Assembly: GCA_015065505.1 (NCBI GenBank)
Contig: SVQE01000013.1
Span: forward strand, 1-45,939
Source of the DNA: Oscillospiraceae bacterium
GTDB taxonomy: Bacteria; Bacillota; Clostridia; Oscillospirales; Acutalibacteraceae
Reading direction: 5' to 3'
DNA length: 45,939 bases
The notes under the pieces were generated by a model. The model worked only from the letters and a program-made list of their open reading frames with translations, did not search any database and was not told the DNA's origin. Of the stretch, positions 1 to 45,939 are shown one piece after another (position 1 is the first letter of the stretch; each line of letters starts with the position of its first letter). The position numbers and the translations under genes are program-made.

Positions 1-208
1 GGGAACAAGGCAGAAAATTGAAGAGGTTTTAAAGCTCTATAACCTTCCCGTAAGCGTTCCCGATTCGCTTGAAAGCATTCTCGGTGCTATGAGTGCCGAT
101 AAAAAAAGAACGGGCGATGCTATTAAATTTATTCTGATTAGTGAAATCGGAAACGGATTTATAAATCCTGTTGAATATAAAAATTTAGAAAGATTTTTCG
201 GAGTATGA
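1..208 (+). CDS. aroB: 3-dehydroquinate synthase, C-terminal end (partial)
   Basis: The window opens inside this gene. The visible 68 codons contain the C-terminal helical region of AroB, with a DKKR..GDAIKF stretch and an ISEIGNGF segment that match the usual AroB ending (DKK..G.I.FVL...IG). AroB converts DAHP to 3-dehydroquinate, step two of the shikimate pathway in the cytosol. Its TGA overlaps the aroA ATG by four bases (ATGA), the usual sign of translational coupling, and the downstream aroA-aroC-pheA genes complete the context. The N-terminal NAD-binding part and metal ligands lie outside the window, so identity rests on the short tail plus synteny. Confidence 0.85.
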   Translation, partial: GTRQKIEEVLKLYNLPVSVPDSLESILGAMSADKKRTGDAIKFILISEIGNGFINPVEYKNLERFFGV

Positions 209-1416
209 GTATTGTTGAACTTGAAAACTCTGTTTTAAAAGGAAAAGTTAATATTCCTCCGTCAAAATCTGCGGCGCACAGAGCCCTTATATGCTCGTTT
301 TTATCGGGCGGCGGAAAGGTTGATGGAATTATTGATTCCTCGGATATGAAAGCAACCACGGGCGCGCTCGAGGCTCTGAAAAGCGGCAAAGAAGTTATTA
401 ACTGCATTGAATCGGGCTCAACTCTCAGATTTATAATTCCGATTGCAGCAGCTCTCGGAAAAAAGGTTTGCTTCACAGGCTCGGGCAGACTTCCCGAAAG
501 ACCAATAGGCGAATATATAAGGCTTCTTGAAGAGCACGGCGTTAAATGCGAGTCAAACGGCTTTCTTCCGCTTAAAATTGAAGGTAAGCTGAAAGCAGGA
601 ATGTATAAATTAAGGGGCGATATCAGCTCGCAGTATGTAACAGGTCTGCTTCTTGCGCTTCCTTTGTTAAATGAAAAAAGCGAAATTGTTTTAACCTCGC
701 CTCTTCAGAGCAAGCCCTATGTTGATATGACAATCAAGGTTTTGAAGGACTACGGCATTGAGGTTGAAGAAACCGAAAACGGATATTTAGTTGAAGGCAA
801 TCAGAAGTATAAAGTGCGCGATTACAGCGTTGAAGGCGATTGGTCGCAGGCAGCCTTCTTCCTTGCCGCAGGCGCAATCTGCGGTGATGTAACTGTTTGC
901 AGGCTCGATATGAATTCAACCCAGGGCGATAAGAAAATAGTTGATATTTTGAGGTGTTTCGGCGCTGATATTGAGACTGCGGATAATAGCGTCAGAGCAA
1001 AAAAATCCGAGCTTTGCGGAATTGAAATCGACGCTCGTGATATTCCCGATATGGTGCCTGCGCTCTCGGTTATTGCCGCAAACGCAAAGGGAAAAACAGT
1101 AATAAAAAACATACAGAGATTAAGACTCAAGGAGTCCGACAGAGTTGAAAGCGTTGTTTCAAATCTGAAAAAAGCAGGAGTAAACGCATATTCAACCGAG
1201 GATGAAATAATAATTGAGGGGTCGGATATTCAAGGTGCAGAGCTAAACGGCTTTAATGACCACAGAATTGTTATGGCTTTTTCCGTTCTTGCCCTGACGG
1301 CAAACGGCAAAACAACCATAAGCGATGCGCAAAGCATAAGCAAATCATATCCTGCATATTTTAACGACTATAATTCATTGGGAGGAAGAGCAAATGTCAT
1401 CGATAACAGGCAATAA
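205..1416 (+). CDS. aroA: 3-phosphoshikimate 1-carboxyvinyltransferase (EPSP synthase)
   Basis: Adds the enolpyruvyl group of PEP to shikimate-3-phosphate. Visible motifs are the N-terminal PPSKSAAHRALI (about residues 18-29) with the substrate-binding Lys-Ser pair, GSTLRF near residue 72, RGDISSQ near 137, DIPDMVPAL near 275, and the diagnostic RLRLKESDR near 307, followed by DHRIVMAFSVLAL. At 403 residues it is slightly shorter than typical AroA (about 425), but both inverted-barrel domains are present. The ATG overlaps the aroB stop by four bases, and the 3' end overlaps aroC by 23 bases. Function is secure from the motifs and from its place between aroB and aroC. Confidence 0.97.
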   Translation: MSIVELENSVLKGKVNIPPSKSAAHRALICSFLSGGGKVDGIIDSSDMKATTGALEALKSGKEVINCIESGSTLRFIIPIAAALGKKVCFTGSGRLPERPIGEYIRLLEEHGVKCESNGFLPLKIEGKLKAGMYKLRGDISSQYVTGLLLALPLLNEKSEIVLTSPLQSKPYVDMTIKVLKDYGIEVEETENGYLVEGNQKYKVRDYSVEGDWSQAAFFLAAGAICGDVTVCRLDMNSTQGDKKIVDILRCFGADIETADNSVRAKKSELCGIEIDARDIPDMVPALSVIAANAKGKTVIKNIQRLRLKESDRVESVVSNLKKAGVNAYSTEDEIIIEGSDIQGAELNGFNDHRIVMAFSVLALTANGKTTISDAQSISKSYPAYFNDYNSLGGRANVIDNRQ

Positions 1417-2467
1417 TTTAAAGCTTTCGGTGTTCGGTGAAAGCCACGGCGAGGCAATCGGCTGTGTTATAGACGGACTTCCTGCCGGTGTTGAGCTTGA
1501 TATTGAGCAGATAAATAAAGAAATGGCACGCCGTGCACCCGGTAAGGATAAAACCTCAACCCCAAGAAAAGAGGCAGATGCACCGAAAATTCTGTCGGGC
1601 GTTTTAAATGGCAGAACAACGGGCGCGCCTCTTGCAATTATTATTGAGAATAATAATACAAAAAGCACGGATTATGAAAATCTCAAAAAGGTTCCGCGCC
1701 CGAGCCACAGCGATTATCCTGCCTTTGTTAAATTCGGCGGAAATAATGATGTTCGCGGCGGCGGACATTTCAGCGCAAGGCTGACTGCACCAATAGTTTT
1801 TGCAGGTGCCGTTGCAAAGCAGATACTTGCAGAAAAGGGCATATTTATTGGCGCTCACATTAAAAGAATAGGCGAAATTTGCGACGATGGCTTTGATTTT
1901 AACGGCATTACAAAAGAGCAGTTACTATCGCTTTCATCAAAAAGCTTTTCGGTTATAAACGAAGATGCCGAAGAAAAAATGAGGGCTGAAATAGAAAAAT
2001 ACCGCCTTGAGGGCAATAGCGTCGGCGGTGAAATAGAATGCGCTGCAATCGGGCTTCCCGTTGGCGTCGGCGGTAATATTTTCGACACCGCTGAGGGCAG
2101 AATATCATCGTTTATATTCGGCGTTCCTGCGGTTAAAGGCATTCAGTTCGGACTCGGCTTTGATTTTGCAAAGCAAAACGGAAAGGCTGTAAACGACGGC
2201 TACGAAATCAAGGATGGCAAGGTTGCGCTTGTTTCAAATAATAACGGCGGTATTCTCGGCGGTATGACAAGCGGCGCGCCCATAGTTTTTTCGGTTGCAA
2301 TGAAGCCAACGCCTTCAATTTCGCTTCCCCAGAAAAGTGTTAACCTTGAAACTTTGGAAAACGAAGAGCTTGTTATCAAGGGCAGACACGACCCATGCGT
2401 TGCAGTTAGAGCAGTTCCCGTTATAGAGGCTGCCGCAGCGCTTGCAATACTCGATATAATGATGTAA
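1394..2467 (+). CDS. aroC: chorismate synthase
   Basis: Makes chorismate from EPSP with reduced FMN, the last step of the common aromatic pathway. The 357-residue protein is full length. Family signatures are visible: GESHGEAIG near residue 13, the RGGGHFSARLTAP segment around residue 117, NNNGGILGGMTSG around 275, and KGRHDPCVAVRAVPV near the C-terminus. It starts inside the end of aroA, with a good Shine-Dalgarno GGAGGAAG (1381-1388) eight bases or so upstream, which fixes the ATG. It is the third gene of the aro operon. Confidence 0.97.
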   Translation: MSSITGNNLKLSVFGESHGEAIGCVIDGLPAGVELDIEQINKEMARRAPGKDKTSTPRKEADAPKILSGVLNGRTTGAPLAIIIENNNTKSTDYENLKKVPRPSHSDYPAFVKFGGNNDVRGGGHFSARLTAPIVFAGAVAKQILAEKGIFIGAHIKRIGEICDDGFDFNGITKEQLLSLSSKSFSVINEDAEEKMRAEIEKYRLEGNSVGGEIECAAIGLPVGVGGNIFDTAEGRISSFIFGVPAVKGIQFGLGFDFAKQNGKAVNDGYEIKDGKVALVSNNNGGILGGMTSGAPIVFSVAMKPTPSISLPQKSVNLETLENEELVIKGRHDPCVAVRAVPVIEAAAALAILDIMM

Positions 2468-2483
2468 AGGTAATTAATAATTA

Positions 2484-3629
2484 ATGGATTTATCAGAACT
2501 CAGAAAAGAAATAGATGCAGTGGACGAACAGCTGATTCCGCTTCTTATCAAAAGAATGCAGATTGCGGAGGATGTTGCAAAATATAAGATTGAAAACGGT
2601 ATTCCCGTGCTCAATGCTTCAAGAGAGCAGGAAATTCTTGATAAGGTTGAAGAAAAATGCGGCATTTACGGAAATACTATTAAAACAATCTATTCAGCTA
2701 CTATGGATGCCTCAAGGGCGCTTCAGCATAAAATTATCGGCGGCGGAAGTCAGCTGAGAAATGCTGTTGAAAACGCCGAGAGGAATAAAAAGCTGAGAAT
2801 AACCGCAAACGGCGCGCCCATTGCCTGTCAGGGTGTTGAGGGCGCATACAGCGAGGTTGCTGCAAAGGCGATTTTTTCCGAATCCCCGATTGTTTTCTTC
2901 AAGCAGTTTGAAAATGTTTTTGAAGCTGTTAATCAGGGAAAAACAAAATTCGGAATAATTCCCGTTGAAAATTCAACAGCAGGCTCTGTTCACGAGGCAT
3001 ACGACCTTATAATGAAGTATCGCTTCTATGTTGTAGGCTCATATAATTTAAAGATTGAGCACTGCCTTTGTGCAAAGCCCGACACTAAATATGAAAACAT
3101 TGAGAATGTTTATTCTCATCCGCAGGCACTCAGCCAGTGCAGCGCGTTTATAAAGAATTTCGATTTTACGGGAATAAACTATTCAAACACGGCTGCCGCT
3201 GCAAAATATGTCAGCGAAAGCGATAAAAACAATATTGCCGCAATCTGTTCAGAGCAGGCAGCAAAGAAATACGGCTTAAAAATTCTTAAAAAAGGAATAC
3301 AAAATGTTACTAATAACACAACCCGTTTCATAGTAATTTCTAAGAAGCTGGTTATTGATGAGGATGCAAGGAAGATTTCGCTCATATTCTCGGCACCGCA
3401 TACAACGGGGTCGCTTTACAGAGTGCTCGGCAGATTTTCAATGGCAGGGCTCAACCTCACAAAGCTTGAATCGCGCCCCGTTGCAAACGGCAGATTTGAC
3501 TATCTGTTTTATGCCGATGTTCTCGGAAATGTTAACGACAGCGAAACAATGGATTTGCTGTGCGCTCTCAGCGACGAGCTTGATGAATTTACCTTCCTTG
3601 GTAACTACCACGAAATAGTAATGGAATAA
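2484..3629 (+). CDS. pheA: bifunctional chorismate mutase / prephenate dehydratase (P-protein)
   Basis: Converts chorismate to prephenate and then phenylpyruvate, committing flux to phenylalanine. Domain order: an AroQ-type chorismate mutase helix bundle (about 1-85, LRKEIDAVDEQL ... SREQEIL), a prephenate dehydratase domain (about 110-290, with GVEGAYSE, ENSTAGSVHEAYDL, YSHPQAL and the catalytic TRF in NNTTRFIV), and a C-terminal ACT domain (about 298-381) with GSLYRVL and the ESRP motif that binds phenylalanine in the family. Feedback inhibition by Phe is therefore expected (inference). It lies 16 bases after aroC. The Shine-Dalgarno is weak (AAAGG, 2464-2470), so it may depend on coupling. 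No tyrA is present in the window. Confidence 0.96.
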   Translation: MDLSELRKEIDAVDEQLIPLLIKRMQIAEDVAKYKIENGIPVLNASREQEILDKVEEKCGIYGNTIKTIYSATMDASRALQHKIIGGGSQLRNAVENAERNKKLRITANGAPIACQGVEGAYSEVAAKAIFSESPIVFFKQFENVFEAVNQGKTKFGIIPVENSTAGSVHEAYDLIMKYRFYVVGSYNLKIEHCLCAKPDTKYENIENVYSHPQALSQCSAFIKNFDFTGINYSNTAAAAKYVSESDKNNIAAICSEQAAKKYGLKILKKGIQNVTNNTTRFIVISKKLVIDEDARKISLIFSAPHTTGSLYRVLGRFSMAGLNLTKLESRPVANGRFDYLFYADVLGNVNDSETMDLLCALSDELDEFTFLGNYHEIVME

Positions 3630-3651
3630 ATATATTTGGGAGTGTGAGCGT

Positions 3652-4422
3652 ATGAGAAAAACCAAACGCCACCAAACAAATTTAATATCACTGATTATCG
3701 CGTTAATAACAGTTGCACTGCTTGTTGTTTTATCAATTATGCTTGCAAACCACATAAAGCTTGAATTAAGGTTTAACACAATCATTAACTGGCTGACAAA
3801 AATTGATAACGCAGTTGCAGAGCTCGACACTGAAAGGGAAATACTTGTTTGCATATTCGCGCTTTATATCGCAAAATGCCAGCTTCCAATACCAATGAGC
3901 TTTCTGTGTGCAATTTCGGGTATGGTTTTTCCGCTCGGGCAGGCGCTGTTTATAAATGTTGTTTTCACCTTCTTTTTCTTCACGGTTAAATACTTTGAAG
4001 GAATGTGGATAGGCGGCGGCTGGGCAGGAATGATACTCAATATCAAGAAAATAAAATTTATACGCGACTGGATTCAGTTTAAGGGTAACGGAAATCCGTA
4101 TTTCCTCTCGGCAACGCGATTGATTCCCGTTATTCCGCTCGGTATGGTTTCAAAATACTATGGCTCATTGAAATATGATTATGTTTATTATTCTGTTCTG
4201 AGCCTTATAGGATATGCCCCGAGGCTTTATGTATACACAAGGCTCGGTGCAGCTTTCACAAATCCATTCTCAACACAATTCATTGTGCTGTTAATGATAA
4301 TTATCGGTTTTACCGGATTCACAAGCCTTTCATTTAATATCTTCTACGGTATAAAATCAAGGCAAATGACACAAACACTGCTTATTTACAGTGCAAAGGA
4401 AAAATACAAAATAGTTTTATAG
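3652..4422 (+). CDS. VTT-domain (TVP38/TMEM64/DedA-like) membrane protein
   Basis: A 256-residue polytopic membrane protein. A first membrane segment follows a basic N-terminus (about residues 10-32), with further hydrophobic stretches around 62-80, 88-112, 170-190 and 210-235. The pattern of a glycine/proline-rich hydrophobic block (FLCAISGMVFPLG), a soluble loop (GNPYFLSATRLIPVIPLGM) and then YYGSL is that of the VTT/SNARE-associated family, whose best-studied members are DedA and TMEM41B lipid scramblases. The exact substrate cannot be read from sequence. The GGGAGTG ribosome site (3637-3643) supports the ATG. It follows pheA by 22 bases, so it may be co-transcribed without a functional link. 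Confidence 0.75.
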   Translation: MRKTKRHQTNLISLIIALITVALLVVLSIMLANHIKLELRFNTIINWLTKIDNAVAELDTEREILVCIFALYIAKCQLPIPMSFLCAISGMVFPLGQALFINVVFTFFFFTVKYFEGMWIGGGWAGMILNIKKIKFIRDWIQFKGNGNPYFLSATRLIPVIPLGMVSKYYGSLKYDYVYYSVLSLIGYAPRLYVYTRLGAAFTNPFSTQFIVLLMIIIGFTGFTSLSFNIFYGIKSRQMTQTLLIYSAKEKYKIVL

Positions 4423-4432
4423 GAGAGTAAAA

Positions 4433-5713
4433 ATGAAGGTTAATGAATTAGTAAGCGCAATAAGCCGCAATGAGCTTGATTCAAATTTCAAAGCAGTTTA
4501 TGTAAGTGATTCTGCCGTTGAACAGCAGAAGCCGAGATATATTGAAACACTTAAAACCTTTGGCGAATTATTCGGCTATGACCGCGAGGTTTTCGTGATG
4601 AGCGCACCCGGAAGAACCGAGGTTTGCGGAAATCACACCGACCATAATAACGGCAAGGTGCTTGCAGCTTCAATAAATCTTGACGCAATCGCAGTTGTAA
4701 GCAAGAATGATGATAACACCATCAGAGTTAAATCAAAGGGCCACAAAATGAATGTTGTTGACCTGAATGATTTAGAGCCCGATGAAAAAAGATACGGCGA
4801 TTCAACAACTCTTGTTCAGGGTGTTGCAGCAGGCTTAAAGGATTTGGGCTTTGAGGTTGGCGGCTTTGATGCCTGCACAACAAGCGATGTTATGGGCGGC
4901 TCGGGACTTTCGTCCTCTGCAGCCTTCGAGGTTCTTATCGGAACTGTTATTTCATATCTTTTCAACGGCGGCAGCGTAAGCGAGGTTGATATTGCAAAGG
5001 TTGCACAGTATGCCGAAAATGCATTTTTCGGCAAGCCCTGCGGACTTCTTGACCAGATGGCATCCTCCGTCGGCACCTTTGTTACAATAGATTTCAAATC
5101 AACAAAAGAGCCCGTAATAAAGAAGGTTAATTTCGATTTTTCAAAGTCCGGTCATTCGCTTTGCATTGTTGATACGGGCGGAAGCCATTCCGATTTAACC
5201 GATGACTATGCAGCAGTAAGAGATGAAATGGAATCTGTTGCAAAGGCAATGGGCAAAAATGTTTTAAGAGAAATTGAGTATGCCGATTTCTTTAAGGAAA
5301 TTCCTGCGCTTCAGGGCAAGGTTAACGACCGCGCAATTTTAAGAGCAATCCACTTCTATAACGAAAACAGAAGGGTTGACGCAGCTGTTGAATGCCTTGA
5401 AAACGGCGATTTTGAAGGCTTTAAGAGCATTATAATCGAATCGGGGCTTTCGTCATTCACGCTTAACCAGAATGTTTACACACCTAAAAATCCAACTGAG
5501 CAGAAGCTTTCTCTTGCACTTGCAGTAAGCGAGGAAATCCTCAAGGGCAAGGGCGCATGGCGAGTTCACGGCGGCGGATTTGCAGGCACTATTCAGGCGT
5601 TTGTTCCCAACGATTTGCTTGATACATATAAAACAGCGATGGAAGATATATTCGGCGAAGGAAACTGCTACGTTTTGATTATTCGTCCCGTTGGCGGAAC
5701 TCAGGTTATTTAA
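4433..5713 (+). CDS. galactokinase-like GHMP kinase (atypical motif 1)
   Basis: A 426-residue GHMP-superfamily sugar kinase. Motif 1 lies at about residues 58-72 (APGRTEVCGNHTDH), the Gly/Ser-rich ATP loop GGSGLSSSAAFEVL near 155-168, CGLLDQMASSVG near 205 carries the likely catalytic Asp, and motif 3 HGGGFAGTIQAFVP lies near 381. It is about 35 residues longer than usual GalK, owing to an N-terminal extension. In canonical galactokinases motif 1 reads GRVNLIGEHTDY. Here the Glu that contacts the sugar is Asn and the Tyr is His, so substrate identity is less certain than the fold. No galT, galE or galM lies nearby. AGGAGAG (4422-4428) supports the start. Confidence 0.82.
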   Translation: MKVNELVSAISRNELDSNFKAVYVSDSAVEQQKPRYIETLKTFGELFGYDREVFVMSAPGRTEVCGNHTDHNNGKVLAASINLDAIAVVSKNDDNTIRVKSKGHKMNVVDLNDLEPDEKRYGDSTTLVQGVAAGLKDLGFEVGGFDACTTSDVMGGSGLSSSAAFEVLIGTVISYLFNGGSVSEVDIAKVAQYAENAFFGKPCGLLDQMASSVGTFVTIDFKSTKEPVIKKVNFDFSKSGHSLCIVDTGGSHSDLTDDYAAVRDEMESVAKAMGKNVLREIEYADFFKEIPALQGKVNDRAILRAIHFYNENRRVDAAVECLENGDFEGFKSIIIESGLSSFTLNQNVYTPKNPTEQKLSLALAVSEEILKGKGAWRVHGGGFAGTIQAFVPNDLLDTYKTAMEDIFGEGNCYVLIIRPVGGTQVI

Positions 5714-5741
5714 AAGAGGATTAAGAGGGGAATAATTAAAG

Positions 5742-6701
5742 TTGAAATACGTATTTATTATAAATCCTATTGCAGGAAATGACGATAAGGTTAGATATCT
5801 GTCGAGAATTAAATCCGCGTTCCGTTCCTGTGATGATGAAATGATTATTGAGGAAACTCAGGAAAGCGGCGATGCAAAAAATATTGCCGCACGATATGCA
5901 AGGGAATACGGAAAGGACTGCGTAATTGTTGCCTGCGGAGGTGACGGAACAGTTCACGAAATTGCAGGCGGACTTGCCTTCACCGAAACACCGATGATGC
6001 TTCTGCCCTTCGGAACGGGCAATGATTTTGCCAAGAAGGTTTACGACACAAAAAAAGCCGACCTTGAAACCATTATTTCAAAATTCGGCTTGTTCTGCGG
6101 CACGCCCGAGTATGAGGTTAAGGATATCGACTTAATTGATTATAACGGTGAAATCTGCATAAATGTTATGTCCTTCGGGCTTGATTCGCTTGTTGCCGCA
6201 CTCGGCAAAAGAATGGTTGATAAAGCGCCCTTCCTCGGTCATCAGGCATATAATCTTGCAGTTATGCCGATTCTTATGAAATCGCTTCACTATGATATCA
6301 GCTTTGATATTAACTGCGTTGATAAGGAAACCGGTGAAGAATATAAAATGCAGGAAATTAATAAGGATTACGCCCTTTTTGCAATCTGCAACGCAAGCTA
6401 TTACGGCGGCGGCTTCTGCCCTGCGCCCGATTCAAAGCTTGACGACGGACTTCTTGATTTCACTCTGGTTGACGGAATGAGCCTGTTTAAGGCGCTTCCG
6501 ATAATTCCCAAGTATTCGGCAGGCACCGCAAACGAAGAAACCTGCGGTGATGTTTTCCATAACGGATACATAAAATCGGGAAGAATATGGAGTGAGGACG
6601 GCTCACCCCTTCCCGGAAACTGCGACGGTGAAATGTTTGATTATAACGAGGTTAATTTTGAGGTTAAAGAAAAAGCATTAAAGCTTTGCTTCCTTAAATA
6701 A
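5742..6701 (+). CDS. diacylglycerol/lipid kinase (DagK/YegS family)
   Basis: A 319-residue lipid kinase of the diacylglycerol kinase catalytic family, which phosphorylates diacylglycerol or a related lipid with ATP at the inner membrane face. It shows the N-terminal INPIAGND, the nucleotide motif GGDGT at residues 66-70, PFGTGNDFAK near 88-97, and the C-terminal LDDGLLDFTLVDGMS with a terminal GEM..YNEVNFEV block typical of the family. The start is a TTG at 5742, preceded by AGAGGGG (5724-5730); no closer ATG fits the alignment. It follows the galactokinase-like gene by 28 bases. The precise lipid (diacylglycerol, undecaprenol, sphingoid) cannot be told. Confidence 0.88.
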   Translation: MKYVFIINPIAGNDDKVRYLSRIKSAFRSCDDEMIIEETQESGDAKNIAARYAREYGKDCVIVACGGDGTVHEIAGGLAFTETPMMLLPFGTGNDFAKKVYDTKKADLETIISKFGLFCGTPEYEVKDIDLIDYNGEICINVMSFGLDSLVAALGKRMVDKAPFLGHQAYNLAVMPILMKSLHYDISFDINCVDKETGEEYKMQEINKDYALFAICNASYYGGGFCPAPDSKLDDGLLDFTLVDGMSLFKALPIIPKYSAGTANEETCGDVFHNGYIKSGRIWSEDGSPLPGNCDGEMFDYNEVNFEVKEKALKLCFLK

Positions 6702-6719
6702 TACAGAAATCAAATAAAA

Positions 6720-6747
6720 AAGAGGCTGTTCATTTGAACAGCCTCTT
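6720..6747 (-). terminator. intrinsic terminator for the 44-codon minus-strand gene
   Basis: A 10-bp perfect stem (GAGGCTGTTC / GAACAGCCTC) with a four-base loop. Read on the minus strand it is followed by TTTTTT ATTTG, and it begins just after the TAG of the small gene at 6750. On the plus strand the tail (TTATCT) is poor, so it mainly serves the minus-strand unit, although it may also stop read-through from the lipid kinase. Confidence 0.8.
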
Positions 6748-6749
6748 AT

Positions 6750-6884
6750 CTATCGTAAGATTGCAAAACCTAAATCTATTGCACCTGCAAGAATTCTGGA
6801 GGTTCTACGCATTCCGATGGTCTCGGTAAACCAAAGAATTATCAATGCAATAAGTATTGCGATAATCATTGCTTCTTTGCTCAT
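6750..6884 (-). CDS. small single-span membrane protein, 44 aa (unknown)
   Basis: I found this by reading the minus strand; it is shorter than a usual ORF cut-off. The translation starts MSKEAMIIAILIALIILWF and ends AGAIDLGFAILR, 44 residues. One strongly hydrophobic segment spans about residues 5-19, followed by an Arg-containing polar stretch (ETIGMRRTSR) and a second weakly amphipathic tail. Signals support expression: a consensus ribosome site AAGGAGG (6891-6897) seven bases before the ATG, a promoter with 17-bp spacing upstream (6925-6953), and a U-tailed terminator right after the stop. No family is recognised. A role as a membrane peptide, a regulator of a membrane partner or a type I toxin is possible; none is shown. 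It is divergent from oadG-oadB. Confidence 0.72.
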   Translation of the reverse strand: MSKEAMIIAILIALIILWFTETIGMRRTSRILAGAIDLGFAILR

Positions 6885-6924
6885 ATAAAATCCTCCTTTG
6901 TTTTACAAAAATGTATATATATAT

Positions 6925-6953
6925 ATTATATACATATTATAACAATAAATCAA
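6925..6953 (-). promoter_or_regulatory. sigma-A-type promoter of the 44-codon gene
   Basis: On the minus strand, TTGATT (6948-6953) and TATAAT (6925-6930) are separated by exactly 17 bases. The expected start near 6918 gives a leader of about 30 bases before the ribosome site. The (TA)n run downstream of the -10 box is notable. Confidence 0.72.
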
Positions 6954-6976
6954 TAGAAATTTATTTATTATTTTTG

Positions 6977-7005
6977 TTGAAATATGAAGACGGTTGATTT
7001 ATAAT
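6977..7005 (+). promoter_or_regulatory. sigma-A-type promoter of oadG-oadB
   Basis: TTGAAA (6977-6982), a 17-base spacer and TATAAT (7000-7005). The expected transcription start near 7012 leaves about 40 bases of leader. A second TATAAT at 7033-7038 sits too close to the start codon to be the main -10 box. Confidence 0.72.
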
Positions 7006-7052
7006 AATGGCAATTAATTAATATTAATGTTTTATAATGGGGTAGTTTGGAT

Positions 7053-7499
7053 ATGGACCTTATTACACTTAAAACCGCTATTGAAGCAGACAGCTCACCC
7101 GGATTCACTTCAACGCTTGTTATTGCAGGCTTTTTCGGGGTTTTACTGCTTCTGGTAATACTTATTATTGTTTTCAGCATATTTTCTAAAATAGTTTCAA
7201 AATCACAAACAAAAAAAGGTAAAAAGAAAGAAGAGAAGGCTATTATGACTCAGGATTTAAAGGTTGTTTCTCCATTCGGCAGTGAAAATGCAGCGCCTGC
7301 TTCCGCGCCTGTTCAGGCAGCTCCCCAGGGAGTAAGCGAAGAAATCGTTGCTGCTATTTCTGCGGCTGTTTATATGATGGAGGGTGAGGGTGCAGTTATA
7401 AGAAGCATTGCGCCTGCAAAAGCTGTTCGTCAGAATCCGATTAAAACACGCAATCCGTGGGCAATGGCTGCGATTGTTCAGAACACAAAGCCTTTTTAG
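7053..7499 (+). CDS. oadG: sodium-pump decarboxylase gamma subunit (OadG family)
   Basis: A small 148-residue membrane subunit of biotin-dependent Na+-translocating decarboxylases (oxaloacetate, methylmalonyl-CoA or glutaryl-CoA types), which anchors and assembles the alpha and beta subunits. One membrane span lies at about residues 20-45 (VIAGFFGVLLLLVILIIVFS), followed by a Lys-rich cytosolic segment, an Ala/Pro linker and the terminal NPWAMAAIVQNTKPF block typical of these subunits. An in-frame TTG lies at 7047. I prefer ATG 7053, because the weak GGGGT (7039-7043) is then nine bases away. oadB begins 13 bases downstream, which confirms the assignment. Confidence 0.85.
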   Translation: MDLITLKTAIEADSSPGFTSTLVIAGFFGVLLLLVILIIVFSIFSKIVSKSQTKKGKKKEEKAIMTQDLKVVSPFGSENAAPASAPVQAAPQGVSEEIVAAISAAVYMMEGEGAVIRSIAPAKAVRQNPIKTRNPWAMAAIVQNTKPF

Positions 7500-7512
7500 G
7501 AGAACTTTTTAA

Positions 7513-8727
7513 ATGGAAATTATACAAGGCGTTTTAGAAGTTTTAAAAAGCATATGGATGGGCAGCGGATATGCGTTTTTCTTCAACGGAGACGGTTGGA
7601 AGAATCTTGTAATGATTCTTTTTGCGTTTTTGTTCCTGTATCTGGGTATCAAACGCGGATTCGAGCCGCTGCTTATGATTCCGATTGCATTCGGAATGTT
7701 GCTTGCGAACCTTCCCGGTGCAAATCTTGCAGTTCAGTACCACGATTTGCAGGGCTTCATAGATTTGGTTGCGGGCAGACTGACCGACCCCGGCGGAAAG
7801 GTTTTAACACCGGGACTTATGGATTTTCTGTATTTCGGCGTTAAGGCAGGAATTTATCCGCCGCTGATTTTCCTCGGAATCGGTGCTATGACTGATTTTA
7901 CATCACTTATTGCAAGACCGAGCTCGCTCATTTTAGGTGCTGCGGCTCAGCTTGGTATATTTGTTGCATACATAATTGCTATTGTTCTTAAGTTTATGCC
8001 CAACGAGGCAGGCTCAATAGCTATTATCGGCGGTGCGGACGGACCTACGGCAATCTTCGTAACCTCGAAGCTTGCGCCCAATATGCTGGGTCCCATAGCC
8101 GTTGCGGCATATTCATATATGGCGCTTGTTCCCGTTATTCAGCCCCCGATTATGAGGATGCTGACAACTAAAAAAGAACGAAGCGTTGTTATGGAAAACC
8201 TCCGTCCCGTTTCAAAAACAGAAAAAATTCTGTTCCCGATTATGGTAACGGTTATCGTTTCTCTGTTCCTTCCCGATGCGGCAACACTTGTTGGTATGCT
8301 TATGCTCGGAAACCTTCTTAAAGAAAACGGAAGAACCGAAAGGATTGCAAAAGCAGCGCAAAACGAGCTTATGAATATTGTAACAATTCTTCTCGGCTTA
8401 TCCGTTGGTGCAACAACCTCGGCGCAGGCATTTTTGAATTGGAACACCATCAAAATTGTTATTCTCGGACTTGTTGCATTCGCTTTCGGAACAGCGGGCG
8501 GAACTCTTTTCGGCAAGCTTATGTATATCTTAACCAAGGGCAAGATAAATCCGCTCATCGGCTCGGCAGGCGTTTCTGCAGTTCCTATGGCGGCGCGTGT
8601 TTCGCAGAAGGTTGGTCAGGAAAACAATCCCTCAAACTTCCTTCTTATGCACGCAATGGGACCGAATGTTTCGGGTGTTATAGGCTCTGCCGTTGCAGCA
8701 GGTATTTTATTAACACTATTAGGATAA
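7513..8727 (+). CDS. oadB: sodium-translocating decarboxylase beta subunit
   Basis: A 404-residue polytopic membrane protein that couples carboxybiotin decarboxylation to Na+ export. Many hydrophobic segments are visible, together with the family signature GGADGPTAIFVTSKLAP near residues 176-192 (the Asp is the Na+/proton-coupling residue in OadB) and the C-terminal conserved ASAVA-type helix (MHAMGPNVSGVIGSAVAAGIL). Full length for the family. It sits behind oadG with AGGAGAA (7499-7505). The carboxyltransferase alpha subunit and biotin carrier are not in the window, so the pump's substrate (oxaloacetate, methylmalonyl-CoA or other) cannot be decided. Confidence 0.93.
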   Translation: MEIIQGVLEVLKSIWMGSGYAFFFNGDGWKNLVMILFAFLFLYLGIKRGFEPLLMIPIAFGMLLANLPGANLAVQYHDLQGFIDLVAGRLTDPGGKVLTPGLMDFLYFGVKAGIYPPLIFLGIGAMTDFTSLIARPSSLILGAAAQLGIFVAYIIAIVLKFMPNEAGSIAIIGGADGPTAIFVTSKLAPNMLGPIAVAAYSYMALVPVIQPPIMRMLTTKKERSVVMENLRPVSKTEKILFPIMVTVIVSLFLPDAATLVGMLMLGNLLKENGRTERIAKAAQNELMNIVTILLGLSVGATTSAQAFLNWNTIKIVILGLVAFAFGTAGGTLFGKLMYILTKGKINPLIGSAGVSAVPMAARVSQKVGQENNPSNFLLMHAMGPNVSGVIGSAVAAGILLTLLG

Positions 8728-8740
8728 AAATAATTAGTAG

Positions 8741-8762
8741 GGGAGGCTCTCCCGAGCCTCCC
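8741..8762. repeat. 8-bp-stem hairpin between oadB and pcrA
   Basis: GGGAGGCT and AGCCTCCC with a six-base loop, sitting in the 59-base gap. The tail GATTTATTATATT is not a clean U run, so it could be a weak terminator or part of a dispersed short palindrome family. Confidence 0.45.
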
Positions 8763-8786
8763 GATTTATTATATTAAGGAAAAGCT

Positions 8787-11078
8787 ATGAACAAAGATGC
8801 AGTAAAGCCGAATATTCAGCAGCAGAAGGTTATTGAAGCTGTTAACGGACCCGTGCTTGTTGTTGCAGGCGCAGGAACGGGAAAAACCGCAACAATAGTT
8901 AAAAGAATTGAGCATATTCTGAGCGACGGTTATGCTCTGCCGTGGCAGGTGCTTGCCATAACCTTCACAAACAAGGCGGCAGGCGAGCTTAAGGAAAGAC
9001 TGCTTAACACAGTCGGCGAAGAGGCTAATGAAATATGGGCGCAGACCTTCCACTCAATGTGTGCAAGAATGCTCAGAAGATTTGCCGACAGAATCGGTTA
9101 TTCGCAGCACTTCACAATATACGACACCGATGACCAGAAGCGTGTTATGAAGCGTGTTCAGAAGAGCCTCGGTATTGAGGATAAGTTTTTGAACCACCGC
9201 TCAATTCTTGCCGAAATCAGCAATGCAAAGGATAGTCTTGTTGACCCGAAGGAATATAAGGCAACAACCGTAAACGATTTTCGTAAGGCAAAAATTGCAC
9301 AGTGCTACGACGAATACCAGAAAGAGCTGCTTAAAGCGGACGCAATGGATTTTGATGATATGATTTTCAACACCGTTCGTCTGCTTAAAGAAAACGAGGA
9401 TGTTTTGCAGCTCTATCAGCATCAGTTTAAATATGTTATTGTTGATGAGTATCAGGACACAAGCTACGCGCAGTATGTTTTAACCTATCTGCTTGCAGGC
9501 GAGTACCATAATATTTGCGTTGTCGGCGACGACGACCAGAGTATTTATCGTTTTCGCGGCGCAACCATTGAAAACATTATGCGCTTTAAAGAGCGTTATG
9601 AAAAAGAGGGGCTCAAGGTTATTCAGCTTGAGCTTGCCGAAAACTACCGCTCTAAGCAGAATATTCTCGACGCGGCAAATTCGGTTATTAAAAACAATAA
9701 CACTCGCCTTGCAGATAAGCACCTGTTATCATATACGGGGCAGGCAGGCGAAAAGGTTGTTTTATATACTGCAAACAGCGAAACGGACGAGGCTCAGTTC
9801 ATTGTTGATGAGATTAATGAGAATGTTAAAAACGGCAGAAGCTACCGCGACCACGCTGTTTTATACCGTATGAACGCCCAGTCAAGAAACATAGAAATTA
9901 TGCTTGCAAAATCGGGTGTTTCATATAAGATTATCGGCGGAAACCGTTTCTTCGACAGAAAGGAAATCAAGGATATTATTTCCTATTTTGCCGTAATCAG
10001 CAACCCTGCTGATAATGTGCGTCTGCAGCGAATTATCAACACGCCCAAAAGGGGAATAGGCGACACAATGTTTGCCTATATTCTTGAAATTGCATCAATA
10101 AACAGAATGACTGCATTCGAGGTCTGCGAGCACGCCGACGAGTTTTCAAAAACCGCAAGAAGCGCAGGCAAGCTCAGGGAATTCTGCGAATTGATTAAGC
10201 ATTTTCAAACCTGCCTTGAGGACGGAATGAGCGTTAATGATTTGCTTCAGGAAGTGCTTGAAAAAACAAAATACTTTGATTATCTTGATGAGGAAGACCC
10301 GATTAAAGCGGACGACAGAAAAAACAATGTCAGCGAGCTTTCCTCAATGCTTATTAAATATGAGGAAGAGGAAGAAAGCTTCTCGCTCACCGATTTTCTT
10401 GAGGATGTTGCGCTTGTTTCAGATATTGATTCATATAACGAGGATGATGACTGCGTTGTGCTTATGACTCTTCACTCTGCAAAGGGACTTGAATTTCCCG
10501 TTGTTTTCATTCCCGGACTTGAAGAGGGCATTTTTCCAGGAAATCAGAGCTTATACAGCGATGAGGAGCTTGAAGAGGAACGCCGTCTTGCCTATGTTGG
10601 CATAACAAGAGCAAAGGAAAAGCTCTATCTTATCAATGCGCGTCAGCGAATGCTCTACGGAACAACAAACAGAAACACAATTTCCCGTTTTGTTAAGGAA
10701 ATTCCTCAGGATGTAACCGACGACAGAAGCGTTTACACTCAGAAATCATATGGCTATTCCTCGGGATTTCAGACGGATAACGATTATTATTCCTTCGGAA
10801 CTCCGAAAAAAGACCATAAATTCAGCCGCGCCCGTCAGATTGGGGATGCAAAGCAGAGCTCCTCTGCGGCGCATCAGTTCGGTCAGGCAGGAACAGGCGC
10901 AAATGCCGCTTCAGATGTTAAATACAACACGGGCGACACAGTGCGCCATAAGAGCTTCGGAACGGGCGTTATTCTTTCAACCCAGCCCATGGGCAACGAT
11001 GTTCTTCTTGAAGTTGCGTTCGACAGAGCAGGAACGAAGAAATTAATGGCAAATTTCGCCAAACTTGAAAAAGTTTAA
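8787..11078 (+). CDS. pcrA: ATP-dependent DNA helicase PcrA/UvrD
   Basis: A superfamily 1A 3'-5' helicase of 763 residues, involved in repair and replication-fork maintenance. The motifs run in order: Walker A GAGTGKT (28-34), motif Ia ITFTNKAAGEL, Walker B VDEYQDTS (about 217-225), motif III DDDQSIYRFRGA, motif IV ENYRSKQNIL, motif V LMTLHSAKGLEFPVVF (about 560), and motif VI RLAYVGITRAKEKL (about 612). The C-terminal 50 residues (GDTVRHKSFGTGVIL) form the Tudor-like domain of PcrA that contacts RNA polymerase in Bacillus. AAGGA (8776-8780) supports the ATG. It appears monocistronic or distally co-transcribed with oadB. Confidence 0.95.
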   Translation: MNKDAVKPNIQQQKVIEAVNGPVLVVAGAGTGKTATIVKRIEHILSDGYALPWQVLAITFTNKAAGELKERLLNTVGEEANEIWAQTFHSMCARMLRRFADRIGYSQHFTIYDTDDQKRVMKRVQKSLGIEDKFLNHRSILAEISNAKDSLVDPKEYKATTVNDFRKAKIAQCYDEYQKELLKADAMDFDDMIFNTVRLLKENEDVLQLYQHQFKYVIVDEYQDTSYAQYVLTYLLAGEYHNICVVGDDDQSIYRFRGATIENIMRFKERYEKEGLKVIQLELAENYRSKQNILDAANSVIKNNNTRLADKHLLSYTGQAGEKVVLYTANSETDEAQFIVDEINENVKNGRSYRDHAVLYRMNAQSRNIEIMLAKSGVSYKIIGGNRFFDRKEIKDIISYFAVISNPADNVRLQRIINTPKRGIGDTMFAYILEIASINRMTAFEVCEHADEFSKTARSAGKLREFCELIKHFQTCLEDGMSVNDLLQEVLEKTKYFDYLDEEDPIKADDRKNNVSELSSMLIKYEEEEESFSLTDFLEDVALVSDIDSYNEDDDCVVLMTLHSAKGLEFPVVFIPGLEEGIFPGNQSLYSDEELEEERRLAYVGITRAKEKLYLINARQRMLYGTTNRNTISRFVKEIPQDVTDDRSVYTQKSYGYSSGFQTDNDYYSFGTPKKDHKFSRARQIGDAKQSSSAAHQFGQAGTGANAASDVKYNTGDTVRHKSFGTGVILSTQPMGNDVLLEVAFDRAGTKKLMANFAKLEKV

Positions 11079-11100
11079 GGTCGTTACCTGAACAGCACAC

Positions 11101-11158
11101 GGGGACATTCCTCTCCAAACGGCGCTTTTCATTGGTTCGCGTTCGGAGGTGTGTCCCC
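11101..11158. repeat. long imperfect inverted repeat after pcrA
   Basis: GGGGACA (11101-11107) pairs with TGTCCCC (11152-11158). Inside, imperfect CCTC-CC and GG-GAGG blocks and AACG/CGTT extend the hairpin around a loop near 11125-11138. There is no U tract, so it looks more like a dispersed palindromic element than a terminator. The rest of the 202-base gap up to 11223 shows nothing else clear. Confidence 0.45.
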
Positions 11159-11223
11159 ATGGAAAGCGAATAGATGCGTCCGTATTACTTCAGTTTCGGC
11201 GAAAAATGACGCACAATTATACA

Positions 11224-11274
11224 ACTCCTTCATAGTATGTATTGAAGTTAGCTTCAATAATTTTGTGAAGGAGT
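11224..11274 (+). promoter_or_regulatory. leader hairpin that buries the ribosome site of the 11281 gene
   Basis: An outer 9-bp perfect stem pairs ACTCCTTCA (11224-11232) with TGAAGGAGT (11266-11274), and an inner 8-bp stem pairs TATTGAAG (11240-11247) with CTTCAATA (11252-11259). The 3' strand of the outer stem is the AAGGAG ribosome site of the gene starting at 11281. This would allow control of translation by structure; alternatively the symmetry is a protein operator. Confidence 0.55.
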
Positions 11275-11280
11275 ATTTTT

Positions 11281-12090
11281 ATGCCTGATGTTCCTATTAT
11301 TAATAATAGCGAAAGAAAATTAAACGAAACCGTTTGCGTGGATACAAAAAGAATATTCGATTCCTGCGTAAGCAAGGATTGCCTCGAGGAATTAAGAGTA
11401 ACCTTTTTTGATAACAACCAGGACCTTATAGACAGCGCGGTTAATGTTAAAACAAGGAATGCAAGCGTTGAAGCAGTCAGCGTTGATGTTGACGAGGTGC
11501 CGTTTAACAGAGGTTACTACAGTGTTGACATAACCTGCTATTTCAAGATTGGATTTGATACTTATTCTGCACTGTGCACAACACCGCAGGTTGCCGAGGG
11601 CTACACAAGCTTTAACAAAAAATGCATTCTCTACGGCTCGGAGGGCAGAGTTAAAATCTTTGCTTCAAGCTCTGAAACAGATAATCTTGAATGCGCCGAA
11701 GCACCGCAGTACACAAGCCCCAATGCAAAGGTTCAGCTTGTTGACCCGATTGTTCTCGACACAGATATTCTCGCCGCAACAACGCCCGGTATTCCTGCAC
11801 TTATAACCTCGTTCCCGCAGAGCATTCTTGATGAGGTAACCGACCCAACTCCCGTTACAGACGGCGAGGATGCTGTTCTTGTTTCCCTCGGACTTTTCTC
11901 AATAGTTCAGATGGAACGCGATTGCCAGATGCTTATGCCTGCTTATGATTACTGCATCCCCGAAAGAGAATGCCAGTGCAACACGCAGGATGCATGCACA
12001 ACCTTCCAGGGCATTGATTTCCCCGTTGAAGAATTCTTCCCGAGCGAAAGAGACGATTCAAACAACGGCTGCTGCAATAACGAAAGATAA
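11281..12090 (+). CDS. conserved-looking hypothetical protein with Cys-rich C-terminus
   Basis: A 269-residue soluble-looking protein without signal peptide or membrane span. The N-terminal part has a repeated theme of Asp/Val-rich beta strands with paired Cys (VCVDTKRIFDSCVSKDCLEEL at about 20-40). The middle (about 70-125) reads like a beta domain (YYSVDITCYFKIGFDTY). The C-terminal 40 residues carry a Cys cluster (CIPERECQCNTQDAC and a final CC). Opening phrases like VDTKR.FDSC.DKDCLE are, as I recall, seen in uncharacterised clostridial proteins, some linked to spore or surface structures, but I cannot assign a family here. A strong AAGGAG sits in the leader hairpin, and a long hairpin terminator follows, so it is probably a single-gene unit. 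Confidence 0.7.
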   Translation: MPDVPIINNSERKLNETVCVDTKRIFDSCVSKDCLEELRVTFFDNNQDLIDSAVNVKTRNASVEAVSVDVDEVPFNRGYYSVDITCYFKIGFDTYSALCTTPQVAEGYTSFNKKCILYGSEGRVKIFASSSETDNLECAEAPQYTSPNAKVQLVDPIVLDTDILAATTPGIPALITSFPQSILDEVTDPTPVTDGEDAVLVSLGLFSIVQMERDCQMLMPAYDYCIPERECQCNTQDACTTFQGIDFPVEEFFPSERDDSNNGCCNNER

Positions 12091-12100
12091 TGCAAAAAAC

Positions 12101-12174
12101 GGCTCCCTTATGTAAAGGGTGGGCAACTTAGGCTATTAAATCCCTAAGTCGCCCACCCTAAAGGGAGCTTTTTT
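12101..12174 (+). terminator. long hairpin terminator after the 11281 gene
   Basis: The outer arms GCTCCCTT (12102-12109) and AAGGGAGC (12161-12168) are followed by TTTTTT. The inner arms at 12117-12131 and 12144-12158 pair at 14 of 15 positions (GGGTGGGC-x-ACTTAG). The unusually long stem suggests a palindromic repeat has been recruited as terminator. Confidence 0.75.
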
Positions 12175-12198
12175 GATTTGAAATATAGGTTTTTTGTG

Positions 12199-12217
12199 GC
12201 GACAGTCGAGCTATGCT
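12199..12217 (+). repeat. 19-nt motif shared with 44243-44261
   Basis: GGCGACAGTCGAGCTATGC here and GGCGACAGTTGAGCTATGC at 44243-44261 differ by one base. Both follow a T-rich run and precede a promoter or gene region. The function is unknown. Confidence 0.5.
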
Positions 12218-12225
12218 GTTAAGAT

Positions 12226-12276
12226 AATACAACTTTTAGGCGTATATGTCAATACAATTTTAAGATGTATTATAAT
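12226..12276 (+). promoter_or_regulatory. candidate promoter and operator of the Xre gene
   Basis: TATAAT lies at 12271-12276, about 20 bases before the ribosome site AAAGGATGTG. The -35 region is weak. Upstream is a direct repeat, AATACAACTTTTA (12226-12238) and AATACAATTTTAAG (12251-12264), spaced 25 bases, that could bind the Xre protein itself (inference). Confidence 0.4.
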
Positions 12277-12296
12277 AAAACAAAGGATGTGAGATT

Positions 12297-12497
12297 ATGT
12301 ATAAAAGAATCAAGGATTTAAGAGAGGACTGCGATTTAAAACAGTGCGATATCGCAAAGGTTATCAACACAACTCAGCAGCAATACAGCAAGATTGAAAA
12401 CGGCAAATCAGAGCCTACAGCAGAAAAGCTTGTAAAGCTCGCGCAGTTTTACAAGGTATCCGTTGACTATATTCTCGGATTATCGGATAAAAAATAA
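12297..12497 (+). CDS. Xre-family helix-turn-helix regulator
   Basis: A 66-residue protein made almost entirely of a lambda-repressor-like HTH domain (about residues 3-60). The recognition helix region reads TTQQQYSKIENGKSEPT, and the ending FYKVSVDYILGLSDKK is the standard close of stand-alone Xre proteins. It probably binds DNA as a dimer, and the direct repeat upstream suggests autoregulation. AAAGGATGTG precedes the ATG. The flavin split-barrel gene starts 17 bases downstream, which makes it a candidate co-regulated gene. The ligand is unknown. Confidence 0.9.
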   Translation: MYKRIKDLREDCDLKQCDIAKVINTTQQQYSKIENGKSEPTAEKLVKLAQFYKVSVDYILGLSDKK

Positions 12498-12514
12498 TTT
12501 ATTAGGAGAAAGCT

Positions 12515-12991
12515 ATGTTCAGAAAAATGAGAAGATATAAGCAGGAAATCCCGAGGGAAGAATGCATTGAACTGCTGAAAAACGAGAAAAGGGGAGTGCT
12601 TTCAATCATCGGCGATGAGGGCTATCCCTACGGCATTCCGCTCAACCATTTTTACAGTGAAAAAGACGGAAGAATCTATTTTCACGGTGCAAAAGAAGGG
12701 CATAAAATAGATGCAATTAAGAAAAACAACAAGGTTTGCTACACCGTTTTTGATAAGGGCTATCGCAAAGAGGGCGAATGGGCGCTCAATGTTAAAAGTG
12801 TTGTTGTTTTCGGCAGAATCAGCCTTGTTGAAAATGGGGAAAAGGCAGAGGAAATATGCACCGAGCTTTGCAGAAAATTCACCGATGATGAAGAATATTT
12901 AAAGTATGAAATTGAGCATTCACTGAAAAATGTTCAGTGCCTTGAAATAGAAATAGAGCATATAACGGGCAAGCTCGTTAACGAATCATAG
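12515..12991 (+). CDS. pyridoxamine-5'-phosphate-oxidase-like flavin split-barrel protein (NimA-like)
   Basis: A 158-residue split-barrel protein of the PNPOx-like superfamily. Recognisable blocks are the helix IPREECIELLKNEKRGVLSI, the strand DEGYPYGIPLNHFYSE, the heart of the FMN/heme site IYFHGAKEGHKIDAIKKNNKVCYTVFD, and VVVFGRISLVENGEKAEE. This arrangement is that of NimA/NimC-type nitroreductase-like proteins common in clostridia. The substrate is not determinable. TAGGAGAAAG precedes the ATG, and the GNAT gene starts ten bases after its stop, forming a small operon with the Xre, GNAT and TfoX-N genes. Confidence 0.82.
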   Translation: MFRKMRRYKQEIPREECIELLKNEKRGVLSIIGDEGYPYGIPLNHFYSEKDGRIYFHGAKEGHKIDAIKKNNKVCYTVFDKGYRKEGEWALNVKSVVVFGRISLVENGEKAEEICTELCRKFTDDEEYLKYEIEHSLKNVQCLEIEIEHITGKLVNES

Positions 12992-13000
12992 AGGTTGAAA

Positions 13001-13492
13001 ATGATAATAAGAAAAGCTGAAAACAGGGATGCAAAAAGAATAGTTGAGATGCTTTCTCAGGTGCTTGAGCTGCATGCCGAAATCCGCCCCGATATTTTTC
13101 TTTCGGGAACAACGAAGTATAACGAAGAAGAGATAATTAAAATCTTAAACACCGAAAACAAGCTTACATATGTTGCAGTTGGTGAGGACGATATTGCCGT
13201 CGGATATGCTATGTGCATTTTGAAAAACACCTTTCAAAACAGCAATATGAACCCCTTTAAAATTTTGTATATTGATGATATCTGCGTTGATTGGGCGGCA
13301 AGAGGACAGCATATCGGAACACAGCTTTTTGAATATGTTAAGCAGCAGGCAAAAGCGCTTGAATGCTATGAAATAACCCTCAATGTCTGGGAGGGAAACA
13401 GCGCTGCAGCAGCCTTTTATAACAATATGGGAATGAAGCCCAAAAGAACCGAAATGGAACTGATTATAGGAGAGAAAAATGGCGTCAAGTAA
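13001..13492 (+). CDS. GNAT-family N-acetyltransferase
   Basis: A 163-residue acetyltransferase. The opening MIIRKAENRDAKRIVEML is the standard GNAT N-terminal beta1-alpha1. The acetyl-CoA loop is seen in ILYIDDICVDWAARGQHIGTQLFEYVKQQA (a variant of V...RG.GIG..L), and the C-terminal LNVWEGNSAAAAFYNNMGMKPKRTEMEL is the usual beta6-alpha4 end. An in-frame TTG at 12995 would add two residues; ATG 13001 fits GAGG (12991-12994) better. The gene overlaps the next one by 14 bases. The acceptor substrate is unknown. Confidence 0.88.
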   Translation: MIIRKAENRDAKRIVEMLSQVLELHAEIRPDIFLSGTTKYNEEEIIKILNTENKLTYVAVGEDDIAVGYAMCILKNTFQNSNMNPFKILYIDDICVDWAARGQHIGTQLFEYVKQQAKALECYEITLNVWEGNSAAAAFYNNMGMKPKRTEMELIIGEKNGVK

Positions 13493-13772
13493 GGAATATT
13501 TAAACTATGTTTCAGAACAGCTTTCCGATTTGGAGGGCGTGACATATAGGGCAATGATGGGCGAATATATCATATATTACGGCGGCAAGGTTATCGGCGG
13601 AATATACGATAACAGATTTCTTGTTAAGCAGACAAAAGCATCAAAAGCCCTGCTTTTTGATGCACCCCTCGAGCTTCCATATGAAGGTGCAAAAGAGATG
13701 TTTTTAGTCGATGTTGATAACAGGGAATTGCTGAATGAATTAATTCCGCGAATAGCAAATGATTTGCAATAA
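13479..13772 (+). CDS. TfoX N-terminal-domain protein
   Basis: A 97-residue protein that matches the TfoX/Sxy N-terminal domain alone: SKEYLNYVSEQLSDLEGVTYRAMMGEYIIYYGGKVIGGIYDNRFLVK, followed by the Leu/Pro segment typical of the family. Proteobacterial TfoX regulates competence, but stand-alone N-domain proteins in Firmicutes are of unknown function, so no competence role is claimed. It begins inside the end of the GNAT gene, with GGAGAG (13469-13474) as ribosome site. The end of the gene runs straight into a palindrome array. Confidence 0.85.
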   Translation: MASSKEYLNYVSEQLSDLEGVTYRAMMGEYIIYYGGKVIGGIYDNRFLVKQTKASKALLFDAPLELPYEGAKEMFLVDVDNRELLNELIPRIANDLQ

Positions 13773-13773
13773 C

Positions 13774-13871
13774 TTTTTGCGAACAGCAAATAATACCACT
13801 GTTTGCAAAGCAAATAATATCGCTTTGAACAAAATTCAAAATATCGCATTGCGCTCGCGCAATATATCGCT
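13774..13871. repeat. palindrome array A (ATATCGC linker, about 24-nt period)
   Basis: Four small inverted repeats (TTTGC..GCAAA, TTGAAC..TTCAA, TTGCGC..GCGCAA and a degenerate first one) are each followed by a linker ATATCGC or a variant. The linkers start at 13793 (ATACCAC), 13817, 13841 and 13864, a spacing of 24, 24 and 23 bases. The module order is the same as at 43974-44066. Not coding. Confidence 0.7.
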
Positions 13872-13931
13872 GTGACGTAAGGGAACTTAGCCCTTGCACC
13901 ATTATTTTGTCAGACACATCGCTCTGCAATT

Positions 13932-13960
13932 AAAACCCGCAGGAATATCCTGCGGGTTTT
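13932..13960. terminator. bidirectional terminator between the TfoX-N gene and the Phd gene
   Basis: AAAACCCGCAGGA (13932-13944) pairs with TCCTGCGGGTTTT (13948-13960). A-runs and T-runs on both sides let it serve convergent transcription from both strands. Confidence 0.85.
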
Positions 13961-13972
13961 GTTATTACAAGC

Positions 13973-14233
13973 TTATACTTCATACTGCTTCCTTAAGTCA
14001 GATAATGCTTCCTTTGCGTCTCTGATTTCCCCTTTGCTTATTGCTTCCTCAGCCTGGGCAAGCTTCTTTTCAACATCTGTTATAAATAAGCTCTTTTCGT
14101 ATGTTTCCATACTCATAACAACCATATCGCCGTAACCGTTTTTTGTAATAAAAATCGGCTCATTCTTCATATGGCACATTGCGGATATTTCACTTGTATT
14201 TTTCAAATCTCTTATTGGAATAATCTGCGGCAT
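13973..14233 (-). CDS. Phd/YefM-family antitoxin-like protein (solo)
   Basis: An 86-residue protein starting MPQIIPIRDLKNTSEISAMCHMKNEPIFITKNGYGDMVVMSMETYE, the classic Phd/YefM N-terminal DNA-binding domain. The C-terminal helix (VEKKLAQAEEAISKGEIRDAKEALSDL) would bind a partner. Phd proteins neutralise Doc or RelE-type toxins and repress their own operon. Here no toxin gene is adjacent: a terminator follows directly, and upstream is only a promoter. AAGGAG (14242-14247, minus strand) and a clean promoter support expression. It may be an orphan antitoxin or a regulator, or the toxin may lie elsewhere. Confidence 0.88.
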   Translation of the reverse strand: MPQIIPIRDLKNTSEISAMCHMKNEPIFITKNGYGDMVVMSMETYEKSLFITDVEKKLAQAEEAISKGEIRDAKEALSDLRKQYEV

Positions 14234-14254
14234 AATATCAACTCCTTTACTTGT

Positions 14255-14289
14255 GGTATTATTATACCATAATTATCCCTCGACTTCAA
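14255..14289 (-). promoter_or_regulatory. promoter and operator of the Phd-like gene
   Basis: On the minus strand, TTGAAG (14284-14289), a 17-base spacer and TATAAT (14261-14266). The -10 box lies inside the inverted repeat GGTAT-N4-ATACC (14255-14268), a natural site for autorepression, as is known for Phd/YefM proteins. Confidence 0.7.
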
Positions 14290-14332
14290 GAAAAAATAAC
14301 AAATTTTTTGCAGGGCGCGATGCCAAATGATT

Positions 14333-14362
14333 AAAGCCGCAAGGATTTTCCTTGCGGCTTTT
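14333..14362. terminator. terminator downstream of malQ
   Basis: The arms GCCGCAAGG and CCTTGCGGC with loop ATTTT are flanked by A- and T-runs. The same arms and loop recur at 44869-44891 after an unrelated gene, so this terminator sequence is itself a repeat. Confidence 0.75.
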
Positions 14363-14459
14363 GCGATATACCTTCGGTGCGATATTTCGCGCTGTGCGCG
14401 AAGTGATATTATCTGCTTCGCAGATAGTGATATTAAAAATTCTAAGAATTTTTAGTTGT
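14363..14459. repeat. palindrome array B (reverse orientation)
   Basis: The linker appears as GCGATAT (14363, 14379) and GTGATAT (14403, 14427), with palindromes between them: CCTTCGG, CGCGC..GCGCG, TATCTGC..GCAGATA and TAAAAATTC..GAATTTTTA. Spacings are 16, 24 and 24 bases. The last palindrome overlaps the malQ stop codon region (14442). Confidence 0.68.
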
Positions 14460-15998
14460 TTTTTCACTTGGTGAAAATACAGGATACATCCTTCTGTAAA
14501 GTGAATTTATATGTTTGAAATATTCGGCATCAATGTTATCGATTGTTTCCCTTGTGGTGCGGAAGCGCCAGTTTTTATCGGGGATTCCGGGGGTGTTCAT
14601 TCTTGCGTCCGAGCCGAAGCCGCACATATCCTGAAGGGTTATGATTGCAACATTCGATGAGCTCTTCCAGACAGCCTCGGTAATCTTTCTGCACGAGGGC
14701 GAATGATAGCCGCCCTCGCCCCAGTTGCTGCCCGAAAAACCGCAGTAATCAAGCGCAAATCTGCGCTCATCCTCGCTTGCTTCCCAGAGCCAGCCGAGCA
14801 GAGTGTTATTATCGTGAGTGCCAACATAGTTAATTGAATTCTGAGTTGCGTTGTGGGGCAGATGTGAGGAATCAGAGTGGGGGTCAAAGGCGAACTGAAT
14901 AACCTTCATTCCCATAAAGCCCGTATCCTCAAGAAGCTGAATAACATCCTCGCCGAAAACGCCTAAATCCTCGGCGATAATGGGCGCGTCCTTGCCGAAA
15001 ACCTCGAATACCTTGTTGAATATATCCATTCTCGGTCCGTCTATCCATTTTCCAACCTTTGCGGTTTTTGAATCGGCAGGAATTTCCCAGTATGAAGCGA
15101 AGGCTCTGAAATGGTCTATTCTAACTATATCATAGGTTTTGAGCGCCTGCGAAATGCGAGAAATCCACCAGGAATAGCCGTCTTTTTTCATATTCTCCCA
15201 GTCGTAAATCGGGTTGCCCCAAAGCTGACCGTCCTCGCTGAAATAATCGGGCGGCACGCCTGCAACCTTCTCGACTTTGAGCGTTTTTTCGTCAATTAAA
15301 AACATCGGCAGATTGCTCCAGACATCAACGCTGTCCATAGCAACATAAATCGGCATATCGCCTATAACGGCAATGCCCTTTTTATTTGCGTAAGCCTTGA
15401 TTTTATTCCACTGCTTAAAGAAAACAAACTGAACAAATTTCCAGAAAGCAGCTTCGCTTTCGTATGAAAAAATATCCTTAATGCATTCAAAATATCTTGC
15501 GTGGCTTTCGCTCCATTCCCACCAGGGCTTAAAGCCTTCCTGTTCCTTAACCGCCATATAAACCGCATAGTCCGTAAGCCAGTCGTTTTCAAGCTCGAAA
15601 TCCTTGATTTCCTTTGCAATTTCATCGTTGATATTAAGGAATGCTTTTCTAAGCGTTTTAAGCCTTTTTTCTGCTGCAAATTCATAAGCGGCAGTGTAGG
15701 GAGAGCCATCGTAAATATTATCCTTAACATCGTTGTCGTCGATAAGTCCCATATCCCTGAGCGAGGCAGGATTTATGTAGAGATAGTTTCCTGCAAATGC
15801 GCTCGGCGAGCAATACGGGGAATTTGCGCCGTCAATCGGATTGAAGGGCAAAACCTGCCAGTAAGTGAAGCCCATATCGGCAATTCTGTCGATAAAATGG
15901 GTTATGTTTTCATCAAAAACACCAACACCGTAGGGCGAGGGAATTGATGAAATATGTAAAAGAACACCTGCTCCTCTTTGCTTAAGCAAAATATTCAC
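14442..15998 (-). CDS. malQ: 4-alpha-glucanotransferase (amylomaltase)
   Basis: A GH77 enzyme of 518 residues that transfers maltosyl and longer glucan units between alpha-1,4-glucans, used in glycogen and maltodextrin turnover. Visible blocks are RGAGVLLHISSIPSPYGVG at the N-terminus, SPYCSPSAFAGNYLYI, the nucleophile region VRIDHFRAFASYWEIPA, the acid/base region PIIAEDLGVF and NYVGTHDNNTLLGWL. The longest frame begins with GTG 15998. A TTG at 15989 has the better ribosome site (GAGGTG six bases upstream) and would remove only three residues. The last codons lie inside palindrome array B. It belongs functionally with the glg operon 20 kb away. Confidence 0.95.
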   Translation of the reverse strand: MNILLKQRGAGVLLHISSIPSPYGVGVFDENITHFIDRIADMGFTYWQVLPFNPIDGANSPYCSPSAFAGNYLYINPASLRDMGLIDDNDVKDNIYDGSPYTAAYEFAAEKRLKTLRKAFLNINDEIAKEIKDFELENDWLTDYAVYMAVKEQEGFKPWWEWSESHARYFECIKDIFSYESEAAFWKFVQFVFFKQWNKIKAYANKKGIAVIGDMPIYVAMDSVDVWSNLPMFLIDEKTLKVEKVAGVPPDYFSEDGQLWGNPIYDWENMKKDGYSWWISRISQALKTYDIVRIDHFRAFASYWEIPADSKTAKVGKWIDGPRMDIFNKVFEVFGKDAPIIAEDLGVFGEDVIQLLEDTGFMGMKVIQFAFDPHSDSSHLPHNATQNSINYVGTHDNNTLLGWLWEASEDERRFALDYCGFSGSNWGEGGYHSPSCRKITEAVWKSSSNVAIITLQDMCGFGSDARMNTPGIPDKNWRFRTTRETIDNIDAEYFKHINSLYRRMYPVFSPSEKTTKNS

Positions 15999-16020
15999 CT
16001 CATTACAATTTTAACATATT

Positions 16021-16080
16021 TGCCTCCCTTGCTAAAGGGAGGTGGCTGCGAAGCAGACGGAGGGATGGTCGTTCTCTCCG
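16021..16080. repeat. dispersed palindromic element upstream of malQ
   Basis: CCTCCCTT-GCTA-AAGGGAGG (16023-16042) is followed by GGCTGCGAAGCAGACGGAGGG and a partner CTCTCCGTCA. Related CTCCCTT hairpins occur at 12102 and 32713. I recall similar CCTCCCTT..AAGGGAGGTGGC elements scattered in gut clostridial genomes. Confidence 0.5.
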
Positions 16081-16191
16081 TCACAAATTACCAAAACATA
16101 ATAGCATTTTCAGATAAAAAAATCAATATTTCTTAGTCAATTTATATATAATACGCATATAAAAAATATATAATATTTAATATTTTATATA

Positions 16192-16220
16192 TTGCATATA
16201 AAAGGGGCTTTTGATATAAT
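16192..16220 (+). promoter_or_regulatory. promoter of the miaB-ymcA-mutS cluster
   Basis: TTGCAT (16192-16197), a 17-base spacer and TATAAT (16215-16220), in a very AT-rich region. The expected start near 16227 leaves a leader of about 56 bases before the miaB ATG. Confidence 0.65.
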
Positions 16221-16282
16221 ATTGCAGAATGGAATATTATGAGTATAGGTGAAAAAGGCTGTAATGAAAGGCGGGTGATTTT

Positions 16283-17710
16283 ATGAATGAAAAAACAAAG
16301 CTTGTAGACGAAAAAGAGCTCGAAAAGCAAAAGGATTTTTCAGATAAAATCACAAGTATTCTTGAAAGCCGATACACCGAAAAGCCCCTTGCCTGCGTTG
16401 TTACCTACGGCTGTCAGCAAAATGTTTCAGACAGCGAAAAGATAAAGGGTATGCTCAGCGCTATGGGCTACGGCTTCACCGAAAACAGAACAAAGGCTAA
16501 GCTTGTTATCTTCAACACCTGCGCTGTCAGAGAGCATGCTGAGGACAGAGTTTTCGGCAATGTTGGCGCGCTGAAAAAATATAAGCTTGCAAACCCCGAT
16601 GTAATAATTGCCCTTTGCGGCTGTATGATGCAGCAAAAGCATATTGCCGATAAAATCAGGGAATCGTTTCAGTTTGTTGATTTGGTTTTCGGCACTCATG
16701 TTGTTCATAAGCTTCCCGAGCTGCTTTTCAAAGCCTTAACGCAAAGAAAAAGAGTTTTCGAGCTTCCCGATATGGACGGCGTAATTGCGGAAGGGCTTCC
16801 CGTTAAAAGAGATAACGATAAAAAAGCATGGCTGCCAATAATGTATGGCTGCAATAACTTTTGTTCCTACTGCATTGTCCCGTATGTAAGAGGACGCGAA
16901 AGAAGCAGAACGCCCGAAAATGTTGAAGAGGAATTTAAACAGCTTGTTTCGGAGGGCTATAAGGAAATAACTCTGCTGGGTCAGAATGTTAATTCCTACG
17001 GTAAGGATTTAGAGCCGAAAATCAGCTTTGCTCAGCTTCTCAGAAGGCTCAATGAAATTGAAGGCGATTTCAGAATCCGTTTTATGACGAGCCACCCGAA
17101 GGATTGCACCAAAGAGCTTCTTGAAACAATGGCTTTTTGCGATAAGGTTGCAAAGCATCTTCATCTTCCGTTCCAGAGCGGAAACAACAGAGTGCTTAAG
17201 GCAATGAACAGGTGCTACACAAGAGAAAGCTATCTCGAGCTTATTAACTACGCAAAAGAGCTTATGGGCGACGAGCTTTCCATAACAAGCGATATAATCG
17301 TCGGCTTCCCCGGCGAAACCTACGAGGAATTTAAAGATACATATTCCCTTGTTGATGAAATAGGCGCAACAAGCCTGTTTACATTCATATATTCACCCCG
17401 TGTGGGAACTCCTGCCGCAAAGCTTGACGACCCGATAAGCTATGATGAAAAATCAAAATGGCTCAGGGAGCTGCTTGTGCTTCAGGAAAAGAAATCAGCC
17501 GAGCAGATGGCACTGCATAAGGGCAAAACCTTTAAATGCTTTGTTTACGGGCACGGCAAAACCTGTGATAATTATCTTGCCGCAAGAACGGACGGCAATT
17601 TGATTATAGAATTCGAAGGCGACGAAGGGCTCATCGGAACCTTTGTAAATATTAAAGTAACAGAGCCGCTCACCTACGTTATGCTGGGTGAAATAACTGA
17701 AAGGAAATAA
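16283..17710 (+). CDS. miaB: tRNA-2-methylthio-N6-dimethylallyladenosine synthase
   Basis: A radical-SAM methylthiotransferase that converts i6A37 to ms2i6A37 in tRNAs reading UNN codons. The N-terminal UPF0004 domain has three cluster cysteines (Cys44 in YGCQQN, Cys80 in NTCAVRE, Cys114 in CGC). The radical SAM motif CNNFCSYC places Cys190, Cys194 and Cys197. VGFPGETYEEF is seen near 345, and a C-terminal TRAM domain near 410-470. At 475 residues it is full length with a 35-residue N-terminal extension. GGCGGGTGA precedes the ATG. The partner enzyme MiaA, which makes the substrate i6A37, is four genes downstream. Confidence 0.96.
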   Translation: MNEKTKLVDEKELEKQKDFSDKITSILESRYTEKPLACVVTYGCQQNVSDSEKIKGMLSAMGYGFTENRTKAKLVIFNTCAVREHAEDRVFGNVGALKKYKLANPDVIIALCGCMMQQKHIADKIRESFQFVDLVFGTHVVHKLPELLFKALTQRKRVFELPDMDGVIAEGLPVKRDNDKKAWLPIMYGCNNFCSYCIVPYVRGRERSRTPENVEEEFKQLVSEGYKEITLLGQNVNSYGKDLEPKISFAQLLRRLNEIEGDFRIRFMTSHPKDCTKELLETMAFCDKVAKHLHLPFQSGNNRVLKAMNRCYTRESYLELINYAKELMGDELSITSDIIVGFPGETYEEFKDTYSLVDEIGATSLFTFIYSPRVGTPAAKLDDPISYDEKSKWLRELLVLQEKKSAEQMALHKGKTFKCFVYGHGKTCDNYLAARTDGNLIIEFEGDEGLIGTFVNIKVTEPLTYVMLGEITERK

Positions 17711-17716
17711 CAAACT

Positions 17717-18127
17717 ATGAGCTTAGAATCAGTACTCAGAGAACTTGGCAAGGAAATTCAGAAGGACGAGCGTTTTGCAGCGCTTAAGGCAGCTGCTGCG
17801 GCAAACGACGCAAACGAAAATCTTCAGAAGCAGATGCAGGAGCTTCAGCTTATCTCATTAAAGTATCAGCAGGAAATGCAGAAGGGCGAGGAAGTGGACC
17901 ACGACAGAATCACCGAGCTTCAGGGCGAATATCAGAGCGTTTATAACGATATTATGCAAACTGAAGAAATGCAGGCATATTCCGCTGCAGCTTCAGAGAT
18001 GGAGCAGATGGCTCAGTACATCAGCGGTATGATTGGCCTTTTCTTCGACGGTCAGGACCCCGAAACCTGCGAGCTTCCGCCCCAGGATTGCACACATGAC
18101 TGCTCAACCTGCGGAGGCTGCCATTAA
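17717..18127 (+). CDS. YlbF/YmcA (RicA/RicF-like) family protein
   Basis: A 136-residue all-helical protein of the Com_YlbF family (coiled, Gln/Glu-rich helices at about 1-110), with a C-terminal cysteine tail CELPPQDCTHDCSTCGGCH. In Bacillus the Ric (Y) complex of YlbF, YmcA and YaaT carries [4Fe-4S] clusters and stimulates RNase Y processing and phosphorelay activity; the terminal Cys residues here are plausible cluster ligands (inference). Position supports YmcA: Bacillus has miaB-ymcA-cotE-mutS-mutL, and here the gene lies between miaB and mutS. It starts six bases after the miaB stop. Confidence 0.82.
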   Translation: MSLESVLRELGKEIQKDERFAALKAAAAANDANENLQKQMQELQLISLKYQQEMQKGEEVDHDRITELQGEYQSVYNDIMQTEEMQAYSAAASEMEQMAQYISGMIGLFFDGQDPETCELPPQDCTHDCSTCGGCH

Positions 18128-18129
18128 GG

Positions 18130-18255
18130 GAGTTGCGAGTTCCAAGTTGCGAGTTACGAGTTATAGGGTACTCGGCATAAATGCCTCAGACAATTAATTA
18201 TAATCGTCGCTTGCGACCCGAAATTCGTAATTTGTAATTCGTCATTCGTAATTTT
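18130..18255. repeat. two-armed heptamer element, copy 1
   Basis: The left arm has five heptamers of type GAGTTNC (18130-18164). The core, with CAGACAATTA and ATTATAATCGTC, spans 18165-18220. The right arm has five heptamers of type ATTCGTA (18221-18255). It fills the whole ymcA-mutS gap up to the mutS ribosome site. No protein is encoded. Confidence 0.75.
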
Positions 18256-18278
18256 TGATTTGAGGGGAGGAAGATTAG

Positions 18279-20912
18279 ATGGCAAAAGCCGGTGAGCTGT
18301 CACCTATGATGCAGCAATATTTTCAGATAAAAAAAGATTATCCGGGCGTGATTTTATTCTTCCGCCTCGGCGACTTTTACGAAATGTTCTTCGATGACGC
18401 TAAAACAGCGTCAAAGGAGCTCGACCTTGTTTTAACGGGCAGGGACTGCGGTCAGGAGGAGCGCGCGCCGATGTGCGGCGTTCCGTTCCACAGTGCAGAC
18501 AGCTATATTGCAAAGCTTGTTTCAAGAGGATACAAGGTTGCAATCTGCGAGCAGACCGAGGACCCGAAGGCTGCAAAGGGAATTGTTAAAAGGGATGTTA
18601 TCAGGGTTATAACCCCGGGAACCGTTATTGAAAGCAATATTCTTGAGGACGGTGTAAACAATTATCTTTGCTCAATCTGCAAGGGCGATAACGAAACGGG
18701 TATGTGCTTTGCGGACGTTTCAACGGGCGAATTCCACATAACCGTTATTAACGGCGATAACGAGGAAGAAAAGATTATCAATCAGCTTTCCGTTTATTCG
18801 CCCAAGGAAATAATTGTAAACAGCGCAGCTTATGCGTTTGATAATGTTTCGAAATTTGCCTCAGTAAGACTTTCGTCATCCTTTGATAAGCAGGCGGACG
18901 AGCTCTTTGATTTCAATAATGCAACCGAGGTAATTCTTGAAACAATCAGCAAGGATGAAATATCCTCCCTCGGCATAGGCCACAGCAAGCCTGCCGTATG
19001 CGCGCTCGGTGCAGTTATCTGCTATCTTCGCGACACACAGAAAACAAACAGCATTGAAGCGCCGAGTGAGCTTGATTTTTATGATAAGGATGACTTTATG
19101 GCGCTTGATTTAAGCGCAAGAAGAAATCTTGAGCTCACAAAATCAATGATGAGCGGCGATAAAAAGCATTCGCTTCTCTGGGTTATAGATAAAACTAAAA
19201 CCGCAATGGGCAAAAGAATGCTTCGCTCATGGCTTGAAAGACCGCTTATCAATGTTTCAAAAATAACAAAGCGTCAGAACGCGGTTGCAGAGCTTTTTGA
19301 CAATGCTTATCTCAGGGATGATTTAAGGGAATCCCTAACAGGTATTAACGATATTGAAAGGCTGCTTTCAAGAATTGCGTATTCAACCGCAAATGCAAAG
19401 GAGCTCAGGTCGCTTTCAGGAGCAATCGAGCATTTCCCGTTAATTAAGGATAAGCTTTCCGACGCGTCATCGGCGATGCTCAAATCGGTTTATGAAAACA
19501 TCGATTTGCTTGATGATGTTAAAAATCTGATAGACAGCGCCATTGTTGACGAGCCGCCTTTCAGCTTAAGAGAGGGCGGAATTATCAGAAAGGGCTTTAA
19601 CGCCGAAATAGACGAGCTTTCCGAAATTGTCGGCGGCGGAACAACCCTTCTTGCAGATATTGAAGCAAGAGAAAAAGAGAGAACGGGTATTCCGAAGCTC
19701 AGAGTTTCATATAACAAGGTTTTCGGATATTTTATCGAGGTAACAAATTCCTATCTCAATCTTGTTCCCGAGGACTACATAAGAAAACAGACATTAACAA
19801 ACTGCGAACGCTTCATAACTCAGGAACTCAAGGAGCTTGAAGGAAAGGTGCTCGGTGCAAAGGAAAGATTAATTGCACTTGAATACGAAACCTTCTCAAC
19901 CGTGAGAAATCAGATTGCAGGCGAAGCGATTCGCATTCAGAAAACCGCCAAAGCGCTGGCAACGCTTGATGCGCTTGCATCACTTTCGCAGGTGGCATTT
20001 GAAAATAACTACTGCTGTCCGAGCGTTACCAATGACGGCGTAATAGATATTAAGGACGGACGGCATCCCGTTGTTGAAACCCTTCTTGACGGGGCTATGT
20101 TTGTTCCTAACGACACATTACTTGATAACGGCAAAAACCGCTGCAGCATTATAACGGGTCCGAATATGGCAGGTAAGTCAACCTATATGCGCCAGACAGC
20201 GCTTATAACACTTCTTGCTCAGATAGGCTCGTTTGTTCCTGCCAAGAGCGCAAGAATCGGAATTGTTGACGCAATCTTCACAAGAGTGGGCGCGTCCGAC
20301 GACCTTGCAATGGGGCAGTCAACCTTTATGGTTGAGATGAACGAGGTTTCATCAATACTCAAAAATGCAACGGAAAAATCGCTGATTATTCTTGATGAAA
20401 TCGGAAGGGGAACCTCAACCTTCGACGGTATGAGCATTGCAAGGGCGGTGCTTGAATATGTTGTTAAGAAAAAAACACTCGGCGCAAAAACTCTTTTTGC
20501 AACTCACTATCACGAGCTTACTGCAATGGAGGGCTTGCTTGACGGCGTTAACAACTATTCCATTGCCGTTAAAAAGAGGGGCGACGATATAACTTTCCTC
20601 AGAAGAATAGTAAGGGGCGGCGCCGACCAGAGCTTCGGTATTGAAGTAGCCAAACTTGCGGGAATTCCGCAGAGCGTTGTTAAAAGAGCAAAGGTTATTT
20701 TAAAAGAGCTTGAAGCAAATAAAATTGAAATAGAATTCAAATCCGAGGAAGCTCTTATTGAAGAGGAAGAAACGGATATTCAGTATAATTTCAGAACAAA
20801 CACATCGGATGATATTCTTGAGCTTATCAAAACGATTGATATAAACACATTAACGCCCATCGAGGCAATGCAGACTTTAAACGACCTGAAGAAAAAGGTT
20901 GAGGAATTATAG
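18279..20912 (+). CDS. mutS: DNA mismatch repair protein MutS
   Basis: Mismatch recognition ATPase of 877 residues, full length. The mismatch-contacting Phe-Tyr-Glu lies at residues 33-35 (GDFYEMF). Core and clamp domains follow, then Walker A GPNMAGKSTYMRQTA near residue 627 and Walker B LIILDEIGRGTSTFDG near 705, with FATHYHEL near 745. The C-terminal end has a helix-turn-helix dimer region and a beta-clamp-like tail. GAGGGGAGG (18262-18270) precedes the ATG. It works with MutL, encoded next. Transcription passes through the heptamer elements on both sides. Confidence 0.97.
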   Translation: MAKAGELSPMMQQYFQIKKDYPGVILFFRLGDFYEMFFDDAKTASKELDLVLTGRDCGQEERAPMCGVPFHSADSYIAKLVSRGYKVAICEQTEDPKAAKGIVKRDVIRVITPGTVIESNILEDGVNNYLCSICKGDNETGMCFADVSTGEFHITVINGDNEEEKIINQLSVYSPKEIIVNSAAYAFDNVSKFASVRLSSSFDKQADELFDFNNATEVILETISKDEISSLGIGHSKPAVCALGAVICYLRDTQKTNSIEAPSELDFYDKDDFMALDLSARRNLELTKSMMSGDKKHSLLWVIDKTKTAMGKRMLRSWLERPLINVSKITKRQNAVAELFDNAYLRDDLRESLTGINDIERLLSRIAYSTANAKELRSLSGAIEHFPLIKDKLSDASSAMLKSVYENIDLLDDVKNLIDSAIVDEPPFSLREGGIIRKGFNAEIDELSEIVGGGTTLLADIEAREKERTGIPKLRVSYNKVFGYFIEVTNSYLNLVPEDYIRKQTLTNCERFITQELKELEGKVLGAKERLIALEYETFSTVRNQIAGEAIRIQKTAKALATLDALASLSQVAFENNYCCPSVTNDGVIDIKDGRHPVVETLLDGAMFVPNDTLLDNGKNRCSIITGPNMAGKSTYMRQTALITLLAQIGSFVPAKSARIGIVDAIFTRVGASDDLAMGQSTFMVEMNEVSSILKNATEKSLIILDEIGRGTSTFDGMSIARAVLEYVVKKKTLGAKTLFATHYHELTAMEGLLDGVNNYSIAVKKRGDDITFLRRIVRGGADQSFGIEVAKLAGIPQSVVKRAKVILKELEANKIEIEFKSEEALIEEEETDIQYNFRTNTSDDILELIKTIDINTLTPIEAMQTLNDLKKKVEEL

Positions 20913-20919
20913 CGATAGT

Positions 20920-21018
20920 TAATTACGAATTACGAATTACGAATGACGAATTGAGGTTTCTGACGGTCAATTATAATAAGCCGTGCGCAGCACCCGAAAT
21001 TCTTCATTCTTCATTTCA
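20920..21018. repeat. two-armed heptamer element, copy 2
   Basis: The left arm AATTACG x3, AATGACG, AATTGAG spans 20920-20954. The core GACGGTCAATTATAATAAGCC follows. The right arm with ATTCTTC units spans 20998-21018. It fills the mutS-mutL gap. Confidence 0.75.
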
Positions 21019-21036
21019 AAAAGGGTGGTGAGGGGA

Positions 21037-22899
21037 ATGCCTGAAATTAATATATTACCTAAGGAAGTCTATCAGCTTATAGCGGCAGGCGAGGTTGTTG
21101 AGCGCCCCTCCTCCATAGTTAAAGAAATGATAGAAAATTCCGTTGACGCAGGTGCGAAAAACATAACCGTTGAAATCAAAAACGGCGGAATTACATATAT
21201 TCGCATAACTGACGACGGCTGCGGAATTGCAAAAAGCGAAATCAAAAAGGTTTTTGTGTCCCACGCAACAAGCAAAATCAAAAGCAGCGAGGATTTAAAT
21301 GCAATTTCAACACTCGGCTTCAGGGGCGAGGCTATGGCTTCCATTGCCGCTGTTGCAAGAGTTGAGCTTCTCAGCAAGGAAAAAGGAAGCGACCTCGGCT
21401 CAAGATACGAAATTGCAGGCGGCGAGGAAATAGATTTTTCCGACGCAGGCTGTCCTGAGGGCACAACCATTGTTGTAAGGGATTTATTCTTCAACACCCC
21501 TGCAAGAATGAAATTTCTTAAAAAGGATGTAACCGAGGGCAATTCAGTTGCGGGCGTTGTTGACAGAATGGCAATCAGCCATCCCGAAATTTCCTTCAGA
21601 TTTATCCGCGACGGCAAGCAGGTTCTTATAACCTCGGGTAACGGGGAATTAAAGAGTGCGGTTTATTCCGTTTTAGGCAAGGAATTTTCTTCCTCACTTG
21701 TTGAGGTTGATTATTCGGTTAACAATATGCATATAAGCGGTGTTGTAACCAAGCCCTCTGCTGCAAGAAAAAGCCGTGCAATGCAGTATTTCTTCATCAA
21801 TTCAAGGCTTGTTAAATGCCAGACCGCTATGGCAGCTCTCGAGCAGGCATATAAAAACTCGATAATGGTTGGCAGATTTCCGGGCTGTGTTCTTAACATT
21901 GAATGCGATAATTCCTTTGTTGATGTTAATGTTCACCCTGCAAAAATTGAGGTTCGTTTTGCAAATGAACGCCCTGTCTTCGAGCTTGTTTATTACGGGG
22001 TTAAATCTGCAATCGAACAGCAGGATACACCCAAAGAGGTTGTTTTCACCGAAAAGAAGCCCGTAACGCAGACAGCAAGCGGAAGGCTTGATATTTTCAG
22101 AAAAAGCAGCGATAAGCCCTCGCAGATTCAGTTTTCCTCAAAAGGCAGCGAGTCAAAGGATGTGTGGAAGGTGTTTGCGCCTGCCGCAGATTATAAAACC
22201 AAAGCCAAGGAAGAGCAAACCGAAAAGCTCTACGAGGAAATACTCACCGACGCAAAGAGCTTTGACGCACAAAAGGAAAAGGCAGAAGAGCCCGAGGCTG
22301 AAACACCAAAGGCTGAAGCACCGAAAATTGATGTGCCCGATTTCAGAGTTATAGGCGAGGCGTTTAAAACCTACATAATTGTTGAAATCGAAAACGCGCT
22401 CTATCTTATCGATAAGCACGCTGCACACGAAAGAATGAATTATGAAAAGCTGAAAAGCAGCACCGAGATTAACTCTCAGGTATTGTTAAGTCCCGTTGCA
22501 GTAAGGCTTTCAAGAGAAGAGCACAGTGCAGTTAGTTCAAATCTTGAATTATATAAAAAATGCGGATTTCTCGTTGAAGATTTCGGCGAATCCTCGGTTA
22601 TCGTCCGCGAATGCCCTTCAATGCTCAGCGACGAGGATATAGAGGATTTAATTTGCGAAACGGCCGGCAAGCTGCTTGAAGGCAAAACAGATATAACGCC
22701 CGAGCAGATGGACTGGATTTTCCATTCAACCTCGTGCAGAGCGGCAGTTAAGGCAGGGGACTACACCTCGCCGTATGAAAGAGAGCTCTTTGTTAAGAAG
22801 CTGCTTTCAATGCCCGAAATAAGATATTGCCCCCATGGCAGACCTGTTATGATAAAAATGACTAAATACGAAATCGAAAAGCAGTTCGGCAGGTCATAA
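21037..22899 (+). CDS. mutL: DNA mismatch repair endonuclease MutL
   Basis: A 620-residue GHKL ATPase that couples MutS to strand nicking. ATP-site motifs lie near the N-terminus: IAAGEVVERPSSIVKEMIENSVDAGA, DDGCGI, STLGFRGEAMASIAAVA. The C-terminal endonuclease signature is present as DKHAAHERMNYE at 459-470, with SCRAAVK and CPHGRPV, so this MutL should nick DNA itself, as in bacteria without MutH. The open frame extends upstream to 20983, but that part lies in the heptamer repeat; ATG 21037 matches the family start, with AAGGGTGG ahead. The stop is two bases from the miaA ATG. Confidence 0.96.
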   Translation: MPEINILPKEVYQLIAAGEVVERPSSIVKEMIENSVDAGAKNITVEIKNGGITYIRITDDGCGIAKSEIKKVFVSHATSKIKSSEDLNAISTLGFRGEAMASIAAVARVELLSKEKGSDLGSRYEIAGGEEIDFSDAGCPEGTTIVVRDLFFNTPARMKFLKKDVTEGNSVAGVVDRMAISHPEISFRFIRDGKQVLITSGNGELKSAVYSVLGKEFSSSLVEVDYSVNNMHISGVVTKPSAARKSRAMQYFFINSRLVKCQTAMAALEQAYKNSIMVGRFPGCVLNIECDNSFVDVNVHPAKIEVRFANERPVFELVYYGVKSAIEQQDTPKEVVFTEKKPVTQTASGRLDIFRKSSDKPSQIQFSSKGSESKDVWKVFAPAADYKTKAKEEQTEKLYEEILTDAKSFDAQKEKAEEPEAETPKAEAPKIDVPDFRVIGEAFKTYIIVEIENALYLIDKHAAHERMNYEKLKSSTEINSQVLLSPVAVRLSREEHSAVSSNLELYKKCGFLVEDFGESSVIVRECPSMLSDEDIEDLICETAGKLLEGKTDITPEQMDWIFHSTSCRAAVKAGDYTSPYERELFVKKLLSMPEIRYCPHGRPVMIKMTKYEIEKQFGRS

Positions 22900-22901
22900 T
22901 T

Positions 22902-23822
22902 ATGGAAAAGATAAAGATTATCTGCGTTGTCGGGGCAACCGCATCGGGCAAAACCGCGCTTTCCATTGAGCTTGCAAAAAGGCTCGGCGGCGAAATTATA
23001 TCCGCCGATTCAATGCAGGTTTACAAAGGAATGCCAATAGCAACCGCGGCGGTTACCGAAGAGGAAAAGCAGGGAATACCACACTGGCTTGTTGAATGCT
23101 TTGAAGCGGATAAGCCGTTTTCGGTTGCTGAATTTGTTAGCCTTGCAAAGGAAAAAGCCTTTGATATTGCTGAAAGGGGCAAGCTTCCGATTATTGCAGG
23201 CGGAACGGGGCTTTTTATAGACAGCCTTGTTAACAATATAACCTTCAGCGATGTCGGCGTTGATGAAAAGCTTCGTGCAGAGCTTGAAGAAAAAAGCACC
23301 GACGAGCTTTATGATATGCTTGTTGAATATGATTCAAAAGCAGCCGAAGGTATTCACAAAAACAACAGAAAAAGAGTTATAAGGGCGCTTGAGCTTTATT
23401 TCGGAGGAACCTCGAAAACAAAGCAGAACGAGGAATCGAAAAACGAAGAAAGCCCGTTTGAAGCCCTCTATATAGGAATTAACTACAAAAACAGACAAAC
23501 GCTTTATCAGAGAATTAACGAGCGCGTTGATTTGATGGTTGAAAACGGCTTGATTGACGAGGCAAGACAAAGCCTTAAAATAACCGGCGAAACCTCGGCT
23601 CAGGCAATAGGTCATAAGGAGCTTATTCCTTATTTCAACAATGAAATTTCACTTGATGAAGCGCTTGAAAAAATAAAACAGGAAACCAGAAGGTACGCAA
23701 AACGCCAGCTGACATGGTTTAGAAGAAACGAAAAGATTAACTGGCTTTATGCGGATGAAATGCAGGGTAGCGAGCTTATTGCTTGTGCTGTAAGCCTTGC
23801 AGAAGAATTTATTAAAAACTGA
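22902..23822 (+). CDS. miaA: tRNA dimethylallyltransferase
   Basis: Transfers a dimethylallyl group to N6 of A37 in tRNA. The 306-residue protein has the P-loop GATASGKT at 11-18, the substrate motif ISADSMQVYKGMPIATA near 35-51, GGTGLFIDSL near 101 and the C-terminal QETRRYAKRQLTWFR near 265. A slightly charged insert (KQNEESKNEESPF) follows residue 175. Start two bases after mutL implies coupling. With miaB at 16283 the cluster encodes both steps of ms2i6A37 formation. Confidence 0.96.
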   Translation: MEKIKIICVVGATASGKTALSIELAKRLGGEIISADSMQVYKGMPIATAAVTEEEKQGIPHWLVECFEADKPFSVAEFVSLAKEKAFDIAERGKLPIIAGGTGLFIDSLVNNITFSDVGVDEKLRAELEEKSTDELYDMLVEYDSKAAEGIHKNNRKRVIRALELYFGGTSKTKQNEESKNEESPFEALYIGINYKNRQTLYQRINERVDLMVENGLIDEARQSLKITGETSAQAIGHKELIPYFNNEISLDEALEKIKQETRRYAKRQLTWFRRNEKINWLYADEMQGSELIACAVSLAEEFIKN

Positions 23823-23840
23823 AAAAAGGAGGTTTTGGTT

Positions 23841-25079
23841 TTGAAAATTAAAAAAGACAGTCTGGCAATAATTATTGCCGTAGTTCTTGTTTTTGCATAT
23901 ATATTCTATGAATGCTATTCGGTTATGCATATTTCTTTTGAAACCGAAACCGCACTTCTTTCAACCGTATATGAAAAAATAGACGCAACGGCGCTTGTTG
24001 TCCGCGATGAAAAAACAATTAGCGCAGACAGCAGTAAAATAACTGTTCCGTGTTTAGCCGACGGTGATAAAATTAATGTCGGCGGAAATGTTGCAATGAC
24101 CTTTTCATCAAACGAGGACGCGCAAACCTATTCCGATTATCTTGATATTCAGCAGGAGCTGAAATATTATGAAAACCTTGAATCGCAAACCGTTGGTCAG
24201 GCTGGAAATGTTGAATCGGTTAACAGCGAAATTGATGATGATATAAATGCTTTTGTGCGCAGTGTTTCATCAAACAATGTTGAAAGCATTGAAGCAAATG
24301 CGGCAAAGCTTAACGACAGCGTTCTTCGCCGTCAGATGATTATCGGCGAAAATGTTGATTTGATTTCAATAATCCAGAACCTCAGAAAGCAGGAGGGCGC
24401 CTTATCAAAAACAAAGCCCAAAGGATATATAAAAACCGATGAATCGGGCATTTTCTCAAGCTACACCGATGGCTGCGAAGATCTGGTTGAATACGGCAAA
24501 GCGCAGGAAATGAGTGTTAAGGATATTAAAAACGCTCTTGATAAGGTTGATGAATTAGAGGATAACAAATCGGCTTATTTCGGAAAGCTTGTAACAAGCT
24601 ACACATGGTATTTTGAATGTGTGGTAGACAGCGATAAGGTTATAAATCTTGAAAACGGTCAGAGGGTTCAGGTTGCGCTCAAGGATAACGACGGCACAGT
24701 GCTTGATGTTCAGATTGTAAGTGGTGCAGAGCCTCAGGCAGGCGAAAAGGAAACCGCGCTGATTATGAAATCGAGTGTGATGGATTCTGGAATTGCCTCA
24801 ATGAGAAAAGAGGAAATTGAAATCCGAACAGCCTCCCTCGAGGGAATAAAGGTTCCGACCGAAGCTCTCCATGTTGCCAAGGATGAAAACGGCAAAGAGA
24901 GAAAGGGCGTTTATGTTCTTATTTCAAGTCAGGTTAAGTTCAGGGAAGCAGAGGTTATCTATTCCGATGATGATTTTGTTCTTCTCTCCTTCGACCCCGA
25001 CTCTAAAAACGGAATAAGGCTTTACGACCAGATAATTACCAAGGGAAAGGAGCTTGAGGATGGAAAAGTTTACACCTGA
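23841..25079 (+). CDS. HlyD-like membrane-anchored protein (unknown)
   Basis: A 412-residue protein with one N-terminal membrane anchor (about residues 6-27) and a large extracellular part. It starts like a membrane-fusion/HlyD-type adaptor (a short beta block, IDATALVVRDEKTI, then coiled helices at about 95-220), followed by barrel-like beta segments (GQRVQVALKDNDGTVLDVQIVSG). No ABC or outer-membrane partner is nearby. Start choice: TTG 23841 is eight bases after AGGAGG (23827-23832), while the upstream in-frame TTG 23835 is too close. The gene overlaps yggS by 20 bases, and so is tied to the yggS-sepF-divIVA cluster. A role in the envelope or at the septum is inferred from context only. 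Confidence 0.68.
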   Translation: MKIKKDSLAIIIAVVLVFAYIFYECYSVMHISFETETALLSTVYEKIDATALVVRDEKTISADSSKITVPCLADGDKINVGGNVAMTFSSNEDAQTYSDYLDIQQELKYYENLESQTVGQAGNVESVNSEIDDDINAFVRSVSSNNVESIEANAAKLNDSVLRRQMIIGENVDLISIIQNLRKQEGALSKTKPKGYIKTDESGIFSSYTDGCEDLVEYGKAQEMSVKDIKNALDKVDELEDNKSAYFGKLVTSYTWYFECVVDSDKVINLENGQRVQVALKDNDGTVLDVQIVSGAEPQAGEKETALIMKSSVMDSGIASMRKEEIEIRTASLEGIKVPTEALHVAKDENGKERKGVYVLISSQVKFREAEVIYSDDDFVLLSFDPDSKNGIRLYDQIITKGKELEDGKVYT

Positions 25080-25785
25080 TGAAAAACGCATTCAAATAAC
25101 CGTAGATAACTACAAACGGGTTAAAGAGCAGGTTGCCGAGGCTGCAATTAAAGCAGGCAGAAAGGTTGAAGATGTTCGTTTAATGTGCGTTACAAAAACC
25201 GTTGAAGCAGAGTATATTAATCCCGTGCTTGATATGGGCGCTGATTTAATCGGCGAAAACCGCGTTCAGGAATATCTCGGCAAGAAGGATTTTCTTCATT
25301 TAAACGGCGTTGAAAAGCATCTGATAGGTCACCTTCAAAGCAACAAGGCAAAGCAGATTGTTGGTGAGGTTGATATGATTGAATCGGTTGATTCAATCAA
25401 GCTTGCAAAGGAAATCAGCCGTCAGTCGGCAATCAAGGGTGTTGAAACCAACATACTTGTTGAGGTTAATGTCGGCAAAGAGGAATCAAAAAGCGGCGTA
25501 TATATCGAAGCCCTTCCCGAGCTTCTTTACGAAATAGCCGAGCTTGACTCGATAAGGGTTAAAGGACTTATGACAATTCCTCCGATTTGCGATGAAAAGG
25601 AAGTCAGAAAGTATTTTTCGGCGATGTATAAATCTTTTATTGACTTTAAAGAAAAAAGAATTGATAATATTGATATGGATATTCTCTCTATGGGAATGAG
25701 CGGTGATTATGAAAGCGCAGTTCTCGAGGGTTCAAATATAGTCAGAGTAGGCTCCGCAATATTCGGGGCAAGAAAATATTTTTAA
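25060..25785 (+). CDS. yggS: YggS-family pyridoxal-phosphate homeostasis protein
   Basis: A PLP-binding TIM-barrel protein (PLPBP/YlmE family) of 241 residues. The PLP lysine sits in LMCVTKTV, then GENRVQEYLGK, LIGHLQSNKAKQI, and the phosphate loop SMGMSGDYESAVLEGSNIVRVGSAIFGAR at the end. The family buffers PLP and affects amino-acid metabolism and, in some Firmicutes and cyanobacteria, sits in division clusters as here. ATG 25060 is chosen because AAGGAG (25047-25052) is seven bases ahead; an upstream TTG 25054 adds two residues. It is followed by sepF, as in Bacillus ylmE-ylmF. Confidence 0.94.
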   Translation: MEKFTPDEKRIQITVDNYKRVKEQVAEAAIKAGRKVEDVRLMCVTKTVEAEYINPVLDMGADLIGENRVQEYLGKKDFLHLNGVEKHLIGHLQSNKAKQIVGEVDMIESVDSIKLAKEISRQSAIKGVETNILVEVNVGKEESKSGVYIEALPELLYEIAELDSIRVKGLMTIPPICDEKEVRKYFSAMYKSFIDFKEKRIDNIDMDILSMGMSGDYESAVLEGSNIVRVGSAIFGARKYF

Positions 25786-25802
25786 AATGTGAGGTAGAAA
25801 AG

Positions 25803-26285
25803 ATGGGATTTTTTGACAAGGTAAAAGACATTCTTAACGAAGAAGACGACGATGATTTTGAAGATTTCTATGATGATTCGGCATCGTCATTTAACAGAGC
25901 ATCAAAAAGCAGAAGCGTAGAAGCGCCGTTATTTGAAAGAGAGGAGCGCTCTTCAGAGCGTCCGGCACGCAGACAGAAAAGCGATAAGGTTGTTAACATT
26001 AACACAACGGCTCAGTTCCAGGTTGTTCTTGTTAAGCCTGAAAAATATGAAGAAGCAGCAGCGATTGCAGACCATCTTAACACTAAGAGAAGCGTTGTGC
26101 TCAATCTTGAAAGCACAAACAGGGATATCGCAAGAAGACTTCTTGACTTCCTTTCGGGCGTTGCATATGCAAACAACGGTCAGATTAAAAGGGTTGCAAA
26201 TTCAACCTACATAATCACCCCATATAATGTTGATGTTATGGGCGATTTAATCGACGAGCTTGAAAACAACGGAATGTTTATGTAA
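25803..26285 (+). CDS. sepF: cell division protein SepF
   Basis: A 160-residue Z-ring anchor. An N-terminal amphipathic membrane-targeting helix (MGFFDKVKDIL) is followed by an acidic/disordered linker (about 15-65) and a SepF core domain (about 68-160) with FQVVLVKPEKYEEA, VVLNLESTNRDIARRLLDFLSG and the ending YIITPYNVDV. In the family the core binds the FtsZ tail and polymerises, helping septum formation. It lies between yggS and divIVA. GTGAGGTAG (25789-25797) precedes the ATG. Confidence 0.95.
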   Translation: MGFFDKVKDILNEEDDDDFEDFYDDSASSFNRASKSRSVEAPLFEREERSSERPARRQKSDKVVNINTTAQFQVVLVKPEKYEEAAAIADHLNTKRSVVLNLESTNRDIARRLLDFLSGVAYANNGQIKRVANSTYIITPYNVDVMGDLIDELENNGMFM

Positions 26286-26322
26286 ATTCAGACTGTTAAT
26301 GAATAAATGAGGAGAATAAACT

Positions 26323-27525
26323 ATGATAAGCGCAAATGATTTAAGAAACAAAAAGTTTTCACCCGAGCAAAACGGCTACAATGTTGATGAGGTTAACGCG
26401 GCATTAAGCGAAGCAGCAGATACCATTGAAGGCTACATCAACGAAAATAAAGAGCTCTATCGCAAGATGGAAGTTCTTGCAAGAAAGATAGAGGAATACA
26501 GAGAGGACGAGGATTCAATCAAGTCCGCATTAATCACTGCACAGAAGATGGCTGATAAGCTTGAAAAGGAGAGCAGTGAAACCGCAGCACTTCTTATCAG
26601 CAAGAGCGAGGAAACCGCAAACACAACTATTGCAGACGCTCAGGAAAAGGCTGATAAAATGATTGCAGAGGCAAGAGAATATTCCTCAAATCTCATTAAG
26701 GAAAAGAACGAAGAGGCAGAGGCAGTTATTGCCGATGCACAGAAGAAGGCAAACGATGCTATTAATTCTTCAAAAATCGTTGCCCAGAATATTCTTGACC
26801 AGGCAAAAGAGATTTCAGACGACCTTATTTCAACCTCAAAGTCCGAGGTTGAGGCATACAGAATTCTCACAAAAACCGCAAAGCAGGATGCAAAAACCTT
26901 TATTGATAAATTAATTGCGCTTTATTCTGAACAGCTTGAGGTTTTAAACGGCGCTAATCTTGACACTGCAGATGAAAAAGAGCAGGAGCAGGAGCTTGAC
27001 GCCATTCACAGCGAGCTTGATTCACTTGTTTCTGAGATTGATGAAATTCAGAATGCAATCCCCGATGAAATGATTATCGACAGCGAAGAAACAGAAGAAG
27101 AGACCGCTGAAGAAGAAACCGAAGCACAGGCAGACGAAGCTGAAGAGAAAGAAGCTGAGGAAGAGCTTGAACTTGATGACGATGAGGATTTTGATGACAT
27201 CGAGGATGCTTTCTCAGACTATAGCGATGATGACGAGGAAGAGGAATTTGAAGACCCGATGAAGGCTGTTGCAGCTTTCTCGGCAGACGAATTAACCCCC
27301 GTTGACGCACCTGCAATCGATATTCCCGAAATTGAAGAGGACGACACAGAGGATGAAAAATCACTCTTTGACGAAGAGGAAAAGTCACAGCCCTTTGAGT
27401 CATATTTCAATATCAGCAGCAACGATGCTCATTACGACAGAAATCAAACAATTTCTCTTGTTCCTCCCGAGGATGAAGAGGATGAGCCCCCGAAGTTCAA
27501 GGGCTTCTTCAAGAAGAAAAAATAA
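26323..27525 (+). CDS. divIVA: DivIVA-family protein with long acidic tail
   Basis: A pole/septum-organising coiled-coil protein. The N-terminal DivIVA lipid-binding domain (about 1-60) reads ANDLRNKKFSPEQNGYNVDEVNAALSEAADTIEGY. Extended Ala/Glu/Lys coiled coil follows (about 60-205), with degenerate heptads and repeated IADAQEKAD blocks. Residues 245-345 are extremely acidic (runs of Glu and Asp), and the tail ends in Lys-rich KGFFKKKK. Total length of 400 residues is far longer than Bacillus DivIVA (about 165). AGGAG (26310-26314) precedes the ATG. In Bacillus, ylmG and ylmH lie between sepF and divIVA; they are absent here. Confidence 0.92.
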   Translation: MISANDLRNKKFSPEQNGYNVDEVNAALSEAADTIEGYINENKELYRKMEVLARKIEEYREDEDSIKSALITAQKMADKLEKESSETAALLISKSEETANTTIADAQEKADKMIAEAREYSSNLIKEKNEEAEAVIADAQKKANDAINSSKIVAQNILDQAKEISDDLISTSKSEVEAYRILTKTAKQDAKTFIDKLIALYSEQLEVLNGANLDTADEKEQEQELDAIHSELDSLVSEIDEIQNAIPDEMIIDSEETEEETAEEETEAQADEAEEKEAEEELELDDDEDFDDIEDAFSDYSDDDEEEEFEDPMKAVAAFSADELTPVDAPAIDIPEIEEDDTEDEKSLFDEEEKSQPFESYFNISSNDAHYDRNQTISLVPPEDEEDEPPKFKGFFKKKK

Positions 27526-27527
27526 AT

Positions 27528-27600
27528 AATTGTTCGAGCGCTTGCGCGAGTAACCGAAAACTCGGAACTCGGCACTCGCAACTCGCAACTAAACAACTAA
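27528..27600. repeat. heptamer element, copy 3 (half element)
   Basis: The core AATTGTTCGAGCGCTTGCGC...GTAACCG (27528-27556) is followed by the right arm of heptamers AAACTCG, GAACTCG, GCACTCG, CAACTCG, CAACTAA (to about 27600). It is the reverse complement of the half found at 42021-42083. It fills the divIVA-ileS gap; no T-box leader is seen. Confidence 0.7.
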
Positions 27601-27614
27601 GGAGCACAGATTAA

Positions 27615-30410
27615 ATGGATTATAATCAAACACTTAATTTACCCAAAACAGAATTTCCTATGAGGGCGTCACTTCCTCAGAGGGAGCCTGAGTTTTTAAA
27701 AGCATGGGAGGAAAACAAGCAGTACGAAGAGCTTATGAAGCATAATGCCGATAAGCCGATGTTCCTGCTTCACGACGGTCCCCCATATGCAAACGGCGAT
27801 ATTCATATCGGCCACGCACTTAACAAAACACTTAAGGATTTTATAGTTCGTTATAAGAATATGACGGGCTTTCAGTCGCCGTATGTTCCCGGCTGGGATA
27901 CTCACGGCTTGCCTACCGAGCTTGCGGCAAGAAAGAAGGCAGGCATCAGCGCAACAACTGATATAAGCGACCTTGAGCTTCGTAAAATCTGCCGTGACAC
28001 AGCGCTTGGCTATGTTGATATTCAGCGCGAAAGCTTTAAAAGACTCGGCGCAATAGGTGAATGGGATAACCCCTATATCACTCTTCAGAAAGAATTTGAG
28101 CAGGAGCAGATTAAGGTGTTTGCTTCAATGGCAAACAAGGGCTATATCTATAAGGGCTTAAAGCCTGTTTACTGGTGCCCTGACTGTAACACCGCTCTTG
28201 CAGAAGCAGAGATTGAATACGGCGAGGACCCCTGCCACTCAATCTATGTTAAATTCAAGGTAACCGATGATATGGGCAAGCTTGCCGCTTTAGGCGCAGA
28301 CCTTGATAAAACCTATTTCGTAATCTGGACAACAACAACCTGGACTCTTCCTGCAAACCTTGCAATCTGCGTTGGCCCCAGCTATGAATATTCACTTCTT
28401 AAAGCAAACGGTGAATACTTCGTTATGGCAACCGACCTTGCAGGCGTTGCAATGGAGGATGCAGGCATAACCGATTATGAAACCGTTGGAATTATCCGCG
28501 GCAGCGAGCTTGAATATATGAAAACTCAGCACCCGTTCCTCGACAGAACATCACTTGTTATCGTGGGCGACCATGTAACTCTTGAAAGCGGAACAGGCTG
28601 CGTTCACACAGCTCCCGGTCACGGTGTTGACGACTTTATTGTCTGCAAAAACTATCCTGAAATCCCGATAGTTGTTCCCGTTGACGATAAGGGCTATTTA
28701 ACCGAGGAAGCAGGTCAGTTTGCAGGTCTCTTCACCGAGGATGCAAACAAGCCGATTGCAGAATATCTTGATAAAACAGGCGCACTCTTTGCATTAAAGA
28801 AGATTAAACACCAGTATCCTCACTGCTGGAGATGCCATAAGCCGATTATTTTCAGAGCAACAAGCCAGTGGTTCTGCTCGGTTGACGCATTCAAAGAGGA
28901 CGCAGTTAAGGCTGCCGAAGAGGTTAAATGGTTCCCCGAATGGGGTAAGGACAGACTTCAGTCAATGGTTCAGGAAAGAGCCGACTGGTGTATTTCCCGT
29001 CAGAGAAAATGGGGCGTTCCGATTCCCGTTATCTATTGTAAGGATTGCGGCAAAGAGATTATCGATGCCGATGTTATGAATAAGGTTTCCGATATCTTCG
29101 GCGAGGAAGGCTCTGATGCATGGTATGCTCACGAGGCTGAATACTTCGTACCCGTTGGCTTCACCTGTCCTCACTGCGGCAAATCAAACGGCTTTGAAAA
29201 AGAAAAGGATATTATGGACGTTTGGTTTGACTCGGGCTCATCGCATTTTGCAGTATGCAAGAACAGACCTTATCTTAAATGGCCTGCAGATGTTTATCTT
29301 GAAGGTGCAGACCAGTACAGAGGCTGGTTCCAGAGCTCACTCTTAACCTCGGTTGCAGCAGGCAAGGGCGCACCATATAAAGAGATTATCACTCACGGCT
29401 GGACCGTTGACGGCGAGGGAAGAAAAATGAGTAAGTCCCTCGGAAACGGTATTGCTCCTCAGGAGGTTATCAGCAAATACGGTGCAGATATTCTTCGTCT
29501 CTGGGTTGCTTCGGCAGACTATCACGCTGATATCAGAATCAGCCCCGAAATTCTTAAGCAGATTTCCGATAACTACAGAAAAATCAGAAACACTGCAAGA
29601 TACTGCCTCGGTAACCTCTACGACTTTAATCCCGACACCGATATGGTTTCAAATGATGAGCTTGAAGAGCTTGATAAGTATGCGCTTATGAAGCTTGACG
29701 AGGTTATTGAAATCGCTAAGCAGGGCTACAACAGTTATGAATACCACACAACAGCGCATGCGCTTCACAATTTCTGTGTTGTTGATATGAGTAACTTCTA
29801 TTTCGATGTTCTTAAAGACAGACTTTACACCTCTGCTCCTGATTCAAAATCAAGAAGAGCAGCACAGACTGTTTTATATAAGGTTCTTGATTCATTAACC
29901 CTTCTTCTCACTCCGATTCTTGCATTCACCTGCGATGAAATCTGGAAGGAAATGAAGCACGATGCATCAAAGGATGTTCGTTCACCTCTCTTCAATGAAA
30001 TTCCGAGCGAAAAATTCATTGAAACAGATGCAGCATTCATCGAGAAGTGGGACAGAATTCACGAAATCAGAACCGACGCTCAGAAGGCACTCGAGCTTGC
30101 AAGAGGCGAAAAGATTATCGGTAAGCCCCTTGAAGCAAAGGTAACCCTTTATGCCGACGGTGAGCTTAAGGAATTCCTTGAAAGCATTAAGGGCGCACTT
30201 CCCGAAATCTTCATTGTTTCAGCCGTTGAGGTTGCAGACGGTGAGGGCGAGGTTAAGGGCGATGTTGAAGGACTTTCACTCTCTGTTTCAAAGGCAGAGG
30301 GCGAAAAATGCGAACGCTGCTGGAAGTTCACAAGAAATATCGGCAGCAACGCTGCTCATCCGACTCTTTGCGCTGACTGTGCAAAGACAATGGAGCTTCT
30401 TAACTTATAA
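27615..30410 (+). CDS. ileS: isoleucyl-tRNA synthetase
   Basis: A class I synthetase of 931 residues. The HIGH motif is at 64-67 (GDIHIGHAL) and KMSKS at 604-608. The editing CP1 domain includes TTTWTLPANLAI and GTGCVHTAPGHGVDDF. A C-terminal zinc finger is seen as CERCW near 897 and CADC near 920. Length and motifs fit the bacterial-type (Bacillus-like) IleRS. TAAGGAG (27597-27603) precedes the ATG. Position after divIVA and before lspA follows the conserved Firmicute order divIVA-ileS-lspA-rluD(ylyB). Regulation by a T-box would be common in Firmicutes, but the leader here has no room for one. Confidence 0.97.
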   Translation: MDYNQTLNLPKTEFPMRASLPQREPEFLKAWEENKQYEELMKHNADKPMFLLHDGPPYANGDIHIGHALNKTLKDFIVRYKNMTGFQSPYVPGWDTHGLPTELAARKKAGISATTDISDLELRKICRDTALGYVDIQRESFKRLGAIGEWDNPYITLQKEFEQEQIKVFASMANKGYIYKGLKPVYWCPDCNTALAEAEIEYGEDPCHSIYVKFKVTDDMGKLAALGADLDKTYFVIWTTTTWTLPANLAICVGPSYEYSLLKANGEYFVMATDLAGVAMEDAGITDYETVGIIRGSELEYMKTQHPFLDRTSLVIVGDHVTLESGTGCVHTAPGHGVDDFIVCKNYPEIPIVVPVDDKGYLTEEAGQFAGLFTEDANKPIAEYLDKTGALFALKKIKHQYPHCWRCHKPIIFRATSQWFCSVDAFKEDAVKAAEEVKWFPEWGKDRLQSMVQERADWCISRQRKWGVPIPVIYCKDCGKEIIDADVMNKVSDIFGEEGSDAWYAHEAEYFVPVGFTCPHCGKSNGFEKEKDIMDVWFDSGSSHFAVCKNRPYLKWPADVYLEGADQYRGWFQSSLLTSVAAGKGAPYKEIITHGWTVDGEGRKMSKSLGNGIAPQEVISKYGADILRLWVASADYHADIRISPEILKQISDNYRKIRNTARYCLGNLYDFNPDTDMVSNDELEELDKYALMKLDEVIEIAKQGYNSYEYHTTAHALHNFCVVDMSNFYFDVLKDRLYTSAPDSKSRRAAQTVLYKVLDSLTLLLTPILAFTCDEIWKEMKHDASKDVRSPLFNEIPSEKFIETDAAFIEKWDRIHEIRTDAQKALELARGEKIIGKPLEAKVTLYADGELKEFLESIKGALPEIFIVSAVEVADGEGEVKGDVEGLSLSVSKAEGEKCERCWKFTRNIGSNAAHPTLCADCAKTMELLNL

Positions 30411-30433
30411 TAATCAAACACTCAGGTGAAAAA

Positions 30434-30916
30434 ATGCACAAAAAGAAACATATTTCCTGCGCTGTTATGATAGTGCTCATAGTTGCGTTTGACCAGTTTA
30501 CAAAATATCTCGCAACTAAATATCTTCAGGACAGCGCAGTGGTATTCATTAAAAACTTTGTTCAGTTCAGATATGTTGAAAACACGGGAATGGCGTTTTC
30601 GATGTTCAGCGGCGCAAGATGGATTTTTGTTGCTTTAACAATTATTATCTGCGCTGCAGGACTGTGGTATATGTTTTCCAACAGATGCCCGAACCTCTGG
30701 TACTACTGGAGCATCGGCGTTATTGTTGCAGGCGGTATCGGCAATCTGATAGACAGAGCGTTTTACGGATATGTTGTTGATTTTATTGAGCCTCTTTTTG
30801 TGAATTTCGCGGTGTTTAATATTGCCGATTCGGCGGTTACCTGCGGAGCGGCAGTTTTGATAGTTAAAATGATTGTTGACGCGTTCAGGGATAATAAAAA
30901 AGATGGAAAGAATTAA
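30434..30916 (+). CDS. lspA: lipoprotein signal peptidase (signal peptidase II)
   Basis: A membrane aspartyl protease of 160 residues that removes the signal peptide of diacylglyceryl-modified prolipoproteins. Four hydrophobic spans lie at about 8-22, 58-78, 92-108 and 128-150. The catalytic dyad is visible as Asp107 (GNLIDR) and Asp132 (FNIADSAV). The substrate-site motif ENTGMAFSM lies near 51-59. CAGGTGA (30422-30428) precedes the ATG. It overlaps rluD by 14 bases, as in the usual lspA-rluD pair. Confidence 0.95.
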   Translation: MHKKKHISCAVMIVLIVAFDQFTKYLATKYLQDSAVVFIKNFVQFRYVENTGMAFSMFSGARWIFVALTIIICAAGLWYMFSNRCPNLWYYWSIGVIVAGGIGNLIDRAFYGYVVDFIEPLFVNFAVFNIADSAVTCGAAVLIVKMIVDAFRDNKKDGKN

Positions 30917-31826
30917 TTTAACCTGCGATATTTCGGGGGAGAGAATAGATAAATTCATCTGCGAAAACCTTGAAGAATTAACGCGCTCATCCGTTCAGAA
31001 AATTATTGAAAATAACAATGTTTTTGTAAACGGCGAGAGCGTCAGCAAAAACTATAAATGCAAAACGGGCGATGAAATTGAAGTTGTTATTCCCGATGCG
31101 GTTCCGCTTGATGCAAAGGCGGAGAACATTCCTCTTGACATAGTTTATGAGGATGACGACCTTCTGGTTGTAAATAAGCCAAAGGGTATGGTTGTTCACC
31201 CTGCAAACGGGAATTACAGCGGCACCTTGGTTAACGCACTGCTTTATCATTGTAAAGGCAGCTTATCGGGAATAAACGGCGTTATCCGTCCCGGTATTGT
31301 TCACAGAATTGATAAGGATACCTCGGGGCTTTTGATTGTTGCAAAAAACGACGCAGCGCATTTAAGCCTTGCCGAGCAGATAAAGGAGCATTCCTTTACG
31401 CGCGCCTATGAGGCGGTTTTATACGGAAACATTAAAGAGGATGAATTTACGGTAAACCAGCCGATAGGAAGAAATCCGAAGGACAGAAAAAAGATGGCGG
31501 TAACTATGAAAAATTCAAAGCCCGCCGTAACGCATTTTTATGTTATTAAAAGATACGGTGAATTCACCCATGTAAGATGTGTGCTTGAAACAGGGCGCAC
31601 CCACCAGATAAGAGTTCACTCGGCATATATCGGGCACCCCGTTGCAGGCGATGAGGTTTACGGACCTAAAAAGGTTATAACCGAGCTTGGCGGTCAGTGC
31701 CTGCACGCAAAACAGATAGGCTTTGTTCATCCGAGAACAAATGAATATATGGAGTTTGAAAGCGAACTCCCCGAATATTTTAAAAAGTTTTTAAATAAAC
31801 TTGAAAACAAATTCAGCAAAGATTAG
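30903..31826 (+). CDS. rluD: RluA/RluD-family 23S rRNA pseudouridine synthase
   Basis: A 307-residue pseudouridine synthase. An N-terminal S4 RNA-binding domain (about 10-75, ERIDKFICENLEELTRSSVQKIIENNNVFVNG) is followed by the catalytic domain with HRIDKDTSGLLIVAKND (catalytic Asp), then TGRTHQIRVH and HAKQIGFVHP. The open frame begins at 30873, but ATG 30903 gives the normal family N-terminus and overlaps lspA by 14 bases. The exact rRNA target site (RluD, RluC or YlyB type) cannot be fixed from sequence alone, so the symbol is a family label. Confidence 0.93.
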   Translation: MERINLTCDISGERIDKFICENLEELTRSSVQKIIENNNVFVNGESVSKNYKCKTGDEIEVVIPDAVPLDAKAENIPLDIVYEDDDLLVVNKPKGMVVHPANGNYSGTLVNALLYHCKGSLSGINGVIRPGIVHRIDKDTSGLLIVAKNDAAHLSLAEQIKEHSFTRAYEAVLYGNIKEDEFTVNQPIGRNPKDRKKMAVTMKNSKPAVTHFYVIKRYGEFTHVRCVLETGRTHQIRVHSAYIGHPVAGDEVYGPKKVITELGGQCLHAKQIGFVHPRTNEYMEFESELPEYFKKFLNKLENKFSKD

Positions 31827-31842
31827 TCCCACGGGAGAAACA

Positions 31843-32700
31843 ATGGAAAAAACCTTTGAAAACTGGCTCGTTGTTTCGGATATAGACGGAACTCTCAAAA
31901 ACAAAATGAGATATATTCCGAAGGTTAATATCGAAGCAATCAGAAAGTTCACAGACCTTGGCGGAAACTTCACTCTCGCCTCGGGCAGAACTCAGTCCAG
32001 CCTCGGAAGAAACTACAACAGAATAACTCCCAATCAGCCTGCTGTTGTTTTAAACGGTGCAGGCTTATACGACTTTAATCAGCAGAAAATGATTTGGCGC
32101 AACACCATAGGCGAAAAGGGCAGGGAATTTGTTAAATATATTTCAACCGAATTTGATGATATTTTCAAAAGCGTTGATATCGGAATTTATTTTGACGACT
32201 ATGTTTATGTTGTTCACAGCGGATTGCTTTCAAAAAGCACAATGCATTTTGATAAGGCACATTTTGAGCATGTTAAATCGGTTGACGATGTTCCCGAGGA
32301 AGGCTGGATGAAGGTTATCTTCTGGGCGCTTCCGCCAACTATGATGCGCCTGCAAAGCAGAATTTTAACAATGGAAAATCCCGATGCAAACTTTATGCCT
32401 TCAACTGCGGTAACCCTTGAAATGCTGCAAAAGGATACACATAAGGGCGTTGGCATTATGAAGCTTGCCGATATGCTGAATATCGAAAAAAGCCATGTTG
32501 CCGCAATCGGCGATTATTATAACGACTGGGATATGCTTAACACAGTCGGTCTGCCTGCATGTGCAGGTCAAGCGCCTTCATCAATTCAGAGGCTTTGTAA
32601 ATTCAATGCCTGCCACTGCAACCACGGATGTGTTGCAGACTTGCTGAACTACATTATGAGCGGCAAGGCGGATGAAGATATATTAAATGGAAGGATATAA
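31843..32700 (+). CDS. Cof-type HAD-superfamily phosphatase
   Basis: A 285-residue HAD hydrolase of subclass IIB. Motif I is DIDGTLKNK with the nucleophile Asp near residue 11. ASGRTQSSLG is motif II. Lys lies in the cap-following region MLQKDTHKGVGIMKLADML, and GDYYNDWDML is motif IV. Cof-type enzymes dephosphorylate sugar phosphates or cofactors; the substrate is unknown. The open frame extends to 31801 inside rluD, but ATG 31843 has GGGAGA (31831-31836) six bases upstream and matches the family start. It follows rluD by 16 bases. Confidence 0.88.
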   Translation: MEKTFENWLVVSDIDGTLKNKMRYIPKVNIEAIRKFTDLGGNFTLASGRTQSSLGRNYNRITPNQPAVVLNGAGLYDFNQQKMIWRNTIGEKGREFVKYISTEFDDIFKSVDIGIYFDDYVYVVHSGLLSKSTMHFDKAHFEHVKSVDDVPEEGWMKVIFWALPPTMMRLQSRILTMENPDANFMPSTAVTLEMLQKDTHKGVGIMKLADMLNIEKSHVAAIGDYYNDWDMLNTVGLPACAGQAPSSIQRLCKFNACHCNHGCVADLLNYIMSGKADEDILNGRI

Positions 32701-32712
32701 TTAATCCGTTTC

Positions 32713-32739
32713 TTGCCTCCCTTTACGAAAGAGAGGCAA
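32713..32739. repeat. CTCCCTT-type hairpin before the GNAT gene
   Basis: TTGCCTCCCTTT pairs with AAAGAGAGGCAA around ACG, with one mismatch. There is no U tail. It resembles the hairpins at 16023 and 12102. Confidence 0.45.
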
Positions 32740-32759
32740 AAAGGTTTGGTGATTTTATT

Positions 32760-33176
32760 ATGATGAAAGTAAGATTCGGGAAAGAGGAAGATTTTGAATT
32801 GGTTCAAAAGATTGATGATTCAATTATTTTCCCCGAGTACAAGAGATGGATTGATAACAAGCAGGTTTATCTTATATTTGAAAACGAGGAATTTGCAGGC
32901 TGGCTGCAATACAGCTTCTTCCTTGAAAGAATTCCCATGATAAACTATTTTGAACTTCTTGAGAAGTTCAGGGGAATAGGCACGGGCACGCTTTCTCTTT
33001 TAATTTGGGAAAGACAGATGATGGAAAGAATGTATGATAAATTCATTGTTGCCCTTGATAAAAGCGATGAAAATGCAATTAAGTTTTTTGAAGAAAAAGG
33101 CTATAAAAACATTGGTCAGTTCAATGCATTAAACGAAGAAAAACTAATGTATTTCAAACATAAACCATTATTTTAG
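32760..33176 (+). CDS. GNAT-family N-acetyltransferase
   Basis: A 138-residue short GNAT. It opens MMKVRFGKEEDFELVQKIDDSI. The central AGWLQYSFFLERIPMINYFELLEKFRGIGTGTLSLLIWE carries the acetyl-CoA loop as RGIGTGT, and the C-terminal FIVALDKSDENAIKFFEEKGYKNIGQFN is the normal GNAT ending. The substrate is unknown. GGTGAT lies ahead of two adjacent ATGs (32760 and 32763). It sits between the HAD gene and the ECF S component, with no clear functional link to either. Confidence 0.87.
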   Translation: MMKVRFGKEEDFELVQKIDDSIIFPEYKRWIDNKQVYLIFENEEFAGWLQYSFFLERIPMINYFELLEKFRGIGTGTLSLLIWERQMMERMYDKFIVALDKSDENAIKFFEEKGYKNIGQFNALNEEKLMYFKHKPLF

Positions 33177-33189
33177 ATGAGGAATTGAT

Positions 33190-34023
33190 ATGGCAGAAGA
33201 TATTAATAAAGAGCTTGAAGAACAAAATGAAATAACAAGCGAAAATAAAAAGAAGGATGAAAAGAAGAAAAAAGCATCAGGATCTAAGAAATCATCGGTT
33301 TACTCAAAGAACTCAGAGAATAATTTAATTAATAACAATATTATTAGAATTATTTTAAGCACGATTGCCTTAACCGCTTTTGCAATTCTTCTGAGATTCT
33401 TTCCGCTTCAACTTCCGGGTATTCCTTCGATATTTGCAGTCGATTTCTCCGTATTTCCCGAATTGCTTGCATCAATCGCGTACGGACCCGTGATAGGCAT
33501 TATTGTGTGCCTGTTAAAAAGCGTTATTCACACGGCTATCAGCAACAATTCGTTTGCACCCGATATTTCAAACTTTCTGATTAACGGCGTTTTTGTTGCA
33601 ACTGCAGGCTTGTTCTATATTAACAGTGTTGCAAAATCAGGCAAGGCAGAAGCAAAGGAAATCAGCTATGCAAAACGCGGAAAGCTTGTTTTCATAAGCT
33701 CAATGTTTGCGATGATTCCTTCGCTGATAGTTCAGTTCTTTATAACTAACTATTATGTTTTCCCCGCACTTGCAAAGGAGTATCCGCAGTATTATTCTCA
33801 CGAAATAGTGTTCAGCAGTTATGTTACCACATTAGCGGTTATTCGCGACCATTTGCCCGAAGCTCTTCAGGGCTTAGTTGTGAAAATATCGGAAATCTGG
33901 CAGGGAATAATTCTTATCAACTTCCCGATAACCTTCTTAAAAACGCTGATAATAACCATTATCATTTCGCTTGCATATCCGGTGATGTCACCCTATATGC
34001 ACTTCAGAAAAGAAAGTAAATAA
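33190..34023 (+). CDS. ECF transporter S component (RibU-like)
   Basis: A 277-residue substrate-binding membrane subunit of an energy-coupling factor transporter. A charged Lys/Glu-rich N-terminal extension (about 1-50) precedes about six membrane segments. The block FAVDFSVFPELLASIAYGPVIGIIVCLLKSVIHT resembles the RibU-type DFSDIPALIAAFAFGP..G segment, so riboflavin is the leading guess; a different vitamin is possible. No FMN riboswitch is visible upstream, and the shared EcfA/EcfT energy module must be encoded elsewhere. GAGGAA (33179-33184) precedes the ATG, and a terminator follows. Confidence 0.78.
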   Translation: MAEDINKELEEQNEITSENKKKDEKKKKASGSKKSSVYSKNSENNLINNNIIRIILSTIALTAFAILLRFFPLQLPGIPSIFAVDFSVFPELLASIAYGPVIGIIVCLLKSVIHTAISNNSFAPDISNFLINGVFVATAGLFYINSVAKSGKAEAKEISYAKRGKLVFISSMFAMIPSLIVQFFITNYYVFPALAKEYPQYYSHEIVFSSYVTTLAVIRDHLPEALQGLVVKISEIWQGIILINFPITFLKTLIITIIISLAYPVMSPYMHFRKESK

Positions 34024-34030
34024 AACAATA

Positions 34031-34064
34031 AAAAATAAGGGCATCAATAATGCCCTTTATTTTT
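34031..34064. terminator. bidirectional terminator between the ECF gene and glgA
   Basis: AAAAATAAGGGCAT (34031-34044) pairs with ATGCCCTTTATTTTT (34050-34064) with one extra T. A/T-runs on both sides suit the convergent genes. Confidence 0.82.
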
Positions 34065-34072
34065 ATTGTCTA

Positions 34073-35503
34073 TTAGTCCTTTAATAATCCCTTATACATC
34101 TTGATGTATTCATTAGCGCTCTTGCCCCAGCTCATATCGCAGTCAAGAGCACGCTTAACAAGAATCTTCCAGCCGTCCTTGTTATAGAATGCGTCAACGC
34201 CTCTGTAGATAGCGCCGAGCATATCATATGCGTCGTAGCTCTTAAAGGTAAAGCCGTTGCCTTCGCCGTCGCCGCTGTCTGTAATAGAGTCTTTCAGACC
34301 GCCTGTTTCACGAACAATCGGAATAGTTCCGTATCTCAATGAAACCATCTGTGAAAGTCCGCAGGGCTCGCTCTTACTTGGCATTAAGAAGAGGTCTGCG
34401 CCTGCATAAATCTTTCTTGCAAGCTCGGGAACGAAGCCGATTGTAACGCCGACTTTATCGGGATATTTGTCGTGCAGCTCTCTGAAGAAGCTTTCATACT
34501 GCCATTCGCCAGAGCCGAGAACAACATACTGAACATCTCTTTCCCAAAGGCTCTTTTCAAGAACCTCTTTCATGAGGTCGAAGCCCTTATGTCCTGCAAG
34601 GCGGCTAACAATTCCGATAAGCGGAACATCGTCGCGAACTGCCATACCCATAGCTTCCTGAAGCGCCTTCTTGTTTTCGGACTTAGCCTTCATGAAGTTG
34701 CCTGAAGCGCTGTAGTTAACAGCAATATTCGGGTCGGTTTTCGGGTTGTAGTTCTCGGTGTCAATTCCGTTAAGAATACCGCAGAGCTTCCACGAACGCT
34801 GATTTAAAATCGGGTCAAGACCGTGGCTGAACCAGGGGTCAAGAATTTCCTTAGCGTAGGTTGGCGAAACGGTTGTAACCATATTCGAGCATTCAATACC
34901 TGCCTTCATAAAGTTAACAAGTCCGTCGTAGAGAATGAGGTTATTGTGTTCGGGTGCAATGCCGAGAACATCGTTAAGCAGCTCATCGCCGTATTTGCCC
35001 TGATACTGAATGTTGTGGATTGTGAAAACGGTTTTAATGTTTTCGTAGCCAATCTGATTTGCATAGTAGCAGGAATAGTAAAGCGGAGTTAACGCGCTCT
35101 GCCAGTCGTTGCAGTGAATGATATCGGGTTTCCAGTCGAGGTGGGGAATGATTTCAAGAACTGCCCTTGCAAAGAAGGCAAATCTTTCAGCATCGTCGTA
35201 GTGACCGTAAATTCCGTCTCTCTTGAAATAGTATTGGTTATCAAGGAAGTAATAGATTACTCCGTTGTGCTTTGCTTCGAAAATACCGCAGTATTGCCTT
35301 CTCCATGAAACGGGAACGGAAATAGAAGTTATAAACTTCATCTTATCTTTATATTCCTGCTTTATTGAATCGTATAAAGGCATAACAACTCTGCAGCCTA
35401 TGAGGCGTTTTCTCAGAGCAACGGGAAGTGAACCTGCAACATCGCCGAGTCCGCCCGAGGCCATAAAGGGAAGCGCTTCGGAAGCAACATATAAAACCTT
35501 CAT
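34073..35503 (-). CDS. glgA: glycogen synthase (GT5)
   Basis: Extends alpha-1,4-glucan from ADP-glucose. A 476-residue GT-B protein: the N-terminal domain opens with VLYVASEALPFMASGGLGDVAGSLPVAL, then HCNDWQSALTPLYY, FTIHNIQYQGKYG, and in the C-terminal domain GIVSRLAGHKGFDLM, MPSKSEPCGLSQMVSLRYG and RETGGLKDSI. The usual Lys of the KxGGL motif that touches ADP-glucose is Ala here (ASGGL). It is the last gene of the leftward glgB-glgC-glgD-glgA operon, 27 bases after glgD, with a terminator beyond it. AAGGAG-type sites precede the start. Confidence 0.95.
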   Translation of the reverse strand: MKVLYVASEALPFMASGGLGDVAGSLPVALRKRLIGCRVVMPLYDSIKQEYKDKMKFITSISVPVSWRRQYCGIFEAKHNGVIYYFLDNQYYFKRDGIYGHYDDAERFAFFARAVLEIIPHLDWKPDIIHCNDWQSALTPLYYSCYYANQIGYENIKTVFTIHNIQYQGKYGDELLNDVLGIAPEHNNLILYDGLVNFMKAGIECSNMVTTVSPTYAKEILDPWFSHGLDPILNQRSWKLCGILNGIDTENYNPKTDPNIAVNYSASGNFMKAKSENKKALQEAMGMAVRDDVPLIGIVSRLAGHKGFDLMKEVLEKSLWERDVQYVVLGSGEWQYESFFRELHDKYPDKVGVTIGFVPELARKIYAGADLFLMPSKSEPCGLSQMVSLRYGTIPIVRETGGLKDSITDSGDGEGNGFTFKSYDAYDMLGAIYRGVDAFYNKDGWKILVKRALDCDMSWGKSANEYIKMYKGLLKD

Positions 35504-35530
35504 ATAGTTTCTCCTTATTCTTAAAAGGGT

Positions 35531-36655
35531 TTAGATTCTTGTGTCTTTTGAAAGGCTGATCGGGAATGTTTCAGCGCCTGAAAGCTCAATGCCCGACTTG
35601 ATGTTAACATTCTTGTCGGCAATAACGCAATTAATCTTTGAGCCTTCGCCGATAACGGTATCCTGCATAAGAATTGAATTCTTAACAACTGCGCCTTCTT
35701 CAATCTTAACGCCCTTGAAGAGAATACAGTTTTCAACTGTGCCTTTGATTTCGCAGCCGTCTGCAATAAGAGAATTGTTGATGCATGCATCAGGACCGTA
35801 AAGAGAGGGCATATCGTCGCGTTCCTTAGTGTAAATCGGTCTTTCCTTATCAAATAACTTGTTCTTTGTATCCTTATCAAGAAGGCTCATTGAAATATCG
35901 TAGTAGCTCTGAATGCTGTCGATAGTTCCAACAAAGCAATCCGTTGCATCGTAAGCATATGCCTTTTCGGATTTAATGCAGTTCATAAGAATGCTTCTCT
36001 GGAAGGAAACCTCATTCTTTGAATGAGCATTTGTGATAAGTGACTGAAGCAGATATTTTTTGATTAAAATAATGTTGCAGGAATAGAAAACCTCGCCGTC
36101 TGTGTTCGGGTCAAGTGCTGCGTCGATTATTTTGCCGTTTTCATCAACTTCATTGAAAACAAGAACGGAATTGATGTCCTTCGGCTTCTTGCCTTTAACG
36201 CCAACGATTGTAACGGCAGCGCCGCTGTTTTCGTGAGCCTCAAAGAGCTTTTCAAAATCGAGATTCATAACATTATAGCAGTCGCTCATCAAAACATATT
36301 CCTGATTCGACTGGTCGAGGAATCCCATATTGCCGTAGATAGCGTCTATTCTGTTGCCCCACATTGTTGTTGAGGTGAGTGAATAGGGAGGAAGAATGAA
36401 CAAGCCGTCGTTCTTTCTGCTTAAATCCCAGGGCTTGCCTGTTCCAACGTGATCCATAAGTGAATTGAAGTTTGCGTTTGTAACAACACCGATTTTTGTG
36501 ATGCCGCTTTCAACCATATTGGAAAGCGGGAAGTCAATCAGTCTGTATCTTGAGCAAAACGGAACAGAACCCATGGTTCTCATATTGGTTAATGCTTCAA
36601 GAGCCTCTTCGTGAATGTTTGCAAAAATCATTCCAAGAACTTTTTTTCCGTTCAT
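35531..36655 (-). CDS. glgD: GlgD subunit of glucose-1-phosphate adenylyltransferase
   Basis: A 374-residue paralogue of GlgC: an N-terminal nucleotidyltransferase-like domain (KKVLGMIFANIHEEALEALTNMRTMGSVPFCSRYRLIDFPLSNMVESGI, about 4-52) and a C-terminal left-handed beta helix (about 280-374, ISLSKDTRI end). The GGQGSRL nucleotide loop of GlgC is missing, which is normal for GlgD. In Firmicutes GlgD forms a heteromer with GlgC and raises its activity. The gene starts two bases after the glgC stop. Confidence 0.95.
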   Translation of the reverse strand: MNGKKVLGMIFANIHEEALEALTNMRTMGSVPFCSRYRLIDFPLSNMVESGITKIGVVTNANFNSLMDHVGTGKPWDLSRKNDGLFILPPYSLTSTTMWGNRIDAIYGNMGFLDQSNQEYVLMSDCYNVMNLDFEKLFEAHENSGAAVTIVGVKGKKPKDINSVLVFNEVDENGKIIDAALDPNTDGEVFYSCNIILIKKYLLQSLITNAHSKNEVSFQRSILMNCIKSEKAYAYDATDCFVGTIDSIQSYYDISMSLLDKDTKNKLFDKERPIYTKERDDMPSLYGPDACINNSLIADGCEIKGTVENCILFKGVKIEEGAVVKNSILMQDTVIGEGSKINCVIADKNVNIKSGIELSGAETFPISLSKDTRI

Positions 36656-36657
36656 AG

Positions 36658-37866
36658 TTATACCTTCTCTCCCGATGCTATCATATCTTTAGGAGCAATC
36701 TTCTTGCCCTTTGTTATTGTTGCCTTTGAACCGATAACTGCGATACCCCAGTCTGCACTGTTTTCAAGGTTTTCGGGGATTTCGCCTATCTGAGCGCCTT
36801 CCTCAATAACTGCGTCCTCGGCAATTATTGAATAATAAACCTTAGCGCCTTCCTTGATTGTTGCACCCGGCATAATAACCGAGTATTTAACCTCAGCGCC
36901 CTTTTCAATAATTACATCGGGGGATACAACCGAGTAATCAACTGTTCCGTCGATTTCGCAGCCTTCACCGATTGATGAATTTTCAACCTTAGCGTCCTTG
37001 CCGATATAGTGCGGAGGCGACATGGGATTGCGTGAATAAATTCTCCAGCTTGTGTCGCTTAAATCAAGGTCAACATTAGGATTGATAATATCAAGGTTTG
37101 CTTCCCAGAGAGAATCAATGGTTCCAACATCCTTCCAGTAGCCCTTGAAGGGGAATGCAAACATTCTCTGATTATCTGCAAGCATTGTAGGAATAATGTT
37201 TTTACCGAAGTCGTTTGAAGAATCAGGATTAGCCTCATCCTCGGTGAGATACTTTCTGAGTTTGTCCCACGAGAATACATAAACGCCCATTGAAGCCTTG
37301 TTTGATTTAGGCTGAGCAGGCTTCTCTGCAAATTCATAAATCTTGTCGTTTTCGTCGGTTGCAAGAATACCGAAACGGCTTGCCTCTTCCCACGGAACCT
37401 CAAGAACAGCGATTGTGCAGTCTGCATTATTCTTCTTGTGGAAGTCAATCATCTTAGCATAGTTCATCTTGTAAATATGGTCACCCGAAAGAATAACAAC
37501 ATATTTCGGGTCATATTTTTCAATGAAGGTTATGTTCTGATAAATAGCGTTTGCAGTGCCCTTATACCATTCAGCGCCTCCGATTGCCTCGTAGGGAGAA
37601 AGAACATGAACGCCGCCGTTAATTCTGTCTAAATCCCAAGGCTGTCCGTTTCCGAGATAGTCGTTGAGAACAAGCGGCTGATACTGGGTTAAAACGCCAA
37701 CGGTGTAGATGCCGCTGTTAACGCAGTTTGAAAGAGGGAAGTCTATAATTCTGTAGTTTCCTCCGTACGGAACAGCGGGCTTTGCAATGCTTTTTGTTAA
37801 AACTCCAAGACGGGAGCCCTGGCCTCCTGCAAGAAGCATTGCAACAACATCAGTTTTGTGTGTCAT
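36658..37866 (-). CDS. glgC: glucose-1-phosphate adenylyltransferase, catalytic subunit
   Basis: Makes ADP-glucose from ATP and glucose-1-phosphate, the committed step of glycogen synthesis. The 402-residue protein has [45 protein letters not shown] at the N-terminus with the catalytic nucleotide loop, the sugar-site [10 protein letters not shown] near 125, [17 protein letters not shown] near 270, and a C-terminal beta helix with hexapeptide repeats ([15 protein letters not shown]). It lies between glgB and glgD. AGGAGGAATT (minus strand, just upstream of 37866) precedes the ATG. Confidence 0.96.
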
Positions 37867-37887
37867 ATGCTTAATTCCTCCTGAATA

Positions 37888-39771
37888 TTAATCCTTTTGT
37901 TTTTTCAGATAAACTGCCGAAAGTCCGTGCAGCTTAAGATTGATGTGGTTATCGAAGCCGTGAATCGGCTCGGCAACCGATTTATATGTGCCCGAAAGTC
38001 TTTGCTTGTCGCCGCCGTATTTCTGAAGCGATGTGTCAAGCACAACTTTATAGGTGCCTTTTTCCGGTACTCCGATACGGTAGCTCTCAAAGCTGTTCGG
38101 CGTCCAGTTAAATACTGCAATAATTTCTTCGCCCTTCTTGTTTATTCTTCTGAAAGCGATTACGCTGTTGCAGTTATCCTCACTTGAAATCCACTGGAAG
38201 CCTTCCCAGGAATAATCAATTTCCCAAAGCTCGCTGTGCTCTGTGTAGAACCTGTTGAGCTCTTTTGTGAATGCCTGAAGCTTTTTGTGCTTTTCGTAAT
38301 CAAGAAGCAGCCAGTCGAGTCCCTGCTTGTAGTTCCATTCAATGAACTGACCGAATTCAGAGCCCATGAACAAAAGCTTCTTACCCGGGTGAGCCATCAT
38401 ATATGCAAGGAAGAGCCTCATTCCCTCAAACTTCATATCGTAGTCGCCGGGCATCTTGTTAAGCAGGCTTGCCTTGCCGTGAACAACCTCATCGTGGCTA
38501 ATCGGAAGAACAAAGTTTTCCGAAAATGCATAGAAGAAGCTGAATGTAATGCAGTTATGATTTCCCTTTCTGAACAGCGGGTCCATCGAGGTGTAGCGAA
38601 GCATATCGTTCATCCAGCCCATATTCCACTTGAAGTTAAAGCCGAGTCCGCCGATATCGGGCGGCATTGTTATCATAGGCCATGCAGTTGATTCCTCTGC
38701 AATCATCATAACATCGGGATGCTCTTTAAACATCGATGAGTTAAGATTCTGGAAGAAGGCAACAGCCTCAAGATTTTCGCGGCCGCCGTTTTTATTCGGA
38801 GCCCATTCGCCGTTCTTTCTGCCGTAGTCGAGATAGAGCATTGAAGCAACTGCGTCAACGCGAAGTCCGTCGAAGTGGAATTTATCAACCCAGAACATTG
38901 CCGAGGAAAGCAGGAAGGAAACAACCTCTTTCTTTCCGTAGTCAAAAACTCTTGTGCCCCATTCCTTGTGCTCGCCCTTTCTGAGGTCGGAATATTCATA
39001 GCAGCAGCTGCCGTCGAATTCGTAAAGACCGTGTGCGTCCTTCGGGAAGTGAGCAGGAACCCAGTCAAGAATAACGCCGATGTTGTTCTGATGGCATTTA
39101 TCAATGAAATACATCAAATCCTCGGGGATGCCGTATCTTGAGGTTGCGGCAAAGTAGCCCGTAACCTGATAACCCCATGAACCGTCAAACGGATATTCCA
39201 TAATGGGAAGCATTTCAATATGGGTGTAGCCCATATCCTTAACATAGGGAACAAGCTCGTCTGCCATTTCTTTGTATGTTAAGAAGTTGCCGTCATCGTG
39301 CTGTTTCCATGAGCCGAAATGAAGCTCATAAATGTTAACGGGCTTTTCAAGGATATTACCCTTGGTTTTGGAATTCTGCCATTTCCTGTCATTCCATTTA
39401 TAATCGCTAAGCTCGTAAACCTTTGAACCCGTTGCAGGTCTTGTTTCCTGATGAACAGCATAGGGGTCGGCTTTAAGAAGAGTTCTGCCGTCCTTGGTTT
39501 TGATTGAATATTTATAGCAATCATAGACATTGAGATTATCTATGATTGCTTCCCAGATTCCCGGTGAAATGGGAAAGCATCTGTGAGCGTTATCATCCCA
39601 GTTGTTGAAATCGCCGACAACGCTGACAGCTTCAGCGTTCGGCGCCCACACCCTGAAAGCGTAACGGCTCTTATCTATTTTATGAACGCCGAAGAACTCA
39701 TATGCCTTATAGTTAGTTCCGTCGTGAAACAGATAAATAGGAAGCTGATATTCTTCTTTAAGCTCAGTCAT
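37888..39771 (-). CDS. glgB: 1,4-alpha-glucan branching enzyme (GH13)
   Basis: Introduces alpha-1,6 branches into glycogen. The 627-residue protein has an N-terminal CBM48 domain (about 25-105, [20 protein letters not shown]), the GH13 barrel with catalytic Asp306 (DGLRVDAV), Glu359 (MIAEES) and Asp427 ([11 protein letters not shown]), and a C-terminal beta domain. It lacks the longer N1 domain of E. coli GlgB, as is usual in Firmicutes. First gene of the leftward glg operon. AAGGAGTGAT precedes the ATG, and a promoter lies at 39812-39840. Confidence 0.96.
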
Positions 39772-39811
39772 AACATCACTCCTTATTGAAAAATCTTTAC
39801 ACTTTTTTATT

Positions 39812-39840
39812 ATAATAACATTATCTATTAGCGATTACAA
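39812..39840 (-). promoter_or_regulatory. candidate promoter of the glg operon
   Basis: On the minus strand, TTGTAA (39835-39840), a 17-base spacer and TATTAT (39812-39817), with a start near 39805 and a short leader before the glgB ribosome site. The 282-base glgB-dapF gap is otherwise AT-rich and contains no ORF. Confidence 0.55.
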
Positions 39841-39971
39841 GGGCTTTTTGTATATTTTGTTACAAGAAAATGTAAATAAATTTTTAAAATTGTGCAATTT
39901 GTTGTAAAAACTATGGAAAAAATTGGCACTAATGTGCAAAAAAATTATTTAAAATATCTTATCGTTAACTA

Positions 39972-40001
39972 TTGCCGTATATTTGTAAAATATGTTATAA
40001 T
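39972..40001 (+). promoter_or_regulatory. candidate promoter of dapF
   Basis: TTGCCG (39972-39977), an 18-base spacer and TATAAT (39996-40001), with a TGT extended -10. The start would be near 40008, about 45 bases before the dapF ATG. Confidence 0.6.
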
Positions 40002-40053
40002 GCCTGTATAAAGTTGCTATAGGAAATATTTAATATTTAAGGCAGGTGAACTG

Positions 40054-40893
40054 ATGAAATTCACAAAAATGCACGGCTGCGGAAACGATTATGTTTATAT
40101 CGACTGCACCGAAAATTCTATTGCAAATGAAGAAAAAGCGGCTATAGAATTATCCGACAGGCATTTCGGCATCGGCGGCGACGGAATGATTTTAATCAAG
40201 AAGAGTGATATTGCCGATTTTGAAATGGTTATGTATAATGCCGACGGCTCACGCGGAGCTATGTGCGGCAACGGAATAAGATGCGTTGCAAAATTCGTTT
40301 ACGACCATAAGTTAACGGATAAAACAACCCTTGCCATTGAATCAATGGGCGCAATCAAATACATTGATTTAACCGTTGAAAACGGCAAAGCTGTAAGCGC
40401 CAGGGTTGATATGGGCAAGCCCAATCTTAAGGCGAGCGAAATTCCCGTTATTTCGGATAATGAAAAGGCGATTAACGAAGCAATAAATGTTGACGGCAAA
40501 GAGTATAAAATGACCTGCGTTTCAATGGGTAATCCCCATGCGGTTATTTTTGTTGATGTTTCGCCAAAGGAAATTGAGCTTGAAAAAATCGGACCTAAGT
40601 TTGAAAATAACCTTGTTTTTCCCGACAGAACAAACACCGAATTTGTTAAGGTTATAGACAGAAAAAATCTTGAAATGCGTGTTTGGGAAAGAGGCTCGGG
40701 CGAAACTCTTGCCTGCGGAACAGGCGCATGCGCAACTGCGGTTGCGGCAATTATCAACGGTTATTGCGATAATGATGTAACCGTTCACCTTCTCGGCGGT
40801 GATTTGCAGATTAGCTGGAGCGGCAGCGAAGCCGACAGCGTTATTATGACAGGACCTGCAACCACTGTGTTTGAAGGGGAAATTGATTTATAA
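40054..40893 (+). CDS. dapF: diaminopimelate epimerase
   Basis: Converts LL-DAP to meso-DAP for lysine and peptidoglycan. The 279-residue two-domain protein has MHGCGNDYVYIDC at the N-terminus and the two catalytic cysteines, Cys71 (AMCGNGIRC) and Cys221 (LACGTGACA), with GNPHAVIFV near 158. GGCAGGTGAA (40041-40050) precedes the ATG. The stop codon is the first base triplet of the heptamer element that follows. The next gene, ddh, makes meso-DAP by another route. Confidence 0.97.
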   Translation: MKFTKMHGCGNDYVYIDCTENSIANEEKAAIELSDRHFGIGGDGMILIKKSDIADFEMVMYNADGSRGAMCGNGIRCVAKFVYDHKLTDKTTLAIESMGAIKYIDLTVENGKAVSARVDMGKPNLKASEIPVISDNEKAINEAINVDGKEYKMTCVSMGNPHAVIFVDVSPKEIELEKIGPKFENNLVFPDRTNTEFVKVIDRKNLEMRVWERGSGETLACGTGACATAVAAIINGYCDNDVTVHLLGGDLQISWSGSEADSVIMTGPATTVFEGEIDL

Positions 40894-41003
40894 TTACGAA
40901 TTACGAATTACGAATTACGAATTGAGGGACCTGCGGTCGGCAATTATAATTGACCGTCAGAAACCGAGAACTCGCAACTCGGTACTCGCAACGTGAAACT
41001 ACA
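40891..41003. repeat. two-armed heptamer element, copy 4
   Basis: The left arm AATTACG x4 plus AATTGAG begins at the dapF stop (40891-40927). The core holds CGGTC-GGCAATTATAATT-GACCG, a palindrome around AATTATAATT (40928-40964). The right arm has heptamers GAACTCG, CAACTCG, GTACTCG, CAACGTG (to about 41003). It fills the dapF-ddh gap. Confidence 0.78.
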
Positions 41004-41029
41004 ATTACAATAATAAGGAGTGCGATTAA

Positions 41030-42016
41030 ATGAGCATTAAAATAGGAATTTTAGGCTACGGCAATCTTTCAAGAGGCGTTGAAAGCGCTATCAGACAGAA
41101 TGATGACCTTGAGCTCGTAGCAGTATTTACAAGAAGAAACCCCGAAGGAGTAAAAATCAGAACAGAGGGCGTCGGCGTTTACAGCGTTGATGAAATAGAA
41201 AGCTTTAAGGATAAAATCGATGTTCTTGTTCTCGGCGGCGGAAGCGCAACAGACCTTCCCGAGCAGACACCGAAATATGCAAAGCTTTTCAATGTTATCG
41301 ACAGCTTTGATACTCACGCAAGAATTCCCGAGCATTTTGAAAATGTTGATAAGGCCGCAAAAGAGGCAGGCAAGGTTGGCATTATTTCAATCGGCTGGGA
41401 CCCGGGACTTTTCTCACTTTTAAGAATGGTTTCAACAGCAGTTCTTCCCGAGGGTAACAACTACACCTTCTGGGGCAAGGGCGTTTCTCAGGGACATTCA
41501 GACGCTATCAGAAGAATTGAGGGCGTTGTTGATGCAAGACAGTACACAATCCCCGTTGAAGCTGCGGTTGAAAGCGTAAGAAATGCTGAAAACCCGACCT
41601 TCACCGCAAGACAGCAGCACACAAGAGAGTGCTTTGTTGTTGCAGAGGAGGGCGCAGACCTTGCAAGAATTGAAAAAGAAATCAAGGAAATGCCCAACTA
41701 CTTTGAGCCCTATGATACAACCGTTCACTTCATTTCAAAGGAAGAGCTTGATAAGAATCATGCTGCCCTTCCTCACGGCGGATTTGTTATCAGAAGCGGC
41801 AACACAGGCTTTGAAAAAGAAAACAGCCACATTGTTGAATTCAACCTTAAGCTTGATTCAAACCCCGAATTCACAGGCTCGGTTATCGCTGCATATGCAA
41901 GAGCAGCATACAGGCTTAACAAAGAGGGTGCAACAGGAGCTAAAACAATTTTCGATATCCCTGCAGCATATCTCAGCAGTAAATCAGGTGAGGAACTGAG
42001 AAAATCACTCCTTTAA
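41030..42016 (+). CDS. ddh: meso-diaminopimelate D-dehydrogenase
   Basis: An NADPH-dependent enzyme that interconverts tetrahydrodipicolinate and meso-DAP in one step. The 328-residue protein has a Rossmann start GILGYGNLSRGVESAI (about 6-21), LGGGSATDLPEQTPKYAKLFNVIDSFDTH near 70-98, GIISIGWDPGLFSL near 122 and KGVSQGHSDAIRRIEGV near 150, all typical of Ddh. ATAAGGAG (41012-41019) precedes the ATG. It is adjacent to dapF, so the cell has both an epimerase route and a dehydrogenase route, or uses Ddh for one direction. Confidence 0.94.
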   Translation: MSIKIGILGYGNLSRGVESAIRQNDDLELVAVFTRRNPEGVKIRTEGVGVYSVDEIESFKDKIDVLVLGGGSATDLPEQTPKYAKLFNVIDSFDTHARIPEHFENVDKAAKEAGKVGIISIGWDPGLFSLLRMVSTAVLPEGNNYTFWGKGVSQGHSDAIRRIEGVVDARQYTIPVEAAVESVRNAENPTFTARQQHTRECFVVAEEGADLARIEKEIKEMPNYFEPYDTTVHFISKEELDKNHAALPHGGFVIRSGNTGFEKENSHIVEFNLKLDSNPEFTGSVIAAYARAAYRLNKEGATGAKTIFDIPAAYLSSKSGEELRKSLL

Positions 42017-42020
42017 TATA

Positions 42021-42083
42021 AGTTACGAGTTTCGAGCTCCGAGTTCCGAGTTGTCGGTTACTCGCTTTGCTCAGACAATTAAT
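42021..42083. repeat. heptamer element, copy 5 (half element)
   Basis: The left arm AGTTACG, AGTTTCG, AGCTCCG, AGTTCCG, AGTTG (42021-42053) is followed by the core CGGTTACTCGCTTTGCTCAGACAATTAAT. It is the mirror of copy 3 and lacks a right arm. It fills the ddh-purB gap up to the purB ribosome site. Confidence 0.72.
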
Positions 42084-42100
42084 AAAAGAGGTTTTTGACT

Positions 42101-43534
42101 ATGGCAAATGATACTTATAACACCCCGTTTAATTCCCGTTATGCAAGCAAGGAGATGCAATACATCTATTCTCCCGATTTCAAGTTTAAAACCTGGAGAA
42201 AGCTCTGGATTGCGCTTGCCGAGGCTGAAAATGAGCTCGGGCTCAATGTAACGCAGGAGCAGATTGACGAGCTCAAGGAGCACGCCGAGGATATCAACTA
42301 CGATGTTGCAAGGGAATATGAAAAGAAGTTCCGCCACGATGTTATGAGCCATGTTCATGCATACGGCGAGCAGTGCCCGACGGCAAAGGGAATAATTCAT
42401 CTCGGTGCAACGTCCTGCTATGTTGGCGATAACACCGATGTTATAACCATGCGCGAGGCGCTTCTTCTGATTAAGAAAAAGCTTGTTAACGCAATAGCAA
42501 GCGTTTCAAAATTTGCGGATGAATATAAGAATATGCCATGTCTCGGCTTCACCCATTTCCAGCCTGCACAGCCAACAACGGTTGGCAAAAGAGCAACGCT
42601 CTGGCTTATGGATTTGGTTATGGATTTAAACGAGGTAGACCATGTTCTTGATTCCTTAATGCTTCTCGGCTCAAAGGGAACAACGGGAACTCAGGCGTCC
42701 TTCCTCGAGCTGTTCGACGGCGACCACGAAAAGTGCAAGGAGCTCGACAGAAGAATTGCAGAAAAAATGGGTTTCAAGGCTTGCTTCCCCGTAAGCGGAC
42801 AGACCTATGCAAGAAAGCTCGACACCATTGTTTGCAACTGCCTTGCATTAATCGCGCAGAGCTGCTGCAAATTCTCAAACGATTTGCGCCTTCTTCAGAA
42901 TCTTAAAGAGATTGAAGAGCCGTTTGAAAAGAATCAGATTGGTTCTTCCGCAATGGCATATAAGCGCAACCCGATGAGAAGCGAAAGAATTGCATCGCTT
43001 TCAAGATATGTTATGATTGATGCGCTCAACCCTGCATGGACTGCTTCGGCACAGTGGTTTGAAAGAACTCTTGACGACAGCGCAAACAAGCGTGTTTCGG
43101 TTGCAGAGGCGTTCCTCGCAACGGACGGAATACTTGATTTATATATCAATGTAACAAGCGGACTTGTTGTTTACCCGAAGGTTATTGAAGCAAGGCTGAT
43201 GAGCGAGCTTCCGTTTATGGCAACCGAAAATATTATGATGGATGCCGTTAAACGCGGCGGCGACCGCCAGGAGCTTCATGAAAAAATCCGTCAGCATTCA
43301 ATGGCAGCAGGCGCGGTTGTTAAGGTTGAAGGCGGCAAAAACGATTTGGTTGAAAGAATTGCTGCCGACCCCGCATTCAACACAACGAAGGAAGAAATCC
43401 TCGCAATCCTCAAGCCCGAAAACTTCGTCGGCAGAGCCCCCGAGCAAACCGCCGACTTCCTCAATGAGGTTATCAACCCCATACTTGAAGAAAACAAGGA
43501 TTTAATAGGACTTGAGGTTGAAATCAATGTATAA
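42101..43534 (+). CDS. purB: adenylosuccinate lyase
   Basis: Cleaves SAICAR and adenylosuccinate in purine synthesis. The 477-residue member of the fumarase/aspartase superfamily has GATSCYVGDNTDVI near 99, FTHFQPAQPTTVGKRA near 149, and the signature loop GSSAMAYKRNPMRSERI near 285-301 with the catalytic Ser. It is of the longer (eukaryote-like) PurB type found in many clostridia. The frame is open to a TTG at 42095, but ATG 42101 with AAGAGG (42086-42091) is better. A terminator lies right after the stop. Other pur genes are not in the window. Confidence 0.95.
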   Translation: MANDTYNTPFNSRYASKEMQYIYSPDFKFKTWRKLWIALAEAENELGLNVTQEQIDELKEHAEDINYDVAREYEKKFRHDVMSHVHAYGEQCPTAKGIIHLGATSCYVGDNTDVITMREALLLIKKKLVNAIASVSKFADEYKNMPCLGFTHFQPAQPTTVGKRATLWLMDLVMDLNEVDHVLDSLMLLGSKGTTGTQASFLELFDGDHEKCKELDRRIAEKMGFKACFPVSGQTYARKLDTIVCNCLALIAQSCCKFSNDLRLLQNLKEIEEPFEKNQIGSSAMAYKRNPMRSERIASLSRYVMIDALNPAWTASAQWFERTLDDSANKRVSVAEAFLATDGILDLYINVTSGLVVYPKVIEARLMSELPFMATENIMMDAVKRGGDRQELHEKIRQHSMAAGAVVKVEGGKNDLVERIAADPAFNTTKEEILAILKPENFVGRAPEQTADFLNEVINPILEENKDLIGLEVEINV

Positions 43535-43564
43535 AAAACGGAACCGTTTCGGTTCCGTTTTTAA
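43535..43564 (+). terminator. terminator of purB
   Basis: AAAAACGGAACC and GGTTCCGTTTTT around GTTTC, directly after the purB TAA. The T-run is strong. Confidence 0.88.
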
Positions 43565-43606
43565 CTTTTTGCGAAGCAAACAATATCGCTTTGAACATTG
43601 TTCAAA
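43565..43606. repeat. palindrome array C (interrupted)
   Basis: TTTTTGCGAAGCAAAC is followed by linker ATATCGC (43583-43589), then TTTGAACATTGTTCAAA. The next linker, expected 24 bases later at 43607, is ATGTCAA instead, where another palindrome begins. The modules match array D. Confidence 0.65.
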
Positions 43607-43637
43607 ATGTCAATAGGGGTCTGACCCCTATTGACAT
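43607..43637. repeat. perfect palindrome with 15-bp arms
   Basis: ATGTCAATAGGGGTC and GACCCCTATTGACAT flank a single T. It starts exactly at the linker position of array C, which suggests an insertion there. Confidence 0.65.
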
Positions 43638-43665
43638 GTCGTGGTTCGTGGTGAGTGATTCGAAG

Positions 43666-43719
43666 CCTCACACCTTCCCCTTGAGGGGAAGGGGGACCGC
43701 TTGCGGTGGATGAGGTGTG
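43666..43719. repeat. CCTTCCCCTTGAGGGGAAGG palindromic element
   Basis: CCTTCCCC-TTGA-GGGGAAGG is nested in CCTCA...TGAGG, with ACCGC-TTGCGGT between. I recall this element as a common dispersed repeat in gut clostridial genomes (established only from memory). Not coding. Confidence 0.55.
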
Positions 43720-43829
43720 TTGCCTTAACAGCACACTATAAGATTGTTCGCCGAAACAAATTTTGGGCACCGTTGGTCGTTGCGATAATGCGCCAAAGGT
43801 TTAGTGTTCATATCATTTAACGAATTTCT

Positions 43830-43932
43830 AGGGCGCGACGCCCCCGACGCGCCGTTGAGATAGCGTTTTTGTTTCAGCAACGAATAAATGAAACGAACCC
43901 TTCTCTGCGGCGCGTCGAGGTCGCCGCGCCCT
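43830..43932. repeat. GC-rich 25-nt terminal inverted repeat element
   Basis: Left arm 43830-43854 (AGGGCGCGACG...GACGCGCCG) and right arm 43908-43932 (CGGCGCGTCG...CGCGCCCT) pair with a few mismatches. Between them is a smaller GTTTCA...TGAAAC hairpin. It has the shape of a MITE-like element, and its GC content contrasts with the AT-rich flanks. The stretch 43720-43829 holds nothing I recognise. Confidence 0.55.
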
Positions 43933-43968
43933 ACAATTATACCCTTGCGGTTCGTTTTGTTTGCATTA

Positions 43969-44092
43969 ACTTTTTGCGAAGCAAAAAATATCGCTGTTTG
44001 CAAAGCAAACAATATCGCTTTGAACATTGTTCAAAATATCGCATTGCGCCTCGCGCAATATATCGCTATTGGGCGGATATCCTCCGTCCGCT
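43969..44092. repeat. palindrome array D (ATATCGC linker, exact 24-nt period)
   Basis: ATATCGC linkers start at 43988, 44012, 44036 and 44060, exactly 24 bases apart. Between them are palindromes TTTGC.AAGCAAA, GTTTGCAAAGCAAAC, TTTGAACATTGTTCAAA and ATTGCGC.TCGCGCAAT. A further hairpin GCGGA...TCCGC with a T-rich tail ends the array. The module order matches array A. Confidence 0.75.
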
Positions 44093-44100
44093 TTTATTTA

Positions 44101-44129
44101 TTGACTTGTAAAATAATTAATGCTAAAAT
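44101..44129 (+). promoter_or_regulatory. promoter of the 44.14-kb structured RNA
   Basis: TTGACT (44101-44106), a 17-base spacer and TAAAAT (44124-44129), with a TGC extended -10. The expected start (44136) falls exactly on the first base of the 16-bp closing stem of the RNA downstream. Confidence 0.7.
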
Positions 44130-44135
44130 GTAAGT

Positions 44136-44300
44136 GCCAAACAAAATTTCATATGAATAATTCCACAAATTGAGCGCATTTTTATTGATAAAAATGCGAG
44201 CTCTTATTTTGCGTTCTCTTGTGGAATCGTGAAATTTTGTTTGGCGACAGTTGAGCTATGCGTTTTTTGTGCGCGGCTTCGGCTGCGCACTTTTTATTTT
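44136..44300 (+). ncRNA. candidate structured RNA (sRNA or leader attenuator), class unknown
   Basis: Read as RNA: closing stem P1 of 16 perfect bp, GCCAAACAAAATTTCA (44136-44151) with TGAAATTTTGTTTGGC (44230-44245). P2 of 9 bp is ATTCCACAA (44160-44168) with TTGTGGAAT (44219-44227). P3 of 10 bp is CGCATTTTTA (44175-44184) with TAAAAATGCG (44189-44198), extended by GAG/CTC. A linker GACAGTTGAGCTATGCG follows, then a UUCG-capped terminator (GTGCGC-GGC, 44269-44290) followed by TTTTTATTTTT. A strong promoter sits right before P1. The terminator ends just before the ribosome site of the 44312 gene, so it could be a stand-alone sRNA or a regulatory leader. It does not match a riboswitch class I know; a 6S-like shape is possible. 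Folding is by eye. Confidence 0.6.
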
Positions 44301-44311
44301 TGGGGATAATA

Positions 44312-44860
44312 ATGAAAGATTATAACGAAGGAATGTCAAATTTTGAAAAGGCGGTTGAATTATCCTGCACAAACTGGGTTAACGAAATTGAGAAAGAAAT
44401 GATAAATCGCACTGCGTTTTTATGCGGAAGAATTGATGAAAAATATCTGAAGCAAATTGATATAACTAAGTTAATTAATATCATTAAAAGCATTGTTGAA
44501 GAAAACAATATATTCAGAATATATCACTGTAAAAGAACTGCTTTTGATGTTAAAATATGCGATATTATCGGCTATTTAAGATTTGATAACATAGAAATAA
44601 TTGAGCTAAGTGATATTCATAAAAAAGATACCGAATACAGAGTTAAACAGCCAAAAGGTGTATACAAAATCTTTTGCCCATTTAAAGAAGAAATTGATGA
44701 TTCAGTACTCTATAAAACATTATATAACTACGCTATGGATAACAGTGATATCTTAATTGCATATTCAAAATACGATGATGACATTTCACAGCAGATAATT
44801 GAAAAAGCAAAAGAAAAAGGCAAAAAGATAATTAATATTGCAAAACTATATAATAGTTAA
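44312..44860 (+). CDS. hypothetical protein, possible SLOG-like C-terminal domain
   Basis: A 182-residue cytosolic protein starting MKDYNEGMSNFEKAVELS. I do not recognise the family. The N-terminal half is helical and charged, with Cys in LSCTNWVNEIEKE. The C-terminal part DSVLYKTLYNYAMDNSDILIAYSKYDDDISQQIIEKAKEKGKKIINIAKLYNS resembles the end of SLOG/DUF1273-type nucleotide-binding folds (NSDILIAY ... AKEKGKKIINI), but the Gly-rich loop is not evident. The frame is open from 44258, but that part lies in the RNA terminator; ATG 44312 with GGGGAT (44302-44307) is preferred. It is AT-richer than its neighbours and lies in a repeat-rich zone. Confidence 0.68.
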   Translation: MKDYNEGMSNFEKAVELSCTNWVNEIEKEMINRTAFLCGRIDEKYLKQIDITKLINIIKSIVEENNIFRIYHCKRTAFDVKICDIIGYLRFDNIEIIELSDIHKKDTEYRVKQPKGVYKIFCPFKEEIDDSVLYKTLYNYAMDNSDILIAYSKYDDDISQQIIEKAKEKGKKIINIAKLYNS

Positions 44861-44866
44861 CAAAAC

Positions 44867-44899
44867 GAGCCGCAAGGATTTTCCTTGCGGCTCACTTTT
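44867..44899 (+). terminator. terminator of the 44312 gene
   Basis: GAGCCGCAAGG and CCTTGCGGCTC around ATTTT, then ACTTTTT. Its core arms and loop are identical to those after malQ (14335-14357). Confidence 0.82.
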
Positions 44900-44901
44900 T
44901 A

Positions 44902-45054
44902 ATGAATTTACTTCGTCATAAATTGGCTGCGCCATAAATTCTCGCTTTGCTCCGTGAATTGAATTGATAAACAATCAATGCCGTAAGGCAATTCGTGCTG
45001 AAAGCAATTCATGTTGCTAAACAATTCATGCGACGCAGACGCAATTCATTTTAA
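44902..45054. repeat. palindrome array E (AATTCATG linker)
   Basis: Small hairpins (GCC-GTAA-GGC, GCT-GAA-AGC, GTTGCTAAAC, GCGACGCAGACGC) are separated by AATTCGTG/AATTCATG linkers starting at 44990, 45006, 45023 and 45043. In the left half, linkers read in reverse (ATAAATT, GTGAATTG). It is a second, shorter-period family of the same design as arrays A-D. Not coding. Confidence 0.6.
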
Positions 45055-45061
45055 CTATGCA

Positions 45062-45496
45062 CTATTCAACTGTGTTAAGCAGCTTGTGAAGCAGTCTGTA
45101 GAGCTCCTGCGCTTCCTCTTTTGAAAGGCGTACGCACTGAATCATTTTGTAGGGCACCTCGATTGCTTTATCCTTGAGTGCTTCGCCTTTTTCGGTGATT
45201 GAAACAAGGAGGTTTCTTTCATCATCCTTTGAGCGGTGGCGCTCGATATATCCCTTTGCTTCAAGCTTTTTCAGAAGGGGAGTGAGAGTTCCCGAATCAA
45301 GAAAAAGGTTTTCGCCAAGCTCTTTAACATTAACTGTTTTTTTATCCCATAAAACCATCATTGTTATATATTGGGTATAGGTTAAATCAAGCTCATCAAG
45401 ATAGGGCTTATATCTTTTAACAACCTCTTTTGAGCACGCATAAAGCGGAAAGCAGAGCTGATTTTCAAGTTTTAATGCATCGTAATTCTTTTCCAT
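45062..45496 (-). CDS. ohrR: OhrR-type MarR family regulator
   Basis: A 144-residue winged-helix regulator. The N-terminus MEKNYDALKLENQLCFPLYACSKE places a Cys at residue 15, the same position as the peroxide-sensing Cys15 of Bacillus OhrR. The DNA-binding region is VNVKELGENLFLDSGTLTPLLKKLEAKGYIERHRSKDDERNLLVSITEKG, with SGTLTPLL typical of OhrR. The family represses ohr until organic hydroperoxides oxidise the Cys. The frame is open up to 45550, but the extension runs through the operator; ATG 45496 gives the OhrR-like start. No ohr gene is in the window. It lies downstream of alr on the same strand. Confidence 0.88.
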   Translation of the reverse strand: MEKNYDALKLENQLCFPLYACSKEVVKRYKPYLDELDLTYTQYITMMVLWDKKTVNVKELGENLFLDSGTLTPLLKKLEAKGYIERHRSKDDERNLLVSITEKGEALKDKAIEVPYKMIQCVRLSKEEAQELYRLLHKLLNTVE

Positions 45497-45516
45497 CTCA
45501 TCACCATAAATATAAA

Positions 45517-45557
45517 AAATGCAATCTAATTGTACGCAATTAGATTGCATTTGTCAA
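45517..45557 (-). promoter_or_regulatory. ohrR promoter with 16-bp-arm palindromic operator
   Basis: On the minus strand, TTGACA (45552-45557), a 17-base spacer and TACAAT (45529-45534). A perfect inverted repeat, AAATGCAATCTAATTG (45517-45532) and CAATTAGATTGCATTT (45537-45552) around TACG, covers the spacer and -10 box. AATT-rich palindromes of this type suit OhrR autorepression. Confidence 0.8.
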
Positions 45558-45560
45558 CAA

Positions 45561-45939
45561 CTAAATATTTTTTGTAACTGCAACAAGCTCGCCGTTTTTG
45601 AAGAAGGTTCGCGGAATTCTTCTTGAAATTCGGCAGGGGAGCTCGTAGTTGAAGGAATACGCTGCTTCGCTGACCTCTTCCATTGAAAGTCCGTCGCCGA
45701 CCAAAACAACCTCATCACCGATTTTTGCATCGGGAATTTCGCTTATATCAACCATGAACTGGTCCATACAAACTCTGCCGAGAATCTTTGCTTCCCTGCC
45801 GTTTATAAGCACCCTGCCCTTGTTTGAAAGGCATCTGGGATAGCCGTCCGCATAGCCGACGGGGATTGTTGCAACAAGAGTTTCTTTATCTGTTTTAAAG
45901 GTTCCGCCGTAGGATATTTCGCGCCCTGCTTAAGGGCTT
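45561..45939 (-). CDS. alr: alanine racemase, C-terminal part (partial, apparent frameshift near the edge)
   Basis: A PLP enzyme making D-Ala for peptidoglycan. The C-terminal domain is visible: SYGGTFKTDKETLVATIPVGYADGYPR, then NGREAKILGRVCMDQFMVDIS with the CMDQ substrate motif, GDEVVLVG, and the final RRIPRTFFKNGELVAVTKNI. The frame is open from 45561 to 45929 and then meets TAA (45930-45932), 7 bases from the window edge. In the neighbouring frame the edge reads ALKQG, which is what should precede GREISYGG, so one base seems to be missing near 45922-45926. This could be a real mutation or an error at a sequence end. The N-terminal barrel is outside the window. Confidence 0.85.

Follow-up and report, generated by a model that had tools for sequence, protein, structure and literature searches.

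Known leader RNAs and the locus under study

Attenuator leaders that end in intrinsic terminators include riboswitches, T-boxes and protein-bound leaders. In riboswitch leaders the distance from the promoter varies, and a fixed start of transcription at the RNA's first base pair is unusual. The Bacillus EAR element is a structured antitermination RNA located close behind its promoter, and LoaP leaders are 5'-leader RNAs that precede a terminator in operons of Clostridia. In type III toxin-antitoxin systems (ToxI), a promoter is followed by the RNA, sometimes in tandem, then by a terminator and then by the gene. The put RNA of HK022 is about 70 nt long and consists of two stem-loops, as given in passages of PMC9378689.

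We analyzed a 45,939-nucleotide stretch of DNA from an Oscillospiraceae bacterium (the window), in which an earlier note, made from the sequence alone, had proposed a new structured RNA with its own promoter and terminator. The element resembles attenuator leaders in being a structured 5' leader with a terminator directly before the ribosome site and in occurring in several copies per genome. Unlike these, it has no coevolving antiterminator among the pairings tested, and its promoter register is locked to the first base pair. Like put and EAR, the RNA lies close behind the promoter and might influence termination although it does not overlap the terminator; unlike put, it measures about 160 nt including the terminator, is built as a single long arm closed by a stem, and was found here in Clostridia. 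The position in a 5' leader of Clostridia, ahead of a terminator, is shared with LoaP leaders. With ToxI it shares the order of promoter, RNA, terminator and gene, as well as tandem copies before PIN7 genes (L065 and L059), but the downstream genes are diverse, with PIN7 in 2 of 75 proteins, and the repeats are, by eye, whole promoter-to-terminator units.

Parts and predicted fold of the window copy

All features of the window copy are on the plus strand. The promoter consists of a -35 box, TTGACT (44101-44106), and a -10 box, TAAAAT (44124-44129), separated by a 17-nt spacer. From the placement of these boxes, transcription is predicted to start at approximately 44136, which is the first base of the closing stem P1. 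The 5' strand of P1, GCCAAACAAAATTTCA (44136-44151), forms 16 perfect pairs with the 3' strand, TGAAATTTTGTTTGGC (44230-44245), and the near-consensus promoter with a start at a perfect 16-bp stem that had been noted is thus seen in the window sequence. The joint J1/2 (44152-44159) contains a conserved AAT(A), of which AAT is nearly invariant in alignment A1 (see below). In P2, the 5' strand ATTCCACAA (44160-44168) forms 9 pairs with 44219-44227, as read from the sequence and from single-sequence folds. Sequence and covariation place P3 at 44172-44178, paired with 44210-44218, and its 5' strand overlaps the U-rich 5' strand of the P4 hairpin (44176-44184), which can pair with 44189-44197. Thus, the nested helices of the earlier note are recovered, with P2 at nine pairs, but its inner helix is the one that we call P4, which shares part of its 5' strand with P3.

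The 3' strand of P4 and the adjacent bulge make up segment X, AAAAATGCGAGCTC (44190-44203), which has an alternative partner in the tail segment Z, GAGCTATGCGTTTTT (44253-44267). The intrinsic terminator (44269-44295) has a 9-bp stem (44269-44277/44282-44290) with a TTCG loop, followed by T5. The ribosome site GGGG (44302-44305) and the downstream gene (44312-44860, ATG at 44312) come next, so the UUCG-capped terminator sits just ahead of the ribosome site as had been described. Promoter, RNA, intrinsic terminator and gene follow each other in the order of a terminator-type attenuator. The transcript would span 44136-44295, which corrects the proposed length of about 165 nt to about 160 nt. 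The stretch 44101-44311 was predicted by RNAfold to fold with -65.9 kcal/mol (z = -4.98), a value that none of 200 shuffled sequences equalled. A GC-rich stretch starting with GCCTCACACCTTCCCCTTGAGG is found at 43665-43717 of the window and at about 2158-2210 of locus L002, on two contigs of one genome, and by eye looks like a dispersed repeat.

A repeated RNA family in the class Clostridia

The window element belongs to an RNA family that occurs in multiple copies. A blastn search with the 211 bases gave matches at five places in its own genome, two of them short and partial, and in 33 of 60 related genomes, its own included. The covariance model R1 was built on alignment A1, which consists of 41 extracted copies that keep both promoter and tail. 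Its structure comprises P1, P3 and P4 only; the letters of X and Z enter the sequence consensus, and the X-Z pairing is absent from the structure. R1 matched 62 of the 80 genomes of the genus, own genome counted, with up to 32 matches per genome, and gave no match in the other 18, of which 8 are among the 51 best assemblies. Matches were obtained in 89 of 295 genomes and 55 of 148 genera of the order, again counting the window's genome, and in 57 of 245 genomes and 37 of 158 genera drawn from the class; two of these 57 genomes belong to the window's own order. In a draw from the phylum, the only matching genome out of 249 was that of the window. This draw included a few genomes of class Clostridia, which were without an R1 match, and the result serves also as a control for the specificity of R1.

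An exact tail pattern was found in seven titled MAG contigs, labelled Eubacterium sp., Clostridia bacterium and Candidatus Eubacterium faecigallinarum, the last of which is placed in the class Clostridia; rumen or gut sites are named for four of the seven. One blastn query with the window copy gave no match in phage or plasmid records, and four exact patterns of the RNA had no match in viral contigs. A phage or plasmid origin was rejected within the scope of these searches.

The copies fetched for further analysis came from among the higher-scoring listed matches and were not a random sample, which favours well-preserved copies. A set of 131 copies became 128 once identical cores had been removed, and one parse took in 124 of the 131. 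The genome with the highest count in the genus, G096, contributed 27 distinct copies out of its 32 matches. The copy at L004:1514-1695 on the minus strand (G000:C87) is longer, carries an extra insert and faces its neighbour gene; its terminator is poor by eye, and it may be an orphan or decaying copy. A Gut-1 RNA (RF01706, 68.7 bits) at L002:1910-1982, minus strand, is close to the family copy there, in the window's genome.

Covariation of the helices

Compensatory changes were analyzed in alignment A2, in which the genus and the order are represented by 114 matches (111 distinct rows). The counts refer to the pairs of P1, P3 and P4, P2 being left out of R1. In A2, 95.0% of the cells were paired, as compared to 83.4% in shuffles, a control that is inflated by the relatedness of the sequences, and 37-56% with slid partners. 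Changes on both sides were seen at 20 of 25 pairs, namely 8 of 8 in P1, 9 of 9 in P3 and 3 of 8 in P4. The other five pairs of P4 displayed no such change; its U-A core hardly varies, and 95.0% of its cells were paired. For P3 the paired share was 91.4%. In P1, whole stems are rewritten, for example GCCAAACA/UGUUUGGC versus GCGACACA/UGUGUCGC, and its first 12 positions were paired in 121 to 131 of the 131 copies with many compensatory types, in a register chosen for best pairing. P2 was visible in single-sequence folds of 18 copies, and its sequence is variable among copies.

The pattern was the same outside the order. Alignment A6, which comprises 42 copies from 40 loci in other orders of the class and was kept outside model building, had 95.9% of its cells paired, with 100% in P1 and both-side changes at 19 of 25 pairs. 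The covariation expected of a new structured RNA is thus strong for P1 and P3, is present at three of eight pairs in P4, and is found again in other orders.

Alternative pairing of X with the tail

Segment X covaries with tail segment Z. The variable triplet of X was fully paired with Z in 155 of the 165 copies covered (out of 170), and with the 5' strand of P4 in 65 of these. Cognate X-Z partners paired better than swapped partners (p = 6e-16), while for one measure, which counts additional pair types in A6, 71 of 500 shuffles did as well. In the window, the pairing of 44190-44203 with 44253-44267 is present just as first pointed out, with a computed duplex energy of -15.3 kcal/mol. The covariation supports this pairing and with it the suggested fold in which the P4 3' strand would pair either within the hairpin or with the tail. 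The X-Z helix adjoins the terminator, with which we found no shared sequence.

The swapped-partner test, which covered 168 of 170 copies and sees only pairings that coevolve, was also applied to the terminator and the ribosome site. No preference for cognate partners was detected between the RNA and the terminator arm (p = 0.79), the U-tract (p = 0.82) or the ribosome-site region (p = 0.30), nor between the ribosome site and the tail (p = 0.62; n = 168 throughout). A base-paired antiterminator or anti-Shine-Dalgarno element was rejected on this basis; the same recipe does detect X-Z, and the result argues against a classical antiterminator. An upstream reading frame from the tail AUG was likewise rejected: of 128 copies, 67 have an AUG within Z, and it is in frame with the gene in 15 of 37, roughly one in three, in a test that covered the frame from the tail AUG only.

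Fixed placement of promoter and terminator

A promoter was found at the correct register in 125 of the 128 distinct copies, which bears out the claim of an own promoter locked to the closing stem. The spacer measured 17 nt in 100 of these 125 copies, and the -10 box ended 2 nt ahead of the aligned core in 116. In the other orders (A6), the promoter was present in 40 of 42 copies. A terminator-like hairpin followed directly after the tail in 123 of the 127 copies with enough sequence, as compared to 4 of 645 stretches after shuffling.

Linkage to the downstream gene

The earlier note had suggested that the RNA might be an attenuator because of its position before a gene, and this position recurs in the family. 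Of the 128 copies, 71 had a start codon with a ribosome site 40-66 nt past the tail; for places drawn at random from these loci, the figure was 102 of 2000. A gene was found behind 84 of the 128 copies, 13 copies preceded a further copy in a tandem arrangement, and 3 ran up to a contig end. For the remaining 28 copies, no gene was found by the gene detector, which misses some real genes (for example at L061). A simple leader arrangement thus does not hold for all copies. In the other orders, a gene was found for 31 of 42 copies and none for 11. The gap before the gene probably leaves no room for a second promoter, and the gene would therefore rely on read-through or on transcription from further upstream.

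The gene in the window codes for a protein of 182 amino acids, which matches no Pfam or NCBIfam family and for which no relative was confirmed in viral contigs. Members of this protein family were found in 5 of the 80 genus genomes, own included, and the RNA was directly upstream in all five. The four other proteins are 36-67% identical to the window protein, which in the alignment has an N-terminal extension relative to them. A comparison of the window with locus L040 gave 91% identity in the RNA core and 56% downstream, which is about background. Cores that are more alike than their flanks suggest cassette movement or gene conversion between genes.

Comparison of the copies, at the sequence level, demonstrates P1, P3, P4 and the X-Z pairing, as well as the fixed register of the promoter, the terminator and the association with downstream genes.

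Kinds of downstream genes

Of the 106 distinct downstream frames, 75 passed the filter for the Pfam scan, in which 25 of 62 families were listed. Among the families listed were LRR_5 (12 proteins), LRR_8 (8), fn3 (8), zinc ribbons (Zn_Ribbon_1 in 4), M23 peptidases (3), dockerin (3), DUF6809 (3), PIN7 (2) and CHAP (2), in addition to SLH, choline-binding and others. Proteins with an exported or membrane-anchored appearance, called by a crude N-terminal hydrophobicity rule, accounted for 38 of 62 downstream proteins of at least 100 amino acids versus 90 of 327 other frames from the same loci (Fisher p = 6e-7). The step that gave this test and the X-Z duplex energy kept 126 of the 128 copies. 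By these predictions, the genes behind the RNA lean towards exported and cell-envelope proteins; the N-terminus of the 182-aa window protein is not of the exported type by the same crude rule. A PADLOC search for defence systems among the 75 proteins returned KwaA in 6 (best 1.7e-6) and five other systems in one each (best PDC-S02, 7.9e-16).

Some individual loci were unusual in their arrangement. Four tandem copies at L065:2952-3895 and two at L059:3032-3398 lie directly ahead of a PIN7 domain gene, reminiscent of the type III toxin-antitoxin layout. In G096 (L087-L106), the genes behind at least seven of the fetched copies code for small proteins, 77-93 amino acids long, that resemble one another; none of the four scanned (91-aa) had a Pfam match. 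By eye, several copies in this genome have a strong ribosome site without a reading frame.

Comparison with described RNA families

The search of Rfam 15 at the gathering threshold gave no match in the window and none at the element in 10 loci with copies. The matches in these loci were one tRNA and one cobalamin riboswitch, both away from the element. Below the threshold, the window region displayed a similarity to tmRNA at 14.7 bits (E = 0.00073 for the 601 bases searched; the tmRNA cut-off is 47) and to MIR5267 and snR63. In 8 loci searched with E<=0.1, none of the hits overlapped the element. The tmRNA similarity did not recur in these 8 other loci and was discarded. A known Rfam class at the element, which the earlier note had named as evidence against a new RNA, was therefore not encountered at the threshold.

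A LoaP leader is disfavoured as an identity, since LoaP exceeded the cut-off in 1 of 80 genus genomes as compared to 62 of 80 with the RNA; LoaP matches at E<=0.001 were obtained in 70 of 80 genus and 13 of 14 control genomes, as a general NusG would give. The full-text literature search returned no description of the RNA; it covered article texts, and the RNA may be listed anonymously in supplementary lists such as the 3161 candidates of PMC8040213. The family is apparently an undescribed attenuator leader, unusual in its locked start and in a putative switch helix that does not overlap the terminator.

Proposed mechanism and alternative explanations

We consider it probable, at roughly three chances in four, that the element represents a new family of promoter-locked, cis-acting attenuator leader RNAs in the class Clostridia, a reading that rests on sequence comparison. 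A sigma-A-type promoter would start the transcript at the first pair of P1, and the RNA would fold as P1-P2-P3-P4 with a conserved asymmetric bulge. The tail Z would pair with X, either as a pseudoknot or by strand exchange, and would be followed by the terminator and the ribosome site of the gene. Many transcripts would end at the terminator. A signal, which may be a protein, a small molecule or the state of the polymerase, would shift the RNA between the X-Z and P4 states and so change read-through into the gene. Since coevolution with the RNA was seen for neither terminator nor ribosome site, termination is probably affected in an indirect way, by means of the polymerase or of a factor that binds, and not by a competing antiterminator helix. 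The RNA may thus act by analogy with put or with protein-dependent antitermination.

Two readings that depart from a leader were weighed. The complete transcription unit, with its fixed promoter register and terminator, together with tandem arrangements and with copies behind which no gene was detected, would also suit a family of trans-acting sRNAs whose downstream genes are incidental or are expressed from leaky read-through. The clustering of gene starts at 40-66 nt past the tail (71 of 128 copies), which we take to be too close for a separate promoter, and a link to one gene family that is kept in five of five genus members down to 36% identity, make this unlikely. The multi-copy and partly tandem occurrence, and cores that can exceed their flanks in likeness, as between the window and L040 (91% in the core, 56% downstream), would fit a non-transcribed MITE or other repeat with P1 as its terminal inverted repeat. 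Such a repeat is hard to reconcile with helices (P1, P3 and part of P4) that change in a compensatory way in several orders, with a promoter and a terminator at fixed places, or with the conserved gene linkage, and the RNA had no match in phage or plasmid records (window copy, blastn) or in viral contigs (four exact patterns). The helix covariation and the promoter register contradict the inverted-repeat reading that the earlier note had held out, and we regard it as extremely improbable.

Within the leader reading, two more specific versions are both tentative and, in our estimate, about equally so, either being possible without being favoured. An antitermination RNA like HK022 put or the Bacillus EAR element would fold at once behind the promoter, dock on RNA polymerase and let it pass the terminator, with X-Z as an on/off switch. 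A promoter register locked to P1 agrees with this idea, as does a terminator without coevolution, which is expected if the polymerase is the target, whereas the size and fold differ from put as described in parts of PMC9378689 (about 70 nt, two stem-loops). Alternatively, the leader may be a metabolite riboswitch whose ligand, for instance a cyclic dinucleotide, is related to the envelope. The 5'-leader position, the terminator, the conserved core and the many exported or envelope proteins downstream are in line with a riboswitch, but a coevolving expression platform was not detected among the pairings tested. As for c-di-GMP, four genomes with several RNA matches, G014 (12), G015 (8), G068 (7) and G099 (5), have no GGDEF match in assemblies that are 90-100% complete, which disfavours c-di-GMP as a general ligand. 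It could serve in single species, since GGDEF matches number 13 in the window's own genome and occur in 23 of the 80 genus genomes.

Implications for gene regulation in Clostridia

Leader RNAs that are repeated up to dozens of times per genome across many families of a class are, to our knowledge, uncommon. A broader and much less probable extension of the leader reading is that a new class of promoter-locked regulatory RNA, spread as exchangeable cassettes over Clostridia chromosomes, might control an envelope and surface regulon by having the polymerase itself pass or stop at any terminator behind it, with the 14-bp X-Z strand-exchange helix as the switch. The putative switch helix abuts the terminator without overlapping it, which makes the family a test case for termination control without a classical antiterminator. 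In the Clostridia that carry it, the leader may provide a common layer of control, at the RNA level, over surface and exported proteins.
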